Below are positions 1 through 64,000 of a DNA stretch of 64,000 bases, in pieces. Positions within the stretch are counted from its first letter, which is position 1, and each line of letters starts with the position of its first letter. The stretch is from Psychrilyobacter atlanticus DSM 19335 (GTDB lineage Bacteria; Fusobacteriota; Fusobacteriia; Fusobacteriales; Fusobacteriaceae). The notes below the pieces were generated by a model, which saw only the letters and a program-made list of their open reading frames with translations, ran no database searches and was not told where the DNA came from. The position numbers and the translations under genes were made by a program. Location of the stretch: contig NZ_KE384548.1 of the NCBI RefSeq assembly GCF_000426625.1, positions 868,001-932,000 of the forward strand. The letters are read 5' to 3'.

Positions 1-21
1 TCCTATATTTCAAAGTTGTAA

Positions 22-183
22 TTATTCTGTCTTTTCAAAATCTTCCTTCGACGCTCCACATAAAGGACACACCCAGTCTTCGGGTAAATCTTCAAACTTC
101 ACACCTGGTCCTATATCATTATTATCATCCCCAATTTCAGGGTCATAAATATAACCACAAGGTAAGCACATCCATTTTTTCAT
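22..183 (-). CDS. Rubredoxin, 53 aa
   Basis: A complete 53-residue rubredoxin, a small cytoplasmic one-iron electron carrier. The Fe(Cys)4 site is visible as C6-x2-C9-G-Y and C39-P-L-C42-G, with the usual aromatic and acidic surface (Y11, Y13, W37, DDNND, EDLPEDW). The start ATG follows GGAGG at normal spacing. It lies 15 bases downstream of hcp on the same strand and is probably the last gene of that operon. In anaerobes rubredoxin passes electrons from NADH:rubredoxin reductases to O2, superoxide or NO detoxifying enzymes, so here it is a plausible donor to Hcp (inference). A candidate reductase is encoded at 44501-45667. Family identity is certain; partner is inferred. Confidence 0.96.
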
Positions 184-198
184 ATGATTCCTCCTTTT

Positions 199-1944
199 TT
201 ATAAGAATTTAGCTAAATCACTATCTACATCGCTGATAGTTCCAACGCCAAATTTTTCAACTAAAACATTAGTAACATTTGGTGATAAAAATGCAGGAAG
301 AGTTGGCCCTACATGAACATTTTTTATACCTAGATGTAATAGTGCTAATAATACTAAAACTGCTTTTTGTTCGTACCACCCAATATTAAATACAATAGGA
401 AGGTCATTTATATCATCTAATCCGAAAACTTCTTGTAGTTTCATAGCCACAACTGCTAAAGAATAAGAGTCATTACATTGACCAGCATCTAAGACTCTTG
501 GAATTCCACCAATATCTCCTAAATCTAATTTATTATATCTAAATTTAGCACATCCAGCAGTTAGAATTACAGTATCCTTTGGTAACTTTTCAGCAAACTC
601 AGTATAATATTTTCTATCCTGCATTCTAGCGTCACAACCTCCCATAACGAAGAACTTTTTGATTGCACCAGATTTAACTGCTTCAACTACTTTATCAGCA
701 ACAGCTAGTATTTGGTTGTGAGCAAAACCACCTGTAACAGTACCAGTTTCTATCTCTATAGGGGAGGCACATTTTTTAGCATGTTCTATAATTGCAGAAA
801 AATCTTTTTTTCCATCTTTATCTTTAAGGATATGTTTAGCTCCTGTCAATCCGGCTGAATTAGTAGTGTATATTCTATCAATGTATTCCGATGCTTGCCC
901 TCTAGGAGGGACTATACAGTTACTGGTAAACAAAACTGGACCATTAAATGAAATAAATTCTTTAGTTTGGTGCCACCAAGAACCACCATAGTTTCCAGCT
1001 AGATTATCGTATTTTTTAAATGCAGGATAGGAGTTAGCAGGTAACATTTCAGAGTGAGTATATACATCTACTCCTGTTCCCTTTGTCTGTTCTAACAGCT
1101 GCTCCAAATCTTTTAAATCATGTCCTGATATTAATATACCTGGATTATTTTTTACGCCAATATTTACTTGAGTTGCCTCAGGGTTTCCATATGTACTAGT
1201 ATTTGCACCATCAAGAAGTGCCATAGCTTCTACACCATACTTTCCTGTTTCTAAAGTAAGAGCTACCAATTCATCTACAGATAAAGTATCATTATCTAAT
1301 TCAGCCAATGCTCTAGTCATAAAACTATATATTTTGCAATTTTCTGAACCAAGGTTCATAGCGTGTTCAACATAAGCACTCATCCCTTTTAGACCATAGG
1401 TAATAAGTTCTCTTAATGACCTGATGTCCTCATTCTCAGTTCTCAGTACCCCTACTTTTTCTCCAAATTCAATCATACTTTCTTTAGAAGAAATATTACA
1501 AGCACGGTCTAAGAGTGGGTTATTCTCGTTTGGTGCAGAAATTCCTTTCTCATCAAAATCTATACTATCGTCTTCAGAAGTAATATGGTAAGTACATTGT
1601 AAAAATTGAAGATATTTATCAGGAATAGTTATTCCTAGTTCGTTAACTTTTACTCCTAATTCTTTTTTATAAGCATGACCTTTTCTTATTTCAGCCATAA
1701 TAGCTTCATCATCAAAATTTGAATTAGTTATAGTCGTAAATAAAGCATTAATAACCCATTTATATTTGTCTCCTGATAATTCGGTTTTACCTTCTAATAT
1801 ATTGCAGTATGCCGAAACTCCCTTAGCCATATAGATAAGTAAATCTTGTAATTTAGCAGTTTCCGGAGTCTTTCCACAGACCCCCCTGATAGTACAACCT
1901 TTATTCATTGCTGTTTCCTGGCACTGGTAACAAAACATTGACAT
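199..1944 (-). CDS. hcp: Hybrid-cluster protein (hydroxylamine reductase / NO reductase)
   Basis: A 581-residue hybrid-cluster protein. The N-terminal cluster ligands are C5, C8, C17 and C23 (C-x2-C-x8-C-x5-C), the spacing found in Hcp of strict anaerobes rather than the E. coli type. Hybrid-cluster ligand motifs are present, including [24 protein letters not shown] and GQCNDSYS. Length is normal for the three-helix-bundle class. Hcp reduces hydroxylamine in vitro and acts as an NO reductase/S-nitrosylase in other bacteria, protecting against nitrosative stress in the cytoplasm. GGAGGAG lies 7 bases before the chosen ATG. A 29-residue ferredoxin-like gene lies just upstream and rubredoxin just downstream, which suggests both electron carriers serve it. 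Confidence 0.97.
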
Positions 1945-1980
1945 ATAACATCTCCTCCTAAATATATTATAATATAAAAA

Positions 1981-2070
1981 TTATTCTGCCGAAACTATAC
2001 ATTCCACAGGACATACTCCTGCACAGGCAGCACAATCTATACATGCATCCTCATTGATTCTATAAGACAT
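1981..2070 (-). CDS. 29-residue single-cluster ferredoxin-like protein
   Basis: A very short ORF that reads as one half of a bacterial 2[4Fe-4S] ferredoxin. It carries C10-x2-C13-x2-C16-x3-C20-P, the complete ligand set for one [4Fe-4S] cluster, plus an extra C24, then stops after five more residues. A GGAGGG site sits 5 bases before the ATG, so translation is likely. It is 36 bases upstream of hcp on the same strand and probably leads the operon. The sequence most resembles the C-terminal half of clostridial ferredoxins, which normally have about 55 residues. It could be a genuine mini-ferredoxin feeding Hcp, a homodimer-forming half ferredoxin, or the surviving end of a deleted gene; the intact start signal favours a real gene. 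Confidence 0.75.
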   Translation of the reverse strand: MSYRINEDACIDCAACAGVCPVECIVSAE

Positions 2071-2144
2071 TTTTCCCTCCTTTTCATTTCATGAATTAGC
2101 ATCAAACATATACCGCTAATTTTAAATTAATCCTTTATTTAAAT

Positions 2145-2179
2145 TGAGAAGCATTTAAATTAGAATCTAATGTTTCTCA
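2145..2179. promoter_or_regulatory. Inverted repeat, candidate operator between hcp operon and DUF1847 gene
   Basis: TGAGAAGCATT at 2145-2155 and AATGTTTCTCA at 2169-2179 form an 11-base inverted repeat with one mismatch and a 13-base spacer, between the divergent hcp operon and the gene at 2287. Its position suits a regulator of one or both genes. No T-tract follows, so it is not a terminator. The binding protein cannot be named from sequence. Confidence 0.4.
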
Positions 2180-2286
2180 TGCAATTTTACATAAGTAAAA
2201 ACCTATCGTTGTGATTAGAAAGTTGTATTTTAAAAAAACACTTAAATTATATATAATTGTTATATAAAAACTTAGGAGGAATAAAT

Positions 2287-2844
2287 ATGGAATGTGCATT
2301 ATGTCAAAATAAAATATGTCTTAAAGGTATAGAGTGTGATAAATTTTATGGAATAAATTCAAAAACAGAAAATATAAAACATTATTTAGAATCTGATTTA
2401 GATACTAGAATTTTAAATACAAGTTCTAAAATATCTAAAAATATTTCAAGAATTGAAGAAGTTTCAAGTTATATTGATTTTATGGGGATAAAAGTTGTAG
2501 GTATAGGATTTTGTAAGGGTCTTCAAAAAGAAGGAGAAATATTACATAATTATCTTACTAATAAGGGTGTAGAGTGCCATTCAGTTATTTGTGGACATGC
2601 TAGTATCGATAATGAAGATTTAAATTTAAGAAAAAAAAATAAAGATGTCTTTGAGGTTAGTTGTAATCCATATGGACAAGCAACTATTATGAATAATTTA
2701 AAAACAGAATTAAATATTGCTCTAGGATTTTGTATTGGTCATGATATTCTATTTTCTAAGTATTCAGAAGTACCTGTAACAACTTTAGTTGTTAAAGATA
2801 GAGTCCACAGACATTGTCCTACAATTGGTTTTATGAGTAAATAA
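2287..2844 (+). CDS. DUF1847 cysteine-rich protein
   Basis: A 185-residue cytoplasmic protein of the DUF1847 family. It opens with a CALCQNKIC cysteine pair region and carries the family landmarks GIGFCKGL (about 75), SVICGH, a CNPYGQA stretch near 140 and GFCIGHDILFSKYS near 157, followed by VVKDRV. Function is unknown; the many conserved cysteines suggest metal or Fe-S binding. The start is ATG 2287, directly after TAGGAGGAATAA, rather than the in-frame ATG 30 bases earlier, which lacks a ribosome binding site. It diverges from the hcp operon and may share its regulation. A strong terminator follows, so it is monocistronic. Confidence 0.85.
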   Translation: MECALCQNKICLKGIECDKFYGINSKTENIKHYLESDLDTRILNTSSKISKNISRIEEVSSYIDFMGIKVVGIGFCKGLQKEGEILHNYLTNKGVECHSVICGHASIDNEDLNLRKKNKDVFEVSCNPYGQATIMNNLKTELNIALGFCIGHDILFSKYSEVPVTTLVVKDRVHRHCPTIGFMSK

Positions 2845-2883
2845 AAAAATAATTATAAATTAAATAAAAGAGGAATAAAACTC

Positions 2884-2930
2884 AATCAAAGCTATACAGA
2901 ATAAATCCTGTATAGCTTTGATTTTTTATT
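2884..2930 (+). terminator. Rho-independent terminator of DUF1847 gene
   Basis: Perfect 16-base arms (2884-2899 and 2908-2923) with an 8-base loop, followed by a T-run, 40 bases after the stop codon. Confidence 0.93.
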
Positions 2931-3004
2931 TCCACTAAGTTTTAAAATTACCATTCATTAATATAACCTCTTCATAAATTTAATTTTTTCAATTTTTTTA
3001 GCAC

Positions 3005-3040
3005 TTTTATAAGTTTTTTAGTGATTTTATAAGTTTTTTA
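3005..3040. repeat. Short tandem direct repeat
   Basis: TTTTATAAGTTTTTTA occurs at 3005-3020 and again at 3025-3040, a 20-base period, about 20 bases upstream of the -10 of the zinc-ribbon gene. Two helical turns between copies would place both on the same DNA face. It could be a regulator site or just an AT-rich promoter UP element. Confidence 0.5.
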
Positions 3041-3060
3041 ATGTATACTCCTATAAGTGA

Positions 3061-3099
3061 TATAATTTAAGACTCGAGGTCTTTAAGATTTTTTAGGGG
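3061..3099 (+). promoter_or_regulatory. Promoter -10 and leader hairpin of zinc-ribbon gene
   Basis: TATAAT at 3061-3066 is a perfect -10. It runs straight into an imperfect hairpin, TTAAGAC with GTCTTTAA around CGAG (about 3067-3087), then ATTTTTTA. The hairpin plus T-run resembles a terminator in the short leader, so attenuation is possible, but the hairpin overlaps the expected transcription start and the call is weak. Confidence 0.4.
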
Positions 3100-3110
3100 G
3101 GTGAGGTCCT

Positions 3111-3251
3111 GTGTACGCAACAGGTGAAAAACCAGGTGAAGGAACTTATATTTGTACTATGTGTTCTCTAGAGATAGTAATAGAGAGTAACAGTGATGAA
3201 TTACCGAGATGTCCAGACTGTAGTGCTACTTTCTACAATGAAGTGATTTAA
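3111..3251 (+). CDS. Small zinc-ribbon protein, 46 aa
   Basis: A 46-residue protein starting at GTG. It has the TGEKPGEGTY N-terminus and paired CxxC motifs (C15-x2-C18 and C34-x2-C37) of the small zinc ribbon-containing protein family, related in fold to rubredoxin. The DELPRCP stretch before the second pair is also typical. It probably binds Zn; a nucleic-acid or protein-binding role is a guess. The GTG is chosen because the conserved start begins there and a GAGG element lies 6 bases upstream. It is alone between its own promoter and terminator. It is too short for standard ORF-length filters but clearly protein coding. Confidence 0.85.
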   Translation: MYATGEKPGEGTYICTMCSLEIVIESNSDELPRCPDCSATFYNEVI

Positions 3252-3277
3252 AAGGGTGGGTTAATCACCCTTTTTTA
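3252..3277 (+). terminator. Terminator of zinc-ribbon gene
   Basis: AAGGGTG (3252-3258) pairs with CACCCTT (3266-3272), followed by TTTT, directly after the stop codon. Confidence 0.88.
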
Positions 3278-3342
3278 TTACTCAAAATTAAATGTTTGAT
3301 AACTATGATATACTTTATCTAATGAGAATTGGAGGTGTTAAC

Positions 3343-3807
3343 TTGAAAGGAAGAATATATTTAGAGCATGATTTTCTCGGTATCATTGAGATCACCGAGG
3401 AAACTGATGGAATAAGCGGTATTCATTTTTTAGATAAAAAAAAGAATGAGGAGATACCCAGCCCTGAAGTGATTAAGTGTAAAAAAGAATTAGAAGAATA
3501 TTTTGAAAAGAAAAGGACTAAATTTACCATAAACATTGATTTTAAAGGCGGTACAGAATTTCAAAGGGCATGCTGGAAAGCTATGTATAAGATCCCCTAT
3601 GGAAAAACTATCTCTTATTCAGAAGAGGCTCAGTCTATCAATAACCCTAAAGCTGTGAGGGCTGTAGGAGGTGCAAATGGAAAGAATCCAATTTCAATCA
3701 TAGTTCCCTGACATAGAGTCATAGGTAAGTCGGGTAAACTTACAGGATTTGCATCTGGTATTTGGAGGAAAGAATACCTCCTAAAATTAGAAAATGAAAA
3801 TGAATAA
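3343..3807 (+). CDS. ogt: Methylated-DNA--protein alkyltransferase with in-frame TGA (candidate selenoprotein)
   Basis: O6-alkylguanine-DNA alkyltransferase, 154 residues if the TGA at 3709-3711 is read as selenocysteine (residue 123). The C-terminal domain is textbook: FQRACWKAMYKIPYGKTISY, then AVRAVGGANGKNP, then I-I-V-P-[TGA]-H-R-V-I-G and, after it, GKLTGFASGIWRKEYLLKLE. The invariant PCHR cysteine is the suicide alkyl acceptor, and TGA sits exactly there. The reading frame continues intact for 31 codons of conserved family sequence to TAA at 3805. A hairpin with a G-rich loop follows the TGA (see SECIS entry). Start TTG 3343 is chosen because GGAGGT lies 6 bases upstream and the protein then begins like other Ogt proteins. 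The alternative is a nonsense mutation at the catalytic codon, but no other decay is visible. Confidence 0.85.
3709..3746 (+). other. Candidate bacterial SECIS element with UGA codon
   Basis: The TGA at 3709-3711 is followed by GTAAGT (3725-3730), a 7-base loop CGGGTAA (3731-3737), and ACTTAC (3738-3743): a perfect 6-base stem. The loop carries GGG near its 5' side and lies about 20 bases after the UGA. Bacterial SECIS elements are hairpins immediately downstream of the UGA, inside the coding region, with a conserved G in the 5' part of the apical loop at this sort of distance. The stem is short, so binding by SelB is inferred from position and loop. Confidence 0.65.
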
Positions 3808-3838
3808 AAAAGCGGTTTGACGTTGCATCCAAACATGC
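3804..3838 (+). repeat. Dispersed hairpin repeat, copy A (imperfect)
   Basis: Begins with the ogt stop codon itself (TAAAAAAGC) and continues with a decayed first arm, then GACGTTGC, ATCCAAACA. Member of the family described at 36630. The first arm is mutated here (GCGGTTT instead of GCAACGT), so the hairpin is weak. Confidence 0.7.
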
Positions 3839-3845
3839 ATATAAA

Positions 3846-3880
3846 AAAGAGGCTTGACCCATTGGATCAGCCTCTTTTCA
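3846..3880. terminator. Bidirectional terminator between ogt and ABC ATPase gene
   Basis: AAAGAGGCT (3846-3854) pairs with AGCCTCTTT (3869-3877), with an A-run before and T-run after, so it can stop transcription from both sides. The gene at 3887 (- strand) ends right beside it. Confidence 0.88.
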
Positions 3881-3886
3881 ATTTAT

Positions 3887-5011
3887 TTATACTAAAGATA
3901 TATTTTCGTCTGTTTCATAGTCAAAAATATGACATTTTTCCATATCAAACCAGAAATTATAATTTTTTCCGTTTCCTGTTTCTTTTACATTTTCAGAAGT
4001 TAATCTAGCAGAATATTGAATTCCATCTATTGTGAAATAAATAAACTCCTCATTTCCCATTTGTTCTACAATAGAGATCTTCCCAGTTATGTATTCTTCC
4101 TTCTCTGGATGAGTTTCATGAGATCCAATATGTTCCGGTCTAATTCCAAACCATACTTTTTTTCCTACAGAATCTTTTACTTTTTCTGCCTTTTCTTTAG
4201 GTAGATGTAAGATTGTTTCTCCTACTTTCACAGCAACTTTACCTCCATCCATCATTAATTCAGATGGAATGATGTTCATAGATGGTGATCCGATAAATCC
4301 TGCAACGAACTTATTCTTTGGTCTGCTATATAAGTTAATAGGAGTATCTACTTGTTTGATTACACCATATTCTAATACACAGATTCTATCTCCCATTGTC
4401 ATCGCTTCTACTTGATCATGGGTAACATATACCATAGTAGCAGGCTGACCAGCATCTTTTAACTCTTGGTGTAATTGAGTGATTCTAACCCTCATAGATA
4501 CCCTTAATTTTGCATCTAAGTTTGATAGTGGTTCGTCAAATAGGAAAACTTCAGGTTTTCTAACAATAGCTCTTCCTACTGCTACCCTTTGTCTCTGTCC
4601 TCCAGACATCTCTTTAGGTTTTCTATCCAGTAGATCAGTTATCTCTAATTTTGTAGCAGCATCTCTTACTCTTTCATCTATCTCAGCTTTAGGTAACTTT
4701 TGTAATTTCAGACCAAATGCCATATTTTCATAACAAGTCATATGTGGATAAAGCGCATAGTTTTGGAATACCATAGCAATTCCTCTATCCTTAGGAGGCA
4801 TTTCATTTACAACTTTATCCCCTATGATTACTTCTCCACCTGTAATATCTTCTAATCCAGCAATCATTCTAAGAGTTGTAGATTTTGCACAACCAGACGG
4901 ACCGACAAATACCATAAATTCTCCATCTTTAATGTCTAAATCTATTCCATGAACTGCCTTAAATCCATTTGGATATGTTTTTTCAACTTTTTTTAATTTT
5001 ACTACTGCCAT
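3887..5011 (-). CDS. Sugar ABC transporter ATP-binding protein (MsmK/UgpC/MalK type)
   Basis: A 374-residue ABC ATPase of the carbohydrate-uptake (CUT1) class. It has Walker [11 protein letters not shown] (about 38-47; alanine replaces the usual glycine before K, a variant also seen in this family), a Q-loop, signature [19 protein letters not shown], Walker [16 protein letters not shown], an H-loop, and the C-terminal TOBE region ending in [12 protein letters not shown]. Family members energise sugar or glycerol-phosphate importers and are often shared by several transporters. No permease or binding protein lies nearby; the only neighbour is the LacI regulator upstream, 30 bases away, probably co-transcribed. 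This fits a shared MsmK-type ATPase serving distant permeases. Substrate cannot be told. Confidence 0.92.
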
Positions 5012-5041
5012 TTTTATCCCCCTGTATATATTATTTAATAA

Positions 5042-6037
5042 TTAGTAATTTTTATTTCCTGCACTTTCCCTCAACACTATATTTAAATCTATCGATTGAT
5101 TCCTTAAAAAAGTTTTCCCTTCTATCTCATCAAATATCATCTGTACTGCAACTATTCCTTTAGTAGAAAAATTAAGGTCTACAGAAGACAGAGTAGGAGT
5201 TGTATACTGACATGAATCGTTGTTATCAAACCCTATAATTTTTATATCTTCTGGTATTTTTTTGCCATTTTTTAATAGAGATGATATTATGCCAAATGCC
5301 ATTATATCAGAAGCTATACATAAACCATCTATATCAGTTTGAGATATTGCTTCTCCTAAGGCTAAGCCTCCTTCATAGGTCGGTTGATCTAGGTACAACC
5401 TTTCCTCACCCAGAGAATACTCCATAAGAGCACTTTGGTACCCTAGGTATCTCCTACTATGAATCTCTATATCTTCACTTCCCACAAAGGCTATATTTTC
5501 ACAACTCTTTTTAGCTAATATTTCAGTAGCGTTAAATCCTCCAATAGTATCATCACTATTAATATAATTAACACCATAGAGATTATTCTTGTAGTTATCT
5601 ATAAAAACTATGGGGATCTTTAATTTTTTTAATTCTTTTTCTTTCAAAGTATCTATATCTCCAACGATAATGATTCCCTCTAGATCTCTTTTTAATGACC
5701 ATTCTAAGATATCCAGTTCTTTGAGATTATTCCCAATTACTAAATCATATGATTTTTTTGAAAGTTCAAAGGTTATAGAATTTAGAATTTTTTGATATGA
5801 ATTATTTTTTCGAAAGATATCATTTTCAACAGGAAATAATATTCCAATTAGGTTAGATTTTTTACTAACTAAGGTTCTTGCTGCCTGATTAGGTTTATAA
5901 CCCACTTCTTTCATTAGGTTAAATATCTTTTCTTGAGTTTCTACACTACATTTCCCCTTTCCATTTATAACATTAGAAACTGTAGATACAGAGAACCCAG
6001 ATTTTTTAGCAATATCTTTAATCGTTAACTTTCCCAT
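5042..6037 (-). CDS. LacI-family transcriptional regulator
   Basis: A 331-residue LacI/GalR repressor. The N-terminal helix-turn-helix is clear (TIKDIAKKSGFSVSTVSNVI) with hinge sequence ending VGYKPNQAARTLVSKK, followed by a periplasmic-binding-protein-like effector domain (IIGFDNNDSCQYTTPTLSSVD near 250-270 is the usual core motif). The ATG at 6037 is preferred over the upstream GTG codons because it lies 5 bases after the AGGTGGT site. A perfect 18-base palindrome lies 15 bases upstream of the start and is very likely its own operator. It probably controls itself and the downstream ABC ATPase in response to a sugar. Confidence 0.93.
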   Translation of the reverse strand: MGKLTIKDIAKKSGFSVSTVSNVINGKGKCSVETQEKIFNLMKEVGYKPNQAARTLVSKKSNLIGILFPVENDIFRKNNSYQKILNSITFELSKKSYDLVIGNNLKELDILEWSLKRDLEGIIIVGDIDTLKEKELKKLKIPIVFIDNYKNNLYGVNYINSDDTIGGFNATEILAKKSCENIAFVGSEDIEIHSRRYLGYQSALMEYSLGEERLYLDQPTYEGGLALGEAISQTDIDGLCIASDIMAFGIISSLLKNGKKIPEDIKIIGFDNNDSCQYTTPTLSSVDLNFSTKGIVAVQMIFDEIEGKTFLRNQSIDLNIVLRESAGNKNY

Positions 6038-6051
6038 TTTCACCACCTTTT

Positions 6052-6069
6052 AGGTAAAACGTTTTACCT
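6052..6069. promoter_or_regulatory. LacI-type operator, perfect palindrome
   Basis: AGGTAAAACGTTTTACCT is a perfect 18-base palindrome with the central CG typical of LacI/GalR operators, immediately upstream of the lacI-type gene. Autoregulation is the simplest reading; it may also influence the divergent satP promoter 115 bases away. Confidence 0.85.
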
Positions 6070-6183
6070 GAGTTTAGTATACTATACTTTTTACGAAAAT
6101 CAAACTTTTTTTACAACAACAGCTCTTTTTTTCTCGTTTTGGACCATTTAAATATAAAAACCATACACAGGTACTAAAAAAAC

Positions 6184-6212
6184 TTGCACTAACTCAAAAA
6201 AAATGATACTAT
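6184..6212 (+). promoter_or_regulatory. Sigma-70 promoter of first satP gene
   Basis: TTGCAC at 6184-6189, 17-base spacer, TACTAT at 6207-6212, about 40 bases before the start codon. Good match in sequence and spacing. Confidence 0.75.
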
Positions 6213-6250
6213 ACCCTGTAAAATCATTATATTTAGGAGGAAAAATTACA

Positions 6251-6811
6251 ATGGAAAGATCAATTAAAGATACGACTGCCAATCCAGCACCTTTAGGGCT
6301 TTTAGGATTTGGAACAACAACTTTATTATTAAATTTACACAATGCAGGTTTATTTGGACTAAATGACATGATCTTAATGATGGGACTTTTTTACGGAGGA
6401 TTTGCACAAATAATTGCAGGTATCCAAGAAAATAAAAAAGGTAACACATTCGGAGCTACAGCATTTACTTCTTATGGAGCTTTCTGGTGGACATTAGTTG
6501 GAATTTGGGTATTAAACAAAGCTGAATACTTAGCTGCTGACAGTGTAGCTCTTGGTTCTTATATGTTTGTATGGGGTCTTGTTACATTTATCTTCTTCAT
6601 CGGTACATTAAATGGAGCTACTATAGGGAAAATAGTTTTCGGTACATTAACTATTTTATTTATATTATTAGGATTCCACTTTGTACTTGAAAGTGCATTA
6701 TTCGGTAAATTAGCTGGATTCGTAGGAATCATATGTGGTTCTTCAGCAATCTATGAAGCAGCAGGATTAATTTTAAACGAAAAATACGGTAAACAAATAT
6801 TACCACTATAA
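6251..6811 (+). CDS. Acetate/succinate transporter, GPR1/FUN34/YaaH (SatP) family, copy 1
   Basis: A 186-residue inner-membrane carrier of the acetate uptake transporter family. The signature NPAPLGLLGFG follows a short cytoplasmic N-terminus, and about six hydrophobic segments follow (for example LILMMGLFYGGFAQIIAGI and MFVWGLVTFIFFIGTLNG), as in E. coli SatP. Family members move acetate and succinate with protons. Start ATG 6251 is chosen over an upstream in-frame ATG because TTTAGGAGG lies 10 bases before it and the paralogue begins at the same point. It is followed by a terminator and then a near-identical second copy at 7005, so the two are separately transcribed products of a tandem duplication. 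Confidence 0.94.
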   Translation: MERSIKDTTANPAPLGLLGFGTTTLLLNLHNAGLFGLNDMILMMGLFYGGFAQIIAGIQENKKGNTFGATAFTSYGAFWWTLVGIWVLNKAEYLAADSVALGSYMFVWGLVTFIFFIGTLNGATIGKIVFGTLTILFILLGFHFVLESALFGKLAGFVGIICGSSAIYEAAGLILNEKYGKQILPL

Positions 6812-6813
6812 TT

Positions 6814-6853
6814 AAAAGAGGCTTATCCCAGTCAGGGACAGCCTCTTTTTTTA
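6814..6853 (+). terminator. Terminator of first satP gene
   Basis: AAAAGAGGCT (6814-6823) pairs with AGCCTCTTTT (6840-6849), then more T; an inner TCCC/GGGA pair extends the stem. Confidence 0.92.
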
Positions 6854-6938
6854 TGGTTATTTGAAAGTATGATTTTTTTCTTCTCTCTAATTTAACAATT
6901 CTTAAAGTTTAATAAAGATTTAATCAATCAAATTAAAG

Positions 6939-6967
6939 TTGTTCTAATCCCGAATAAATGGTACAAT
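6939..6967 (+). promoter_or_regulatory. Promoter of second satP gene
   Basis: TTGTTC at 6939-6944, 17-base spacer, TACAAT at 6962-6967. The leader that follows (CCTGTAAAATCATAATAT) is almost the same as that of the first copy, so promoter and leader were duplicated with the gene. Confidence 0.7.
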
Positions 6968-7004
6968 TTCCTGTAAAATCATAATATAGGAGGAACAAAT
7001 CACA

Positions 7005-7565
7005 ATGGAAAGAATAGTTAAAGACACTACGGCTAATCCAGCACCTTTAGGGCTTCTGGGTTTTGGAGCTACAACTTTGTTATTAAATTTACACAACGCA
7101 GGTTTATTTGGACTAAATGACATGATCTTAATGATGGGACTTTTTTACGGAGGGTTTGCACAAATAATCGCAGGTATTCAAGAAAATAAAAAAGGTAATA
7201 CATTTGGAGCAACGGCATTTACTTCTTATGGAGCTTTCTGGTGGACATTAGTCGGAATTTGGATATTGAATAAGGGCGGGTATATGGCAGCTGATCATAT
7301 CGCTTTAGGCTCTTATATGTTTGTATGGGGGATCGTTACGTTAATCTTCTTTATAGGAACTTTAAACGGTCCAACTATCGGTAAAATAGTTTTTGGATCA
7401 GTAACTCTTTTATTCATACTATTAGGTCTGCATTTTTTCTTTGAAAGTGCATTACTTGGAAAAATTGCTGGATATGTAGGAATCATAGCTGGTTTATCTG
7501 CTATGTATGAAGCAGCTGCATTAATTTTAAATGAAAAATATGGTAAACAAATACTCCCATTATAA
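7005..7565 (+). CDS. Acetate/succinate transporter, GPR1/FUN34/YaaH (SatP) family, copy 2
   Basis: A 186-residue paralogue of the gene at 6251, the same length and roughly 85 percent identical by eye; most changes lie between residues 90 and 170, at conservative positions in the last three membrane segments. The NPAPLGLLGFG signature is kept. It has its own promoter and a GGAGG site before ATG. The pair presumably arose by tandem duplication and may give dosage or expression under different conditions. Synonymous differences in the conserved N-terminal half show that the duplication is not very recent. Carbonic anhydrase follows on the same strand after a terminator-like hairpin. Confidence 0.94.
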   Translation: MERIVKDTTANPAPLGLLGFGATTLLLNLHNAGLFGLNDMILMMGLFYGGFAQIIAGIQENKKGNTFGATAFTSYGAFWWTLVGIWILNKGGYMAADHIALGSYMFVWGIVTLIFFIGTLNGPTIGKIVFGSVTLLFILLGLHFFFESALLGKIAGYVGIIAGLSAMYEAAALILNEKYGKQILPL

Positions 7566-7566
7566 T

Positions 7567-7605
7567 AAATACGGCCTATAAAATTTTATGGGCCTATTTA
7601 TTTAT
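7567..7605 (+). terminator. Probable terminator of second satP gene
   Basis: AAATA-C-GGCC-T-ATAAAA pairs with TTTTAT-G-GGCC-TATTT, an imperfect hairpin directly after the stop codon, then an AT-rich T-containing tract. Confidence 0.65.
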
Positions 7606-7652
7606 ATTTTTTTATCATCTCACTCAATTTTCTAAATTTTTTTTAGAAAATG

Positions 7653-7661
7653 TGCTATAAT
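7653..7661 (+). promoter_or_regulatory. Extended -10 promoter of carbonic anhydrase gene
   Basis: TGCTATAAT is an extended -10 (TG-n-TATAAT), 32 bases before the start codon; no clear -35. Confidence 0.6.
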
Positions 7662-7692
7662 ATGGATTAGTTAGATCATAGAGGAGGTCATT

Positions 7693-8316
7693 ATGGAAAA
7701 ATTATTAAAGGGACATCAAAAATTTAAAGAGATAAAATTCAAAAAAAATAAAGATTTATATTTAAAATTAGTAAAAGATGGGCAGCATCCAGGAACATTG
7801 TTTATAGGGTGCAGCGATTCCAGAGTAATTCCGGGGTTGATTACAGGATCTAAACCTGGTGAGCTTTTTACCATTCAAAATGTAGGAAACTTCGTAGCTC
7901 CTTATAAACCTGATGAAGATTATCATTCAACAGCTTCAGCAATAGAATATGCAGTATCAGTCTTAAAGGTAGATGATATAATAGTTTGCGGACATTCCCA
8001 TTGCGGAGCTATCAAATCTCTCTATAAGGATTTAGATAAAGAGGTAGATTTAGTTCATACAAATAAATGGCTGGAGTTAGGTAATGAAGCCAAAAAAGTA
8101 GCACAATTAGTAGGAGGATCTGAGGAAGAAAAACTTATCAATACAGAAAAACTTTCTGCTATGTTTCAGTTAGAGAACTTATTGACATATCCTGCTGTAA
8201 AAAGAAGGGTTGATGAGGGTTCATTACACCTTCATGTATGGTATTACAAGATAGAAACAGGTGAGATAGAGTATTATGATGATATCAAAGGATCATTCAT
8301 TCCTATGGACAACTAA
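7693..8316 (+). CDS. can: Beta-class carbonic anhydrase
   Basis: A 207-residue beta carbonic anhydrase, interconverting CO2 and bicarbonate in the cytoplasm. Zn ligands are visible as C40-S-D42-S-R and H101-S-H-C104-G, the C-x-D-x-R and H-x2-C motifs of the family. VGNF near 64 and the C-terminal HVWYYKIETGEIEYYD are also typical. GGAGGT lies before the ATG. It is flanked by its own promoter and terminator. In fermenters bicarbonate feeds carboxylation reactions such as malate formation, and a SulP-type anion transporter that could move bicarbonate is encoded at 27798, but a direct link is not shown. Confidence 0.95.
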   Translation: MEKLLKGHQKFKEIKFKKNKDLYLKLVKDGQHPGTLFIGCSDSRVIPGLITGSKPGELFTIQNVGNFVAPYKPDEDYHSTASAIEYAVSVLKVDDIIVCGHSHCGAIKSLYKDLDKEVDLVHTNKWLELGNEAKKVAQLVGGSEEEKLINTEKLSAMFQLENLLTYPAVKRRVDEGSLHLHVWYYKIETGEIEYYDDIKGSFIPMDN

Positions 8317-8343
8317 ATCTCCTTTGAAAAAATTGAAAAATAT

Positions 8344-8375
8344 AATGGGCTGTCCGTTGGACAACCCATTTTTTA
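8344..8375. terminator. Bidirectional terminator between carbonic anhydrase and pepD
   Basis: AATGGG-c-TGTCC (8344-8355) pairs with GGACA-a-CCCATT (8359-8370), followed by TTTT; the convergent pepD gene ends at 8387. Confidence 0.88.
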
Positions 8376-8386
8376 ATATCTATTTT

Positions 8387-9850
8387 TTATAAATAATCTT
8401 TAGACGACTTCAATAGATCTAAGAAATATTTCCATACATTTTCAACAGAAGATATAGATAATTTTTCTTCTGGAGTATGAACGTCAAACATATTAGGACC
8501 AAATGAGATCATATCACAATCAGGTAATTTTTCACCTAATAATCCACACTCTAATCCTGCATGGATAGCTTTTATTCCAGCTTTTTTACCAGTTGATTTT
8601 TCATGAACTTCCAATGCCATATCCTGTAATTTTGAATTAGGATTAAATTTCCAAGCAGGATAAGTAGCTCCTTGTTCAAATTTAGCTCCTGTAACCATTG
8701 CAAGAGTCTCAACTTCCTTTGTTAGTAAAGCTTTAGCAGCGTCTACAGAACTTCTAATAGCTGATTGTAACACAACACCTGCATCTTCTGTAGTAAGGAC
8801 ACCTAAGTTAAGTGAAGTCTCAACTAACCCCTCTATATCCAAACTCATTCTTTGAACACCATTAGGGTATAAAAATAGAGTGTTGATAACTCTGTTAGTC
8901 GTCTCTAAATCCATCACCTTAGAAGTTTCTAAACCTTTTACCTCTGTTATACTAATCTTAACGCCTGCATCTGAAACTCTTAATTCCTCTACTATATCTT
9001 TAGCTACATCAGCTAAAATTTCATTTAAAGCTTTTATATCTTCTTTTGCTACAGAGATCAATGTATCTCCTTCACGAGGAATAGCATTAGTTTTTGATCC
9101 ACCATTTATTTCTATTAGGTTAATAGTTAATTTATCAGATACAGCCTTTAATATTCTAGCCATGATCTTGTTTGAATTTCCTCTCTGTAATTGGATCTCC
9201 ATTCCTGAATGACCACCAAATAACCCTCTAACACTGATATTAAAGAATGAATCCAATGTAGCCTCAGTATATGTTACAGGAATTGTAAGAGTCGTTCTAT
9301 TACCACCTGAACAACTAACATAGATCTCTCCCTCTTCCTCAGTATCTATATTGAATAAATATTTACCATCTAATAAATTCCCATCTAAAGCAATAGCTCC
9401 AGACATCCCTGTTTCTTCATCAGAAGTAACTAATACTTCCAATTTTGGATGTGGAATATTATTTGAATCTAATACAGCCAATGCAAAAGCAACCGCTATA
9501 CCATTATCAGCACCTAAGGTAGTACCCTTAGCTTTTATAAAATCTCCATCGATTAAAAGGTTTAACCCTTCGTTTTCAAAATCAAATTCAGTATCTAGAT
9601 TCTTTTCCCAAACCATATCCATATGTCCTTGGATAATTATAGCCGGTATCTCCTCATATCCCGGAGTAGCATCTTTTTTAATAATTACATTAAGAGCCTC
9701 ATCCTGGATAGTTTCTAATCCTCTAGATTTTCCAAAATTTGCTAAATATGCACTTATTTGTTCTTCATGCTTTGATCCTCTAGGAATAGCACTGATCTCC
9801 TCGAAAAAATTGAATACCTTTTCAGGCTTTAAACCAGATAAAACGTTCAT
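8387..9850 (-). CDS. pepD: Aminoacyl-histidine dipeptidase (cytosol non-specific dipeptidase)
   Basis: A 487-residue M20-family di-zinc dipeptidase that splits Xaa-His (carnosine-type) and other dipeptides in the cytoplasm. Metal-site motifs are visible: IIQGHMDMVWEKN (His and Asp), LGADNGIAVA, TSDEETGMSGA (catalytic Glu pair) and, near the C-terminus, HAGLECGL and DVHTPEE. The lid domain lies between about 200 and 380. Full length compared with PepD of other bacteria. GGGGGGAG precedes the ATG. It follows a 48-residue ORF and dnaN on the same strand and may share their transcript. Peptide use suits an amino-acid fermenting anaerobe. Confidence 0.94.
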   Translation of the reverse strand: MNVLSGLKPEKVFNFFEEISAIPRGSKHEEQISAYLANFGKSRGLETIQDEALNVIIKKDATPGYEEIPAIIIQGHMDMVWEKNLDTEFDFENEGLNLLIDGDFIKAKGTTLGADNGIAVAFALAVLDSNNIPHPKLEVLVTSDEETGMSGAIALDGNLLDGKYLFNIDTEEEGEIYVSCSGGNRTTLTIPVTYTEATLDSFFNISVRGLFGGHSGMEIQLQRGNSNKIMARILKAVSDKLTINLIEINGGSKTNAIPREGDTLISVAKEDIKALNEILADVAKDIVEELRVSDAGVKISITEVKGLETSKVMDLETTNRVINTLFLYPNGVQRMSLDIEGLVETSLNLGVLTTEDAGVVLQSAIRSSVDAAKALLTKEVETLAMVTGAKFEQGATYPAWKFNPNSKLQDMALEVHEKSTGKKAGIKAIHAGLECGLLGEKLPDCDMISFGPNMFDVHTPEEKLSISSVENVWKYFLDLLKSSKDYL

Positions 9851-9887
9851 ACTTGTCTCCCCCCGTATATTTAAATTAATGTTGTTG

Positions 9888-10034
9888 CTATAAATTATCG
9901 ATTAACTCCTCAAGCTCCTCTTTGTCCTTAATATTCAGATCATATCCTGACTCTAAAATCTTCAAAACATTGGATTCACAGCCTGTCATGGAATTTTTCA
10001 GTATTTTAATTAACATTCTTTTATAAAAATCCAT
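9888..10034 (-). CDS. 48-residue protein between dnaN and pepD
   Basis: A short ORF, MDFYKRMLIKILKNS then MTGCESNVLKILESG and an acidic, leucine-rich end, with AGGAGG 4 bases before ATG and only 8 bases after the dnaN stop codon. I do not recognise a family. The composition (amphipathic helices, basic N-terminus, acidic C-terminus) looks like a soluble helical protein. Its place in the dnaN operon, in the slot where some genomes have a small S4-domain or RecF-linked gene, is suggestive, but there is no sequence similarity I can name. The clear ribosome binding site and tight spacing support translation. Confidence 0.55.
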   Translation of the reverse strand: MDFYKRMLIKILKNSMTGCESNVLKILESGYDLNIKDKEELEELIDNL

Positions 10035-10042
10035 ATTTCCTC

Positions 10043-11134
10043 CTAATCTCTAAGGGCTAACGGCATTAAAATATAAGTATAGTTGTCGTTGTCCATCTCT
10101 TTTAAGATAAACATTGAACTGGCATTAGTAGCTCTTATAATTATATTTTTTTCTATATTATTTAAAAAATCTTCTATAAACTTTACATTTAAAGAAGATT
10201 TGAAGTTATCTCCTTCTTTGATTGTATCCAGCTTTTGCGTAGTTTTAGCACTTCCAGAAGATACCGATATCTTCAGTTTATTCCCATTAAAATCAAAATA
10301 TGCACCATTTTTTGTTTCTTGATTTCTTTTAGCAATAGTAAGAACTTTTTTTAATGCTGATTTAAATTCTTTTAAATTCATCTCAATTGTTTTGCTAGAG
10401 TTCATACTTCCTAAAATAGCATTGTAATCAGGGAATGCTAAGTCTACCAGTCTAATAGAAAAAACTAATTTTTCAGATTTTACTCTCAATTGACTTCCAT
10501 CGATAAAGAAGTTTAAAGTCTCCTTACTTCCTCTGAAGAGTTTGCTTAAAATAGTAGCTCCCTCTAAGGGGATAGATATCTCTTTATTCAACTTAGTTTC
10601 ACTCTCTAAAACATAGTGAGTTAGTCTATATGAATCTGTAGTGATCAAATAAATTTTGTTGTCTTCTAATTTCATCCTAATAGTATTAATAGCCAAATTT
10701 TCTGGAGTCATAGAAGCTGAAAATGATACCTTATCAAAAGCTTCTACCAATGTATTTGCCTCAATATCTAATAGTGGCTCCCCACCTAATATATTTAATT
10801 TTGGATATTCATCACTATCTAAAGTTGTAAATTCAGCGTTATGGATAAATAACTTGTTTTCGGTAGCACTGACCTCTATCTCATCTTGGTTTAATAATTT
10901 TATGTATTCTAAAACCAATCCTATTTTAAAAACTACAATTCCTTCTTCTATAATTTCACCATTTAAATATGATTTTATAGTTGTTTCCAGTGTTGTTCCG
11001 GTAAATCTAATTTCGTTATTTTTTACCTCTAATTTAGCCCCTGATATTACAGGTCTTATGGAATTATCTTTAATCACTAAAGATAAGTCGCTCAGGTTGT
11101 GAATCAATTCGTTTCTATTGATTATGATTTTCAT
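10043..11134 (-). CDS. dnaN: DNA polymerase III beta subunit (sliding clamp)
   Basis: A 363-residue beta sliding clamp with the three-domain pattern: N-terminal MKIIINRNELIHNLSDLSLVI, PVISGAKLEV near 32, FTTLDSDEYPKL near 115 at the end of domain 1, TDSYRLTHYVLE near 175, FPDYNAIL near 240 and the C-terminal YTYILMPLALRD, close to the canonical MPMR/L end. The start is ATG 11134 because TTGGAGGTAAAA precedes it; the in-frame TTG 12 bases upstream overlaps that site. The clamp tethers DNA polymerase III to DNA. Here it is not next to dnaA or recF; a 48-residue gene and pepD follow. Confidence 0.96.
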   Translation of the reverse strand: MKIIINRNELIHNLSDLSLVIKDNSIRPVISGAKLEVKNNEIRFTGTTLETTIKSYLNGEIIEEGIVVFKIGLVLEYIKLLNQDEIEVSATENKLFIHNAEFTTLDSDEYPKLNILGGEPLLDIEANTLVEAFDKVSFSASMTPENLAINTIRMKLEDNKIYLITTDSYRLTHYVLESETKLNKEISIPLEGATILSKLFRGSKETLNFFIDGSQLRVKSEKLVFSIRLVDLAFPDYNAILGSMNSSKTIEMNLKEFKSALKKVLTIAKRNQETKNGAYFDFNGNKLKISVSSGSAKTTQKLDTIKEGDNFKSSLNVKFIEDFLNNIEKNIIIRATNASSMFILKEMDNDNYTYILMPLALRD

Positions 11135-11283
11135 TTTTACCTCCAAAAATCCTTTATTTAAAATTTATAGTATATACACAATACATCTATAACTTTTTTT
11201 AAGGATTACATTCCTTGTATTCGTTACATTATACAACATCGACAGGTATTTTTCTATGATTAGGTATAAATTTTTAGTAATAC

Positions 11284-11430
11284 TTATATATCTATCACTT
11301 TTTTGAATTTTTGACTCCCTTTAGTTGAAGAAAGATATGATAATTCACCTCCGTCTTCATTAAACAAAACATCTTGAATACCATCTATTAATAAAAATGA
11401 TGAATTAGAATTTGTTGAAAAGATAAAAAA
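11284..11430 (-). other. Start-less open frame in the dnaN upstream gap, possible gene remnant
   Basis: The 336-base gap between dnaN and the response-regulator gene holds a minus-strand open frame without a start that ends ...FLLIDGIQDVLF, NEDGGELSYLSSTKG, SQKFKKVIDI-stop. It reads protein-like but runs back into the terminator at 11424-11456, so if real it is the 3' end of a deleted gene. The rest of the gap (11147-11283) is AT-rich and should hold the dnaN promoter; I see no clear hexamers. Confidence 0.25.
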
Positions 11431-11456
11431 AGATCTAGATTTTTAAGTCTAGATCT
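11424..11456 (-). terminator. Terminator of two-component operon
   Basis: AGATCTAGA (11431-11439) and TCTAGATCT (11448-11456) are perfect arms; on the minus strand the stem is followed by a run of T (11424-11430). It lies 15 bases after the response-regulator stop codon. Confidence 0.9.
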
Positions 11457-11470
11457 AAGAAATTTTTAAT

Positions 11471-12157
11471 TTAGCAACCCATTGTAGTATGAGAATTTAA
11501 TTTATAACCAACTCCTCTGATAGTTTCAATAGATTCATTGAGTAATGGAATTTTAATCTTTAATCTTCTAATATATACATCTATAGTTCGATTCCCTTCA
11601 AAATATAATTCATCCCAAACATTTTTGTATATTTTTCTCCTTGTGAGAACTATATTTTTATTTTCTATAAAATGTAGAAGTAATTTAAATTCTGTTTTTG
11701 TCACTTTAATCATTTTACCCTCATATGTTATAGTTTGAGAATCTGGATCAATAATTATAGATTTATAAATATAAGAGTGTTGAGAGGTCATAAAATTTCT
11801 AGTTGCAGCCTTAATTCTTAATTTTAACTCCTCAGGGTTAAATGGTTTTTTTAAATAATCATCCGCACCATTTCTAAATCCTTCCACCACATCTTCGGCG
11901 TTAGTTTTTGAAGTAAGGATTATAATATAAGGAGTTCCATAAACTTTAGGATTAGCTTTTATCTTTCCAGCAATCTCATAACCATTCATGTCAGGAAGAT
12001 TTATATCTAAAAGTATAAAATCAATGGGGTTATTAGCTAAATGAGTTAATCCAGTAGTTCCAGATGAAAAGCCCGAAACGCTATAACCCTCTTTTTTTAA
12101 AATTGATACTAATAATTGTCTAGTTGACATGCTATCTTCTAAGACTAAAACATTCAT
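11471..12157 (-). CDS. OmpR/PhoB-family response regulator
   Basis: A 228-residue response regulator. The receiver domain has the acidic pair E7-D8, phospho-acceptor D51 in ILLDINLP, T83-type switch in ILTS and the KKPF lysine near 106. A linker is followed by a winged-helix domain with TKTEFKLLLHFIENKN, RRKIYKNVWDE, TIDVYIRRLKIKI and ETIRGVGYKL, the OmpR DNA-binding signature. Its ATG overlaps the last bases of the upstream hybrid kinase (ATGA), so the two are translationally coupled. The divergent tripartite transporter genes, whose promoter carries an 11-base-spaced direct repeat, are the obvious target. Confidence 0.95.
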   Translation of the reverse strand: MNVLVLEDSMSTRQLLVSILKKEGYSVSGFSSGTTGLTHLANNPIDFILLDINLPDMNGYEIAGKIKANPKVYGTPYIIILTSKTNAEDVVEGFRNGADDYLKKPFNPEELKLRIKAATRNFMTSQHSYIYKSIIIDPDSQTITYEGKMIKVTKTEFKLLLHFIENKNIVLTRRKIYKNVWDELYFEGNRTIDVYIRRLKIKIPLLNESIETIRGVGYKLNSHTTMGC

Positions 12158-14958
12158 TTTTTCACCTCTTTTAATTGATAATTGATTATTTTTATAAGTT
12201 CCACTCCTTCTAAATATAGAGGTTCAATATCTTCTATACTTAAGTTCTGAGTTCCGATTTTTTTAAAAATTTCAACAATTTTTTCTGTTCTTAAATCTCC
12301 TAGTATTCCTCTAATTTTATGTGATAAAATTTTTATTTGATCAATGTCTCTATTGTTTATAGCTGTTTTTAGGTCCTCTAAAACATTTTTATAAGAGTCT
12401 AAATATGTAGTCACAAGAATTGAAAAAATATCAATTCCATAAAGAGTTTCTAAAAACTTAATATCAATCAAGTCATTTGAAAAGTATTTAGTAGCTAAAG
12501 CTCTTAACTCTTCAAAGATAATTGGCTTAGAGATATAATCATCCATTTCATGAGATAAACATTTTTCTTTATAACCAGTATATACATGTGCAGTTATTGC
12601 AATAATAGGAAGGTTATATTTCTTCCCTCTTATAATTGAAGTAAGTTCAAAACCATTAATTTTAGGAAGTTGAATATCCATAAATATTACATTAAAATCT
12701 TGAGAATCATCTAAATATTTGAGAGCTTCATCTGCATTCTCAGCATGTATAGCAACAATCCCTAATTCTTTAAGATAATGGGTCAGCACTTGTGCATTTA
12801 TAAGGTTATCCTCTACAATAAGAGCTTTTTTATTCAAATTAATCTGATTTTGTTTATAACTTTTAATTTTAACTTGTTTGGATTCTAATAAATCCGTTTG
12901 AAATAATGGGGTTCTAAAAGAATAATTTATTTTTAGTGATTCAAAAAAGCTTAAATTTTTATACGATTCAGTTAAAATTTTAATTTTATTATAGTTATTT
13001 TGAGAAATAACCTTTAAAAAATAATCTCTATATTTCATAAAAAGTGTTTCTGAGATAATAAACTTGATATTTGGGTCGATAATAATATCTTCAAAAAGTT
13101 CCTGAAATTCATCAAAATCAGAAAAGTTCATATAGGAAATATTATAACAAGTCAGCATTTTATTTATATGCTTGGTTACGATTTTATCAGTTTCAAGAAT
13201 AATACAAGTATTTTTAGTATCAAATATATACTTCTTAGAATTAGTGACTTCTAATTCTAGAGTAAAATAAAACAAACTTCCCTTTCCAAGGATACTTTTG
13301 AAACGGATATCACTTCCCATAGAAAGTAAAAATTTTTTTGAAATACTCAATCCTAAGCCAGTACCACCATATTTTCTAGTGTAAGAATCGTCTAATTGAG
13401 TAAAGCTTTCGAATAACCTATCTTTCTTTTCTTGAGAAATACCGATTCCAGTATCGATTACAGAAAAAATAATCTTACATTTGTTAGGAGGAATATTTTT
13501 CAACACTCTAACCTTAATAATTATTTCTCCATTAGGAGTAAATTTTATTGCATTATTTATTAAATTTATTAAAATTTGCTTTATTTTTAAATAATCACCT
13601 TTAACTTTACCTGGAATATTCTTATCGAAATAAAAACAGAGTTGTATGTTTTTTTCTTGGATAGAGTTTGAAAAAAGCTCACTAATTTCTTTTGATAACC
13701 GAATAATATTAAAACTTGTTTCTGAAAGAATAGTTTTTTTTGCTTCAATTTTACTAAAATCTAAAATCTCATTAACGATGTGTAAAAGGTGTTTTGCACT
13801 AGTTTCAATTATATTTAATTTGACCTTAGTACTGGTATTCCCTCCAAGAAGATCATCCTTTACTATATCAGTCATACCAATTATTTCATTTAATGGAGTT
13901 CTGATTTCATGGCTCATATTTGCTAAAAATTTTCCTTTTATCTCATTATTTTTATCAGCTTCCGTTTTTAAAAATTTTAATTCTTTTATTAATGATTTCC
14001 ATTTTATTAAAATAAAAATCGAAAGGCTCAGAAAAATTATCAAGATAAAAAATGAGAAATTAATAAGGTTCGTTTTGTTAACAAGAATAAAGAAATCATT
14101 TTGATTAAAAAACTCAACACGTTCTAGAAGGTTCCGATGAAAGATACGATATCGATTTAAATGCTCGTCATTAAAAGAATAAAAAGAACTGAAAAGTCTA
14201 ACATCATTATCTTGAAAATTAAAAGTATTATTATTTAGTATATTTATTATCTGTTGGCCTTTCATGAAAAAATCTTCTCTAAAAACTACAGAATAGTCAT
14301 CTTTGAGGGGTAGATTAAAGGCATAAACAGGGTTATTCAGAGATGTTATCTTATTCATAATACCTTTATCTGTAACTTCTTTAACTAATAAAAGTCCATC
14401 TTTAGAAGTTAATAGATCGAGTAATGATAACCCAATACGATCTTCTAAATATATAATTTCAAATTCCACATGAGGATACTTTTTCTTTAGTTGAATTAAT
14501 TCATAGAAACTGATTTCTTGGATATATAATTTTTTTATATATGGTTGAATTCGAATAATATTGTCGATAAAATACTCAATATTGTTTTCAGAGACATTTA
14601 CAAACGATTTAATAGAACTTCTACTAGTAATAGTAATATATTTACTTTTTTTAAAGACCTTTTCAAATTTATAAGTCCCAAATGGATTAACATTAATAAC
14701 ATAGTCAAATTGAATATTTTTATATTTTAAAAGTAGGAACTGGTGTATTTTTTTTTTATATTCTTTAGTTGAATTAAAATCAAAATCGAGATATTCAATA
14801 TAAAGCTTTTGATCTTTATTTTGATTTGATATAACTCCTTCTATAATTTGATCACTTTCATATGTACCTTTTGAATGATAATTAAGAACTAAAATATCTT
14901 GTCCATAGGTAGATAAACTAAGAATTAAAAAAACAAAAACAAGTATTTTTTTCGCCAT
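12154..14958 (-). CDS. Membrane hybrid sensor histidine kinase (SP-sensor-TM-HisKA-HATPase-REC-HPt)
   Basis: A 934-residue hybrid kinase. Residues 1-19 are a signal peptide ending STYGQ; 20-295 form a periplasmic domain that looks like an ABC-type binding-protein fold sensor; 299-320 is a membrane helix (FSFFILIIFLSLSIFILIKW); a short coiled coil leads to HisKA with FLANMSHEIRTPLNEIIGM (His about 348); the ATPase domain shows an N box near 466 and DTGIGIS and GTGLGLSI; a receiver domain has FMDIQLP with Asp about 757; the end is an HPt domain with LSHKIRG, His about 877. This is a complete internal phosphorelay that would feed the overlapping response-regulator gene. By position it most likely senses the ligand of the tripartite transporter at 15115-18061. 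Confidence 0.93.
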   Translation of the reverse strand: MAKKILVFVFLILSLSTYGQDILVLNYHSKGTYESDQIIEGVISNQNKDQKLYIEYLDFDFNSTKEYKKKIHQFLLLKYKNIQFDYVINVNPFGTYKFEKVFKKSKYITITSRSSIKSFVNVSENNIEYFIDNIIRIQPYIKKLYIQEISFYELIQLKKKYPHVEFEIIYLEDRIGLSLLDLLTSKDGLLLVKEVTDKGIMNKITSLNNPVYAFNLPLKDDYSVVFREDFFMKGQQIINILNNNTFNFQDNDVRLFSSFYSFNDEHLNRYRIFHRNLLERVEFFNQNDFFILVNKTNLINFSFFILIIFLSLSIFILIKWKSLIKELKFLKTEADKNNEIKGKFLANMSHEIRTPLNEIIGMTDIVKDDLLGGNTSTKVKLNIIETSAKHLLHIVNEILDFSKIEAKKTILSETSFNIIRLSKEISELFSNSIQEKNIQLCFYFDKNIPGKVKGDYLKIKQILINLINNAIKFTPNGEIIIKVRVLKNIPPNKCKIIFSVIDTGIGISQEKKDRLFESFTQLDDSYTRKYGGTGLGLSISKKFLLSMGSDIRFKSILGKGSLFYFTLELEVTNSKKYIFDTKNTCIILETDKIVTKHINKMLTCYNISYMNFSDFDEFQELFEDIIIDPNIKFIISETLFMKYRDYFLKVISQNNYNKIKILTESYKNLSFFESLKINYSFRTPLFQTDLLESKQVKIKSYKQNQINLNKKALIVEDNLINAQVLTHYLKELGIVAIHAENADEALKYLDDSQDFNVIFMDIQLPKINGFELTSIIRGKKYNLPIIAITAHVYTGYKEKCLSHEMDDYISKPIIFEELRALATKYFSNDLIDIKFLETLYGIDIFSILVTTYLDSYKNVLEDLKTAINNRDIDQIKILSHKIRGILGDLRTEKIVEIFKKIGTQNLSIEDIEPLYLEGVELIKIINYQLKEVKK

Positions 14959-15020
14959 TTTACGACTCCTTTAGTTAAAATTGTAAAAAAAAATAACAAA
15001 ATGTTTAATTTTGAAAAAAA

Positions 15021-15069
15021 TTAACACTCTGTTAACATTTTATATTCTATAATTATATCACAATATAAT
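15021..15069 (+). promoter_or_regulatory. Candidate activated promoter of tripartite transporter with direct-repeat site
   Basis: TTAACA occurs at 15021-15026 and 15032-15037, an 11-base direct repeat as bound by OmpR/PhoB-family regulators. TATAAT at 15064-15069 is a perfect -10, but the -35 position (around 15041-15046) is poor. A weak -35 next to a direct repeat is the usual layout of a response-regulator-activated promoter. Binding by the divergent response regulator is inferred. Confidence 0.55.
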
Positions 15070-15114
15070 GCGAATAATACATTGCATTAAATAAAATAAT
15101 TTGGAGGAGGAAAT

Positions 15115-16101
15115 ATGAAATCAAAAATTTTAAAAGTATTAGGAACTATGTCATTGCTTGTAGCTTTTATGGCATGTGGACAAGAGAAAGAGGCTGAAAA
15201 GGTAGAGAGTTACCCAAGTAAAAATATAAATGTAATTGTTGCCTACAAAGCTGGTGGGGGTACTGATATTGGTGCAAGAATATTAATGAAAGAAGCCGCA
15301 AGTGAATTTGAAAAACCTTTAGTAATAATAAATAGACCAGGTGCAGATGGACAACTTGGATTTACAGAACTATCTAAAGCAAAACCTGATGGATATACGA
15401 TAGGATTTATTAACTTACCTAACTATGTTTCAATTTCATTAACAAGAAATGCTCAATTTGATAAAGATAGTATAATCCCAATTATTAACTATGTTTATGA
15501 CCAGGGAGTGTTTGTAGTTAGAGGAGATAGTAAGTGGAATACAATAGAAGAATTTGTAAATGATGCCAAAGAAAATGTTAATAAATTAACAATATCAAAC
15601 AATGGTACTGGTGCTTCTAATCATATTGGAGCAGCAGAGTTTTCAAACCAAGCAGGAATAGAAGTAAAACATATTCCGTTTGGTGGATCATCAGACATGT
15701 TAGCAGCTCTTAGAGGTGGGCATGTTGATGCAACTGTAGCAAAAATTTCTGAAGTAACAAGTCTTGTAAAGTCAGGAGAATTAAGAATATTAGCTTCATT
15801 TACAGATAAAAGGTTAGAAACTTTTAAAGAAGTTCCTACATTAACTGAAAAAGGATATGAAGTTATATTTGGTTCTGCAAGAGGGTTAGCAGCTCCTAAA
15901 GGAACTTCAGATGAAGTAATAAAAGTATTACATGACAAGTTTAAAACTTCAATGGAATCAAAAGAACATATAGAAGCAGCTAAAACAGCTAATCTTCCTA
16001 TCTATTATATGGGAAGTCAAGAATATAGAGAATTTATTGATAACCAAGAAAAATCTTTAAAAGTTTCTTTAGAAGAATTAGGATTTATTAAGAAAAAGTA
16101 A
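15115..16101 (+). CDS. Tripartite carboxylate transporter substrate-binding lipoprotein (TctC/Bug family)
   Basis: A 328-residue extracytoplasmic binding protein. The N-terminus is a lipoprotein signal peptide with the lipobox cysteine at about residue 21 (AFMACG). The mature part has Bug-family landmarks: YPSKNINVIVAYKAGGGTDI, GADGQLGFTELSKAKPDGYT, FGGSSDMLAALRGGHVD and RGLAAPKGTSDEV. It captures a carboxylate (citrate, tartrate, or other acids in known members) for the TctA/TctB membrane subunits encoded next. GGAGGAGG precedes the ATG. It is the first gene of the operon and diverges from a hybrid histidine kinase/response regulator pair, a common pairing for Tct systems. Confidence 0.93.
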   Translation: MKSKILKVLGTMSLLVAFMACGQEKEAEKVESYPSKNINVIVAYKAGGGTDIGARILMKEAASEFEKPLVIINRPGADGQLGFTELSKAKPDGYTIGFINLPNYVSISLTRNAQFDKDSIIPIINYVYDQGVFVVRGDSKWNTIEEFVNDAKENVNKLTISNNGTGASNHIGAAEFSNQAGIEVKHIPFGGSSDMLAALRGGHVDATVAKISEVTSLVKSGELRILASFTDKRLETFKEVPTLTEKGYEVIFGSARGLAAPKGTSDEVIKVLHDKFKTSMESKEHIEAAKTANLPIYYMGSQEYREFIDNQEKSLKVSLEELGFIKKK

Positions 16102-16120
16102 GTTTAAAAGGAGTAATTAA

Positions 16121-16555
16121 ATGGAAAAAAAAGGAAGTTTATTATTATGTGCCATCTTCTTGATAATTTCAACTGTATATGCTTATTCTCTTAAGAGCTT
16201 ATCTGCGGAAGATGCAATGTACCCTAAATTTGTCACATATATGTTGTTAGGATTGACAATCATGTTAATATTAGAAGTTTTACTTTCAAAGGGAGAAGAA
16301 TTTAAAGTTAAATTATTTGAAGAATTTGCAGCTACACAATTTTTTACTGTATTTATAGTAGGCATATCATATATAGTTTTAATAAATATACTTGGATATT
16401 TTATTTCCACTTTACTGTTTATGATTATTACTCTAATATTGTTAAAGAATAAGAAAAAAATATCTATAATTGTTACACTTGTATTTTGTACTTTTCTATT
16501 TGTAATATTTAAATTATTTTTAGGAGTGCCAGTACCTGCAGGAGTTATTTTTTAA
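16121..16555 (+). CDS. Tripartite carboxylate transporter small membrane subunit (TctB family)
   Basis: A 144-residue protein with four predicted membrane helices: LLLCAIFLIISTVYAYSL at the N-terminus, FVTYMLLGLTIMLILEVL, TVFIVGISYIVLINILGYF, and a C-terminal pair including IIVTLVFCTFLFVIF and ending GVPVPAGVIF, a TctB-like end. TctB is the poorly conserved small subunit that partners TctA. The gene lies 19 bases after the tctC-like gene and 12 bases before the tctA-like gene, so operon position supports the call even though sequence conservation is low. Confidence 0.9.
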   Translation: MEKKGSLLLCAIFLIISTVYAYSLKSLSAEDAMYPKFVTYMLLGLTIMLILEVLLSKGEEFKVKLFEEFAATQFFTVFIVGISYIVLINILGYFISTLLFMIITLILLKNKKKISIIVTLVFCTFLFVIFKLFLGVPVPAGVIF

Positions 16556-16567
16556 AAGAAGGAGTAA

Positions 16568-18061
16568 ATGATGAGTGAAATTATACATGGTTTTTTAAAC
16601 GCAGTAATGCCTATTAACCTACTTGCATCACTATTAAGTGTAGCAGTAGGAATAATGATAGGATCATTACCAGGATTATCAGCAGCAATGGGTGTTGCAT
16701 TATTAATCCCACTAACATTTGGGATGAGCACAGAAACAGGATTAATAGCTCTGGCAGGAGTATATTGTGGAGCAGTATTTGGAGGATCAATATCAGCTAT
16801 ATTAATCCATACTCCAGGGACTTCGTCAGCAGCAGCAACAGCCTTAGACGGTTATCAACTAACTTTAAAAGGTAAAGCAAAAAAGGCTTTAAATACAGCT
16901 GTTATAAGTTCATTTGGTGGCGCTATGATGAGTGCTATAGCATTATATATGTTTGCACCACCTCTAGCTAAATTAGCATTAAAATTTGGTCCAGCAGAAA
17001 ACTTTTGGCTTTCAATATTCGGACTTACAATTATAGCGGGAGTTAGTTCTAAGTCGGTAATCAAAGGATTACTTTCTGGTGCATTTGGATTGGCATTATC
17101 GACTATTGGAATGGACCCAATGAGTGGAACTGCTAGATTTACTATGGATTCTATCTATCTTTTAGATGGCTTACCTTTTACTGCTACTTTAATAGGATTA
17201 TTTTCAATGTCACAAGTTTTTATACTTTCAGAAAAAAAACTAAAGAAATCATTGAGAAAACTAGTAGATGACGGGGATGAAGAGGGAATTTCATTAAAAG
17301 AATTAAAGATGTTATTACCAACAATATTAAGATCGGGTGTAATAGGAAGTGTTGTAGGAATATTACCAGGAGCTGGTGGAACAATAGCAGCATTTATAGG
17401 GTACGATACAGCAAAAAAAATGTCTAAGAACAAAGATCAATTTGGGAAAGGATGTATAGAAGGAGTGGCAGGACCAGAAGCAGCCAATAATGCTGTAACA
17501 GGCGGATCATTAATACCTACTTTAACTCTAGGAATCCCCGGAAATTCAGTTACTGCAGTATTAATGGGTGGACTTATAATTAAAGGGTTACAACCAGGAC
17601 CAGATTTATTTACCGTTCATGGGAAAATTACTTATACTTTTTTCGCAGGTTTTATAGTAGTTAATATATTTATGCTTTTATTAGGTTTATTTGCTTCTAA
17701 ACATTTTGCAAAAATATCAAAAGTACCAAACAGTGTATTAATTCCTATTATATTTGCTCTAAGTGTAATAGGTTCATATGCTATTAAGAATTCAATGTTT
17801 GATGTAGCTATCATGTTTGTATTTGGTATAATTGGATATTTTGTAAAAAAATTCGGATTAAATGCCGCTGCAATAGTATTGGCTTTAATAATTGGGCCAA
17901 TAGGAGAAGAAGGGTTGAGAAGAGTTACTTTGATGTATCCAGATAATGTTATGGGACAGCTTTTCAGTAGTCCAATAAGCATAGTTCTTATAACTGTAAG
18001 TTTATTATCATTAGCATCACCAATAGTGATGGGAATATTAGAAAGACGCAGCAATAGATAG
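16568..18061 (+). CDS. Tripartite carboxylate transporter large membrane subunit (TctA family)
   Basis: A 497-residue multi-spanning permease of the TctA family. Conserved motifs are GIMIGSLPGLSAAMGVALLIPLTFGM near 26-52, GVYCGAVFGGSISAILIHTPGT near 64-86, a second glycine-rich region VVGILPGAGGTIAAFIGYD near 260-280, and GSLIPTLTLGIPGNSVTAVLMGG near 315-335. About 11-12 helices are predicted. It forms the ion-driven channel subunit that takes carboxylate from the binding protein. Two adjacent ATG codons follow GGAG; the first is used here. It ends the operon at a strong terminator. Confidence 0.95.
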   Translation: MMSEIIHGFLNAVMPINLLASLLSVAVGIMIGSLPGLSAAMGVALLIPLTFGMSTETGLIALAGVYCGAVFGGSISAILIHTPGTSSAAATALDGYQLTLKGKAKKALNTAVISSFGGAMMSAIALYMFAPPLAKLALKFGPAENFWLSIFGLTIIAGVSSKSVIKGLLSGAFGLALSTIGMDPMSGTARFTMDSIYLLDGLPFTATLIGLFSMSQVFILSEKKLKKSLRKLVDDGDEEGISLKELKMLLPTILRSGVIGSVVGILPGAGGTIAAFIGYDTAKKMSKNKDQFGKGCIEGVAGPEAANNAVTGGSLIPTLTLGIPGNSVTAVLMGGLIIKGLQPGPDLFTVHGKITYTFFAGFIVVNIFMLLLGLFASKHFAKISKVPNSVLIPIIFALSVIGSYAIKNSMFDVAIMFVFGIIGYFVKKFGLNAAAIVLALIIGPIGEEGLRRVTLMYPDNVMGQLFSSPISIVLITVSLLSLASPIVMGILERRSNR

Positions 18062-18070
18062 CAATTATTA

Positions 18071-18113
18071 AAAGAAGTTTTGTAAAATAATAATTACAAA
18101 ACTTCTTTTTTAT
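18071..18113 (+). terminator. Terminator of tripartite transporter operon
   Basis: AAAGAAGTTTTGTAA (18071-18085) and its exact complement (18094-18108) followed by T-rich sequence. Confidence 0.92.
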
Positions 18114-18172
18114 ACATATTTAGAAAATAAAATAAAATTATATTTTGATTAATTTGAGTAAGAGGTGATATT

Positions 18173-18892
18173 GTGGAATTTGTAACAACAATATACGGAA
18201 TGAGCTTGTCTGAATTTATGATTAGATTATTTATAGCTTGTATCATAGGTGGATTATTTGGACTGGAAAGAAAAAATAGAGGAAAACCTGCAGGGATAAA
18301 AACAAATATGCTAGCTTGTGTAGGAGCTGCAATTGTGGCAATAATTCAACTGATGATATCTAATAAAACTGGAATGTCAGGAATAGAAGTCGGAAGTGCT
18401 AAAGCAGATCCTACAAGGATGACCGCTCAGGTAATCTCAGGTTTAGGATTTTTAGGTGCTGGTGTGATAATGACGGGAGGAGATAAGGTAAGAGGGCTAA
18501 CTACAGCAGCTACATTATGGCTTGTTGCAGTATTAGGAATTGGTATAGGCTATGGTTTTTATTACTTTATAATACCAGCGGCAGCTATGATTTTACTGTT
18601 ATCTTATCTAATAAAGCAAATTGAAATAATTTTTATAGATAAAAGAAAGATAAAGAAGATAATTTTAGAATATAAGCAATGTGCTGACCTTGAAGGGATA
18701 ATTAAAGATATAACTAAAGAGAAAGAAATTAAGATATTAATAGATAAGAAAATAAGTGAGGTTGACTTCGGTGAGCATATAGTGATAAAAAAAGTAATCC
18801 ATTTTTCTTTACCGAGGTATGTAAGCTCTAAATATTTTTTTAATATTATCAAAAAATTTGAAGGGGTAACAGAACTCACCAGAATAAATTAA
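18173..18892 (+). CDS. MgtC/SapB-family membrane protein
   Basis: A 239-residue MgtC-family protein. The N-terminal membrane half carries the family pattern LFIACIIGGLFGLERKNRG, ADPTRMTAQVISGLGFLGAG and KVRGLTTAATLWLVAVLGI; about five helices are followed by a roughly 90-residue soluble C-terminal domain (about 150-239) of ACT-like type. MgtC proteins affect Mg2+ homeostasis and F-type ATPase activity in pathogens; the role in free-living bacteria is unclear. The start is GTG after AGAGGTGATATT. It is monocistronic on present evidence, and gene debris plus a dead insertion sequence follow it. Confidence 0.9.
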   Translation: MEFVTTIYGMSLSEFMIRLFIACIIGGLFGLERKNRGKPAGIKTNMLACVGAAIVAIIQLMISNKTGMSGIEVGSAKADPTRMTAQVISGLGFLGAGVIMTGGDKVRGLTTAATLWLVAVLGIGIGYGFYYFIIPAAAMILLLSYLIKQIEIIFIDKRKIKKIILEYKQCADLEGIIKDITKEKEIKILIDKKISEVDFGEHIVIKKVIHFSLPRYVSSKYFFNIIKKFEGVTELTRIN

Positions 18893-19014
18893 ATAATACG
18901 GTACCCATAAATAGTTTATGAATTTACATCCTAAAATGACATTTTAATATAATCTCTCAAAACACTGTTTTATATAGTTTAAATTGACTAAATTGTTGTT
19001 CTTTAATATGGTAA

Positions 19015-19164
19015 TTATCTTTAGGAGGTTATGGACAACTACCTATCAAAGGTAAGGTATTGGGTTCCTTAGGTTTAATACTATATAAACTAAAATTAGA
19101 AAATATTAGTTTATATAGTCATGAGGTTGCATGGGAAGATATGGTATATTTTAAAATCTATTAA
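19015..19164 (+). other. Start-less open frame, possible gene remnant
   Basis: In the 345-base gap between mgtC and the insertion sequence, one plus-strand frame reads LSLGGYGQLPIKGKVLGSLG, LILYKLKLENISLYSHEVAW, EDMVYFKIY-stop with no start codon. It may be the end of a decayed gene. An AGGAGG plus ATG in another frame (19024-19033) gives only 13 codons. Nothing else in the gap is recognisable. Confidence 0.22.
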
Positions 19165-19229
19165 AAATTATGATGTTGTAGAGACTGATACTAATTGATA
19201 TAAAAAAGCTAGATTCAAATGAAATTAAA

Positions 19230-19237
19230 AGGAGGAT
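19230..19237. repeat. Left target-site duplication of IS256-family element
   Basis: AGGAGGAT directly before the left inverted repeat; identical to 20469-20476. Eight bases is the usual duplication size of IS256-family transposition. Confidence 0.8.
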
Positions 19238-20468
19238 GAGGGTGTCCAGAAAAGTCTGCAAATAGAAAAAAGATTCCTATGATAATTTTTAATACGATAA
19301 AAATTTATGAGTTTTCATTAATTTAAGTATAAGTTCTAAATTTTAGCATGTCAAGTAAGCCTTTAAGAAAAGGCTTCTTGGCATATTTTTTTACTTTATT
19401 CTGGGATTCTATCAGCATACATTATTGATAATTCTCCATAGACTTTGCCCCAATTTCTAAGAGGATAAGCCCATTTTTTAGTAGCTACTTGAGTTGCTAA
19501 ATACAATGCTTTGAGTAGTGAAGTATCTGAAGGAAAAACACTTCTTTGACGATTTAGGCGCTTGTAAGTACTGTTTAAGCTTTCTATTGCGTTAGTGGTA
19601 TAAATTACCTTTCTTACTTCTGAAGAAAACTTAAAAATTGGCGTTAATACATCCCAATTGCTATTCCAACTCTTCATAGAGTTAGTATAAAATTTATTCC
19701 ATTTATCTGTAACTTCAACCATTAATTCATATCCTCTTTCTTCAGAAGGAGCGGTATATATTCTTTTAGGTCTTTCGCGTATTCTTTTCTATCTTTATAC
19801 AACACATATTTAAGAGTATTTCTGACTTAATGTACAATACATCTTTGATATTCTGTTTCTGGAAATGCCACTGAGATGCTTTCTTTTATCCCAGATAATC
19901 CATCTGCTCACATTATCAAAATGTCCTTAACTCCTCGATTTTTAAGTTCATTTAGAATACCTAACCAATATTTACTGCTTTCATTCTGTCCAATATATAG
20001 CCCTAAAACTTCTTTATAGCCGTCTTGGTTTATTCTCAAGACAACATAGGCAGCTAACTTTCGGATCATTCATCTCTAACAGAGAAGTGAACCGCATCAA
20101 TAAAACAATAGGGTACAAAGTACTCAAGGGTCTATTCTGCCATTCCACAATATCAGGTAATATTTTATTTGTAACATTAGAAACAAAACTTTGACTAATT
20201 TCAAACCCATAAATATCTTCAATTTGTTCCGAGATTTGATTAGTAGTAAGACCACACGCATACATAGCAATGATTTTTTCATCAATTTGTGATATTTCCT
20301 TTTGCCTCTTGGGAACAATTTTAGGATCAAAAGAGCTTTCACGATCTTGAGGAACAGATAAATCATTTCGTTTTCTTTTCACCATAAAAAATAGCCTCCT
20401 TTAGTAATATTATTACCACAGGAAGCTACTTCTTCATATTTTATTTACAGACTTTTTTGGATAGTCCC
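19238..20468 (-). mobile_element. Degenerate IS256-family insertion sequence, about 1231 bp
   Basis: Bounded by related inverted repeats: GGGTGTCCAGAAAAGTCTGC at the left end (from 19240) and, read on the minus strand, GGGACTATCCAAAAAAGTCTG at the right end (from 20468), both continuing into AAATA. It is flanked by the 8-base duplication AGGAGGAT. The only gene is a broken transposase. The element inserted at the edge of a terminator stem, see the hairpin at 20469. The intact duplication with a decayed gene indicates an old, immobile copy. Confidence 0.9.
19396..20385 (-). pseudogene. IS256-family transposase, broken
   Basis: Minus-strand transposase remains. The 5' part (20014-20385) reads PQDRESSFDPKIVPKRQK through QISEQIEDIYGFEISQSFVS to YPIVLL; then a frameshift (FIDAVHFSVRDE is in another frame), stops, INQDGYKEVLGLYIGQNESS, a TGA where a Cys codon is expected (19908-19910), a TAA at a Gln codon (IVH-stop-VRNTLKYVLY), and finally the intact C-terminal part (19396-19722) with YTTNAIESLNSTYKRLNRQR. 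Roughly 80 residues normally found before the PQDR motif are missing, so the N-terminus is deleted. It cannot make active transposase. Confidence 0.92.
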
Positions 20469-20493
20469 AGGAGGATCACAATTCCATCCTCCT
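20469..20493 (-). terminator. Terminator hairpin split from its T-tract by the IS insertion
   Basis: AGGAGGAT (20469-20476) and ATCCTCCT (20486-20493) are perfect arms just after the stop codon of the gene at 20498. The first arm is also the target duplication. On the far side of the IS the other copy is followed, on the minus strand, by TTTTAATTT, which was evidently the original T-tract. The insertion therefore duplicated one stem arm and moved the T-tract about 1.2 kb away. Confidence 0.75.
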
Positions 20494-20497
20494 ACAA

Positions 20498-21037
20498 TTA
20501 ATAATCTATAGTATCTTTCAAATATTTACCAAAGCATACTCCGCTGCCCAATTCATCTTTAAATTCATGTATATCATTCCCATCTATTTTTATCGAATAT
20601 AACCCCTTGTCTTCTCTATATTTAAATTTTTCATTTGGAGAGGAATATTTTTCTTTAGGAATTTCAAACAGATATAATTTATTTCTTTCCCTATCATTTA
20701 AGAGTAAATTTAATATTTTTCCAAATTTTTTTGGAGTTGGCTCAACCCACCATTCCCCTGTTGTTTTATTTCTATTTGAAAAAATAACATCCCTAGACTT
20801 TAATCCTTTATTTTTTTCTCTATTAACTATTTCTATAGCTTTACATTTTTTTATTTTCCCATCTGATTTTTCAACATTTAAACCTTCTATATTTGACAAT
20901 TCTTCTAATTTTTCTATTTTTATTTCAACTGTTTCCACTTCATTCTTTAATCTAACAAATTGTCTCTCTACTCTCTTGAGTTCATTTTTTTTAACCTTTA
21001 ATATCTCTGTCAATTCTTTTATTTCTTCTGCAAACAT
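20498..21037 (-). CDS. Coiled-coil protein of unknown function, 179 aa
   Basis: Not recognised. Residues about 1-50 are a strong heptad coiled coil (EIKELTEILKVKKNELKRVE and following). Residues 60-75 are lysine-rich, and the C-terminal part (80-179) has short aromatic-rich motifs such as GEWWVEPTPKKFGKILNLLL and GLYSIKIDGNDIHEFKDEL, suggesting a small beta domain. No signal peptide or membrane segment is present. GGAGG precedes the ATG at 21037. It has its own terminator hairpin, into which an IS256-family element has inserted. Neighbouring genes do not suggest a role. Confidence 0.7.
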   Translation of the reverse strand: MFAEEIKELTEILKVKKNELKRVERQFVRLKNEVETVEIKIEKLEELSNIEGLNVEKSDGKIKKCKAIEIVNREKNKGLKSRDVIFSNRNKTTGEWWVEPTPKKFGKILNLLLNDRERNKLYLFEIPKEKYSSPNEKFKYREDKGLYSIKIDGNDIHEFKDELGSGVCFGKYLKDTIDY

Positions 21038-21450
21038 AATTCCTCCCTAAGAATCCCTTTCATACTTAGATTATATCACATTAATTAAATTAAGCTTAAA
21101 AATTAATTAAGCTAGTTTTTTTGAAAATGAGGGAAATAGCCGTTAAACCATAGCCATAATGTTTTGCTCAGTTATTTTTTTATTTTAAAGGCATATAGCT
21201 TTCACAATAATTATAATGCTAAGAGCGATATATAAATTAAGTTCCACAACTTCTTACCCCATTTTTTATACAATCTATAAATATGCTCCTAAAAAATAAA
21301 TATTTTTTTGTCTGTCTAAAGCCTTTTAATCTTCCAATTCCTACCTTTTGGTAACTACACCACCAAAAAGTGCCTTCTTTTTTTTCTAAAAATTTTAATA
21401 TATACTAGTCACATGTAAAAAATATTAAATAATTTCAGGAGGAAACAAAT
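21038..21450. other. 413-base intergenic region upstream of alcohol dehydrogenase
   Basis: Contains no open frame of note. It holds the divergent promoters of the coiled-coil gene and the alcohol dehydrogenase gene and one clear inverted repeat at 21346-21368. A -10-like TATACT at about 21400 suits the dehydrogenase. Otherwise AT-rich and featureless. Confidence 0.5.
21346..21368. promoter_or_regulatory. Candidate operator upstream of alcohol dehydrogenase
   Basis: TTTTGGT (21346-21352) and ACCAAAA (21362-21368) form an inverted repeat embedded in GGTAACTACACCACC...AGTGCCTTC, about 80 bases before the gene. The GTAACT...AGTGCCTTC layout recalls sites of HxlR-type redox regulators, which is a recollection rather than a proven match. 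Confidence 0.4.
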
Positions 21451-22623
21451 ATGCAAAGATTTACAATACCAAGAGACCTATATTTCGGAGAGGACGCATT
21501 ATCACATTTAAACACAATTAAAGGAACTAAAGCCTTTATCGTTATAGGATCACAAAGATTAGTTAATGACGGGACAGTACCTGCTGCTGTTGAATATTTA
21601 AAAGCAGCTGGAATAGAGAGTGAATTATTCGTAGGTGTAGAAAATGACCCCTCAGTAGCCACTGTTATGAAAGGTGTAGAAGCTATGAACAAATTTCAAC
21701 CAGATGTAATTATAGGAATCGGTGGAGGATCACCGATAGATGCTGCAAAAGCTATGTGGATCTTCTATGAGCACCCGACATTCACATTTGAAGAAGCTGC
21801 AAAACCATTTAACTTACCGGAATTAAGAAACAAAGCTAAGTTTATAGCAGTTCCTACAACAAGTGGTACAGCTACAGAAGTTACATCATTTGCTGTAATC
21901 ACAGACAATGAAACTAATATCAAATATCCAATCGCAGACTACAACATCACTCCAGATGTGGCTATTGTAGATACTAACTTAGTACAGACAATGCCTAAGG
22001 GATTAGTTGCTAACACAGGAATGGATGCATTAACTCATGCACTAGAAGCTTATGTTTCTAAAGCTAGAAATCCATTTACAGATGCACTTGCAATGAAATC
22101 TATTGAGATGATCGCAGATACTTTAATCAACTCTTACAATGGAGAAGACCAACCTAGAAAAGATATGCATATTGCACAAAACTTAGCAGGAATGGCATTC
22201 TCAAACGCTATCCTTGGTATAGTTCATTCAATGGCTCATAAGACTGGTAAAGTTTTAAATATTGCCCATGGATTAGCTAATGCAATCTATCTTTCTTATG
22301 CTATTGAATTCAATGCAAAAGATAAAGTTGGAAAAGCACAATATGCCCATGCAGCCAAGACAATAGGATTAGCTGGAAACAATGAAACTGAATTAGTTGA
22401 ATCATTGGTAAACTTAGTTAAAGAATTAAGAGAACAAATGAATATGCCTCATTCATTAAAAGAATTTGGAATAGAAGAGGAGTTCTTCTTAGCAAACTTA
22501 GATGAGATCGCTAGAACATCTGTCGCGGATCCATGTACAGGTACAAACCCAAGGGAGATATCTGTAGAAGAGATGAAAAACTTATTCAAAGCCGTTTATT
22601 ACGGTGAAAAAGTAACATTCTAA
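21451..22623 (+). CDS. Iron-containing alcohol dehydrogenase (butanol/1,3-propanediol type)
   Basis: A 390-residue group III metal-dependent alcohol dehydrogenase. The NAD(P)-binding GIGGGSPIDAAKAMW motif lies near 92-106. The metal ligands are visible as D and H in NTGMDALTHALEAY, H in GIVHSMAHKTG and H in NIAHGLANAIYL. Length and the N-terminal FTIPRDLYFGEDAL are typical of clostridial butanol dehydrogenase-like enzymes. It would reduce aldehydes to alcohols for NAD(P)H disposal during fermentation. It is monocistronic with its own terminator and a candidate operator upstream. Codon use is slightly richer in C than neighbours, as in a highly expressed gene. Confidence 0.95.
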   Translation: MQRFTIPRDLYFGEDALSHLNTIKGTKAFIVIGSQRLVNDGTVPAAVEYLKAAGIESELFVGVENDPSVATVMKGVEAMNKFQPDVIIGIGGGSPIDAAKAMWIFYEHPTFTFEEAAKPFNLPELRNKAKFIAVPTTSGTATEVTSFAVITDNETNIKYPIADYNITPDVAIVDTNLVQTMPKGLVANTGMDALTHALEAYVSKARNPFTDALAMKSIEMIADTLINSYNGEDQPRKDMHIAQNLAGMAFSNAILGIVHSMAHKTGKVLNIAHGLANAIYLSYAIEFNAKDKVGKAQYAHAAKTIGLAGNNETELVESLVNLVKELREQMNMPHSLKEFGIEEEFFLANLDEIARTSVADPCTGTNPREISVEEMKNLFKAVYYGEKVTF

Positions 22624-22634
22624 AAAATTCATAG

Positions 22635-22666
22635 AAAAAGGCTGACTGTTCAGTTAGCCTTTTTTC
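22635..22666 (+). terminator. Terminator of alcohol dehydrogenase gene
   Basis: AAAAAGGCT-g-ACTG pairs with CAGT-t-AGCCTTTTT, loop TT, T-run after. Confidence 0.9.
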
Positions 22667-22724
22667 TTTGTTCAATTTATAAAAAAAATTAATTATATAT
22701 ATATTTAAAAAGGAGTCGAAAAAA

Positions 22725-23531
22725 ATGATGAAAAAAGTATGCATAGTTTATAACGAGAATAAAAAAGAAGCTCTTGGTTTTTATGAGAAAACCGTAGCAT
22801 ATTTTAAGAAAAATGGAGTTACGGTATGTCCTATAGAAGAAGTAAAAAGTTGTGATTTTGCAGTAGTAATAGGAGGGGATGGTACCCTTTTAAGAGCAGG
22901 GAAGAAACTAATTGTTAACAGTGATATTTTTGTAATAGCTGTGAATATGGGAAACCTCGGATTCCTTACCGAAATAAAAGTTCAGGAAGCTTTTGAAATA
23001 TACGAACAGGTCCTTAAAGGAGACTATGAATTAGAAGAAAGACGTGTAATGGAAATAACTATGGGAACAAAGACCCTTTCAGCAATCAACGAGGTAGTTA
23101 TTTCTAAAGGAGGTCTCCTTACTAAATTAGTGAAAATAGGAGTATATTCCAATGGAGATCTTATGAACACCTTTAGAGCTGACGGTGTTATTATCGCTAC
23201 ACCTACAGGTTCTACAGGATACTCCCTTTCAGCAGGGGGCCCAATCATAAAACCCACATTAAATGCAATGGTTGTGACTCCAATTGCTCCACATAATTTA
23301 AGTCTCAGACCTGTAGTTATAGACGGAACTGAGGAATTAGTTTGTTCTATTAAAGATTTAGACGGAGAAGGGTATCTTACAGTTGATGGAGAACAAATTT
23401 GTAAAATATCCCCCGAAAACAAAATAAAGATAAAATATTCAGATAAAACTTTAAAATTAGTCTTACCAAAAAATAGAGATTATTATGATATATTGAGAGA
23501 AAAACTTAAGTGGGGAAACAAGCTTTATTAA
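22725..23531 (+). CDS. nadK: NAD kinase
   Basis: A 268-residue ATP-NAD kinase making NADP+ in the cytoplasm. The catalytic GGDG is at residues 50-53 (VVIGGDGTLLRAGKKL), followed by NMGNLGFLTE near 83-92 and the NAD-binding glycine-rich TPTGSTGYSLSAGGP near 158-172; LSLRPVV further on is also conserved. AAGGAGTC lies before two consecutive ATG codons; the first is used here. No terminator is obvious after it; the next gene (asparaginase) has its own -10 (TATAAT at 23665-23670). Confidence 0.95.
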   Translation: MMKKVCIVYNENKKEALGFYEKTVAYFKKNGVTVCPIEEVKSCDFAVVIGGDGTLLRAGKKLIVNSDIFVIAVNMGNLGFLTEIKVQEAFEIYEQVLKGDYELEERRVMEITMGTKTLSAINEVVISKGGLLTKLVKIGVYSNGDLMNTFRADGVIIATPTGSTGYSLSAGGPIIKPTLNAMVVTPIAPHNLSLRPVVIDGTEELVCSIKDLDGEGYLTVDGEQICKISPENKIKIKYSDKTLKLVLPKNRDYYDILREKLKWGNKLY

Positions 23532-23731
23532 GAAAATTACTAATTGGAGATCCTATACTAACTAAAGTATAAAGGTTAAAATCTTTAATGTCAGTTTTTA
23601 AGATAAAATAATCAAAAAAAATACAATTTTCTAAAAAAAACTTCCATATATTAAAAAAAAAAAGTATAATATTATGTACAAAAAAAAGAAATGATAGCAT
23701 TTATATAAACTATAAGAATTGGAGGAGTGGG

Positions 23732-25117
23732 ATGAAAAAAGTACTAGTGATTAATACAGGTGGAACCATTGGGATGGTTCATATTGAGAAAGGTAATCCA
23801 TTGAGTCCGTTAAAACCCGCAGAAGATTGGAATGAGATTGCGGCAAATTATCCACTTTTAAATAATTTTGATACTGGATATATTCAGGTAAAAGAACTTA
23901 TCGATTCTTCAGATATGAATCCAAACATTTGGATTGAAATAGCTCAAATAATAGAAAAAAATTATGATAGATATTGTGGCTTTGTTGTTTTACATGGAAC
24001 CGACACCATGGCTTTTACAGCTTCAGCCCTCTCATTTATGCTGAATAACTTAAGTAAACCTGTGATCTTAACTGGATCTCAAGTACCTCTTGAAAACCCT
24101 AGAAGTGACGCTCTTCAAAACTTAGTAACAGCTATTCAAATAGCAGGATCGGACCTATATAACATTAGTTTAGTACCAGAAGTATCTATATTTTTTAGAG
24201 ATCATCTTCTCAGAGGAAACAGATCTAGAAAATTAGACGCAAGTAACTACTATGGTTTTTCTACTCCTAACTATCCAAATTTAGGAGTAGCAGGATCAGA
24301 TATAAAGATAGATTGTTCAAAAATTAGAAAACCATCGGAAAAAGATTTCTTTGTAGACTATTCAATGGATACAAATGTATTAGTGTTTGATATTTTTCCG
24401 GGATTCAATCCCGAGATATTAAAAAAAATATTTAAAACTAATGATATAAAAGGACTCATCTTAAAAACCTATGGAAATGGAAATGCTCCTACCAGTGATG
24501 CATTTGTTTCTGTTATTGAAGAAATCATAGATTCAGGTGTTACCGTTGTAAATATCAGTCAATGCCCTACTGGGATGGTTAAAATGGGTCTCTATGATGC
24601 CAGTACAAGGCTTTTAGATGCAGGTGTAGTCAGTGGTATGGATCTTACCCCAGAAGCAGCTATTGCCAAGCTTATGCACCTTTTAGGTAAGGGAATGGAT
24701 AGTAAGTCTATTGGAGAAGCTATCCAACTTGATATCTGCGGAGAACAAAGCTTGGATCTCCTTGCTCATCGGCTGGATAATGCCAATGAAGGAGTTACTT
24801 CAAAATCATTTGAGATAGCTCTTTCAAAGGAAATAGATCCCTCGAAGATAAAAAGAACTAGGTTTAGAGTTAGAAATATAAGTTCTTCCGATCCAATAAA
24901 TCTAAGTGTAAGTATTAAAGGAGATACTGAGTTACCTCTAAAAAATTCTATAAAAACTCTAAATAGAGATGGAGAAATAGCTGATTTTTTAATTAGTTTC
25001 GATCATTCTACCGCTCAAATTTTAGAAAAAGGCACAAAAATTTATTTCAATATTGAATCCCAAAGAAAAATTTCTTGGGACAGGGTAGTCTTTGAAATTT
25101 TTATAGACAAGTATTAG
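23732..25117 (+). CDS. Type I asparaginase with about 110-residue C-terminal extension
   Basis: A 461-residue protein whose first ~345 residues are a cytoplasmic L-asparaginase I: INTGGTIGM near 7-15 (catalytic Thr), FVVLHGTDTMAFTASALSFM near 83-102 (second catalytic Thr and Asp), KPVILTGSQVPL and SVFFRDHLLRGNRSRKLDA-like sequence near 160-180. It releases ammonia from asparagine to give aspartate, the substrate of the aspartase at 32421. Usual length is 325-350; here residues about 350-461 (from SFEIALSKEIDPSKIKRTRF to the end) form an additional beta-rich segment I do not recognise. The frame is intact and codon use does not change. GGAGGAG precedes the ATG; a strong terminator follows. Confidence 0.92.
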   Translation: MKKVLVINTGGTIGMVHIEKGNPLSPLKPAEDWNEIAANYPLLNNFDTGYIQVKELIDSSDMNPNIWIEIAQIIEKNYDRYCGFVVLHGTDTMAFTASALSFMLNNLSKPVILTGSQVPLENPRSDALQNLVTAIQIAGSDLYNISLVPEVSIFFRDHLLRGNRSRKLDASNYYGFSTPNYPNLGVAGSDIKIDCSKIRKPSEKDFFVDYSMDTNVLVFDIFPGFNPEILKKIFKTNDIKGLILKTYGNGNAPTSDAFVSVIEEIIDSGVTVVNISQCPTGMVKMGLYDASTRLLDAGVVSGMDLTPEAAIAKLMHLLGKGMDSKSIGEAIQLDICGEQSLDLLAHRLDNANEGVTSKSFEIALSKEIDPSKIKRTRFRVRNISSSDPINLSVSIKGDTELPLKNSIKTLNRDGEIADFLISFDHSTAQILEKGTKIYFNIESQRKISWDRVVFEIFIDKY

Positions 25118-25126
25118 GTAAAAAGT

Positions 25127-25174
25127 AAAAAGTGATAGGTTGAGCATACGTATACTCAACCTATCACTTTTTTT
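25127..25174 (+). terminator. Terminator of asparaginase gene
   Basis: 18-base perfect arms (25127-25144 and 25155-25172) around CATACGTATA, with T-run; on the minus strand it is also followed by T, so it may act in both directions. Confidence 0.95.
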
Positions 25175-25185
25175 ATCATTCGAAA

Positions 25186-25251
25186 AATTATAAATTAATT
25201 CTAAAAATTTTAGTGTGACTTATTTAGATGCAACACCATGTTGCTTTTTTA
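25186..25251 (-). repeat. Dispersed hairpin repeat, copy D
   Basis: Read on the minus strand: the stop codon of the MORN lipoprotein gene (TAA, 25251-25249) is the start of TAAAAAAGCAACATGGTGTTGC, then ATCTAAATAAGTCACAC and an AT-rich tail. The stem GCAACA/TGTTGC differs from copy B (GCAACG/CGTTGC) by a compensatory pair of changes. Confidence 0.75.
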
Positions 25252-25755
25252 TTCTTCTTCATCTACCTCATAACTTATTCTGCTGGTCACACTACCATCT
25301 TTTCCATAGGAAACTGCATCTCCAACCATAACGTCATCTTTAAATCGAACTTCAAATTTAATAGCTGAATTTTCATAATATTCAGTTAGCATCCCATTCA
25401 ATCTTCCCTGACTGTAATTTTCTACTATTTTTTTATTCCCATTTGAATAATACTGATATTTTGTACCATCTAACTTATTTTCAATGAAATTCATCTTTGA
25501 TCTCAAATTACCATCTTCATAATAAAATAAAAATTCTCCATGGAATTTCCCATCTTTAAAAGTTCCAAAAGCCTTTTCATGTTTTTTTTCATAATAAGAC
25601 CTAGCTTCACCTGTATAGAGTTTTTCATTTTTATAATAAAGGCCGTCTTTCACCTTTAAGTTGTTAAATTTTGTTTCTTTCGTAAAAAAATCAAGGCTGG
25701 TACACCCTCCCAAAATTAATAATATCAGAATAATCATAGATTGTTTTAACTTCAT
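25249..25755 (-). CDS. MORN-variant repeat lipoprotein, 168 aa
   Basis: A predicted lipoprotein: signal peptide with lipobox LILGGC (Cys about 18), then tandem MORN-like variant repeats of the YwqK type (GLYYKNEKLYTGEARSYYEK, GTFKDGKFHGEFLFYYEDGN, KMNFIENKLDGTKYQYYSNG, ENYSQGRLNGMLTEYYENS, RFKDDVMVGDAVSYGKDGS). Such repeats form an extended beta surface; proteins of this kind are numerous in fusobacteria and their partners are unknown. It would sit in the inner or outer membrane facing the periplasm. The stop codon lies inside a dispersed repeat. GGAGGT precedes the ATG. Confidence 0.85.
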   Translation of the reverse strand: MKLKQSMIILILLILGGCTSLDFFTKETKFNNLKVKDGLYYKNEKLYTGEARSYYEKKHEKAFGTFKDGKFHGEFLFYYEDGNLRSKMNFIENKLDGTKYQYYSNGNKKIVENYSQGRLNGMLTEYYENSAIKFEVRFKDDVMVGDAVSYGKDGSVTSRISYEVDEEE

Positions 25756-25872
25756 ATTCCACCTCCCTGTTTATTATACAGTTTTTAAAAAATTATTTCT
25801 AGAAGAATTTAAAGTTGAATTTATTTATTTTTTCAACTATACTTATAATAAAGAAAAAATATGGAGGAGCCT

Positions 25873-26685
25873 ATGAGTTTATTTGGAATTAAAGAAAAAG
25901 AGAAAATTGCTGAGTTAAATATACTGATCGATAGCCTGCAAAAAGAAATAATCAAAAATAAGACCAAAGAGGATGACTTACTAAACATCATCCAAGAAAA
26001 AGAGAAAAAAATAGAGAAAATATCCAAATCTCCTCATGATAGACAATTTGAAAAAATCACCTTAGAGTTTGATAAGGTAACAAAAGAAAATACAGATCTA
26101 AAAAATTCAAATAAAATTTTTAAATTAGAAAATATGAAATTAATTACTGAAAACCATGAAATCATTGAAAAAATAACAGAAATAGAAAAAATGGCAGATA
26201 GTTTAAGGGAAGAAAACAAGATTTTAAAACAATCTAAAGAACCCAAAATTGTTAGAGAAGAACCTCGATATAGAGTTTTAATTAAAGACCTTTATTCAGC
26301 TAGAAAACATGACGAATTTAAGAAAATCTGTGACAATTCAAGTTACATATATGTAACTGAATTAGAAAATTTAAATTTTGAAAAATTAATAGCAGATGGG
26401 ATCTCTAAAACAAAAATAAATAATGCTGAAAATGAATACATCAAATTTAAAAATGGTGAATTTAGTTCCGATATAGAGGAATACTTAATCTACGGACACA
26501 AAGTATCCAAGGTATTTTTTAGATATAGAAGTTTTGTTTCCTACTTAACAGAAATAGGAATAAAGTTTATCTACCAACTAGAAAACTTTGATTTTGAACT
26601 TTTAAAAGGGGAAAACTTTACCCCTACACAGGTCGAAAAATTAAAAGAAAAGATAGCTGAATATAATGAATTAAGAAAAAAATAA
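25873..26685 (+). CDS. Coiled-coil protein with duplicated C-terminal module, 270 aa
   Basis: Not recognised as a named family. Residues about 5-125 are a long, charged coiled coil. The C-terminal half holds two similar modules: YVTELENLNFEKLIADGISK (then TKINNAENEYIKFK) near 160-195 and FIYQLENFDFELLKGENFTP (then TQVEKLKEKIAEYN) near 230-265, so the domain arose by internal duplication. These look like short helical hairpins. ATG 25873 is chosen because the GGAGGAG at 25863 serves it; the in-frame ATG at 25861 overlaps that site. It lies 20 bases upstream of the threonine aldolase gene and probably shares its transcript. Confidence 0.7.
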   Translation: MSLFGIKEKEKIAELNILIDSLQKEIIKNKTKEDDLLNIIQEKEKKIEKISKSPHDRQFEKITLEFDKVTKENTDLKNSNKIFKLENMKLITENHEIIEKITEIEKMADSLREENKILKQSKEPKIVREEPRYRVLIKDLYSARKHDEFKKICDNSSYIYVTELENLNFEKLIADGISKTKINNAENEYIKFKNGEFSSDIEEYLIYGHKVSKVFFRYRSFVSYLTEIGIKFIYQLENFDFELLKGENFTPTQVEKLKEKIAEYNELRKK

Positions 26686-26704
26686 TTTTTTATTGGGGGG
26701 ACAT

Positions 26705-27736
26705 ATGAAAAAAAGTTTTGCAAGCGACAACTACAGCGGGGTACATCCTAATATTATGAAAAGCTTAATCAACGCCAATAGTGGTCATCAATCTCCATAT
26801 GGAGGAGATGAATATACCACAAAGGCTAAGGAAAAGTTCAATGAAATATTTGGGCCGGTAGAAACCCTATTTGTATACAACGGAACTGCATCAAATGTTT
26901 TTGCCTTAGATATAATGAAGGAGATAGGCAGCGCTATTATCTGTCCTGAGACTGCTCATATATTCACAGATGAGACCGGCTCCACAGCTAAGGTTACTGG
27001 AATGCAGATGTTGACTGTCCCTACTACAGACGGAAAATTAGACATAGAAAAAGCTAAAAAATATCTATTATTTAAAGATACTTTTCATAGACCCAGCCCC
27101 TCGATTATATCAATCAGTCAGGCCACAGAAAATGGAACTATCTATACTTTAGACGAGATCAGAGAGATCTCTAATTTTGCTAAAAAACATGGTATGTATC
27201 TTCACATGGATGGTGCCAGAATATCTAATGCAGTAGTGGCTATGGGGTGTTCATTGGAGGAGATGACAAGAGGATGCGGAGTAGACGTTCTTTCTTTTGG
27301 AGGCACTAAAAACGGTATTATGTTTGGAGAAGCTTTGGTTATCTTTAATGAAAAACTAAAAGACAAAGTAAAAGAATTTGAATACCTCAGAAAACAAAAT
27401 TTACAGCTTCATTCAAAGATGAGATATATTTCGGCTCAATACCTAACTCTTTTAGAAGATAACCTTTGGTATGAAAATGCCAAAGTTGGAAATGAGATGG
27501 CAAAATATCTAGAAAGTGAACTCCTAAAAATTGATATTTCTATAACCAATGAGGTCAGAGGAAATACTGTTTTTGCAATTTTACCGGAAAAAATTATAGA
27601 ACCCTTACAGGAGTTTTGTTATTTCTATGTCTGGGATCCTAATACTTCAGAGGTCAGGTTCGTTATGTCCTTTGATATCCTAAAGGAAGACATAGACCTT
27701 TTCATAAAAAAAATAAAAGAATTAATAAGTAAATAA
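26705..27736 (+). CDS. ltaE: Low-specificity L-threonine aldolase
   Basis: A 343-residue PLP enzyme of the beta-eliminating lyase/threonine aldolase family that splits threonine to glycine and acetaldehyde. Visible motifs: FASDNYSGVHP at the start, NSGHQSPYGGDEYT near 25-38, FVYNGTASNVFAL, AHIFTDETG, HMDGARISNA near 168 (PLP pyridine Asp) and SFGGTKNG near 197 (Schiff-base Lys). The family start MKKSFASDN and a G-rich ribosome site support ATG 26705. It follows a coiled-coil gene by 20 bases. It provides glycine and acetaldehyde, the latter a possible substrate for the alcohol dehydrogenase at 21451. Confidence 0.93.
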   Translation: MKKSFASDNYSGVHPNIMKSLINANSGHQSPYGGDEYTTKAKEKFNEIFGPVETLFVYNGTASNVFALDIMKEIGSAIICPETAHIFTDETGSTAKVTGMQMLTVPTTDGKLDIEKAKKYLLFKDTFHRPSPSIISISQATENGTIYTLDEIREISNFAKKHGMYLHMDGARISNAVVAMGCSLEEMTRGCGVDVLSFGGTKNGIMFGEALVIFNEKLKDKVKEFEYLRKQNLQLHSKMRYISAQYLTLLEDNLWYENAKVGNEMAKYLESELLKIDISITNEVRGNTVFAILPEKIIEPLQEFCYFYVWDPNTSEVRFVMSFDILKEDIDLFIKKIKELISK

Positions 27737-27744
27737 ATTAATAA

Positions 27745-27784
27745 AAATAGGAGGAAAGCTCATATGAGCTTTCCTCCTATTTAT
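27745..27784. terminator. Bidirectional terminator between ltaE and SulP transporter
   Basis: 19-base perfect arms (27745-27763, 27764-27782) with T-rich flanks on both strands; convergent genes on either side. Confidence 0.93.
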
Positions 27785-27797
27785 TTATACTAAACTA

Positions 27798-29321
27798 CTA
27801 TGCTAAACTATCATCTGCTACATGATATTGAGGATCTTCAAATACATTTACCTCTATTATTTCCTCTGCATTTTTTAACAATACTAAACAATCTGGACTT
27901 AGATGTTTTAAATGAATTTTTTTTCCTAATTCACTATATTTTTCTGTGATAGCATTTATCGCCTCAATGGCAGAATGATCACTTATATGGGAGTTAGCAA
28001 AATCAATATATACTTCTTTTGGATCTTCCTTTGGAGTAAATATCTCCTTGAAACTTACTGCAGAACCAAAAAACAACGGTCCATCTAATCTATATATTTT
28101 TACACCATCTTCTCTAACCTCAATTCTAGCACCAATTTTTTTACCTTTTTCCCAGGCAAAAATTAACGCTGATATGATAACACCAATAATTACTGCAAGT
28201 GCTAAATCATGCAGAACAGTAATAACTGCAACAATCAATATTATAACAATATCTTTTGTTGGAACTTTTTTTCTTAACTTTAAACTATCCCAGGCAAAAG
28301 TTTCTATAACTACCATAAACATTACTCCTACAAGAGCTGCTAATGGAATAATTTCTATTATTTTAGAACCGAATAAAACAAATGATAAAAGTGATAACGC
28401 TGTGGCAATTCCTGAAAGTCTACCTCTACCATTACTGGTAATATTAACAATTGACTGACCGATCATAGCACAACCACCGGTACCACCCATAAATCCATTG
28501 AGGAGGTTTCCTATTCCCTGTCCAATACATTCACGATTTCCCTGTCCTCTGGTATCTGTAAGATCATCAACTAGTGAAAGTGTCAACAATGATTCAATAA
28601 GTCCAACCAATGCAGCTGTTACTGCAAATGGAACTATGATCTCTAAAGTTTCAAGGTTGATTGGCAGGTTAGGAATATGAAATTGCGGTAATCCGCCAGA
28701 TATTCCACCCTTTGCAAATTCTTTAACATTAGGCATGTGAATCCCTACTTTATTCAGCCACATAGCTAAACCAGTAGTTACTACTATTCCCACAAGAGAT
28801 GCCGGTATAGCCTTTGTAAATTTTGGTAAAAAATGAACTATTGCCATAGTTAATAATACTAAAGCTACCATTACATACAACTGTGCCCCTTGCATTAATT
28901 TCCCATCAACTTTAAATTGATTTAATTGAGCTAGGAAGATTACGATGGCTAAACCATTTACAAATCCTAAAATTACTGGATGAGGAATCATACGTGCAAA
29001 TTTCCCTAATTTAAATACACCTGTTAGTATTTGTATTAACCCCATCAATACCACTGTGGCAAATAGATATTCTACCCCATGTCTGGCAACTAGAGCTACA
29101 AAAACTACAGCTACACTTCCTGCTGCTCCAGAGATCATCCCAGGTCGTCCCCCAAATATTGCAGCACAAAGACCGATGATAACCGATGCATGAAGACCTA
29201 TTAATGGATCGATTCCAGCTACAAAAGCAAAAGCTATAACTTCTGGAACCAGAGCTAAAGCTACTGTAATACCTGCAAGAACTTCATTCTTGAGGTTTAT
29301 ATTACGAATTATTGATATCAT
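27798..29321 (-). CDS. SulP-family anion transporter with STAS domain
   Basis: A 507-residue SulP (SLC26) transporter with about 10-14 membrane helices (residues 20-400) and a C-terminal cytoplasmic STAS domain (about 405-500). Family landmarks are VALALVPEVIAFAFVAGIDPLIGLHA near 18-43, GAAGSVAVV, and GNLLNGFMGGTGGCAMIGQS near 270-290. SulP members move sulfate, bicarbonate or other anions with Na+ or H+. In the STAS domain the NTP-binding loop reads NSHISDHSAIEAI. Bicarbonate uptake would fit the carbonic anhydrase at 7693, but the substrate is unproven. GGAGG precedes the ATG. Confidence 0.92.
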   Translation of the reverse strand: MISIIRNINLKNEVLAGITVALALVPEVIAFAFVAGIDPLIGLHASVIIGLCAAIFGGRPGMISGAAGSVAVVFVALVARHGVEYLFATVVLMGLIQILTGVFKLGKFARMIPHPVILGFVNGLAIVIFLAQLNQFKVDGKLMQGAQLYVMVALVLLTMAIVHFLPKFTKAIPASLVGIVVTTGLAMWLNKVGIHMPNVKEFAKGGISGGLPQFHIPNLPINLETLEIIVPFAVTAALVGLIESLLTLSLVDDLTDTRGQGNRECIGQGIGNLLNGFMGGTGGCAMIGQSIVNITSNGRGRLSGIATALSLLSFVLFGSKIIEIIPLAALVGVMFMVVIETFAWDSLKLRKKVPTKDIVIILIVAVITVLHDLALAVIIGVIISALIFAWEKGKKIGARIEVREDGVKIYRLDGPLFFGSAVSFKEIFTPKEDPKEVYIDFANSHISDHSAIEAINAITEKYSELGKKIHLKHLSPDCLVLLKNAEEIIEVNVFEDPQYHVADDSLA

Positions 29322-29430
29322 TTTTCCTCCCTATTTTTTAAAAACATATAATTTTATATACAAACAGCATTGTATCATTTTCTTTAAACTTTTACAACTT
29401 TTCTTAGATAAATCTTAGGAATTTAAACCT

Positions 29431-29463
29431 TATAAAAAAATAGGGTAGATAAATCTACCCTAT
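29431..29463 (-). terminator. Terminator between SulP and plsC genes
   Basis: ATAGGGTAGAT (29440-29450) pairs with ATCTACCCTAT (29453-29463); on the minus strand a run of seven T follows. It ends the plsC transcript. Confidence 0.92.
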
Positions 29464-29469
29464 CCCTAA

Positions 29470-30198
29470 TTATCTGTTGTAATTATTTACGATTATTTCC
29501 TTAACTACATTATGAATATTCTTTAAACCTTCTCTATCATAATTTTTGGTATCCACTACCTTCCCAATGATCAATTTGACATTTTTATTTTTAAACATCT
29601 TAACACTCTTTTTATTTTGAATATCATATGTTCCTTTTAATGTGATTGGTATAATCTTTGCCTTAGAGTCAATGGCCACTTTAAACCCACCATTTTTAAA
29701 TTCTCCTATCTCTCCAGTATCAGATCTAGTTCCTTCTGGAAAAACCAGCATAGGATAACCATCTTTAATAAATTTCACAGATTTTCTTATAGCTTTAATC
29801 CCTTCTCTAGGATTTTTTCTGTCTATAAATATGGAGTTAGTAATTGGTATCCAAGTTTTAAAAAACATCCAAGTTTCCATCTCTTTTTTAGCCATAAATC
29901 CGGGTACAAAAGGGAAATAGCCTTGAATAGCAGGAATATCTATATTACTTTGATGGTTGGATATTAAAACCATAGGTTCATCCATAGAAAGACTTTTAAA
30001 CTCATCCTCGTCTTCATAGACCACTTCTACTTTAGAATTAGTCCTCTCAATAATTCCCCTTCCAAATCCTCTAAATAAATCTCTAGCATAAAAAACACGA
30101 TCTTTTTCATCATCTATTTTTTTCACCTTAGACAATTTAAATATGTTCAGTTTTAAAAAGTATAAAAATCCAAATAATGTTACTCTTAATAATGTCAT
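29470..30198 (-). CDS. plsC: 1-acyl-sn-glycerol-3-phosphate acyltransferase
   Basis: A 242-residue membrane-associated acyltransferase that converts lysophosphatidate to phosphatidate. The catalytic NHQSNID (NHx4D) motif is near 88-94, IFIDRKNPREG near 128, and VFPEGTRSDTGEIGEFKNGG near 160-180 (FPEGTRS motif), followed by PITLKGTY. The N-terminus has one hydrophobic segment for membrane attachment. It lies upstream of nothing else on its transcript, but the cardiolipin synthase gene is 78 bases further upstream on the same strand, so a phospholipid gene cluster is likely. Confidence 0.93.
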   Translation of the reverse strand: MTLLRVTLFGFLYFLKLNIFKLSKVKKIDDEKDRVFYARDLFRGFGRGIIERTNSKVEVVYEDEDEFKSLSMDEPMVLISNHQSNIDIPAIQGYFPFVPGFMAKKEMETWMFFKTWIPITNSIFIDRKNPREGIKAIRKSVKFIKDGYPMLVFPEGTRSDTGEIGEFKNGGFKVAIDSKAKIIPITLKGTYDIQNKKSVKMFKNKNVKLIIGKVVDTKNYDREGLKNIHNVVKEIIVNNYNR

Positions 30199-30276
30199 CG
30201 CTTTCCTCCTAGCTTTTAAATTACACCTGTCATCTTAACATCTTAAGCCAGTAAAGTCAACGGATATAAGTTTTTT

Positions 30277-31716
30277 TTACATTATAGGTGAAAGGAGTTT
30301 TGAAACCGATTCTTTAAACCGGATTACGAATTTTCTATTCTTATATTTTTTAGAAGTAATCAGGGTAGACTTTCCAATATCCTCTAAAAAAGCATCCTTT
30401 AATTGAAGTGCTATCTCAGGATCGTAGATAAAAACATTTATCTCAAAATTCAGTAAAAAACTCCTGATATCCATATTAGTAGACCCAATAGTACAAATTT
30501 CATCATCAACTATTACAACTTTAGAGTGTAAAAATCCATTGTCATAGGTATAGCATCTAGCCCCTAATTTAACCAGATCTCCGATATAGGAAAGGGTTGC
30601 CCAGTAGACAAAAATATGGTCAGGTTTAGAAGGAATCATGATATTTACTTCTATCCCACCCATAACAGCAATTTTTAAGGCATTTAATACGGTCTCATCA
30701 GGGATAAAATATGGTGTCTGTATATAGATATTTTTTTTTGCTCCTGTAATCATCTTAAAGATACCATTTTTTATAAATGGTTCTTCATAGTCCGGACCGC
30801 TGCTTACTATCTGTAAATCACTATGGCCGCTGCTTTTTTCAAAGTGTAGATAATCATCTATAGAGTAATTTAATTTTTTCTTCCTCCTCTTAAAGAGAGA
30901 TTTTTGCTCCCTCATAAAATCCAGGTTTATTAAAAATTCTTTTTCTAATCCTAAAACACCAGATCCTTTTATCCGAAGGTGTGTATCCCTCCAATAACCA
31001 ATTTTTTTATTTTTTCCTAAATATTCATCTCCTATATTCATGCCGCCTAAAAAACCACACTTCCCATCAACTAAAACTATTTTTTTATGAGTTCTATAGT
31101 TAGCCCTCAGTCCGAATCGGGAAAATAATGGAGGAAAAAAGTTAAGCACTTCCCCTCCTGCATCCTGAAGTCTTTGAAAAAAACTATTGGATACGTGAAT
31201 ACAACCCATACCATCATAGATCAACTTTACCTCTACTCCATTTTTAGCTTTATTTATTAGCAGATCCATAATTTCATTACCTATATCATCATTTTCGAAG
31301 ATATAGTATTCCATATGAATATATCTTTCAGCTGAACTGATCGATTCTTTGAGATCCTTAAAGAGGTTCTCCCCATGATTATATAATTTAATCTCATTTT
31401 TGGTTCTTAAATAGGCATGATTTTTTACATTAAATAACTGAATCAAATTATTCTGCGGATGGGAGCTTGTATCGCTCACTATGTCCTGTTTAAATTTTTT
31501 CTTATCAAATGAAAATTTCTTATAATATTTACGGGTAAATCGCCTCTTTCTCAAACTTAATCCAAAAAAAAGATAGAGAATAAAGCCAAATATATGAGTT
31601 AAACTAAGGATAAGAATCCATATTATAGTACTTGTATTTTTTCTTTTTTCAAAGAATATAATAATAATAATAAAGATAATATTTAGTATATAAACCCCTG
31701 TAAAAATACTATTCAT
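30277..31716 (-). CDS. cls: Cardiolipin synthase (phospholipase D family)
   Basis: A 479-residue cardiolipin synthase. Two N-terminal membrane helices (about 5-22 and 30-50, IWILILSLTHIFGFILYLFF) are followed by two PLD domains, each with an HKD motif: HKKIVLVDGKCGFLGGMNIG near 210 and HSKVVIVDDEICTIGSTNMD near 393. It condenses two phosphatidylglycerols at the inner membrane. Its ATG overlaps the end of the upstream DUF1499 gene by 8 bases, so they are one operon; plsC lies downstream. Full length for the family. Confidence 0.95.
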   Translation of the reverse strand: MNSIFTGVYILNIIFIIIIIFFEKRKNTSTIIWILILSLTHIFGFILYLFFGLSLRKRRFTRKYYKKFSFDKKKFKQDIVSDTSSHPQNNLIQLFNVKNHAYLRTKNEIKLYNHGENLFKDLKESISSAERYIHMEYYIFENDDIGNEIMDLLINKAKNGVEVKLIYDGMGCIHVSNSFFQRLQDAGGEVLNFFPPLFSRFGLRANYRTHKKIVLVDGKCGFLGGMNIGDEYLGKNKKIGYWRDTHLRIKGSGVLGLEKEFLINLDFMREQKSLFKRRKKKLNYSIDDYLHFEKSSGHSDLQIVSSGPDYEEPFIKNGIFKMITGAKKNIYIQTPYFIPDETVLNALKIAVMGGIEVNIMIPSKPDHIFVYWATLSYIGDLVKLGARCYTYDNGFLHSKVVIVDDEICTIGSTNMDIRSFLLNFEINVFIYDPEIALQLKDAFLEDIGKSTLITSKKYKNRKFVIRFKESVSKLLSPIM

Positions 31717-32143
31717 AGAATCGCACTCTTATTTTTTCCATTCTTTTTCTATTTACTCCAAAATCACTATACCCGGTTCTAGCCAAAGATCTGATATGGA
31801 TAATATTTTTGTCCTTAGGAAAGTAAAACTCTACATCATCTACAAATTTAAAGAACGATGATCTTACCTTAGCATGAATATATTCATCACTTTCTTCTAC
31901 GATACTGGTATTTTTTAATTCTTTTAAAATGACAGTGATTTTTTCTATAGCCAACTCTCTTGTAATATTATTATAAACAATAGGCTCTATATAGTGAGAG
32001 TCCTCCTTAATAGCCATAGAAGACACGCAGTTTGGACTGGTTGGACATGGGTAAAATTTCCCCTCAATTACTCCTGTTTCTTTTTTTATAGCAGAGGTAC
32101 ATCCTACAAGTAATAGCAGTGATAGTGTCAGCATATATTTCAT
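31709..32143 (-). CDS. DUF1499 lipoprotein, 144 aa
   Basis: A short lipoprotein: signal peptide with lipobox LLLVGC (Cys about 15), then a DUF1499 domain with the hallmark CPTSPNCVSS near 33-42, and VDDVEFYFPKDKNIIHIRSLARTGYSDFGVNRKRMEKIR towards the end (two stretches of conserved family sequence). The function of DUF1499 is unknown; members are found in bacteria and plastids. It is the first gene of an operon with cardiolipin synthase, overlapping it by 8 bases, so a role in envelope or lipid maintenance is a reasonable guess. GGAGG precedes the ATG. Confidence 0.88.
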   Translation of the reverse strand: MKYMLTLSLLLLVGCTSAIKKETGVIEGKFYPCPTSPNCVSSMAIKEDSHYIEPIVYNNITRELAIEKITVILKELKNTSIVEESDEYIHAKVRSSFFKFVDDVEFYFPKDKNIIHIRSLARTGYSDFGVNRKRMEKIRVRFYE

Positions 32144-32250
32144 AATCTTCCTCCTTGTATTCTACACACATTTTTAACTCTTATTTTAAATAGATCTTTT
32201 CTCAGTCTAAGTATACCCAAGTTTAGCCTAAGATTCAATTAATTTAATGT

Positions 32251-32313
32251 GAAAAACAACGTGATGTCATATCTAAATAAACATATTCTAAACCTTTATA
32301 ACTTTTGTTTGGT
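32251..32313 (+). repeat. Dispersed hairpin repeat, copy C (decayed hairpin, long tail)
   Basis: GAAAAACAACGTGATGTCAT, then ATCTAAATAAACATATTCTA and AACCTTTATAACTTTTG. The tail aligns with copy B for about 40 bases, but the hairpin arms have diverged (ACAACGT against ATGTCAT). This copy does not overlap a stop codon. Confidence 0.6.
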
Positions 32314-32373
32314 CTGTAATTTTTACCTTAAAACTATTTATTGGTGTCTTTGCAGATATGATTTCTTAGATAA

Positions 32374-32404
32374 TAAAAAAAGGGGCCAGAAAATTCCAGC
32401 CCCC
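32374..32404 (-). terminator. Terminator of aspartase gene
   Basis: GGGG-c-CAG with CCAG-c-CCCC (32382-32404, minus strand GGGGGCTGG...CTGGCCCC) followed on the minus strand by seven T, 17 bases after the stop codon. Confidence 0.9.
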
Positions 32405-32420
32405 AATAATTAAATTAAAA

Positions 32421-33845
32421 CTATTTATTCTTTTTTTTCAATAATTCTTTTCCAGAGATTCCAGGATTAGTCATATTATACACATCTAATATAACATCTA
32501 ATTCCTCATTAGTTAATAATCCTTTTTCTACTGTAAGTTCTCTTACAGTTCTTCCAGTTTTTAATGATTCTTTAGCAACTATAGATGCATTTTCATATCC
32601 TACATGAGGATTGATAGCAGTGATGATTCCAATTGAATTTTGAACCATCTCTTCAGTTCTCTCTGCATTAGGAGTAATTCCTTTGATACAGTTATAGTTA
32701 AGTGTTTGAGCACCATTTTTTAAGATTTGGATAGATTGGAATAAGTTGAAGAACAACACTGGTTCAAATACATTTAATTCCAATTGTCCAGCTTCTGCAG
32801 CCTTAGTTATTGTAAGGTCATTTCCAAATATTTGGAAAGAAACTTGATTCATTACTTCAGGTATAACAGGATTTACTTTTCCTGGCATAATAGATGATCC
32901 TGGTTGTTTCATAGGTAAATTGATCTCAAAGAATCCAGCTCTAGGTCCAGATGCCATCAATCTAAGGTCATTTGCCATCTTAGATAAGTTTACAGCACAC
33001 ACTTTTAATGCCGATGATAACCATACAAAACCATCTAAGTTTCTAGTTCCATCTACAAGGTCTGTACTCTGCTTAAAGTCCATCCCAGTTACTTCACCTA
33101 ATTTAGCAGCGATATCCTTTACATATGTAGTATCTGCATTTAATCCAGTTCCTACAGCTGTAGCTCCCATATTAACAAAGTAAAAATCTTCCAATGTTTC
33201 CTTTATTCTTTTTATATCTCTTCTTATAGGTCTAGCATAAGCTTTAAATTCTTGTCCTAATCTAATAGGGATAGCATCTTGAAGATGAGTTCTTCCCATT
33301 TTGATAACATGGTCAAATTCTGCTCCTTTTTCATATAAAGATTCTTTTAAACCTTCTAATTCACTTAATAGTGACTCACATAACTGTATTACAGTTAATT
33401 TTCCACTTGTAGGAATTACATCATTTGTTGATTGCCCATAATTAACATGATCATTAGGAGTAACAAATTCATATTTACCTAATTTCCCACCCATAAGTTC
33501 ATTGGCTCTATTAGCAATAACTTCGTTGATATTCATATTCATAGAAGTTCCTGCTCCACCTTGAATTACATCTGTGATAAATTGATCTTGGAATTTCCCA
33601 TCTATGATCTCTTCACTAGCTTGAATCATAGCGTCAGCAACATCTTTCTCTATTACTCCAGCTTCTGAGTTCATAAGTGATGTAGCTTTCTTTACCATTG
33701 CCATTGATTTAATAAATGTAGATGATAATTTGTATCCTGTGATACCAAAGTTATTTCTTGCTCTAAGTGATTGGATTCCATAATATGCATTTGCAGGGAC
33801 TTCCATTGTTCCCAATGAGTCTCCTTCAGTCCTAAATTTAATCAT
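32421..33845 (-). CDS. aspA: Aspartate ammonia-lyase (aspartase)
   Basis: A 474-residue member of the aspartase/fumarase C superfamily. The catalytic SS-loop reads GSSIMPGKVNPVIPEVMNQV near 320-340; GGAGTSMNMNINEVIANRA near 97-115, TPNDHVNYGQSTNDVIPTS near 128-146 and GRTHLQDAIPIRLGQEF near 187 match the family. AYYGIQSLRARNNF at the N-terminus and the S-T-N-D-V-I pattern favour aspartase over class II fumarase; a separate class I fumarase is encoded nearby at 36817-38335. It deaminates aspartate to fumarate. With malic enzyme and fumarase it forms a C4-acid cluster. No strong ribosome site other than AGGGGAA before ATG. Confidence 0.92.
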   Translation of the reverse strand: MIKFRTEGDSLGTMEVPANAYYGIQSLRARNNFGITGYKLSSTFIKSMAMVKKATSLMNSEAGVIEKDVADAMIQASEEIIDGKFQDQFITDVIQGGAGTSMNMNINEVIANRANELMGGKLGKYEFVTPNDHVNYGQSTNDVIPTSGKLTVIQLCESLLSELEGLKESLYEKGAEFDHVIKMGRTHLQDAIPIRLGQEFKAYARPIRRDIKRIKETLEDFYFVNMGATAVGTGLNADTTYVKDIAAKLGEVTGMDFKQSTDLVDGTRNLDGFVWLSSALKVCAVNLSKMANDLRLMASGPRAGFFEINLPMKQPGSSIMPGKVNPVIPEVMNQVSFQIFGNDLTITKAAEAGQLELNVFEPVLFFNLFQSIQILKNGAQTLNYNCIKGITPNAERTEEMVQNSIGIITAINPHVGYENASIVAKESLKTGRTVRELTVEKGLLTNEELDVILDVYNMTNPGISGKELLKKKNK

Positions 33846-34022
33846 TTTAATTCCCCTTTTAATATTTAATTTTTTAAATTAAACTTACATAATAAATTAT
33901 GCCTCTCTCCTAAATTAAATAGAAATATATATAAGTTTTATTTTAATTATTGATGTTTTATAATAATTAAATTTTTTTTAATACTAGATTTTTATTTAAA
34001 TCTAATAATACTAAAATTTAAA

Positions 34023-35213
34023 TTATTGTTTTCTAATTAAGTTGTTCTCTATAGCTATTTTTTTAACAGTTTCAGCTACTACAGATGCTACTCTTTCATC
34101 AAATGGACTAGGAATAATGTAGTCTGCTCTTAATTCCTCTTCCTTTAATACGTTAGCAATACCATATGCAGCTGCTATCTTCATCTCATCGTTAATTACT
34201 GTAGCTCCAGCTTCTAACGCACCTTTAAACAACCCTGGGAATGCCAATACATTGTTTACTTGGTTAGGATAATCTGATCTACCTGTTCCCACTACTGCTG
34301 CTCCAGCTTCTAACGCATCTTCAGGCATGATCTCAGGTGTAGGGTTTGCCATAGCTAAGATAATAGGATCTGTATTCATAGATCTAACCATATCTTTAGT
34401 TACCATTCCTGGTGCAGATACTCCTACAAATACGTCTGTTCCTTTAATCATTCCAGCAACTGTATCTTCCTCTAAGTTTTCTGGTGTATCTATAATATTT
34501 TGATCTAATAATTCCTTTACTAAGAATCTATATTTGTCATATTTATCCTGCGTTACAACACCTTTTGAGTTGTATGCGTATAATGATTTAACCCCTAATC
34601 CCTTAAGCATTCTAGCGATAGATGATCCAGCAGAACCAGTTCCGATCATAGATACTCTTAGGTCAGAGATATTCTTTCCTAATAATTTACATGAATTTAT
34701 TACTGCTGCTGTAGTAACTATTGCCGTACCATGTTGATCATCATGGAATACAGGAATATCTAACTCTTCGATTAATCTTCTTTCAATTTCAACACATTTA
34801 GGAGCTGCTATATCCTCTAAGTTTATTCCACCAAAAGTAGGTGCTAATAATTTACAAGTTCTGATAATTTCTTCAGTATCTGTAGTATCTAAACAGATAG
34901 GGAATGCGTCTACTCCTCCGAATTCTTTGAATAAAATTGCTTTTCCTTCCATTACTGGTAGTGCTGCTTCAGGACCGATATCTCCTAATCCTAATACTGC
35001 TGTACCATCAGTGATTACTGCTACCATGTTTCCTTTAGCTGTATACTTATAAACATCACTTTTATTTTCTGCTATTTTCTTACAAGGTTCTGCTACACCT
35101 GGTGAATAAGCTAAACTTAAATCCTCTCCATTTTTAACACTTACCTTTGAAATAACTTCAATTTTACCTCTGTTTTCGATGTGCAATTTTAACGATTCTT
35201 CATATACTGACAT
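34023..35213 (-). CDS. NAD(P)-dependent malic enzyme
   Basis: A 396-residue bacterial malic enzyme converting malate to pyruvate and CO2. Motifs: LSLAYSPGVAEPCKKIAENK near 30-50, AVITDGTAVLGLGDIGPEAALPVMEGKA near 65-92 (catalytic region and Mg site), PVFHDDQHGTAIV near 155-167, the Rossmann fingerprint MIGTGSAGSSIA near 185-196 and AMANPTPEI near 287. It is the short malic-enzyme form without a phosphotransacetylase domain. GGAGGAG lies before the ATG. It diverges from an RpiR-type regulator gene at 35769 across a 555-base gap and follows fumarase in the pathway sense. Confidence 0.94.
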   Translation of the reverse strand: MSVYEESLKLHIENRGKIEVISKVSVKNGEDLSLAYSPGVAEPCKKIAENKSDVYKYTAKGNMVAVITDGTAVLGLGDIGPEAALPVMEGKAILFKEFGGVDAFPICLDTTDTEEIIRTCKLLAPTFGGINLEDIAAPKCVEIERRLIEELDIPVFHDDQHGTAIVTTAAVINSCKLLGKNISDLRVSMIGTGSAGSSIARMLKGLGVKSLYAYNSKGVVTQDKYDKYRFLVKELLDQNIIDTPENLEEDTVAGMIKGTDVFVGVSAPGMVTKDMVRSMNTDPIILAMANPTPEIMPEDALEAGAAVVGTGRSDYPNQVNNVLAFPGLFKGALEAGATVINDEMKIAAAYGIANVLKEEELRADYIIPSPFDERVASVVAETVKKIAIENNLIRKQ

Positions 35214-35768
35214 AGTTATACTCCTCCGTTTTTCTTATTTTAATGACTCTTATCCTTAGTTTATCTCTATAAATGGTTTTTTACTAGCTTTTTTTAATTT
35301 ATTTATTATTTTTTTAATTTTATAATTTCCTAAATTAATTTTTCTAATCACGCTGATTTTTATCCATCTTATAGAAAACTTTCGAATTATTTTATATTGC
35401 TTTTCCAATATTTTTTATAATCATTGAAATAAAATTCGACTTAATTCTAAACTATTTTACTTTTTTCATTCAAATTTAATGACCGTTAAAAAAATATGTA
35501 CAATTTCAGTTTTTCTAACTAAATGTATATTACAAAAAGTCATAAAAAATGTCAATATATTTTTGAATAAAATTATTCATTTTTTTTATTTTGAAGAATT
35601 TAAATCTTAAAACGTTCAAAATGAGCAATCAAATATCAAATATAATCCCTTCTTTTACTTCTAGAATTCTTGACAAACGAGGAGAAAAATTATATCCTAA
35701 ATCAAATATAAAAAAATAAGTTTTTTTAAGTAAACAGGCTATTTTAAAGGTAATCAGAAGGAGGAGAC
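35214..35768. other. 555-base AT-rich divergent promoter region
   Basis: Separates malic enzyme (minus) from the RpiR-type regulator (plus). No plausible small gene is seen. It contains a sigma-70 promoter for the regulator at 35670-35698 and an AAAACGTT element at 35611-35618. Its length suggests several regulator sites. Confidence 0.5.
35670..35698 (+). promoter_or_regulatory. Sigma-70 promoter of RpiR-type regulator
   Basis: TTGACA at 35670-35675 (perfect -35), 17-base spacer, TATCCT at 35693-35698. Confidence 0.7.
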
Positions 35769-36632
35769 ATGAAAAAAAACAAGTTTAATTTAGAAGAAAA
35801 AATTCAAAATATGGTATTAAATCTTCCACCAAAACAGAGAAAGCTGGCAGGGTATATTTTGAAGAATCTGAAGCCGTGTGCCTTCATGACCTCTACAGCT
35901 TTAGGTACAGCTGCAGGAGTAAGTGAATCTACAGTAATAAGGTTTGCTTCATACATGGGATATAAAGGGTACCCTGATTTCCAACAGGAATTGAGAGAAT
36001 CCCTGAAAAATGAATTATCTGCTTTGGATAAATTTTCCATAGAAAAAGTTGAAGATACATCTACCGCCTACCAGGAGATCTTTGAATCAGAGGTCGGAAT
36101 AATCAACAGAACACTAAAAGAGTTATCTTCTGAAACTTTTAATAATGCAGTAGAAGCTCTCTACGATAAGGAAAGTATCCTCACAGTGGGATTTAAGGGA
36201 TCTTACTGCCTTTCTAGCTATGCAGGCTATAATCTTAGCAAGATTCATGCTAAGGTACTTATTATAGACGACTGGAACGAAAGATGGTTTAACTATTTAA
36301 ATGATCTCAATGAGAATACAGCTGCTATACTCTTTGGATTTCCAAGGTATCCCCAGAATGTGTTAACGATCGCAGAAACTCTGAAAAAAAGAGGAGTACC
36401 TCTCATAGTAGTTACAGATAGTGTAGTTTCACCTTTAGCTGAGTATGCAGATTTCTTATTTATTATCCCTGTAAAAAAAGCCTTCTTTGTAGATCACCTT
36501 TCTGCAGTAATGTGTCTCATAAATGCTCTGATTTTTTCCCTTTCCTATAAAGATAAAGAAAAAACAGAAAAGTACCTCAAGAGATTTGAGAAATTTGTCA
36601 ATGAAAATAATTTCTTTGTTAAAAGTGACTAA
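35769..36632 (+). CDS. MurR/RpiR-family regulator (HTH + SIS domain)
   Basis: A 287-residue regulator. The N-terminal HTH_6 domain covers about 1-78 (NLPPKQRKLAGYILKNL, TSTALGTAAGVSESTVIRFA, YMGYKGYPDFQQEL). The SIS domain covers about 110-260, with ILTVGFKGSYCLSSYAGYNL and LFGFPRYPQNVLTIAETLKKRGVPLIVVTDS-type sequence in two runs. SIS domains bind phosphosugars or related ligands. Lying between malic enzyme and fumarase, it is a candidate regulator of the C4-acid genes, though RpiR proteins more often control sugar metabolism. Its stop codon TAA is the first part of dispersed repeat copy B. Confidence 0.9.
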   Translation: MKKNKFNLEEKIQNMVLNLPPKQRKLAGYILKNLKPCAFMTSTALGTAAGVSESTVIRFASYMGYKGYPDFQQELRESLKNELSALDKFSIEKVEDTSTAYQEIFESEVGIINRTLKELSSETFNNAVEALYDKESILTVGFKGSYCLSSYAGYNLSKIHAKVLIIDDWNERWFNYLNDLNENTAAILFGFPRYPQNVLTIAETLKKRGVPLIVVTDSVVSPLAEYADFLFIIPVKKAFFVDHLSAVMCLINALIFSLSYKDKEKTEKYLKRFEKFVNENNFFVKSD

Positions 36633-36698
36633 AAAAGCAACGTGACGTTGCATCCAAACAAACACAATCTAAATTTTTATAATTTTTATCTCAAAACT
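36630..36698 (+). repeat. Dispersed hairpin repeat, copy B (best copy)
   Basis: Starts with the regulator stop codon: TAAAAAAGCAACGTGACGTTGC, a perfect 15-base hairpin (GCAACGT-G-ACGTTGC) followed by ATCCAAACAAACACAATCT and an AT-rich tail. Copies A (3804), C (32251), D (25186-25251, minus) and E (53148) share the sequence to differing extents. Confidence 0.8.
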
Positions 36699-36723
36699 CT
36701 ATGTTTATGTAAATTTCTCAAAC

Positions 36724-36764
36724 TAAAAAAATCCCTTACTTAACTAGTAGTTAAGTAAGGGATT
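36724..36764 (-). terminator. Terminator of fumarase operon
   Basis: Perfect 17-base arms (36730-36746 and 36748-36764) with a single central base; on the minus strand followed by seven T. It lies 53 bases after the fumarase beta stop codon. Confidence 0.92.
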
Positions 36765-36816
36765 AGAAATAAAAAAATATTTATCCTATTAAATCTCTAT
36801 AATTTTTTCTTTTTAA

Positions 36817-37365
36817 TTAATCTTCACGATTAAATTCTTTTTGACCCATTTCATAAAGATCATTTCCATAGATGTCATTTATAACGATGGCAGGAAAATC
36901 TACTACTTCCATCTTTCTGATAGCTTCAGCTCCTAAATCATCATATGCAATAACTTCAGCTTTTTTAATAGATTTTGCTATAAGAGCTGCTGCTCCGCCT
37001 ACTGCTGCAAAATATACAGCTTTATGTTTTTTTATGTATCCTTTTACTTCATCACTTCTAGCACCCTTTCCAATCATTCCCTTTAATCCAACTTCAATTA
37101 ATCTTGGTGCATATGGATCCATTCTATAAGAAGTTGTTGGTCCTGCACTTCCGATTGCATTTCCTGGCTTAGCAGGAGTTGGTCCTACATAATAAATTAT
37201 TTGTCCCTTTGGATCAAATGGTAATTCTTTTCCTTCGTCCAATAATTTAACCAATCTTGCATGGGCTGCATCTCTTGCTGTATATATAGTTCCAGAGATC
37301 AGCACTGTATCTCCTGTTTTTAGTTTTTCTACATCACTATCTTTTAATGGTGTTGTTAATTTCAT
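36817..37365 (-). CDS. Class I fumarate hydratase, beta (C-terminal) subunit
   Basis: A 182-residue beta subunit of two-subunit, Fe-S fumarase. Landmarks: LKTGDTVLISGTIYTARDAAH near 15-35, GQIIYYVGPTPAKPGNAIGSAGPTTSYRMD near 53-82 in consecutive blocks, MIGKGARS, AVYFAAVGGAAALIAKSIK and the C-terminal DFPAIVINDIYGNDLY. It reversibly hydrates fumarate to malate together with the alpha subunit encoded 127 bases upstream on the same strand. AGGAGG-type ribosome site (GGAGGTTATAGA) before ATG. L(+)-tartrate dehydratase is a related alternative, but the C4 context favours fumarase. Confidence 0.92.
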   Translation of the reverse strand: MKLTTPLKDSDVEKLKTGDTVLISGTIYTARDAAHARLVKLLDEGKELPFDPKGQIIYYVGPTPAKPGNAIGSAGPTTSYRMDPYAPRLIEVGLKGMIGKGARSDEVKGYIKKHKAVYFAAVGGAAALIAKSIKKAEVIAYDDLGAEAIRKMEVVDFPAIVINDIYGNDLYEMGQKEFNRED

Positions 37366-37492
37366 TCTATAACCTCCATATATTAAATTCTAAAATTCTT
37401 TTACGTTGAGTATTATAAATTAATTTAAAATACTCAATATAATTTTTTTATTCGCAGTTTAATTTATTAATCCCAATAATTTTAAGACACTC

Positions 37493-38335
37493 TTATAAGA
37501 TTATTTCCTTATGTCTAGCAGCATGACAGTTTAAGTTAATGGCAACCGGTAATGACGCAATATGACAAGGGTAAGTTTCTACCTTTACTGATAATGCTGT
37601 ATTTCTTCCACCTAATCCCATAGGTCCTACTCCTGTTTTATTTACTAACTCCAATAATTCATCTTCTAATTTAGCATTTATTGGATTAGAACTACTGTCA
37701 TTAACGTCTCTCATTAAAGATTCTTTAGCTAACAATGCAGCTTTTTCGAAAGAACCTCCGATTCCTACACCTACAATAATTGGAGGACATGGATTTCCAC
37801 CAGCTTTTTTAATTGTTTCTACAACAAATTCTTTAATCCCTTCGATACCATCAGCTGGCTTTAGCATTCTTATAGCACTCATATTCTCACTTCCGCCGCC
37901 CTTTGGTGCTACGATAATCTTCACTTTATCGCTTCCAGGCACTAACTTAGTATGGATAATCCCAGGTGTGTTATCTTTTGTATTTACTCTATCCAATGGA
38001 TCTTTTACAACTGATTTTCTCAAGAATCCTTTTTCATAACCTCTTCTGATTCCTTCATTTACAGCTTCATATATATCTCCATCCATATAAACCTCTGTAC
38101 CAATTTCTAAAAATACTACTACTATTCCAGTATCCTGGCACATAGGCACTTCATTTTCTTGAGCAATTTCATGATTAGTTACAATTTGCTTTAATATATT
38201 TTTTCCTACAGGAGAATCTTCAGTTTCAGCAATTTTTTTTAAATTATTTAAAACATCAGAACCCAGGTAAAAATTTGCTTCCATACACATTTTTTCTACA
38301 GCATTCGTCACTTTATTTAAATCCAAATTTTTCAT
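37493..38335 (-). CDS. Class I fumarate hydratase, alpha (N-terminal) subunit
   Basis: A 280-residue alpha subunit carrying the [4Fe-4S] cluster. Cysteine-containing motifs are visible: EVPMCQDTGIVVVF near 60-75, AGGNPCPPIIVGVGIGGSFE near 180-200 and CHIASLPVAINLNCHAARHKE at the end. The start is ATG 38335 because GAGGTGG lies 5 bases before it; an in-frame GTG 27 bases earlier has no ribosome site. It is transcribed with the beta subunit. The oxygen-sensitive class I enzyme suits an anaerobe. The 240 bases upstream, shared with the divergent SIR2-like gene, hold both promoters. Confidence 0.93.
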   Translation of the reverse strand: MKNLDLNKVTNAVEKMCMEANFYLGSDVLNNLKKIAETEDSPVGKNILKQIVTNHEIAQENEVPMCQDTGIVVVFLEIGTEVYMDGDIYEAVNEGIRRGYEKGFLRKSVVKDPLDRVNTKDNTPGIIHTKLVPGSDKVKIIVAPKGGGSENMSAIRMLKPADGIEGIKEFVVETIKKAGGNPCPPIIVGVGIGGSFEKAALLAKESLMRDVNDSSSNPINAKLEDELLELVNKTGVGPMGLGGRNTALSVKVETYPCHIASLPVAINLNCHAARHKEIIL

Positions 38336-38601
38336 ACAACCACCTCTTAAATTATTTAGCACGATATCAATTTAGTCTTTCCAATATCACTTTTTTAACA
38401 TTTTTAATTATCATCAAACAAATTTCACTTTAATACTACACTATTTAACTTTATTTTTCAATCAACTTAACGACACTTTGAAAATATATATATATATTAA
38501 CAAAAGTAATAAATTATATATATGCATTTATTAAATTTCATTGTGAATAGAGGAAAAATAAAGTATAATTAATCGAATATATTTATGCAGGAGGGAACGA
38601 T

Positions 38602-40821
38602 TTGGAAATTTTTAAAAATGTAAATTATAACAATTATGCACTTTGGATAGGTGATAATATAAATAAAAAATTAAATATTCCTACAAAAAATGAGTTAGCC
38701 TTAACAATCTTCAAAGAACTCAGTGAGGATATAAAGAAAAAGGTGGAAAATAAAGAGAGACTGACCGAAGTTTCCCAGGTGTTTTTAGATAGTGCTACTG
38801 GAAATATGCTAAATTTAATCTCGCTTCTTAGCAGTGAGTTAGAACTAGAAGATAGGCCAAATCCCTATTCCTATCTTTCAGAAATAGGTGCTATAGATAC
38901 TATAATCACCCATGACCATTCTGAAATTTTAGAATCTATATGGAAAGAAGGAGAGATCCATAACGTCTTTTGCGAAAAAGAACTCACAAGATCTAATGTT
39001 AACTTATTTAAGATCTTAGGAGATTATAACCATACAGAAAGGATAATATTAACTTCTCAAAATATGAGAAAAGTTAAGAAATTAAAATTATATGATCATT
39101 TTTGGAAAAAATTGAATGGAGAATTAGAAAATAAAAATTTGATCTTACTAGGAGTTAACCTAGATGAAGACACCAAAGATATTCTTAGTCTGGTATTTTC
39201 TAAAACAAATTTATTAAATACAGCTAGATATTTTGTAACTTCTAACCCTATCTCTTTAGAGGACGAATCATGGTTAATTTCAAATGAATTTGAATTTATC
39301 TACGAAGATGACTTAAACTTTGTAAAAAAAATGGCTTTATATTTTAATAATGAAAATATAGACACCATAAAAAAAGAGATTGATTTAGTTGAGGATATAG
39401 AAAATATTCAATCGATTGAGATCGAAGGTAACAATCAGATTGAAGAGAGTAAACTAAATACCAAAATTTTAGAAGAAATCGTAGAAAAAGTAATGGTTGA
39501 AGAAGAAAAAAGTGAAAATATAGAAGAAGTACAATTAAAAATATTTGAAAAGGAAGAAGACGCCACAGTAATCGATGAAAAAACAAATAATCTAGAGGTC
39601 CATGAAATAGCTGTAGACAAGGAAGAAAAAGTAATTGAAGAGTCTTTCGAGACTCTAGAAATAAATGTAGAGGTTCAAACAACAACGGTCAAATCAGTGG
39701 AAGAAATAGAAGAAACAGCAATTGAAGATACCTTTGAGGCTGTAGAAAAAAAGATCAAGGTTGAAACAATAAAGCTTCAGTCTACTGAAGTGGAAGAAGA
39801 AATTCCCACAGCAACTGATGAAAAAGATGAAACTATAATTGATAGTGCCTTTGAGGCTATAGAGGAACATATCGAGATTGAAAGAGCAGAAGCCGAACTA
39901 ACAGAAGAGAAATATATAGTAGAAAACTTAGAAATCCCTCTATACCTAGATGAGAAGACACTAAAAGGGGAAATAATTGAAACTGAAGTCAGAAACAGAC
40001 AAAGAAGATTAGTTGAGTTTAGGGAAAAAAGATACCCGTCTTACAAAGTTGATGATTTTTCAGAAATCAACCACTATAAAGCCCTGGATATAAAAGTTCC
40101 CTTTGAATCTGCTGAATTTCCTCAGGTAAAATTAGAGAAAAAAATATTTGCTGGAAAGGTAGATATAAAATGTAATGACCAGACAATCTATGGAGTTGCA
40201 ATTAAATCTCATATGTCGGGTAAATATCAAGTTGTAGATTTTAAAAATCATGATTTCACTTTAAGACTTCTATTAGAAGGCGACAAAGTCATGAAGTTTG
40301 CCTATAAAATTTCTGAAAATACAGTTAATATCAAGGGAAGAAATATTTATATATTCTTTAAAAACTTATTCAGCGGATTTGAATTGAATTTTAAAAGTAA
40401 AAAAATTAGTGGAAATTTCAAGGTTATTTCAAGTGAACATGTAGAAAAATTAGATATAATTTTAGACACAATAGATAAATATCTGTCTATAAAGAAACAG
40501 ATAAAGACTAGAGACATTAATTTAAAAGAACTTCTAAAAAATACTAGAAGTTTACAGGTCTTATTTAGCTATTATAACAATACTCCCAAGCTAACAACTG
40601 GAAACATTACCATCAGAACTAGTTTTTCAGGAGATATAAGTAAGATAGAAAAACTTGTACTAAGCTATCCTATCAGTATCAACTTTTTAGGATTTACAAG
40701 ATCATTTATAGAATCAACTGAGATTGAGATAAATAGTTCAAATATAAGCTATACAGAAAATCAATTAGAAGTACAGGCTTTCAATGCTGTTCAAAATACA
40801 ACATATAAAAAAATCATATAA
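38602..40821 (+). CDS. SIR2-like protein with acidic repeats and novel C-terminal domain, 739 aa
   Basis: Residues about 8-250 resemble the SIR2-like fold of bacterial SIR2-family proteins: YALWIGDNINKKLNIPTKNE at 12-31, GAIDTIITHDHSEILESIW at 96-114, FKILGDYNHTERIILTSQ at 136-153 and NKNLILLGVNLDEDTKDIL at 177-195. The usual catalytic histidine of the I-H-G-D motif is leucine (L139), so NAD hydrolysis is doubtful. Residues 255-460 are glutamate-rich and hold three copies of a 16-residue unit (343-358, 372-387, 411-426; core I-[ED]-x-[SAT]-F-E-[AT]-[LVI]-E). Residues 465-739 form a beta-rich domain I do not recognise. Start TTG follows GGAGGG. No signal peptide. Role unknown; it stands alone. 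Confidence 0.6.
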   Translation: MEIFKNVNYNNYALWIGDNINKKLNIPTKNELALTIFKELSEDIKKKVENKERLTEVSQVFLDSATGNMLNLISLLSSELELEDRPNPYSYLSEIGAIDTIITHDHSEILESIWKEGEIHNVFCEKELTRSNVNLFKILGDYNHTERIILTSQNMRKVKKLKLYDHFWKKLNGELENKNLILLGVNLDEDTKDILSLVFSKTNLLNTARYFVTSNPISLEDESWLISNEFEFIYEDDLNFVKKMALYFNNENIDTIKKEIDLVEDIENIQSIEIEGNNQIEESKLNTKILEEIVEKVMVEEEKSENIEEVQLKIFEKEEDATVIDEKTNNLEVHEIAVDKEEKVIEESFETLEINVEVQTTTVKSVEEIEETAIEDTFEAVEKKIKVETIKLQSTEVEEEIPTATDEKDETIIDSAFEAIEEHIEIERAEAELTEEKYIVENLEIPLYLDEKTLKGEIIETEVRNRQRRLVEFREKRYPSYKVDDFSEINHYKALDIKVPFESAEFPQVKLEKKIFAGKVDIKCNDQTIYGVAIKSHMSGKYQVVDFKNHDFTLRLLLEGDKVMKFAYKISENTVNIKGRNIYIFFKNLFSGFELNFKSKKISGNFKVISSEHVEKLDIILDTIDKYLSIKKQIKTRDINLKELLKNTRSLQVLFSYYNNTPKLTTGNITIRTSFSGDISKIEKLVLSYPISINFLGFTRSFIESTEIEINSSNISYTENQLEVQAFNAVQNTTYKKII

Positions 40822-40828
40822 TAAAAAT

Positions 40829-40863
40829 AGAGGGTAGTGATCTGTTGATCATTACCCTCTTAT
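40829..40863. terminator. Bidirectional terminator after SIR2-like gene
   Basis: AGAGGGTA-g-TGATC (40829-40842) pairs with GATCA-t-TACCCTCT (40847-40860). The T-tract is better on the minus strand, serving the convergent lipoprotein gene ending at 40867. Confidence 0.88.
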
Positions 40864-40866
40864 AAA

Positions 40867-41178
40867 TTATTCTTTTATTACTTCAATAGACTGAACTTCT
40901 AAATATTCAGGCCCTGAATCTACAGGATATCCATCCTTTAAAGTTCCTCTTACCTCTACTTTTTTTCCCTCATACTTATCTAAATTAACCTTTTCACCAC
41001 TTAAAGCAGTCAATGGTTTACCTGTATCATCTGATAAAACATGGGTACCATACATCCAGGTAGACATCTGTATAGTAGTTAGAATTCCCTCTCTCTTTAT
41101 ACCTTCATCTTTAACTCTATTTGAAGTACAGCCTCCTAAGACCATCAAACATACTCCTATTAAAATTAGCTTTTTCAT
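40867..41178 (-). CDS. Small lipoprotein with OB-like domain, 103 aa
   Basis: A 103-residue lipoprotein: signal peptide with lipobox VLGGC (Cys about 17). The mature part (GILTTIQMSTWMYGTHVLSD, GEKVNLDKYEGKKVEVRGTL, PEYLEVQSIEVIKE) has the strand pattern of a small OB-fold domain as found in several secreted bacterial proteins. I cannot give a function. It follows the nucleoside kinase gene by 11 bases on the same strand and is presumably co-transcribed. A GGAGGT site precedes ATG. Confidence 0.75.
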   Translation of the reverse strand: MKKLILIGVCLMVLGGCTSNRVKDEGIKREGILTTIQMSTWMYGTHVLSDDTGKPLTALSGEKVNLDKYEGKKVEVRGTLKDGYPVDSGPEYLEVQSIEVIKE

Positions 41179-41189
41179 AAAACCTCCAT

Positions 41190-42650
41190 CTAATACTTAT
41201 AAAAATAACTTCCACCTATAAATTCCTTTAATATGGAATTATCTGGTACCAGTTCTTTATCTATTTCTCTGAAGTAACTCAAGAATTTTATGAGTCTTAT
41301 AGCTTCCTCATAGTGTTGGCTAGATGAGTCTATCTTCTCCAACTCCTTTGTTGCATATCTTTTTAATACTCCTAATTCATATATTAAATTAGAGTTAAAT
41401 ATTGCATCAGCTTCTTCCTGGTACGGGAAAATATTTTTTCCCTCTCCTTTTCGTATAGAGTCCCACATATCCAAAGTTCCATTAGCAGAAGTTCCACGGG
41501 ACAATGAATCCCTCACAATTCTTCTTAATTTCCTAACTTCACTTGTTGGTATCCTATTATGATCATCAATATTTAATGCAGTCAAACAACTAATGTAGAT
41601 CTTAAATTTATGTTTTTTCTCAATATGACTGGTTAATTTTTCATTTAGACCATGAATTCCTTCTATCAATAATAGTCCATTTTCAGAAAGCTGAGTCTTG
41701 ACTCCCTTGGTTTCCCTCTGTCCAGTATGAAAATTATATATAGGAACTTCTACTTCCTCCCCTGCTGTTAACTTGACCAGATGGTCATTCAATAAATTTA
41801 AATCCAATCCATCTATAGATTCAAAATCTTTTTCCCCATTTTCATCTAAAGGGATATATTTTCTTCCTCTATAATAATTGTCCAAAGATACCACTACCGG
41901 TTTTACTCCATTTGCCCTTAACTGAATAGCTAGCCTTTTGGTAAATGTAGTTTTTCCTGATGAAGAAGGCCCCGCTACCGTAACCAGTTTAATATCTCTA
42001 CAGTTAGTTATCTCATCTGCTATATAAGCTAATTTTTTTTCATGTAATGCCTCATTGACTCTTATTAATTCTCCGATATCATCCTCTTGGCTTATTTTAT
42101 TCAGTGCTCCTACATCTGGAATATCCAATATTTCACCCCACCTTTCACTCTCACAAAATATCTTTGCTAATTTAGGGTGATCTACAGTTTTAGGAAGCGT
42201 ATATACCCCTTCTTTCACAGGGGCTTTTAAAATTATTCCATTGTCATCTTCATATTTTAGGATATCAAATAAGTTAATATAACCAGTGCTGGGGAACAAC
42301 CCATTGTGGAAAAAGTCATAAAATCCATCCATCTCATATAAACTTATATCATGATCAGGTGAATATTCAACCAATCTGGCTATATCTTCCCTACGATCAA
42401 AACATGAATTTTTAACAAATTTACAACTTTTCATATCTTGTCTCTTTACAAGGATATCCGAATGTATTATCTCACTCATCCTTTCTTTGATCAATTGAAC
42501 TTCCTCTTCTGTGATACTATTTTCCCTTATGATTTCTCCTAAAACTCCATTATTTAGTGAGTGAAGAATCTTTACTTTTGAATTTGGAAACAGATCATTT
42601 GTAGCTTTAATAAATATAAATTTTAATGTTGAAAAGTATTTTAGGTTCAT
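41190..42650 (-). CDS. Uridine kinase-like nucleoside kinase with N-terminal threonyl-tRNA synthetase-like domain
   Basis: A 486-residue protein. The C-terminal half (about 215-430) is a uridine kinase-like P-loop kinase: VTVAGPSSSGKTTFTKRLA near 220, VVSLDNYYRGRKYIP, PIYNFHTGQRE and LLIEGIHGLNEKL. The N-terminal half resembles the second accessory (SAD/AlaX-like) domain of threonyl-tRNA synthetase. This fusion is common in Firmicutes and fusobacteria, usually about 550 residues with a TGS domain first; here the TGS part appears absent. It would phosphorylate a nucleoside in salvage. ATG follows GGAGGGGGT. It lies between a lipid kinase gene and a lipoprotein gene on one strand. Confidence 0.85.
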   Translation of the reverse strand: MNLKYFSTLKFIFIKATNDLFPNSKVKILHSLNNGVLGEIIRENSITEEEVQLIKERMSEIIHSDILVKRQDMKSCKFVKNSCFDRREDIARLVEYSPDHDISLYEMDGFYDFFHNGLFPSTGYINLFDILKYEDDNGIILKAPVKEGVYTLPKTVDHPKLAKIFCESERWGEILDIPDVGALNKISQEDDIGELIRVNEALHEKKLAYIADEITNCRDIKLVTVAGPSSSGKTTFTKRLAIQLRANGVKPVVVSLDNYYRGRKYIPLDENGEKDFESIDGLDLNLLNDHLVKLTAGEEVEVPIYNFHTGQRETKGVKTQLSENGLLLIEGIHGLNEKLTSHIEKKHKFKIYISCLTALNIDDHNRIPTSEVRKLRRIVRDSLSRGTSANGTLDMWDSIRKGEGKNIFPYQEEADAIFNSNLIYELGVLKRYATKELEKIDSSSQHYEEAIRLIKFLSYFREIDKELVPDNSILKEFIGGSYFYKY

Positions 42651-42674
42651 AGTTACCCCCTCCTCTAGTATAAA

Positions 42675-43628
42675 TTACTTTGTTTTTTTAGGTAAGCTCG
42701 ATCTCAGATTTTCTAAAAATTTGTCTATATGTTTGGGTTCGACCTTCCTATATCCTAGGATATTTAAACTATGTTCTTTACAGCTTATATGTAGTGGAAA
42801 CTCTGGTCCTTTTTCTCCATCTATATCGGTACGGATCTCTTCAGCACAATCTATCCTGATATTATTGGTTCTGAAATAAGTTATCCCATCATCACTGTCT
42901 TCTAAATGATTTCTAATTAAAAAGTTTAAAAATGATTTAGCTGTATGTACTAGATCTGCTTTTACTATTATTACATCTAACATTCCATCATCTAACTCTG
43001 CTTTATATGCAATATTAATGTTCCCAGCTGTTTTCCCGTTAAAAATAAATACTAAAAAAGCATCTCCTACATAAAAATATTCTTCTCCCTCTACAAAGAC
43101 CTTTAATTTCTTAAATTTTGGAAGTTCCTTGATCCCATTGATATAATAAGCCAATTTTCCCATGGTATTTTTAAGATTTGTAGGAGTGTTTTGCGATACT
43201 TCTGTAAACAATCCAAAACTCAGTACATTTATAAAAAATTTTCCATTGACGTATCCTAGATCTATTTTTTTTGATTTAGAATTTATTATCTGTTCACAGG
43301 CTTCTCCCATAGTACCAGGTATTCCTATACATTTAGCAAAATCATTGGCTGTTCCCGTGGGTAAGATACCAACAGGTAGATCTATTTTCTTTTTTTTCAT
43401 CATATTGATACTGTCACTAACTGATCCATCTCCACCAGCTAGGAGTAGATGATCCCAACCCCCATCATTCAAATCTGTAAAAGCATCTTCTAAAGAAGCT
43501 TCATAGGAGATTCTAAACGGTATTAATTGATATCCGTGTTTTTGATATACTCCTATTATCGTATCTATCTCATTTATTATTTTATTATTCCCTGAAAATG
43601 GATTATATATTAACTTTACTTTTTTCAC
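42675..43628 (-). CDS. Diacylglycerol kinase-family lipid kinase (YegS/DgkB type)
   Basis: A 317-residue lipid kinase. The N-terminus KVKLIYNPFSGN (P-loop-like NP.SG) and the LLLAGGDGSVSDSINMM motif (GGDG near 60-68) followed by GILPTGTANDFAKCIGIP define the DAGK catalytic domain. DGMLDVIIVKA near 222 and the C-terminal HISCKEHSLNILG are also typical. It probably phosphorylates diacylglycerol for recycling into phospholipid at the cytoplasmic membrane face. It is followed by the nucleoside kinase gene 24 bases downstream. Confidence 0.92.
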   Translation of the reverse strand: MKKVKLIYNPFSGNNKIINEIDTIIGVYQKHGYQLIPFRISYEASLEDAFTDLNDGGWDHLLLAGGDGSVSDSINMMKKKKIDLPVGILPTGTANDFAKCIGIPGTMGEACEQIINSKSKKIDLGYVNGKFFINVLSFGLFTEVSQNTPTNLKNTMGKLAYYINGIKELPKFKKLKVFVEGEEYFYVGDAFLVFIFNGKTAGNINIAYKAELDDGMLDVIIVKADLVHTAKSFLNFLIRNHLEDSDDGITYFRTNNIRIDCAEEIRTDIDGEKGPEFPLHISCKEHSLNILGYRKVEPKHIDKFLENLRSSLPKKTK

Positions 43629-43817
43629 CTTATCACCTCTATCCTTATGTTTACAAGCTTTCTCTTCTATAATTCTATTATACTACAAAAGATGAAAAAA
43701 AAAAATAATAAGAATAGCTCAATTCTCACTCTAAAAACTCCTATAAAAGGATAGATGATGGTATAAGTCTTTAAAATAATTATTTATTCTATGGTAACTT
43801 TAATTTTATGAAAGTGA

Positions 43818-44345
43818 TTATTTCCATTCCTCTAACTTTAACTTCCCCTCAGCTTTTTCTTCTAGCCTTGCTAAAAGATATATAAGATCAGAAAGTCTGT
43901 TTATATATTTTTTCACTTCTTCACTTATTTCTGTCTCATCTGCCAAGGATAGTATCCTTCTTTCAGCTCTCCTGGCTATAGTTCTGGCTATATCTAGTTT
44001 AGCAGACTGCAGCGTCATTCCCGGCACTATAAAACCTTTGAATTCAAACTCTTTTTCCAGCTCATGCACCATATTCGTGATGTGGTCGACATGATACTTT
44101 TCAACTGGTTTACTAAATCCCCCTACAGTAGCCAAACTTCCTCCAACCCTGAATAGATCATGCTGTATCCCTTCTATTATCTCTTTTACCTTTTCTAGTT
44201 TCACATAATGTTTTGCTTCTCCAAGGTGTGAATTCAACTCATCTATTGTTCCATAGGCTTCTACCCTGACATTATTCTTTGCTATTCTTTCGCCGCTCCA
44301 AAGAGATGTTTTTCCTCTATCTCCACCCTTAGTACTTATAGACAT
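43818..44345 (-). CDS. Cob(I)alamin adenosyltransferase, PduO type
   Basis: A 175-residue PduO-family ATP:corrinoid adenosyltransferase that makes adenosylcobalamin. The N-terminal STKGGDRGKTSLWSGERI (ATP-binding TGDxGxT-like loop) and the C-terminal ARTIARRAERRILSL with INRLSDLIYLLAR are the diagnostic motifs. ATG 44345 is used because AAGGAGGAATG places it 9 bases after the ribosome site; the ATG 9 bases earlier abuts that site. Adenosylcobalamin would serve methylmalonyl-CoA mutase or diol/amine lyases, none seen here. No cobalamin riboswitch is recognisable upstream. Confidence 0.92.
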   Translation of the reverse strand: MSISTKGGDRGKTSLWSGERIAKNNVRVEAYGTIDELNSHLGEAKHYVKLEKVKEIIEGIQHDLFRVGGSLATVGGFSKPVEKYHVDHITNMVHELEKEFEFKGFIVPGMTLQSAKLDIARTIARRAERRILSLADETEISEEVKKYINRLSDLIYLLARLEEKAEGKLKLEEWK

Positions 44346-44450
44346 AATGCACATTCCTCCTTTACTATGTTTTTTACCTCAATAACTTTATACCCCACTT
44401 AGATGAAAATCCTGTTATGGAGAAATACCTCATCTCTAAAAAATAAAATT

Positions 44451-44493
44451 AAATATCAAAAAAGCTGCTATATAAGCAGCTTTTTTGATATTT
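44451..44493 (-). terminator. Terminator of NAD(P)/FAD oxidoreductase gene
   Basis: 18-base perfect arms (44451-44468 and 44476-44493), including AAAAAAGCTGC/GCAGCTTTTTT, 8 bases after the stop codon. Confidence 0.93.
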
Positions 44494-44500
44494 AATTTGT

Positions 44501-45667
44501 TTATTCGTACAATCCATCCAAAGCTTCAGGTCCCTCTTTTGACCTTATAAAATGCCCAGCTCTCATGGATGTTTTCATATCACCTATAAGAATAGCTCCA
44601 ACTATCCTATTATCCCTTACAAAAAATTTTCTATATATACCGTTTTTATTATATCTATAGACAACTGCCCCATTTTCATCTATATTCCCACCCGAAAATA
44701 GAGATATCCCTGTAACTTTAAGACGTACCTCAGGCATAGTAGGGTTATAGTTACGAATCTTGATCCCTGTCATATTCCCACCAGCTACTTCTCCTTGTTC
44801 TTTAGAAGGTGCCCATAGTCCATAAAGGGTTCCCTTATATTCAGCAGCATCTCCAGCAGCAAAAATTCCCTTCACATTAGTCTCCATATGTTCGTCCACA
44901 ATAATTCCTTTATTAAACTCAATCCCTCCACTTTCACATAACTCCAGTCTTGGAATAATCCCTGCTGAAAGAACTACGCATCCTGTATCGAAAATCGTCC
45001 CATCTTCAAACTCTATTCCCTTTACACTTTTATCACCTAAAACCTTTTTAATAGTTTTTCCCAATATAAATTTTATATTCTTTTCCTCTAATGTCTTTTG
45101 TAATATATCAGACCCTTCCCTGTCTAATTGCCTGTGGAGCAACCTATCAGCCGATTCTATCACAGTAACATCTTTGCCTGAGTTTACCAATGAATTAGCA
45201 GCTTCTATCCCTAAAATTCCTCCCCCTAATACCACAACACGATCACATATCTCTATATGCCTTATTATCTCATCTGAATCACTGGCTCCACGAAATTTAA
45301 GGATGCCTTTCTTATCCATCCCTTCTATATTTGGGTAACGAGGTCTAGCTCCTGTAGCCAAAAGTAGCCTGTCATAAGTCATTACACTTCCATCTTCAAA
45401 TTCTACTTTTTTATTTTCACTATCTATCCTAACAGCCTCCTTATTTAAAGTTACTTTTATCTCCTTATCATCATAATAAGCATCTCCATAAGCTATCAAT
45501 TTTTCTATAGGTGTTTTTTTTGCAAGATATTCAATAAGTCTTATCCTGTAATAAAATGGCATAGGTGACTTGGTTACAACAGATATTTCCCCTGTTACAT
45601 CGTGTTCTCTCACAGAAATCGCAGCAGATATTCCTGCAATTCCATTTCCTAATATAAGATATTTCAT
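44501..45667 (-). CDS. FAD/NAD(P)-dependent oxidoreductase, NADH:rubredoxin reductase-like
   Basis: A 388-residue flavoprotein. FAD-binding GNGIAGISAA is near 7-16, the LLLATGARPR motif near 101-110, the NADH-binding VVLGGGILGIEAANSL near 145-160 and the second FAD motif GIFAAGDAAEYKG near 270-282. There is no redox-active CxxC. Architecture and length match clostridial NADH:rubredoxin oxidoreductase and the flavoprotein parts of nitrite reductase. It could reduce the rubredoxin at 22-183, but the two are 44 kb apart and the link is inference. Monocistronic: GGGGGAA before ATG and terminator after. Confidence 0.88.
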   Translation of the reverse strand: MKYLILGNGIAGISAAISVREHDVTGEISVVTKSPMPFYYRIRLIEYLAKKTPIEKLIAYGDAYYDDKEIKVTLNKEAVRIDSENKKVEFEDGSVMTYDRLLLATGARPRYPNIEGMDKKGILKFRGASDSDEIIRHIEICDRVVVLGGGILGIEAANSLVNSGKDVTVIESADRLLHRQLDREGSDILQKTLEEKNIKFILGKTIKKVLGDKSVKGIEFEDGTIFDTGCVVLSAGIIPRLELCESGGIEFNKGIIVDEHMETNVKGIFAAGDAAEYKGTLYGLWAPSKEQGEVAGGNMTGIKIRNYNPTMPEVRLKVTGISLFSGGNIDENGAVVYRYNKNGIYRKFFVRDNRIVGAILIGDMKTSMRAGHFIRSKEGPEALDGLYE

Positions 45668-46001
45668 AAGTTCCCCCTTTTTTTATTTTCATTTGATTAT
45701 AGAATACAAGTTTTATCAATATTTTCCTTCTAGCTACCCTTTAATTAGCTGTTTTCTCCATAGGCAAAGCTTCATAAGCTCTCAACTTATAGCCTTCTAA
45801 AACTTGACTTTTTAGGTATTGTGACGTATATACATTATGGCGAACACTCTAAGCTTAAGTTTTTTTAGAGAAACTTTTTTTGAAAATTTATTTTGCTAGG
45901 AAAGATGGAATAGAAAAAAGGTCAGAAAGGATAGATCTTAACTATTTAATATCCTAGATATTTAGCTTCTAGAAAAAATATTGTAAGAGGAGGAATAGAA
46001 A
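45668..46001. other. 334-base intergenic region
   Basis: Lies between the divergent flavoprotein and M20 hydrolase genes. I see no gene. A minus-strand TATAAT (45696-45701) suits the flavoprotein promoter. A weak hairpin CTCTAA...TTAGAG (45847-45870) with T-rich sequence after it is unexplained. Confidence 0.45.
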
Positions 46002-47168
46002 TTGAGTAGATTGTGCGAGATAGATAAGGTATTACACTCTATGCCTGAAATAGCCTTAAAGGAATATAAAACTGCAGAATTTATAAGAAACAGCTTGAAC
46101 AAAAGGGGGATTCCCTATGATATTTCAGCAGAAACAGGGACTTTAGTTTATTTTCAAGGAGAGGATCTTGAGGTCACGGCTTTTAGAGCAGATATAGATG
46201 CACTTCCACTAGCAGATGATTCAAATCATATCTCACCATCTTTAAATTCTGGTTTTTCTCATGCTTGCGGTCATTCGGGACACGCATCAGCTTTACTTGA
46301 AACAATCTTACGGGTAGATGAAAATATAAAAAAAGGAATAAAACTAAAAAAATCTCTTTTATTTATCTTCCAACCTGGAGAGGAGGGAGTAGGAGGAGCT
46401 AAATATATAATAAAAAGTGAGTCTTTTGAAAAATATAAGGATAGAATAAAATGCTTTTTTGCAACCCATGTGAAACCAGATATATCTCAGGGGATCGTAT
46501 CTATCAGAGAAGGCTATTTATCTGCTCAAAATATAAACCTTAACTGGGATATAGAAGGCCAGGGGTGTCATGGTGCCTACCCTCATATGGGAATAGATAT
46601 TGTAGTGGTGATATCTGATCTCATAGGTGCATATCAAACAATAAGATCTAGAAATATTGATCCAGATGATATGTATATCTTGACTATAGGTAAATTTTTG
46701 ACAGGATCTAAGATAGATGGCGAGTTTAAACCTGGAGGAGCAAGAAATATTATACCTAATAATATAGAGCTAGAGGGTACAATAAGGGTGTTTGATCCTA
46801 AATATATAGAGATATCTAAAAAAAGGATGGAATCCATAAATCGGGGATACGAAGAAGCCTATGGTATCAAGATTAATATGGATTTCCAGCCAAACTATCC
46901 TCCTATGATTAATGATTCACAACTATATAGAAAGATGACCGAGGTCTTAAAAAGTTTGGATGTTAAGTATGAGGACTCTAAAAAAATGACAGGATCGGAA
47001 GACTTTTCCTTCTATAGGAATATAGCTCCTACTTTTATGTTTTTTACAGGAATAAGGGATGAGGAGAAGGGACATACTTCACCACTACACAGTCCTTCCT
47101 TTGGTTATGATTTTCAAGCTTTAGAGACAATAATTAAAGTGTATATGGGAATTATATATTCAGAATAG
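46002..47168 (+). CDS. M20-family amidohydrolase (N-acyl amino acid / hippurate hydrolase type)
   Basis: A 388-residue M20D metallopeptidase. Metal-binding motifs: AFRADIDALPL near 66-76, GFSHACGHSGHASALLE near 85-101, FIFQPGEEGVGGAKYII near 122-138 (catalytic Glu pair), ATHVKPD near 158, and GSEDFSFY near 333 with the final His in HTSPLHSPSFG. It removes the acyl group from N-acyl amino acids or aminobenzoyl conjugates. The start is TTG after GAGGAAT; no ATG lies upstream. It is single, with a strong terminator between it and folA. Confidence 0.92.
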   Translation: MSRLCEIDKVLHSMPEIALKEYKTAEFIRNSLNKRGIPYDISAETGTLVYFQGEDLEVTAFRADIDALPLADDSNHISPSLNSGFSHACGHSGHASALLETILRVDENIKKGIKLKKSLLFIFQPGEEGVGGAKYIIKSESFEKYKDRIKCFFATHVKPDISQGIVSIREGYLSAQNINLNWDIEGQGCHGAYPHMGIDIVVVISDLIGAYQTIRSRNIDPDDMYILTIGKFLTGSKIDGEFKPGGARNIIPNNIELEGTIRVFDPKYIEISKKRMESINRGYEEAYGIKINMDFQPNYPPMINDSQLYRKMTEVLKSLDVKYEDSKKMTGSEDFSFYRNIAPTFMFFTGIRDEEKGHTSPLHSPSFGYDFQALETIIKVYMGIIYSE

Positions 47169-47181
47169 GTAGATAATAATA

Positions 47182-47218
47182 ACTAATAAAAGCAGCCGAA
47201 ATGGCTGCTTTTATTAGT
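47182..47218. terminator. Bidirectional terminator between M20 hydrolase and folA
   Basis: 16-base perfect arms (47182-47197 and 47203-47218) with a 5-base loop; A-run and T-run flanks serve both convergent genes. Confidence 0.93.
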
Positions 47219-47249
47219 GTATGTTTTAATGTAATCATCTATTTTCAAA

Positions 47250-47825
47250 CTATCCTTTGAAATATCTAATTACTTTGTAATCTACTAAATTGTTGTTGTC
47301 CAATCGATCTTTTCCCTGACCAATTTTAACAACTTCAGAATTGCATTTTTCTTTTAGATTAACGTGCCCCATCAGTCTTACAGGGTTTTCAATCACCGGT
47401 ATTCTTTCCACCTCAGTAGCATAGACATTAGAAACTAGAGCAAATAGATTTTTATCCTCTAAAAAGTGAGAATAAAGCATAGCTCCTCCAATTATCGAAA
47501 TATTATTAGTCTTACTTTCTTCCTTGATATACTCCTCTAACCCATCTAAATTTATAAATGTTAAATTTTCAATATATTTTTCACCTAAAATTTCTTTGGC
47601 ATCTTCTGTTGTTTTTATTTTATTTGAAACTATCACATGTTTCCTTTTAGGTAATCCCCCAGTAGGCAAAGATTCAAAGGTTTTTCTTCCCATTATCATA
47701 GTAGTTCCAATGGTCATCTCTTTAAAAAATTGAAGATCTTCCCTGATATTAAATACCAAGTCATTTGTATCACTGTTTCCAACTATGTTCTCCTTGTAGG
47801 AGATAGAATAGATCATATTAATCAT
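47250..47825 (-). CDS. folA: Dihydrofolate reductase
   Basis: A 191-residue dihydrofolate reductase: MIYSISYKENIVGNSDTNDL at the N-terminus, FFKEMTIGTTMIMGRKTFESLP near 35-56 (NADPH-binding GRKT), and SIIGGAMLYSHFL near 110-122 (IGG motif). It regenerates tetrahydrofolate after thymidylate synthase. The usual W-x-L-P substrate motif is replaced by LVFNIREDL, so the active site is somewhat divergent and it is slightly longer than the 160-residue norm. It lies 11 bases after thyA on the same strand, a classic pairing that supports the call. Confidence 0.9.
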   Translation of the reverse strand: MINMIYSISYKENIVGNSDTNDLVFNIREDLQFFKEMTIGTTMIMGRKTFESLPTGGLPKRKHVIVSNKIKTTEDAKEILGEKYIENLTFINLDGLEEYIKEESKTNNISIIGGAMLYSHFLEDKNLFALVSNVYATEVERIPVIENPVRLMGHVNLKEKCNSEVVKIGQGKDRLDNNNLVDYKVIRYFKG

Positions 47826-47836
47826 AAATTTTCCTC

Positions 47837-48691
47837 CTATATAGCTATCTCAATCTTATTTGACTTAGATTTGGGTTCATATCCTACTAGGTCAAAATCA
47901 TCGATGGTAAAATCAAAGAAGTTCTCTACCTCGTTTTTAATGATTAATTTTGGTAGCTCTGATTCTGTATCAAATTCTTCTCCAATGGTAATCATTTCTT
48001 TTACATAATCTATATGTCTGTCATAGATATGGTGATTTACAGTTAGATGAACAAACTCCCCTACTTCTAATCCTGCTATATGAGCCATCATATACACTAG
48101 AGTAGCATATTGTATCTCATTGTATCCTCCAGGTCCTGAAGCCGCTAAGAAATCTCCTGAACGTTGATCTAAGACTGCATTAAGTTTCCCACCTATCACA
48201 GAAAAAGTAATAGTATGAGCACAAGGAACCAGACCCATATCTTTCATATCTTCATTGTTCCAGATAGTTACTACCATCCTTCTGTCACCAGGTTTATTCT
48301 TCAACAGATATATTACTCTCTCTACCTGAGTCATATTTCCTTCAGGAAAATCTATCTTTTTTCCTAACTGATATCCATAGGCTTTACCGATACTTCCATT
48401 TTCATCAGCCCAAGAATCCCATATTTTTAATGGAAGATCTTTGATATTATTAGAATTTTTTACCCATATCCATATCAATTCCTGTATAGCACCCTTCCAA
48501 TATTGACGTCTTAAAGTAGTTATCGGTAACCCTTTAGACAAGTCATATCTTGTAATTGATGCAAATTTTGCTACTGTATTTGCAGTAGTTCCGTCTGACC
48601 ACACAGGTCTTACTCCGTCTAATCCGTCATTTGTAGCTCCAGCTAATATATCCTTAGCTTCCTGTATAAATAATTTATCTGAATAATTCAT
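47837..48691 (-). CDS. thyA: Thymidylate synthase, divergent ThyA type
   Basis: A 284-residue ThyA-type thymidylate synthase making dTMP from dUMP and methylene-THF. The nucleophilic Cys is in LVPCAHTITFSV near 165 (instead of the common PPCH), dUMP-binding LDQRSGDFLAASGPGGYNE near 185-203 (instead of QRSGDVFLGLPFN), and HLTVNHHIYDRHIDYVK near 228-245. RRMVVTIWNNEDM also matches. These departures are shared by a subgroup of ThyA proteins and do not remove catalytic residues. It is in an operon with folA. GGAGG before ATG. Confidence 0.92.
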   Translation of the reverse strand: MNYSDKLFIQEAKDILAGATNDGLDGVRPVWSDGTTANTVAKFASITRYDLSKGLPITTLRRQYWKGAIQELIWIWVKNSNNIKDLPLKIWDSWADENGSIGKAYGYQLGKKIDFPEGNMTQVERVIYLLKNKPGDRRMVVTIWNNEDMKDMGLVPCAHTITFSVIGGKLNAVLDQRSGDFLAASGPGGYNEIQYATLVYMMAHIAGLEVGEFVHLTVNHHIYDRHIDYVKEMITIGEEFDTESELPKLIIKNEVENFFDFTIDDFDLVGYEPKSKSNKIEIAI

Positions 48692-48791
48692 CCTAACCTC
48701 CTAAAATTTCAACATATATTCTATCATATTTCTCAAAAACTTTCTTTGAAATAATCTATAGAATAATTCCGTATCCCCTGTAATAAACAAT

Positions 48792-49430
48792 CTATAGGTT
48801 TTTACTTGGGTTATCTAAACTATCCTGTAATAAAGAAAAGTATTTTCCTACATGAAGACCATCCATCAATGCATGGTTTACCTGAACTGAAACCGGTAAT
48901 TTTAATTTCCCATTTTCTTCAAAATATTTTCCCCATGCTATCCTTGGTATGGAATCACTAGGTGATAAATTTATTGGGTGAGTTACACTTGTAAATGAAA
49001 CCCATGGAATACTGGTAATAAATACACGATCATCCCTATTAGGTTCATCTTCTACATCAACCTTTCCATTTAATAGTTCTAGTTTTTCTTCAACTCTCTC
49101 CATAAAACAGTGAAAATCATCTGTATAATCAACATTACAAAAGCTGAAGACTTCTGACTGGGTCAGAAATGTAAAAGCCGGGTGGACAAAATCATATTGT
49201 ACTATCTTCTCATCCTCCATCCTATACTTAAACTCTGTTATATTATTTGCAATTTTAGAAGTAAAAAATATCATTGCTCTGAAAAAAGATATCTCATTTT
49301 TCTTTACATAGGAATACATCTCAGTTATATCTACATTGGCACAGATATTAAAATGAGGATAATCCATCTGTTTAAAAAGTTTATACTGTGCTTTCCTAGG
49401 CCAGGATTCAATGTCTATATATTTTTTCAT
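48792..49430 (-). CDS. Chloramphenicol acetyltransferase-like acyltransferase
   Basis: A 212-residue member of the type A CAT family. The catalytic motif QVNHALMDGLHVGKYFSLLQ near 182-201 contains the base His (NHALMDG for the usual HHAVCDG), and NVDITEMYSYVKKNEISFF, FTFLTQSEVFSFCNVDY and IPWVSFTSVTHPI follow the CAT pattern. It may acetylate chloramphenicol or an unknown small molecule; many chromosomal family members are not resistance genes. It lies 36 bases upstream of nothing and 36 bases downstream of bioC, so it may be the tail of the biotin operon transcript. Typical length is 210-220. Confidence 0.88.
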   Translation of the reverse strand: MKKYIDIESWPRKAQYKLFKQMDYPHFNICANVDITEMYSYVKKNEISFFRAMIFFTSKIANNITEFKYRMEDEKIVQYDFVHPAFTFLTQSEVFSFCNVDYTDDFHCFMERVEEKLELLNGKVDVEDEPNRDDRVFITSIPWVSFTSVTHPINLSPSDSIPRIAWGKYFEENGKLKLPVSVQVNHALMDGLHVGKYFSLLQDSLDNPSKNL

Positions 49431-49466
49431 TATATTCCCCCTTGGGATTCCAAATATCTCTTAACA

Positions 49467-50123
49467 TTATTTTTCGCAGACAAAATATCCAACTCTATAA
49501 GTCAATTGTTTTGATAAATAACTCCTAATCATCTGTGTATTTGTATACCCTATACCTGTTACTCCAGTATTTTTAAGGTGTTTTAATCCCTCCATGGGAG
49601 TATCAAAAGCTAATTTAAACTCCTTCTCATATTCCATAATATTTTTAAAATAAGGAGTTAGAAGTGTTTTTAATTCTTTCATATCCAAATATTTTAATGA
49701 TATCCCAAAATGATCTGAAATTTCCCCTAAATTTCCCTTTATATAGATGGAAAATACCAAAGTATCTGTAGCACTAGATATTTTTTCAAATAATTTATCT
49801 TTATCTTCTATCCATTGAAATACTGAGCTAGATATAATTAAATCCATTTCCTTTATCTCTATTTTTTCAATATTTCCTCCTATAAATTCTACAGAAGGCA
49901 GGTCTTTTATATATTCTTCACTCTCAAAGTATTTATCGTTGACTATTAAATTTTTATACTCTATATTTTTTACTATATTCTTGGTCAAAACTCCTGTTCC
50001 GGCACCAATTTCAAAAATAGTATTATATTTTTTTTTAGGAACTAAATTTATTAGTTCTTTTGCTACAACTTTTTGAATATGAGCATTTTCCTCATATCTG
50101 TCAAACTTTTTATCAAAATTCAT
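49467..50123 (-). CDS. bioC: Malonyl-ACP O-methyltransferase
   Basis: A 218-residue SAM-dependent methyltransferase: FDKKFDRYEENAHIQKVVAK at the N-terminus, the SAM-binding IFEIGAGTGVLTKNI near 45-58, and DLIISSSVFQWIEDKDKL near 103 are typical of BioC. It methylates malonyl-ACP to disguise it as a fatty-acid primer for pimelate synthesis. ATG 50123 is used; it overlaps the end of bioG by 11 bases (GGGGAG lies just upstream), so the two are coupled. The whole bioA-bioF-bioG-bioC order supports the role. Confidence 0.93.
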   Translation of the reverse strand: MNFDKKFDRYEENAHIQKVVAKELINLVPKKKYNTIFEIGAGTGVLTKNIVKNIEYKNLIVNDKYFESEEYIKDLPSVEFIGGNIEKIEIKEMDLIISSSVFQWIEDKDKLFEKISSATDTLVFSIYIKGNLGEISDHFGISLKYLDMKELKTLLTPYFKNIMEYEKEFKLAFDTPMEGLKHLKNTGVTGIGYTNTQMIRSYLSKQLTYRVGYFVCEK

Positions 50124-50706
50124 CCAATATCTCTCCCCAGCTATTCCACCTATCAAAGGGGTAATGCTCTTCCTCGATAAGTTTGTATTTCATTCCTTTA
50201 TAGTAATTCATCAAGCTTCTAGAGGAAAAAATTCTGTCCTTGGTAGAGATCAATGAATATTTGAATATCGATGGAATCTCCCGGTAATTTTCACCAAATT
50301 CAGCTAATATATCCTTGTATTTTGTTATAACTTCTTCATCTTCAACCTCTAAGATATCCAAACCAGTATTTTTCATAAATTCTAAATATGTATTCATATC
50401 TAAATTTTTTAGAGTTCGATCAAATATTATAGGAGAAATTCCATACCTTCTATGGATTGCATTTGTACTCCCATTTATTGCGACTACTTTATTTAAAGTT
50501 ATATCTTTTAGATCTCCCAATTGTTTTGAAGCATTATATACCCCAAATGACCAGGCAATAACATCTATCTCCTCATATTTTTTTAGATCCTCTAAATCTA
50601 CTTTTTCTTCCAAATCTATAATCCTGACTTCAAAATCATCTCGTGCTAAAAATTTAAAGATCTCTTTCGGAACTCCCCATCCATTAAAAAATAATATTAA
50701 CTTCAT
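50113..50706 (-). CDS. bioG: Pimeloyl-ACP methyl ester esterase, BioG type
   Basis: A 197-residue BioG (DUF452) alpha/beta hydrolase. FFNGWGVPKEIFKF near 6-19 and the nucleophile elbow VIAWSFGVYNASK near 60-72 (Ser in W-S-F-G) are characteristic; HYPFDRWNSWGEIL near the C-terminus holds the catalytic His. It releases pimeloyl-ACP by cutting the methyl ester put on by BioC, closing pimelate synthesis. It overlaps bioC and lies 43 bases after bioF. BioG replaces BioH in some lineages. Confidence 0.92.
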   Translation of the reverse strand: MKLILFFNGWGVPKEIFKFLARDDFEVRIIDLEEKVDLEDLKKYEEIDVIAWSFGVYNASKQLGDLKDITLNKVVAINGSTNAIHRRYGISPIIFDRTLKNLDMNTYLEFMKNTGLDILEVEDEEVITKYKDILAEFGENYREIPSIFKYSLISTKDRIFSSRSLMNYYKGMKYKLIEEEHYPFDRWNSWGEILDEF

Positions 50707-50749
50707 CTGACACCTCCTAACGACCCTTTATAAAATTTAATTATATTCA

Positions 50750-51871
50750 TTAGTATAATTCATGGCTGAGTTTATCTACAAACTTTTCTAGTTTATCTAC
50801 TTCCATATCTGCTGTTAGTGTAAGTCTTATCCTGGCTGTTCCCTTTGGAACTGTAGGTTCCTTAATCGGGTAGACAAGATACCCCTCTTTTCTCAAAGTT
50901 TGAGATATATCTATACACCTTTTATTATCTCCAATAACTATACTTATGATCTGCTCTGTACTTATAGTTTCTATATTTTTTTCCTTTAATTTTTTATAAA
51001 ATGATTCTTTCAATAAATTTAATTTTTTCCTTTTATCCTCTAAAGATGGCATATTTTTAAATACATACCTGTTCCAGTTGGTCTGAATAGGAGATGGAGC
51101 TGTTGTATAGATAAATTTTCTTCCCTTGTTTATTATATATGATCTTGCAATATCATCTAATATCAGTATCCCACCGTTACTAGAACCACCCTTTCCCAAG
51201 CCCAACATGATAAAATCTACATCTTTCACCAAAGATTTGGTATAAGCTAATCCATAACTTAAAACACCATACGAATGTGCTTCATCCAGATAAAGCTGTG
51301 AATCATACCTTTTTTTTAATGAAACTACCCTATCTAAATCGACTATATCTCCATCCATACTGTAGATACTCTCTGTTATAATTAGAGATTTTTTACAGGT
51401 GTCCCTATATTTTTCTAATTTTTTCTCTAGGTCTATATAGTCTAAATGTTTATATCTCACTATCTTAACTCCGGAATTTATAAGGCCATCATAGATGCTG
51501 GCATGATTATACCTATCGGTAAAAATTATATCTCCTTTAGAATAAAAGGTCTCTATAACTGTAGTGTTGGCGTCATATCCACTTCCAAAAACTAAAGATT
51601 TTTTCTGAAAGACTTCATCTATCTCATCTTCAAAATCCCTAATTTCCCTATAGTTTCCCCCTAAAAGTCTAGAACCACAACTTCCAAATGAAATATCATT
51701 GTGAACTAGATTATCTGTAAAATTTTTCTTGAAACTTTTATCCAAATTTAAATTCAGGTAATCATTGGAGGAAAAATCTAAAATATAACTGTCCTCAATA
51801 ACCTTTAATTCCCTATAATTAGATTGTTTTTTTAGTTCCTCTAGTTCTTTCTCAAGCTCCTTATAAAACAT
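50750..51871 (-). CDS. bioF: 8-amino-7-oxononanoate synthase
   Basis: A 373-residue PLP enzyme joining pimeloyl-ACP and alanine. Motifs: DFSSNDYLNLNLDK near 36, GSCGSRLLGGNYREIRDFE near 65, ITESIYSMDGDIVDL near 164, YLDEAHSYGV near 192 and the PLP-lysine region FIMLGLGKGGSSNGG near 217-231. The last 25 codons of the family are present. ATG 51871 is used, overlapping the end of bioA by 11 bases; the in-frame TTG further upstream lies inside bioA without a ribosome site. In the PLP-lysine region the lysine reads L-G-K-G-G where many BioF have T-F-S-K-A. Confidence 0.93.
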   Translation of the reverse strand: MFYKELEKELEELKKQSNYRELKVIEDSYILDFSSNDYLNLNLDKSFKKNFTDNLVHNDISFGSCGSRLLGGNYREIRDFEDEIDEVFQKKSLVFGSGYDANTTVIETFYSKGDIIFTDRYNHASIYDGLINSGVKIVRYKHLDYIDLEKKLEKYRDTCKKSLIITESIYSMDGDIVDLDRVVSLKKRYDSQLYLDEAHSYGVLSYGLAYTKSLVKDVDFIMLGLGKGGSSNGGILILDDIARSYIINKGRKFIYTTAPSPIQTNWNRYVFKNMPSLEDKRKKLNLLKESFYKKLKEKNIETISTEQIISIVIGDNKRCIDISQTLRKEGYLVYPIKEPTVPKGTARIRLTLTADMEVDKLEKFVDKLSHELY

Positions 51872-53084
51872 CTTTCTGTTCCTGCTCAAACCAAGTTTTA
51901 AAGGTTTCAACTACATAATTTAGTTCATCTGTAGATATTATATAAGGTGGCATGATATATGCAAAGTCCAAAAATGTTCTATTCCATATCCCTTTTGAAA
52001 AACAATAATCCTTAAATCCCTTTAGAATTTTGTTATCTGTTACCTCTACACATCCACACCCACCGATTACTCTGACTTCCTTTATAAGAGGATGATCTAT
52101 TTCGTTTAACTTCATAAGAATCGATTCTATCTTTTTTATCTTAGACAGATAGTCTTCCCTCTCAAATATTTCAATTGATTTTAATCCTGCTGCACAGGCA
52201 AGAGGATTCCCCATAAATGTAGGCCCATGCATAAAGGCATCTTCTGGAGAATCAGAATAAAATCTATTATAGATCTCATCTGTAGCCACTGTCACAGAAT
52301 GACCTAAGTATCCACCAGTTAGAGCTTTTCCTAAGACTATAATATCTGGAACCAAATCTTCAGAAGCAACAAACAGATCTCCTGTCCGGCCAAATCCTGT
52401 GGCTACCTCATCAAATATAAATAGTACATCATATTTATCACAGAGTTTACGGGCATTTTTCAGGTACTCCCTCGAATGGATCTTAAATCCTCCTGCTCCC
52501 TGTAAAATTGGTTCCACTATAAATCCTGCTATCTGTTCAGAATGTTTTTTCAATATTTCTTCTAATTGCTTTATATTCCCTGGCTCCACATAAAAGTTTT
52601 GTGGGATACTTTCTCCCTTAAAGGCCTTATGATAATCCGGATCATCTCCTACTTCCATAGCTTTCCATGTATCTCCATGATATGAATCTGTAAAAGATAT
52701 AAATTTTGCCTTTCTTTTACCCACATTACTAAAATATTGAACTGCCATCTTTAAAGCTACTTCAACCCCTACAGATCCACTGTCGGAAAAAAAACAATGA
52801 TTTAAGTCTCCTGGAAGGATACTCGCTACTTTCTTACTAAAATCCATAACAGGCTCATGTACCAGCCCTCCCAACATGATATGGGACATCTTGTCCACTT
52901 GATCTTTTATAGCATTATTTATCTCTATATTATTATATCCATGAATTGCACACCACCAAGAAGAAACGGTATCTATTAATTTATCTCCCTCTTTAGTATA
53001 TAAATATACCCCTTCCCCCTTTTCTATTTGGATAGGTGTACTCATAGTCTTCATCTGTGTATATGGGAACCAAATATTTTCCAA
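51861..53084 (-). CDS. bioA: Adenosylmethionine--8-amino-7-oxononanoate aminotransferase
   Basis: A 407-residue class III aminotransferase making DAPA from KAPA. IWFPYTQMKTMSTPI at the N-terminus, SSWWCAIHGYNN near 46 (substrate-binding WW), DSGSVGVEVALKMA near 98, SYHGDTWKAM near 132, FDEVATGFGRTG near 230 and the Schiff-base Lys in IVLGKALTGGYL near 257 identify BioA. TTG 53084 is used: GGAGGT lies 7 bases before it, inside the start of the longer ATG frame (53099). First gene of the biotin operon; bioB and bioD are not in the window. A minus-strand TATAAT is present about 45 bases upstream. Confidence 0.94.
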   Translation of the reverse strand: MENIWFPYTQMKTMSTPIQIEKGEGVYLYTKEGDKLIDTVSSWWCAIHGYNNIEINNAIKDQVDKMSHIMLGGLVHEPVMDFSKKVASILPGDLNHCFFSDSGSVGVEVALKMAVQYFSNVGKRKAKFISFTDSYHGDTWKAMEVGDDPDYHKAFKGESIPQNFYVEPGNIKQLEEILKKHSEQIAGFIVEPILQGAGGFKIHSREYLKNARKLCDKYDVLFIFDEVATGFGRTGDLFVASEDLVPDIIVLGKALTGGYLGHSVTVATDEIYNRFYSDSPEDAFMHGPTFMGNPLACAAGLKSIEIFEREDYLSKIKKIESILMKLNEIDHPLIKEVRVIGGCGCVEVTDNKILKGFKDYCFSKGIWNRTFLDFAYIMPPYIISTDELNYVVETFKTWFEQEQKDVL

Positions 53085-53147
53085 TTTGCTTACCTCCATT
53101 TAATTTTATTTTATTTTATTCCACTAATTATATCATGTATAACTAAA

Positions 53148-53168
53148 TAAAAAAAGCAACGTGATACC
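53148..53168 (+). repeat. Dispersed hairpin repeat, copy E (partial)
   Basis: TAAAAAAAGCAACGTGATAC: the first arm and centre of the family are present, but the second arm and tail are lost. It lies upstream of bioA and does not end a gene. Confidence 0.45.
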
Positions 53169-53192
53169 CTGAAAAATGAACTTCTCTAGACT

Positions 53193-53218
53193 AAAAAAAG
53201 GAACCTCCGGTTCCTTTT
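53193..53218 (-). terminator. Terminator of EamA transporter gene
   Basis: AAAAGGAACC (53196-53205) pairs with GGTTCCTTTT (53209-53218); seven T follow on the minus strand, 8 bases after the stop codon. Confidence 0.93.
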
Positions 53219-53225
53219 AAGCAAA

Positions 53226-54119
53226 CTAAATAAAGAAAAGTGACGCTCCTCCTACAGATATAACAGCTCCTAAAATTTCTACAGGTTTCACCCTTTCCTT
53301 GAATATCAATATACAAAATGGTATTACCAGTATTGGACTTGTAGACGAAAGTGTAGAAACTATTCCTGCACTTGCATTTTTTAACGCTATAAGCATCGCT
53401 GTAACTCCTATAAATGGGCCAAAAAACGATCCTACAACTAACCATTTAAGAGCTTTTTTATCTTTCATTCCTTCTTTTACTTCTCCCCATTTTCCTCTCA
53501 TGGATATAAGGATTATAAAGGCTATTGTCGCTACAATTATTCTGATCTGGGTAGCAGCGATAGGATCATAGGATTCAAGACCTATTTTACTGAAGACCAT
53601 TCCCAAAGACTGCCCTAAAACTCCACCTATGGCACAGAGAATACCCTTTATTGGGAATTTTTCTTTTTTCTCTCCCTTTCCATTCCCATAAAACATCACC
53701 AAAAATATCCCGCCTATGGTAAGTAGCACAGCTATTCCCTCTTGAAAACTCAATGTTTCCCCAAGTAAAATCCATGCTGTAAGTGCAGTTACTACAGGAA
53801 CCGTAGTCATTATCAAGGTAGTTATACGTGCTCCTAACAGAACAAAGGATTCAAACATAAATAGATCACCTAAAAACATCCCTATGAAACCAGATATCCC
53901 TAAAAATGTATATTCTTTTAAACTGGCATCTGTTGGTAAGGGCAAGCCCCTCATGTATAGAGAAGTAATACTTAAAAAAATCATCCCCTGTATAAGTCTC
54001 ACAATATTTACCGTAAGGGAACCTACTTTTTTCCCTGCTACTTCAAAGGAAATCGATCCTCCTGCCATTCCAAGTGCTGCTACTAACGCCATTATTTCCC
54101 CTAAATACCTAATTTCCAT
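53226..54119 (-). CDS. EamA/DMT-family transporter
   Basis: A 297-residue drug/metabolite transporter with ten predicted membrane helices in two EamA repeats (about 5-140 and 155-296). Typical segments are FLGISGFIGMFLGDLFMFESFVLLGARI across the third and fourth helices and SFFGPFIGVTAMLIALKNASAG with LSSTSPILVIPFCILIFKERVKP in the second repeat (STSPIL motif). Substrate unknown; members export amino acids, metabolites or drugs, or recycle lipids. It stands alone with its own terminator. Confidence 0.9.
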   Translation of the reverse strand: MEIRYLGEIMALVAALGMAGGSISFEVAGKKVGSLTVNIVRLIQGMIFLSITSLYMRGLPLPTDASLKEYTFLGISGFIGMFLGDLFMFESFVLLGARITTLIMTTVPVVTALTAWILLGETLSFQEGIAVLLTIGGIFLVMFYGNGKGEKKEKFPIKGILCAIGGVLGQSLGMVFSKIGLESYDPIAATQIRIIVATIAFIILISMRGKWGEVKEGMKDKKALKWLVVGSFFGPFIGVTAMLIALKNASAGIVSTLSSTSPILVIPFCILIFKERVKPVEILGAVISVGGASLFFI

Positions 54120-54256
54120 CGCCTCCTATAACATATTATTCATCAAATTATATTATTTGTATGAGTTTAAAGTCAATACAAAATAATGCAATATCAAGTA
54201 TATTGTTTTTAATGAACAATATATATAACACATTTTGAATAAAGAAAAACAAAAAT

Positions 54257-54294
54257 AAAAGAAATAACTTTAATTTAAGGTTATCTCTTTTTTA
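54257..54294 (-). terminator. Probable terminator after MBL-fold hydrolase gene
   Basis: AAAAGA-a-ATAAC-TTTAA pairs imperfectly with TTAA-GGTTAT-c-TCTTTT; T-rich flanks on both strands, about 60 bases after the stop codon at 54351. Confidence 0.55.
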
Positions 54295-54350
54295 TCGGAC
54301 TGAGTGTATCTAAGATGAAAAAACGAAGACAGGACTATCAATTCTGTACC

Positions 54351-55157
54351 TTACCAAGTTATTTCTAAACCTACTCCAACTTCTTTTACAGGCAAAGTTT
54401 TATTTATTTCTGCTCTAACAGAAAATGAAGTACAATGTGAAGGATATAATTCTTTCAAATCATTTTCTACTAGATAATCTATAGTTTTATTGATCTGTTC
54501 GTTTACTTCAAATAAATGAAATCCTCCTATAACTCCCAATACTCTATCATCTTTACATACTTTTTTTGCATATTCTATTATATTGCATATCCCACTATGT
54601 GAACATCCTGTAATAATATAAATACCGTTTTCATTTTTATATGCAAGGGCTGAATCATCCATTACATAATCGTCGACTGAATCCCCATCAATAGTTTGTG
54701 TGCCAATAGCTTTTCGATTTTCAAAATTATTCATTTGAGGTATTTCTCCTAGAAATATTATATTTTTACTAACTTTAATAGGTTGTTTTGAAAGAATCAA
54801 ATTACATTTTTCTTTCAACTCCTCTACTAAAATAGGAGAACAAATTTTTAAACCATTAATTTCTTTTTCATTAAATGCATCTGGATGAGCAATAACAGAA
54901 ATATTTTTTTTATGATTTTCTCCAAAATAGTATTTTAACCCTCTTGTATGGTCATCGTGACCATGTGAAATAACAATAGTGCTTATATTTTCTAAATTTA
55001 TACCTAGTGCAGTTGCATTTTTTAAAAATAAATCAGAATATCCTACATCTAACAGTAAACTAGTATCCTCATCTTCAATATAATACGAAACAGCAGGTTC
55101 ACCACAATAATATTGGTCAATATAAGTGTTATTATCGACTAAAACTTTTAATTTCAC
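54351..55157 (-). CDS. MBL-fold metallo-hydrolase (COG1237 type)
   Basis: A 268-residue metallo-beta-lactamase-fold protein. SLLLDVGYSDLFLKNA near 33-48, the metal motif ISHGHDDHTRG near 63-73 (HxHxDH), HPDAF near 91, GCSHSGICNII near 182 and GGFHL near 207 are visible. This pattern fits the COG1237 group, which includes the archaeal dihydropterin/RFAP synthase and many uncharacterised bacterial hydrolases. Substrate unknown. It is a single gene between the EamA transporter and the divergent SPFH gene. Confidence 0.87.
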   Translation of the reverse strand: MKLKVLVDNNTYIDQYYCGEPAVSYYIEDEDTSLLLDVGYSDLFLKNATALGINLENISTIVISHGHDDHTRGLKYYFGENHKKNISVIAHPDAFNEKEINGLKICSPILVEELKEKCNLILSKQPIKVSKNIIFLGEIPQMNNFENRKAIGTQTIDGDSVDDYVMDDSALAYKNENGIYIITGCSHSGICNIIEYAKKVCKDDRVLGVIGGFHLFEVNEQINKTIDYLVENDLKELYPSHCTSFSVRAEINKTLPVKEVGVGLEITW

Positions 55158-55406
55158 TTTACTACCCCCTTATTCATTTTCATCTAACTTATAATAACAC
55201 TATATTTTTTTTAATTCAAAAGATTAAAAATCAAAGAGGATATCAAAATAAATCTAAACCCTTTGTCATTGTTAAACCATTTAACCGTTTCTTTTAATAC
55301 GTGTGTCCTATAAAATATACTTCAGGAGAAAAAAGGAAATCCCTAAAAAAACATAACATATATATTATAGAAAAAATTACTGTATTTATGTATAAAGGAG
55401 GCGGTT

Positions 55407-56297
55407 ATGAAGATAAAATATTTCCCAATATACTGGGTCAGACAATATCAGAGAGGAATAGTGGAACTTTTTGGAAAATATCGGAGGTTTGCAGAGCCAG
55501 GATTTCACGTTCAACTTCCTATTTTTGAGATAACCAGGATCAGGGATGTGAGAGAACACACTATGGATATCGCTCCTCAAAATGTCATAACTAAGGATAA
55601 TGTCGAGATAAATGTAGATGGAATAGTCTGGGCAAGACCTCTCTACCCTGAAAAAGAGATAAAGAAAACTTTTTATAATATCGACAATTGGAGAAACGCT
55701 GTGATGAAATTAGCCCAGACAAATCTCAGACAGGAATTTGGTAAATTGACTTTAGATGAAAGTTTGACAGCCAGAGGAAAGATAGCTATGGATATGCAGG
55801 TATCATTGGATAAATTAGCAGAAGAATGGGGAATAACTGTAACTAAGGTAGAAATAAAGGTCATCGATCCTCCAGCAGATATAAAGGCAGCCATGCACAA
55901 GCAAAAAACCGCTGAACAAGAGAGGCGAGCTATGCGTCTTTTGGCTACAGGTAGATTTGAAGCTGCGGAACAAGATAAATTGGCACTTATACAAATTGCT
56001 GAGGGTAGAAGGGAAGCTAAAATAAAAGTAGCTGAAGGTCAGGCTCAGGCTATAAAACTTGTCAATGAAGCAGCTAGGCAGTATTTTGTAGGAAATGCCA
56101 AAGATCTTAAGAGATTAGAAGTAGTAGAAGAATCTTTGAAAGATAACTCTAAAATCATCCTTACTAAGGAGGGAATAAATCCAAATATCATATTAGGAGA
56201 TATCCCCCTCCATGAAAGAAAAAAAGAGGAAGGAGTCCCATCTAAAGGTGACACCAAAAATCTTTCAGAGGAAATACTAAAAAGATATGATGTATAA
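55407..56297 (+). CDS. SPFH/band-7 protein lacking a clear membrane anchor
   Basis: A 296-residue stomatin/prohibitin-type protein. The band-7 core runs from VRQYQRGIVELFGKYRRFAE (11-30) through VREHTMDIAPQNVITKDNVE and DGIVWARPLYPEKE to the helical region (about 150-240) rich in A, E, K, R (KTAEQERRAMRLLATGRFEA). Most slipins have a hydrophobic N-terminal anchor; here only MKIKYFPIYWV precedes the core, too short and polar for a membrane helix. SPFH proteins form large ring scaffolds that organise membrane proteases and ion channels. No NfeD partner is adjacent. Start ATG follows AAGGAGG. Confidence 0.9.
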   Translation: MKIKYFPIYWVRQYQRGIVELFGKYRRFAEPGFHVQLPIFEITRIRDVREHTMDIAPQNVITKDNVEINVDGIVWARPLYPEKEIKKTFYNIDNWRNAVMKLAQTNLRQEFGKLTLDESLTARGKIAMDMQVSLDKLAEEWGITVTKVEIKVIDPPADIKAAMHKQKTAEQERRAMRLLATGRFEAAEQDKLALIQIAEGRREAKIKVAEGQAQAIKLVNEAARQYFVGNAKDLKRLEVVEESLKDNSKIILTKEGINPNIILGDIPLHERKKEEGVPSKGDTKNLSEEILKRYDV

Positions 56298-56350
56298 AAA
56301 GATCAAAATAAAAGGGAAAGCCTAGCTTTCCCTTTTATTTTGATCTTTTT
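56296..56350. terminator. Large bidirectional terminator between SPFH gene and polyprenyl synthase
   Basis: 26-base perfect arms (56296-56321 and 56325-56350) with a CTA loop, starting at the SPFH stop codon; A-run and T-run flanks on both strands for the convergent genes. Confidence 0.95.
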
Positions 56351-56370
56351 ATAATTAATAAGTTGTAAAC

Positions 56371-57309
56371 TTACATCCTATATAGCTTTTTTATGATATA
56401 TGTAAATTTTTCTTCCACTTCAGGAGAGTCCAAGCTAGAAAGAACCTCTAAAGCCTTATCTAAAAATAAGTTACTCACACCATAGGTTTCCTCTAAAGCA
56501 GAACTTTTTCTAACTTCACTTGTCAGTTCATCAAACTCAGGTTTTTGGGATTTGTAGGTCACTGAAAGGATTTTCTTCTTAAAAGCAGAATCTTTTCCCA
56601 TTAAGAGCAGATAAGGAAGAGTAATTATTCCTCCCTGTATATCTTGACCACATACCTTCCCGGTTTCTTTTTCTAAACCAGTTATATCCAAGATGTCATC
56701 TAAAATTTGAAAACTACATCCTATATTAAAACCAATATTGTAGAGTTTCTTTATCATGTCCTCGGTTACTCCAGATAGAATACCTCCCATGATACATGAG
56801 AGAGCAAAAAGAGAAGCTGTTTTTCCAGAGATTCTGGTTATATAATCACAATAATCTATTTCAAAATTATATCTTTCATCCAATTGTTTTAGTTCTCCTA
56901 AACAAAGAGTTTCTAAGGTATCTATCATAGCAGCTGAAGCTTTTTCACTGCCTAAAGAGATAATTTTATCCATGGCAAAAAAAGAAAGGATACCCCCTAC
57001 AGAAACAGCCTTTTCTCTTCCATAAATATTCACCGTAGTTTCTCGGCTCCTCCTCATTTCTCCATGATCAATTATATCATCGTGAATTAGAGACGAAGTA
57101 TGAAGGAGTTCCAAAGAAGCCGCTGCTTCATAGCACTTTTTATTGATTGTTCCAGCCTTAGCAGCTAAGATCAGAAAAAGAGGTCTCAATCGTTTACCAC
57201 CTGAGCTTATAAGCCTCTTAGTCTCTTTTTTGGTGAATTCATCCTCTATGGATTCCATTAGAATCTCAATATTTTCCTCTATCCCTGCCAATTCTTTTGT
57301 ATATATCAA
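56371..57309 (-). CDS. Trans-isoprenyl diphosphate synthase, large (catalytic) subunit
   Basis: A 312-residue polyprenyl synthetase. The first Asp-rich motif is SLIHDDIIDHGEMRRSRETT near 74-93, the second QILDDILDITGLEKETGKV near 197-215; GGKRLRPLF near 33 is also typical. It makes the long isoprenoid tail of menaquinone. The start is TTG, directly after GGGAGGTGAG and adjacent to the end of the upstream 108-residue gene. By operon context (menA, menG, HepS-like) it corresponds to HepT/component II. Chain length cannot be told. Confidence 0.92.
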   Translation of the reverse strand: MIYTKELAGIEENIEILMESIEDEFTKKETKRLISSGGKRLRPLFLILAAKAGTINKKCYEAAASLELLHTSSLIHDDIIDHGEMRRSRETTVNIYGREKAVSVGGILSFFAMDKIISLGSEKASAAMIDTLETLCLGELKQLDERYNFEIDYCDYITRISGKTASLFALSCIMGGILSGVTEDMIKKLYNIGFNIGCSFQILDDILDITGLEKETGKVCGQDIQGGIITLPYLLLMGKDSAFKKKILSVTYKSQKPEFDELTSEVRKSSALEETYGVSNLFLDKALEVLSSLDSPEVEEKFTYIIKKLYRM

Positions 57310-57310
57310 C

Positions 57311-57637
57311 TCAACTCACCTCCCTTAGGAGTTCTAAGAGCTCTTCTTTGTAATCACATTTTCCATAGGTAACTTTTTCAGAATAGCAAAGAGTAACCCT
57401 ATCTGTGATTTTTTTTAAAAGTTCCCTGTCTAAGATTAGGAGGTGTCTGTTTAAAAGAGATATGAAGAGATCTCCTAGAAGTAGTTTCTTTCCATCCGTA
57501 TCACTTTTAGAGTTATGGAAAAAAAGGATGAGATAAGCCATTTTAAAAGCTTCCTCTATATAATCTTTTTTCGATATATGAGAAATATCCATCAAATATT
57601 CTTTCTCTATGAGATCAAAATATTTTTTAGTGATCAT
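57311..57637 (-). CDS. Small helical protein in menaquinone operon, HepS-like (inferred)
   Basis: A 108-residue, all-helical protein, overlapping the end of menG by 11 bases and followed directly by the polyprenyl synthase gene. Its middle reads DGKKLLLGDLFISLLNRHLL, similar in pattern to the LLAGDYxSxxFxxLL segment of heptaprenyl diphosphate synthase component I (HepS) and related small regulatory subunits. HepS of Bacillus is about 250 residues, so this is much shorter. The most likely role is as the small subunit of a two-component prenyl synthase (inference from place and faint motif). ATG 57637 follows AAAGGAGGAAAAG. Confidence 0.65.
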   Translation of the reverse strand: MITKKYFDLIEKEYLMDISHISKKDYIEEAFKMAYLILFFHNSKSDTDGKKLLLGDLFISLLNRHLLILDRELLKKITDRVTLCYSEKVTYGKCDYKEELLELLREVS

Positions 57638-58346
57638 CTTTTCCTCCTTTAATTCCAAAATGCAGAGTACAGCTCCCAAAAAGGTAGGTTTTAAGATTTA
57701 TATCGGTAAATCCTGCTTCCTCTATAAGTCCTGTGAGTTCTTCTTTGGGTATAAAAGCCTCCACAGATTCATCTAACCAACGATATTCTCCATAGGACCT
57801 TGCTAAAAACTTCCCCATAATGGGAACTAAAAACTTACAGTAAGCTTTCAGAATTTTCCTGAGTAGAAATGGCTCTGGATAGGAAGCCTCCATACAAAAA
57901 AATATCCCTCCAGGGGTCAAAACACGATTTATCTCCCTGAGAACCTTTCCATAATCAGATGTATTTCTAATTCCAAATGAAATAGTAACAGTATCAAAGC
58001 TGCTGTCTTTAAAAGGGAGAGAAAGTGCACTCCCCTGAATAAACTCTATATTTTTTAGTTGTTCTGCCATCATTCTTTTTCTGGCAACTTGAAGCATTTT
58101 ATCACTAAAATCAAGGGCTTTTATCTGGGAAGTCTTTAATTTATTCCCCATTCCAATAGCTATATCTCCCGTACCACAGCATACATCCAATACCCTTTCA
58201 CTTTTCATCGGGATATTTTTAATAAGATCTTTTTTCCATAGTCTATGTATTCCAAGGGTAATAATATCATTCATAAAATCATAGCAAGATGAAATATTTT
58301 GAAATACATTATGAGCTCTCCTCTCCTTATCCCTTTCAATCGCCAT
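57627..58346 (-). CDS. menG: Demethylmenaquinone methyltransferase
   Basis: A 239-residue UbiE/MenG SAM methyltransferase, the last step of menaquinone synthesis. FQNISSCYDFMNDIITLGIH near 14-33, RVLDVCCGTGDIAIGMGNK near 51-69, SFGIRNTSDYGKVLREINRV near 117-136 (UbiE signature) and GGIFFCMEASYPEP near 140 are all visible. It overlaps menA by one base (TAATG) and the next gene by 11 bases, a tightly coupled operon. Full length. Confidence 0.95.
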   Translation of the reverse strand: MAIERDKERRAHNVFQNISSCYDFMNDIITLGIHRLWKKDLIKNIPMKSERVLDVCCGTGDIAIGMGNKLKTSQIKALDFSDKMLQVARKRMMAEQLKNIEFIQGSALSLPFKDSSFDTVTISFGIRNTSDYGKVLREINRVLTPGGIFFCMEASYPEPFLLRKILKAYCKFLVPIMGKFLARSYGEYRWLDESVEAFIPKEELTGLIEEAGFTDINLKTYLFGSCTLHFGIKGGKDDH

Positions 58347-59254
58347 TATAAAAACTCACTCCTTAAAATTTCTCCTAAAATAATTATTATATAGAAGAGG
58401 TAAAAAATAATCCCTGATAAAACTGAATTCCCCATAATATTAGATCTACTTTTTAAAGATATATTTTCGACTGTGATAAACTTAAGTTTTTTCCTAATTA
58501 ATGGAACCGATAAAAAAATTAAAAACATTGAGATAGGTAAAATTTTAAGAATAACACTTAAAAACACAAAAATATACATCATTATATAGGAGAACTTTAA
58601 GATGTCTATAGATCTCTCTCTTCCCATAATAATTGGAATTGTAACCCTAGTCGCTCGATCTTTTTCTATATCACAAAGACCATTTGTAAGGAGGATAGAA
58701 CCTATGTAGATTATCAGTGGTATTGAAATTAATATAATATTTTTATCTATATAACCACTCTGAACATAGTACGCTAACCAGGTTATAAGTCCACCCATGG
58801 TAATTCCCGAGAATAACTCCCCTAAAAATGTTTTAGATATAGGTAGCGGCCCTGCAGAGTAAAAATATGCTACTAAAAACCCTATTCCCCCAATAATAGC
58901 AACCACAATTCCTCCATGAAGTAGAAGATAGAATGCTGGAATTAATGTACATAGTACCAGATAGACCATCAATTTTTTTACTTGAATAAGGGGAATGCCA
59001 TCAAAAACCAAAATGCTTCCCTCTCTGTCATGTACTGTATCTATAGTATCTAAACCACTCACATAATCGGAATAATCATTGATTACATTTGCAAAACATT
59101 GTGCTCCTACTGCTGAAAGTAACATGGCTATAAATAGATCGAATCTAAAGTTTTCAAATCGATATGTTGAATAAAGGGTTCCCACAAGTACCGGAATAAC
59201 AGATGCCGACCAAGTTTTTGGATCGAGGATGGCAAATAGTTGTTTTTTAGTCAT
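58346..59254 (-). CDS. menA: 1,4-dihydroxy-2-naphthoate polyprenyltransferase
   Basis: A 302-residue UbiA-superfamily membrane prenyltransferase with 8-9 helices. The first Asp-rich motif is NVINDYSDYVSGLDTIDTVH near 63-82 (NDxxD) and the second is TNGLCDIEKDRATRVTIPI near 187-205. It attaches the isoprenoid tail to 1,4-dihydroxy-2-naphthoate. First gene of the operon menA-menG-(small subunit)-prenyl synthase. GGAGG precedes the ATG. Menaquinone here implies anaerobic respiration, for example to fumarate, although no oxidoreductase complex is present in the window. Confidence 0.93.
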   Translation of the reverse strand: MTKKQLFAILDPKTWSASVIPVLVGTLYSTYRFENFRFDLFIAMLLSAVGAQCFANVINDYSDYVSGLDTIDTVHDREGSILVFDGIPLIQVKKLMVYLVLCTLIPAFYLLLHGGIVVAIIGGIGFLVAYFYSAGPLPISKTFLGELFSGITMGGLITWLAYYVQSGYIDKNIILISIPLIIYIGSILLTNGLCDIEKDRATRVTIPIIMGRERSIDILKFSYIMMYIFVFLSVILKILPISMFLIFLSVPLIRKKLKFITVENISLKSRSNIMGNSVLSGIIFYLFYIIIILGEILRSEFL

Positions 59255-59382
59255 AATTCCTCCTGAAAGCTAAAATTTAATGTAAAAATTTGTCTCTTTA
59301 TCCTAGCATTTATAAGGATCTTTTACTAGATATATTCCTTATTTCCTATATATTAATATTTTAATTATAATATTAATATATA

Positions 59383-59432
59383 AATAACCTGCAGAATAGA
59401 AACTAAAGTTCAGCTCTATCCTACAGGTTATT
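59383..59432 (-). terminator. Hairpin after 53-residue gene, possible terminator
   Basis: AATAACCTG (59383-59391) pairs with CAGGTTATT (59424-59432), with inner pairing ATAG/CTAT; a long stem but only a mixed T/A tract after it on the minus strand. Confidence 0.5.
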
Positions 59433-59456
59433 ATTTTGGCTTTCAGATTAAATTTT

Positions 59457-59618
59457 TTAATATAGCTTTAGTTTTAGTGCAATAGTTACATCCTCTTCTC
59501 CCACAAGGCTGTATCCTTCTTTTAAAAGTTTTTTCACCTTGTATCTATTATAGATATACGGGAACGACAAATTAAGGGTTATTACCTCACCATTACTAGA
59601 CATTAATTTAATTTTCAT
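59457..59618 (-). CDS. 53-residue protein of unknown function
   Basis: A short ORF reading MKIKLMSSNGEVITLNLSFP, then YIYNRYKVKKLLKEGYSLVG and EEDVTIALKLKLY. GGAGG lies 5 bases before ATG 59618. The sequence suggests two beta strands, a basic helix and a final strand. I do not recognise the family. TGAAACGTTTTGA overlaps the ribosome site region (about 59631-59646) and resembles a LacI/CcpA-type operator. It is divergent from the DeoR-family regulator. Confidence 0.6.
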   Translation of the reverse strand: MKIKLMSSNGEVITLNLSFPYIYNRYKVKKLLKEGYSLVGEEDVTIALKLKLY

Positions 59619-59662
59619 TAGATCCTCCTTTTCAAAACGTTTCACTTAGTTATTTTTGCTTT

Positions 59663-59698
59663 CTTTTGATTTTATTTTATTTCATTTAGTTTCAAAAG
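59663..59698. promoter_or_regulatory. Candidate operator between 53-residue gene and DeoR regulator
   Basis: CTTTTGA (59663-59669) and TCAAAAG (59692-59698) form a perfect 7-base inverted repeat 29 bases apart centre to centre, in the divergent promoter region. DeoR-family repressors often bind such separated sites; assignment is tentative. Confidence 0.4.
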
Positions 59699-59762
59699 TC
59701 AAGGAAAATTATTTTTTATAGAATTTATGATATAATTAAATTAAAAAATAGGAGGGGTTTAA

Positions 59763-60524
59763 ATGTTTGCCCAAGAGAGAAGACTAGAAATATTAAAGAT
59801 TCTTATGGATAAAACTAAGGTAAGGGTAAAAGAATTAAGTCTTACCTTCGATGTAAGCGAAGTAATCATACGAAAGGATTTGAAACTTTTAGAGGAAGAG
59901 GGAAAATTAGAAAGAACCCATGGAGGAGCTATATTAAAAAAAGAGATCCCTACAGACATCTCCCTTAACCATAGAAAAGTCACTAATTTAGGAGGAAAAA
60001 AAAAGATAACCAATAAACTCTATAAAATTATAGAGGAAGGTGAGATAATATTTTTAGATTCTTCCAGTACAAATCTTATGCTCGCTGAAAAATTAGCTGA
60101 ATCACCTAAAAAAATAACTGTAGTAACTAACATGTTAGGCATCATGAAATGTTTGGATGGGATAGATAAGATTGAGCTTATCGGCATTGGTGGCACTTAT
60201 CATAGTATTCTAGGAACATTTCTGGGAGGACTGGCTTTAGACTCTGTCCGTAAAATAAATACACAAAAACTTTTTTTAGGAGGAGCAGGAATAGATGTTC
60301 AAAAGGGAAATATTAGTATCTTTGATTCCAATGAAGTAACTTTAAAAAAAGCCATGATTCAAATGGCATCAAAGGTCTATTTTGTATGTGAAAAAGATAA
60401 ATTATATTCCTATGGAATATATAACTTTGGGACCATAGATGATCTGGACGTTATAGTTGTAGATGAAAAACCTGAAAAACAATTCGAGGAGAAATTAAGG
60501 GAAAATGGTGTGGAAATTATTTAA
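59763..60524 (+). CDS. DeoR/GlpR-family transcriptional regulator
   Basis: A 253-residue DeoR-family repressor. The N-terminal HTH (QERRLEILKILMDKTKVRVK, VSEVIIRKDLKLLEEEGKLE, RTHGGAI) is followed by the sugar-phosphate-sensing domain with IFLDSSSTNLMLAEKL near 98-113, TVVTNMLGIM near 122 and DKLYSYGIYNFGTIDDLDVI near 216-235. Members respond to phosphorylated sugars and control sugar operons; none is adjacent, so its target is unknown apart from probable control of the divergent 53-residue gene. AGGAGGGG precedes the ATG. Confidence 0.92.
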   Translation: MFAQERRLEILKILMDKTKVRVKELSLTFDVSEVIIRKDLKLLEEEGKLERTHGGAILKKEIPTDISLNHRKVTNLGGKKKITNKLYKIIEEGEIIFLDSSSTNLMLAEKLAESPKKITVVTNMLGIMKCLDGIDKIELIGIGGTYHSILGTFLGGLALDSVRKINTQKLFLGGAGIDVQKGNISIFDSNEVTLKKAMIQMASKVYFVCEKDKLYSYGIYNFGTIDDLDVIVVDEKPEKQFEEKLRENGVEII

Positions 60525-60616
60525 CTATTCTAATTTGAATTATATAGTAAAATATAATACACTATTATAATATATAAGTCATTGGCATTTTAATACTTAC
60601 CTAGGGAGGAAATAAC

Positions 60617-61540
60617 TTGAATATCGAAGAATTAAAAAAATCTGAAAATTTTCTTGAAGTTCTCATGGATAATCTAGAGAGCAATGTAATGGTAGTAAAT
60701 CAGGATATAAAGGTAGAATCCGTAAATCCTTTTCTTAAAAATATGCTCCATAAAGATCTAAATCAGATAGAGGGAAAAAAATGTGGAAATGCCCTTGGGT
60801 GCCGTCATGCCGTCGAAGAAGGGAAGAATTGCGGTGAAACTACTTTCTGTAATACCTGTAATCTCAGAAAAACCATCATCTCAACCCTTGCTGACAGATC
60901 CAACCACTCGGGAAATGTTCTTTCCAGAGAATTTTATATGAATGGCGAAAAGGTAAAAAAATATTTTCTCTATTCCTGTAAACACGTTAAATTTAATAGT
61001 GACGATATGGCTCTTCTCATCATGAATGATGTAACTGAATTAGAAGAAAATAGAAGAAAGATGGAAAAAATGGCCTTGACCGATGATCTCACAGGACTTT
61101 TCAACAGAAGATATATCTTTGATTTTCTAGCAGACAAAGATACCCAGGATAAAGGATTTTCCATCATCATGGGAGATGTCGATCACTTTAAAAAAATAAA
61201 TGATAGTTATGGCCATCCTTTTGGGGATGTTGTATTAAAAAAAGTTGCTGATATAATAAAAGATGTTATTGGGAAAAAAGGGGTAGCCGCTCGATTTGGA
61301 GGAGAAGAATTCCTTATAGTTCTGCCTAATATTATATCCAAAGATGCTTATTTTTATGCTGAAGAATTAAGAAAAAAAATAGAAACTCTCAAAATAAATG
61401 ATTTTTCATCAGGAACTACCATTAGTTTAGGAGTCGCAGAATATCTCAAGGGTCAGGATATAAGTGAAGTTATCAAAGCTGCCGATAAACTCCTCTATCT
61501 CGCTAAAGAATCCGGGAGAAATATAACTAAAGTTAAATAA
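60617..61540 (+). CDS. Diguanylate cyclase with cysteine-rich PAS domain
   Basis: A 307-residue protein: PAS-like domain (about 8-140) joined by a short coiled coil to a GGDEF domain (about 145-305) with active-site FGGEEF near 228 and DDLTGLFNRRYIFDFL at its start. It should make cyclic di-GMP. The inhibitory RxxD site before GGEEF is absent (GKKGVAAR), so product inhibition at that site is not expected. The PAS domain carries a spaced cysteine cluster C56-x5-C62-x9-C72-x5-C78-x2-C81 ending in NLRKTI, a pattern seen in other anaerobe PAS proteins and possibly a metal or redox sensor (inference). No membrane segment. Start TTG follows AGGGAGG. Confidence 0.92.
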   Translation: MNIEELKKSENFLEVLMDNLESNVMVVNQDIKVESVNPFLKNMLHKDLNQIEGKKCGNALGCRHAVEEGKNCGETTFCNTCNLRKTIISTLADRSNHSGNVLSREFYMNGEKVKKYFLYSCKHVKFNSDDMALLIMNDVTELEENRRKMEKMALTDDLTGLFNRRYIFDFLADKDTQDKGFSIIMGDVDHFKKINDSYGHPFGDVVLKKVADIIKDVIGKKGVAARFGGEEFLIVLPNIISKDAYFYAEELRKKIETLKINDFSSGTTISLGVAEYLKGQDISEVIKAADKLLYLAKESGRNITKVK

Positions 61541-61581
61541 AAGAATAAGATCACATCTAACTAGCTATAATAATAAAATTC

Positions 61582-61614
61582 AAAAAAGCCAAGAATTAAA
61601 ATCTCGGCTTTTTT
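61582..61614. terminator. Bidirectional terminator between diguanylate cyclase and CobW-family gene
   Basis: AAAAAAGCC-a-AGA pairs with TCT-c-GGCTTTTTT; flanks serve both convergent genes. Confidence 0.92.
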
Positions 61615-61640
61615 ATATTCTGAGCTGATTTTATCAGCTT

Positions 61641-62594
61641 CTATCCATTCATCATCTTCATATCTACTGTGGTGTGTTTCTTCCACGCATCGATTATTCC
61701 TTTTAATATCTGCGGTACACTCACCCCTTCTATTTTTTTAGTCAAAAAAACAAGGGTCGAATCATCCCATCCTTGGGTACTCTTTTCCACATCTATCATA
61801 CTTCCTACCATATCAACCTTCATCATATCGCCCTCTACCTGGGTGAATCCCTTTACTCTATAGACCATAGGCCCTATCTCTTCTAAAAAATTATTTAGTT
61901 CCGAATGAGAAATTTCAGATTTAATATTCATAGTAAATGTTTTTGGTTTTGTATCTACAGTATTGGTGGTTTCTTTTTTAACAATATTTTGTAAGAAATC
62001 TCCTTCTCTATTAAAAAACTCTATTCCTATCTTTCCAAAAGTAGTTCTATGAATATCTGCATCAGGATTTATAAATGCTATTTTATCCCTTATAACAGAG
62101 GTATCCTCTACAAGATCAGATTTATTTATTACTACCATGTGTGCCTGTTGTATCTGGTTAGTTATAGCCTCAATTCCGTCTACCTCAGCTAAAAATGTTC
62201 TTGCATCTACGATACATATTGCTCCTGAATAAATATATGGATTATCTTCTACTTTCATATAGGCCTTTAAAGCCTCTAAAATTTCTCCTATATTAGAAGG
62301 GTCTGCCAGCCCAGATCCCTCTACAAATACTCTGTCCACATCAGTTTTCGCTATCCTTGCAAGCTCAGTAACAAAATTTATTTGAAGACAGCTGCAAAAG
62401 ATAGATCCTCTGTTAATCTCTGAAAGTTCTATATCAAATTCTTTTAATAAACTTCCATCTATTCCCGTTTTACCAAATTCATTCATAATAACAGCATTTT
62501 TACTTTGAGACAGATCTTTTAAAATCCCCTTTAATGTGGTTGTTTTTCCTGCTCCTAAAAACCCCGTAAGCAGATAAAGTTTTTTCTTCTTCAC
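61641..62594 (-). CDS. CobW/P47K-family GTPase (metallochaperone-like)
   Basis: A 317-residue G3E-family GTPase. P-loop GFLGAGKTT at 11-19, GSIFCSCLQ near 64 (the place of the family CxCC metal motif, here C-S-C-L), FVEGSGLADPSNI near 93 and the NKSDLV guanine motif near 163. A CobW C-terminal domain follows (about 215-310). Members load Zn, Co or other metals into proteins. Start GTG 62594 is used because AAGGGGGAAACAATA precedes it. It follows a thioredoxin-like and a permease gene on the same strand, suggesting a shared metal or metalloid task. Confidence 0.88.
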   Translation of the reverse strand: MKKKKLYLLTGFLGAGKTTTLKGILKDLSQSKNAVIMNEFGKTGIDGSLLKEFDIELSEINRGSIFCSCLQINFVTELARIAKTDVDRVFVEGSGLADPSNIGEILEALKAYMKVEDNPYIYSGAICIVDARTFLAEVDGIEAITNQIQQAHMVVINKSDLVEDTSVIRDKIAFINPDADIHRTTFGKIGIEFFNREGDFLQNIVKKETTNTVDTKPKTFTMNIKSEISHSELNNFLEEIGPMVYRVKGFTQVEGDMMKVDMVGSMIDVEKSTQGWDDSTLVFLTKKIEGVSVPQILKGIIDAWKKHTTVDMKMMNG

Positions 62595-62630
62595 TATTGT
62601 TTCCCCCTTTTTATACAATCAATAATTTTA

Positions 62631-62861
62631 CTACTTGATAAAATTTATTATCTCTTCTATCTGAGCAACTCTTCCAGTCACTACTACCTCTCCATCAATA
62701 ACAAGTGCTGGACTACTCATCACTCCAAAGGACATGATCGATACAATATCCTCCACCTTTTCTACATCTGCATCCTTACCAGCCTTTGAAAGAGCCTTTA
62801 TCACATTGTCATATAGGTCATCACATTTTTTACACCCTGTTCCTAATACCTTTATTTCCAT
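62631..62861 (-). CDS. Thioredoxin-fold redox-active disulfide protein, 76 aa
   Basis: A 76-residue minimal thioredoxin-like protein: strand-helix with CxxC at GTGCKKCDDLYDNV (C10 and C13), then VEDIVSIMSFGVMSSPALVIDGEVVVTGR with cis-Pro SSP near 50, and a final helix. It matches the redox-active disulfide protein 2 / MtGrx-like family often found beside permeases of the DUF318 type. It probably reduces or passes a metal/thiol ligand. GGGGG-type site before the ATG. It lies 36 bases upstream of the CobW-family gene and 92 bases downstream of the permease gene. Confidence 0.92.
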   Translation of the reverse strand: MEIKVLGTGCKKCDDLYDNVIKALSKAGKDADVEKVEDIVSIMSFGVMSSPALVIDGEVVVTGRVAQIEEIINFIK

Positions 62862-62953
62862 TTTTAGTTCCCCCTATTTTAAAATAGATATATTCTTCTT
62901 ATTTTTTATTTTATTAAAAAATCTATCATTCATATTAAAAAAAATTTTCCCCT

Positions 62954-63925
62954 TTATATAATCATATTAAATAAATATCCAACTGCTATTATTCCTACTC
63001 CTGTTATCCCTGTAAATACAGTTATTAATTTAGGCTTTATAACCTTTCTCAAAAGAATCATCTCAGGGAGTGATAAAGCCGTAGTTGCCATCATAAATGC
63101 CATAGCAGTTCCCATCCCCACTCCTTTATTTATAAGAGCTTCCGCAATTGGAATAGTTCCCATTGCATTTGAATAAAGGGGAATAGCTATAATCGTTGCA
63201 AACAATACTGCCAATGGATTTTCAGGTCCTGCATACTTTGAAAGGATCTCTTCAGGAGCCCATCCATGGATGAGAGCCCCTATCCCTATCCCTATAAGAA
63301 GATATTTCCATATCCTTCCAACTATATCTTTTACATTGGATTTTGCAAATTCTATCCTCTCCCTTTTAGAAAGAGTTTTTATGATAGTATCTCCCATCTT
63401 TATTTTATATACATAGTCCTCTACATATCTCTCTAATTTTAAAAGGTGAATTATATATCCTCCTATTACTCCCAATACTACCCCTGAAAATACATAGTAT
63501 CCTGCTATTTTTGGACCAAATATCCCCAAAAGAATAACAAAAGCAGCTTCATTTACTATCGGAGAAGTTATCAAAAAAGAAAAAGTTACACCAAGGGGTA
63601 TCCCTCCCTCTATAAATCCTATGAAAAGCGGAACACTAGAACACGAACAAAAAGGTGTTACTATCCCTAAGAGACTGGCAGCTACATGAGCCTTGAATCC
63701 TCCTAATTTTTCCAATATTTTTTTTGTTCTTTCTACAGAAAAATAACTTCTCATATACGAGATTATAAATACCATCATTGAAAGAAGTATCAAAATTTTT
63801 ATAGTATCATAGATAAAAAAATGAATGGAGCCGCCGAACCTTTCTCCTGTATCTACTCCAACCCTATTAAGAATCCATGTTGTTCCCTGATTCAGCCAAG
63901 CAAAAGAAAATATATATTTTATCAC
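62954..63925 (-). CDS. DUF318/YraQ-type permease
   Basis: A 323-residue membrane protein with about eight to ten helices of the permease family that includes ArsP and YraQ. The diagnostic motif is IVTPFCSCSSVPLFIGFIEG near 88-107 (FCSCSSVP) and its second-half equivalent is AIPLYSNAMGTIPIAEAL. ArsP members export trivalent organoarsenicals; others are uncharacterised. Start GTG 63925 is preferred: GGAGGGGGAG lies 6 bases before it, overlapping the in-frame ATG codons further upstream. It leads the permease-thioredoxin-CobW cluster; any metal-responsive regulator would lie beyond the window end. Confidence 0.9.
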   Translation of the reverse strand: MIKYIFSFAWLNQGTTWILNRVGVDTGERFGGSIHFFIYDTIKILILLSMMVFIISYMRSYFSVERTKKILEKLGGFKAHVAASLLGIVTPFCSCSSVPLFIGFIEGGIPLGVTFSFLITSPIVNEAAFVILLGIFGPKIAGYYVFSGVVLGVIGGYIIHLLKLERYVEDYVYKIKMGDTIIKTLSKRERIEFAKSNVKDIVGRIWKYLLIGIGIGALIHGWAPEEILSKYAGPENPLAVLFATIIAIPLYSNAMGTIPIAEALINKGVGMGTAMAFMMATTALSLPEMILLRKVIKPKLITVFTGITGVGIIAVGYLFNMII

Positions 63926-64000
63926 GACTAACTCCCCCTCCATCATATAAGTTTATAAGCAATTACTAATATAGTTATATACTATAAAAATATCTTTTGC

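Follow-up and report, generated by a model that had tools for sequence, protein, structure and literature searches.

The MGMT/Ogt gene at positions 3343..3807 (+ strand) of the window, by which we mean the whole 64,000-nucleotide stretch of Psychrilyobacter atlanticus DSM 19335 analysed here, is very probably, judged from its sequence and from that of its relatives, a functional gene that encodes the cell's single O6-alkylguanine-DNA alkyltransferase as a selenoprotein, in which selenocysteine (Sec) would replace the acceptor cysteine. The fusobacterial case, its breadth, the local switch between Cys and Sec with gain of a hairpin, and the standing of the Sec form as the genome's sole PF01035 gene are new. 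The chemistry is unusual, but it is not a new category, since the family is already known as a predicted selenoprotein.

Gene structure and domain assignment

The frame runs from a TTG start to a TAA stop over 154 codons plus the stop and contains a single in-frame TGA at codon 123 (3709..3711, +), in the context ...NPISIIVP-TGA-HRVIGKSGKLTGF..., where frame, alignment and homologues predict Sec as the alkyl acceptor, that is, at the Cys of PCHR. The initial annotation had placed this lone TGA exactly on the PCHR acceptor, had counted 122 codons before it and 31 after it, and had seen no other lesion in the frame, and it was right in each respect. When the read-through protein of 154 residues is aligned with solved Ogt/Ada proteins, there is no gap near the acceptor and the TGA sits on their acceptor Cys. 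The same protein matches, above the respective cut-offs, the DNA-binding and active-site domain PF01035 (2e-33), the N-terminal ribonuclease-like domain PF02870 (5e-7) and TIGR00589 (ogt; 117 bits, cut-off 46), and the assignment draws on these models and on dN/dS. It would carry the acceptor residue that defines an MGMT only if the UGA is decoded as Sec.

Further elements of the locus can be read from the sequence. A ribosome binding site, GGAGGTG (3331..3337, +), lies 5 nt upstream of the TTG start, and the homologues of Propionigenium maris and of genome G058 have an ATG start at the position that matches this TTG. The Asn codon equivalent to N137 of human AGT (3685..3687, +) lies 8 codons upstream of the Sec codon and forms part of an NP-x5-P-U-HR motif, while 3' of the gene a terminator-like inverted repeat, AAAAGAGGCT...AGCCTCTTTT (3845..3878, +), was identified by eye. 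No convincing case was found among the other read-through frames of the 64-kb window.

Selenocysteine decoding machinery

All four components expected alongside a bacterial selenoprotein gene, namely SelA, SelB, SelD and tRNA-Sec, are present in the genome, as the initial annotation had proposed to verify. The selD-selA-selB cluster lies at C3:149186-153528 (392, 591 and 370 bits, respectively), and a tRNA-Sec with the anticodon TCA (UCA) is encoded at C3:107097. The first gene of the cluster, selD (L058:1187-2209, corresponding to C3:149186-150208), is itself UGA-coded near its N-terminus (CSGGGU-TSKIGPG), at a position which we take to be the one usually occupied by the catalytic Cys, and thereby provides an internal check that the organism reads UGA as Sec. 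RF2 was also found in the genome, so UGA is still a stop codon elsewhere, and 2 of the 53 long frames of the window end in TGA. As a separate observation, P. maris (G054) has two tRNA-Sec genes (C7:46259-46348 and 75537-75626), about 29 kb apart.

These findings bear on a reading in which UGA would encode Trp and the gene an alkyltransferase-like protein (ATL, PWHR) that binds O6-alkylguanine without repairing it. Trp occupies the acceptor position in ATL proteins, and UGA is a Trp codon in code 4, both of which would fit this reading. The presence of RF2, the frames ending in TGA, and the combination of tRNA-Sec(TCA) with selDAB all speak against a reassigned code, however, and the N-terminal MGMT domain PF02870 is present in a protein whose nearest relatives are Cys-containing MGMTs and not ATLs. 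The probability of this reading is practically negligible.

Conservation of the TGA codon and selection in relatives

A survey of 98 genomes of the phylum, 82 of them with PF01035 matches, showed exactly one TGA in each of six Psychrilyobacter genes and in the gene of P. maris DSM 9537, and in all seven it is the codon of the PCHR acceptor. Among the matches listed for these 98 genomes, the remaining PF01035 genes contain no stops. Two more Psychrilyobacter genomes, with a completeness of 62% and 76%, had no PF01035 match. Across the seven species dN is far below dS both upstream and downstream of the TGA (G000 against G057, dN/dS: 0.164/1.30 upstream, 0.047/0.42 downstream), and synonymous change upstream of it is saturated in comparisons with P. 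maris.

The gene could, in principle, be a pseudogene, an MGMT/Ogt gene recently inactivated by a nonsense mutation from TGY to TGA. In favour, this change needs only a single base, and the gene has a TTG start codon in this genome. Against inactivation, the same TGA recurs with no further lesion in seven species that have diverged almost to saturation, or past it, at synonymous sites; dN stays far below dS downstream of the codon; and the Sec machinery is complete and the hairpin described below conserved. Neither relaxed selection nor further lesions, as expected of a pseudogene, were found in the Psychrilyobacter and P. maris genes, and the relatives refute the idea unless the gene was lost at this one codon in seven separate recent events, one in each species. 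A pseudogene is therefore extremely improbable, which agrees with the view of the initial annotation that a random nonsense mutation was unlikely; the close relatives, which it had suggested inspecting for TGT or TGC codons or for decay, all carry TGA and show no decay.

A conserved bSECIS-type hairpin

A bSECIS-type hairpin, which the initial annotation had proposed to look for, was found by hairpin search at 3725..3743 (+) and is conserved. Its 6 bp stem (GUAAGU, 3725-3730, paired with ACUUAC, 3738-3743) encloses a 7 nt loop (CGGGUAA, 3731-3737) that begins with CG and starts 19 nt after the UGA. Bacterial SECIS elements are modelled with a stem of 4-16 bp, a loop of 3-9 nt, a G within the first two loop positions and a distance of 16-37 nt from the UGA (PMC13188914), and the hairpin falls within all of these limits. 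For the energy the limit is -7.5 kcal/mol or lower. By itself the conserved hairpin is weak (-2.9 kcal/mol); a 50-nt fold in which it is enforced reaches -7.5 kcal/mol in the window and ranges from -5.1 to -14.3 over the seven species, so that not every species attains the limit, and the window sequence has an alternative predicted fold of lower energy than the one with the enforced hairpin. An Rfam search across the gene gave no match close to the gathering score.

The conservation of the element is most visible at the nucleotide level. The stem is invariant in all seven species although synonymous sites elsewhere vary freely: among codons for identical amino acids in the seven genes, 2 of 7 vary within the hairpin versus 55 of 61 elsewhere (Fisher p 8e-4), and the changes in these two codons spare the stem, lying in its loop and directly beside it. 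When the equivalent 19 nt of nine fusobacterial Cys-form genes were folded, eight formed no structure and one gave a fold of -0.2 kcal/mol. Where the Cys gene L056 encodes GKNGKLTG as GGG AAA AAT GGG AAA CTG ACA GGC, the Sec genes encode GKSGKLTG as GGT AAG TCG GGT AAA CTT ACA GGA; as read from these codons, the stem is built by a single amino acid substitution, of N by S, together with several synonymous changes. Compared with synonymously reshuffled sequences, the hairpin does not stand out when only the fusobacteria are considered (p 0.07-0.12). Among the non-fusobacterial Sec genes it does at p<=0.05 in 49 of 81, versus 1 of 44 Cys genes, 23 of which were GC-matched.

Breadth and origin of the Sec forms

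Scanning about 85,000 genomes for the motif NPx5P-TGA-HR[VI] retrieved 86 TGA loci, which represent about eight phyla and some 80 further species, and in all 86 the sequence before and after the TGA is that of an MGMT. By chance, about one hit would be expected in the whole collection, as estimated from the information content of the pattern. Since the motif requires the Asn and a fixed spacing, 86 is a lower bound. Going by the titles of their records, the loci belong to Nitrospinota, Nitrospirota, 'Deltaproteobacteria'/Desulfobacterota, Planctomycetota, Bacillota, Chloroflexota, Tectomicrobia and Fusobacteriota, the latter contributing 4 of the 86. The pairs of Cys and Sec (TGA) at the acceptor column, for which the initial annotation had recommended aligning homologues, occur inside the family and in several phyla. 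In 50 sampled genomes with a TGA locus, tRNA-Sec scored above the gathering score in 45, in some barely, and went undetected in 2, most being MAGs and possibly incomplete. The same scan of a viral collection gave 21 Cys loci and neither TGA nor TAA/TAG at this codon.

In a tree of 129 sequences, which as drawn contains 9 changes between Cys and Sec, the seven fusobacterial Sec genes group together (SH-aLRT 96), beside the fusobacterial Cys genes L056 and L054 (80, 90). A Cys form within the Fusobacteriaceae is the most likely ancestor of the fusobacterial Sec form. Horizontal gain was considered as another origin and was set aside in view of these neighbours; in the AU test a single clade of all Sec genes is not rejected (p 0.12). 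The genome of the nearest Cys-form relative (L056, in genome G042) has a tRNA-Sec, and its gene keeps Cys and has no hairpin. Together with the Psychrilyobacter/Propionigenium Sec clade, L056 forms a close natural pair of Cys and Sec forms in one family that lends itself to comparison.

Proposed mechanism and regulation

In the proposed mechanism, the hairpin at 3725-3743 would direct Sec decoding, with SelD, SelA, SelB and tRNA-Sec decoding the UGA at 3709-3711. The selenolate of Sec123 would then attack the O6-alkyl carbon of O6-alkylguanine in one irreversible step, like the Cys thiolate of an ordinary MGMT, and the presumed end state is a Se-alkyl selenoether on a protein that would be used once. 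The pKa is quoted as 5.5 for the selenolate and 8.6 for Cys (PMC4150793), and a likely advantage of Sec, on chemical reasoning, is that Sec already exists in its ionised, selenolate form at neutral pH. As the gene is the only PF01035 family member of the 3.54 Mb genome, reversal of O6-alkylguanine damage by this route should depend on selenium.

The same circumstance raises the idea that the UGA serves as a regulatory selenium gate, at which most ribosomes stop, so that poor medium would yield mainly a truncated protein of 122 residues and the full-length enzyme would require a plentiful supply of selenium. Sec insertion competes with RF2, which this organism possesses, and with a sole PF01035 gene stopping at the UGA removes the acceptor altogether. 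The 122-residue product, however, ends before the acceptor and before the DNA-binding domain is complete, and nothing points to a role for it. Such a switch, which concerns regulation and is compatible with a functional Sec-containing alkyltransferase, is unlikely.

A more far-reaching proposal is that of a widespread class of suicide selenoenzymes, in which protection from mutation would depend on selenium supply and a thiol or cofactor would reset the Se-alkyl product, so that the enzyme, in contrast to the MGMTs known so far, could be used again. As a whole this is quite improbable. Its parts differ: the dependence on selenium is likely to the extent of a roughly even chance, and the resetting of the Se-alkyl product is speculation.

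Relation to known systems

A 'Methylated-DNA-protein-cysteine methyltransferase' was listed among predicted selenoprotein families on the basis of one GOS sequence (Zhang & Gladyshev, 2008, PMC2398784), which bears out the mention, in the initial annotation, of metagenomic reports of Sec forms. In later reviews, ABB14497.1 is listed as a Sec member of the MGMT family (PMC9312934; PMC13188914; the family also in PMC7435645). This predicted family shares PF01035 with the present gene, and its Sec was likewise predicted from a bacterial in-frame UGA; its sources list a single metagenomic sequence and a single genome accession and give neither hairpin nor context nor evolution, to which the present case adds the Fusobacteriota, genus-wide conservation, the hairpin, the machinery and the 86 loci. 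The genome accession belongs to Carboxydothermus. In the literature searched, natural Sec-containing MGMTs appeared only as table entries and no dedicated study was found, and a search combining Psychrilyobacter with selenoprotein returned nothing relevant.

The closest experimental counterpart is the engineered U145 form of human AGT, made by UAG suppression, which repairs MNNG damage in E. coli whereas the S145 form does not; in the N137A background the Cys form is dead and the Sec form still active (PMC4150793). It carries Sec at the same acceptor position as the Psychrilyobacter Ogt. Unlike this artificial protein, which tolerates N137A, the natural Sec genes keep the Asn: a motif search of 395 genomes that did not require it found Asn in 5 of 5 true Sec genes, with one further match by chance, and the notion, taken from human AGT, that natural Sec forms might have lost this residue was dropped. 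Ordinary Cys-containing Ogt, Ada and MGMT proteins (PDB 4wxc, 1sfe; fusobacterial L056) share the domains, the PxHR motif and the active-site neighbours, but have TGY where the Sec form has TGA, and the tested fusobacterial Cys genes lack the hairpin.

Among selenoproteins whose function is known, most are redox enzymes that act over many turnovers (PMC2398784). It is odd for so costly a residue to be placed in a protein that spends itself and its selenium on every base it repairs. With some 80 further species in roughly eight phyla, and with the Sec form as the sole gene for this kind of repair in the genus, it can be tested what justifies the cost of Sec, and also whether selenium supply limits alkylation repair.

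Genomic neighbourhood

Just 5' of the MGMT/Ogt gene, a GTG-started frame at 3111-3251 (+) encodes a 46-residue zinc-ribbon protein (DUF1451 zinc-ribbon, PF07295), which adjoins the MGMT/Ogt gene in genomes G055 and G059 as well. Further upstream, a DUF1847 metal-binding-like protein of unknown function with a Cys-rich start is encoded at 2287-2844 (+). Downstream lie two tandem, near-identical genes of the GPR1/FUN34/YaaH family (acetate/succinate transporter-like; 6203-6811 and 7005-7565, +), followed by a carbonic anhydrase gene.
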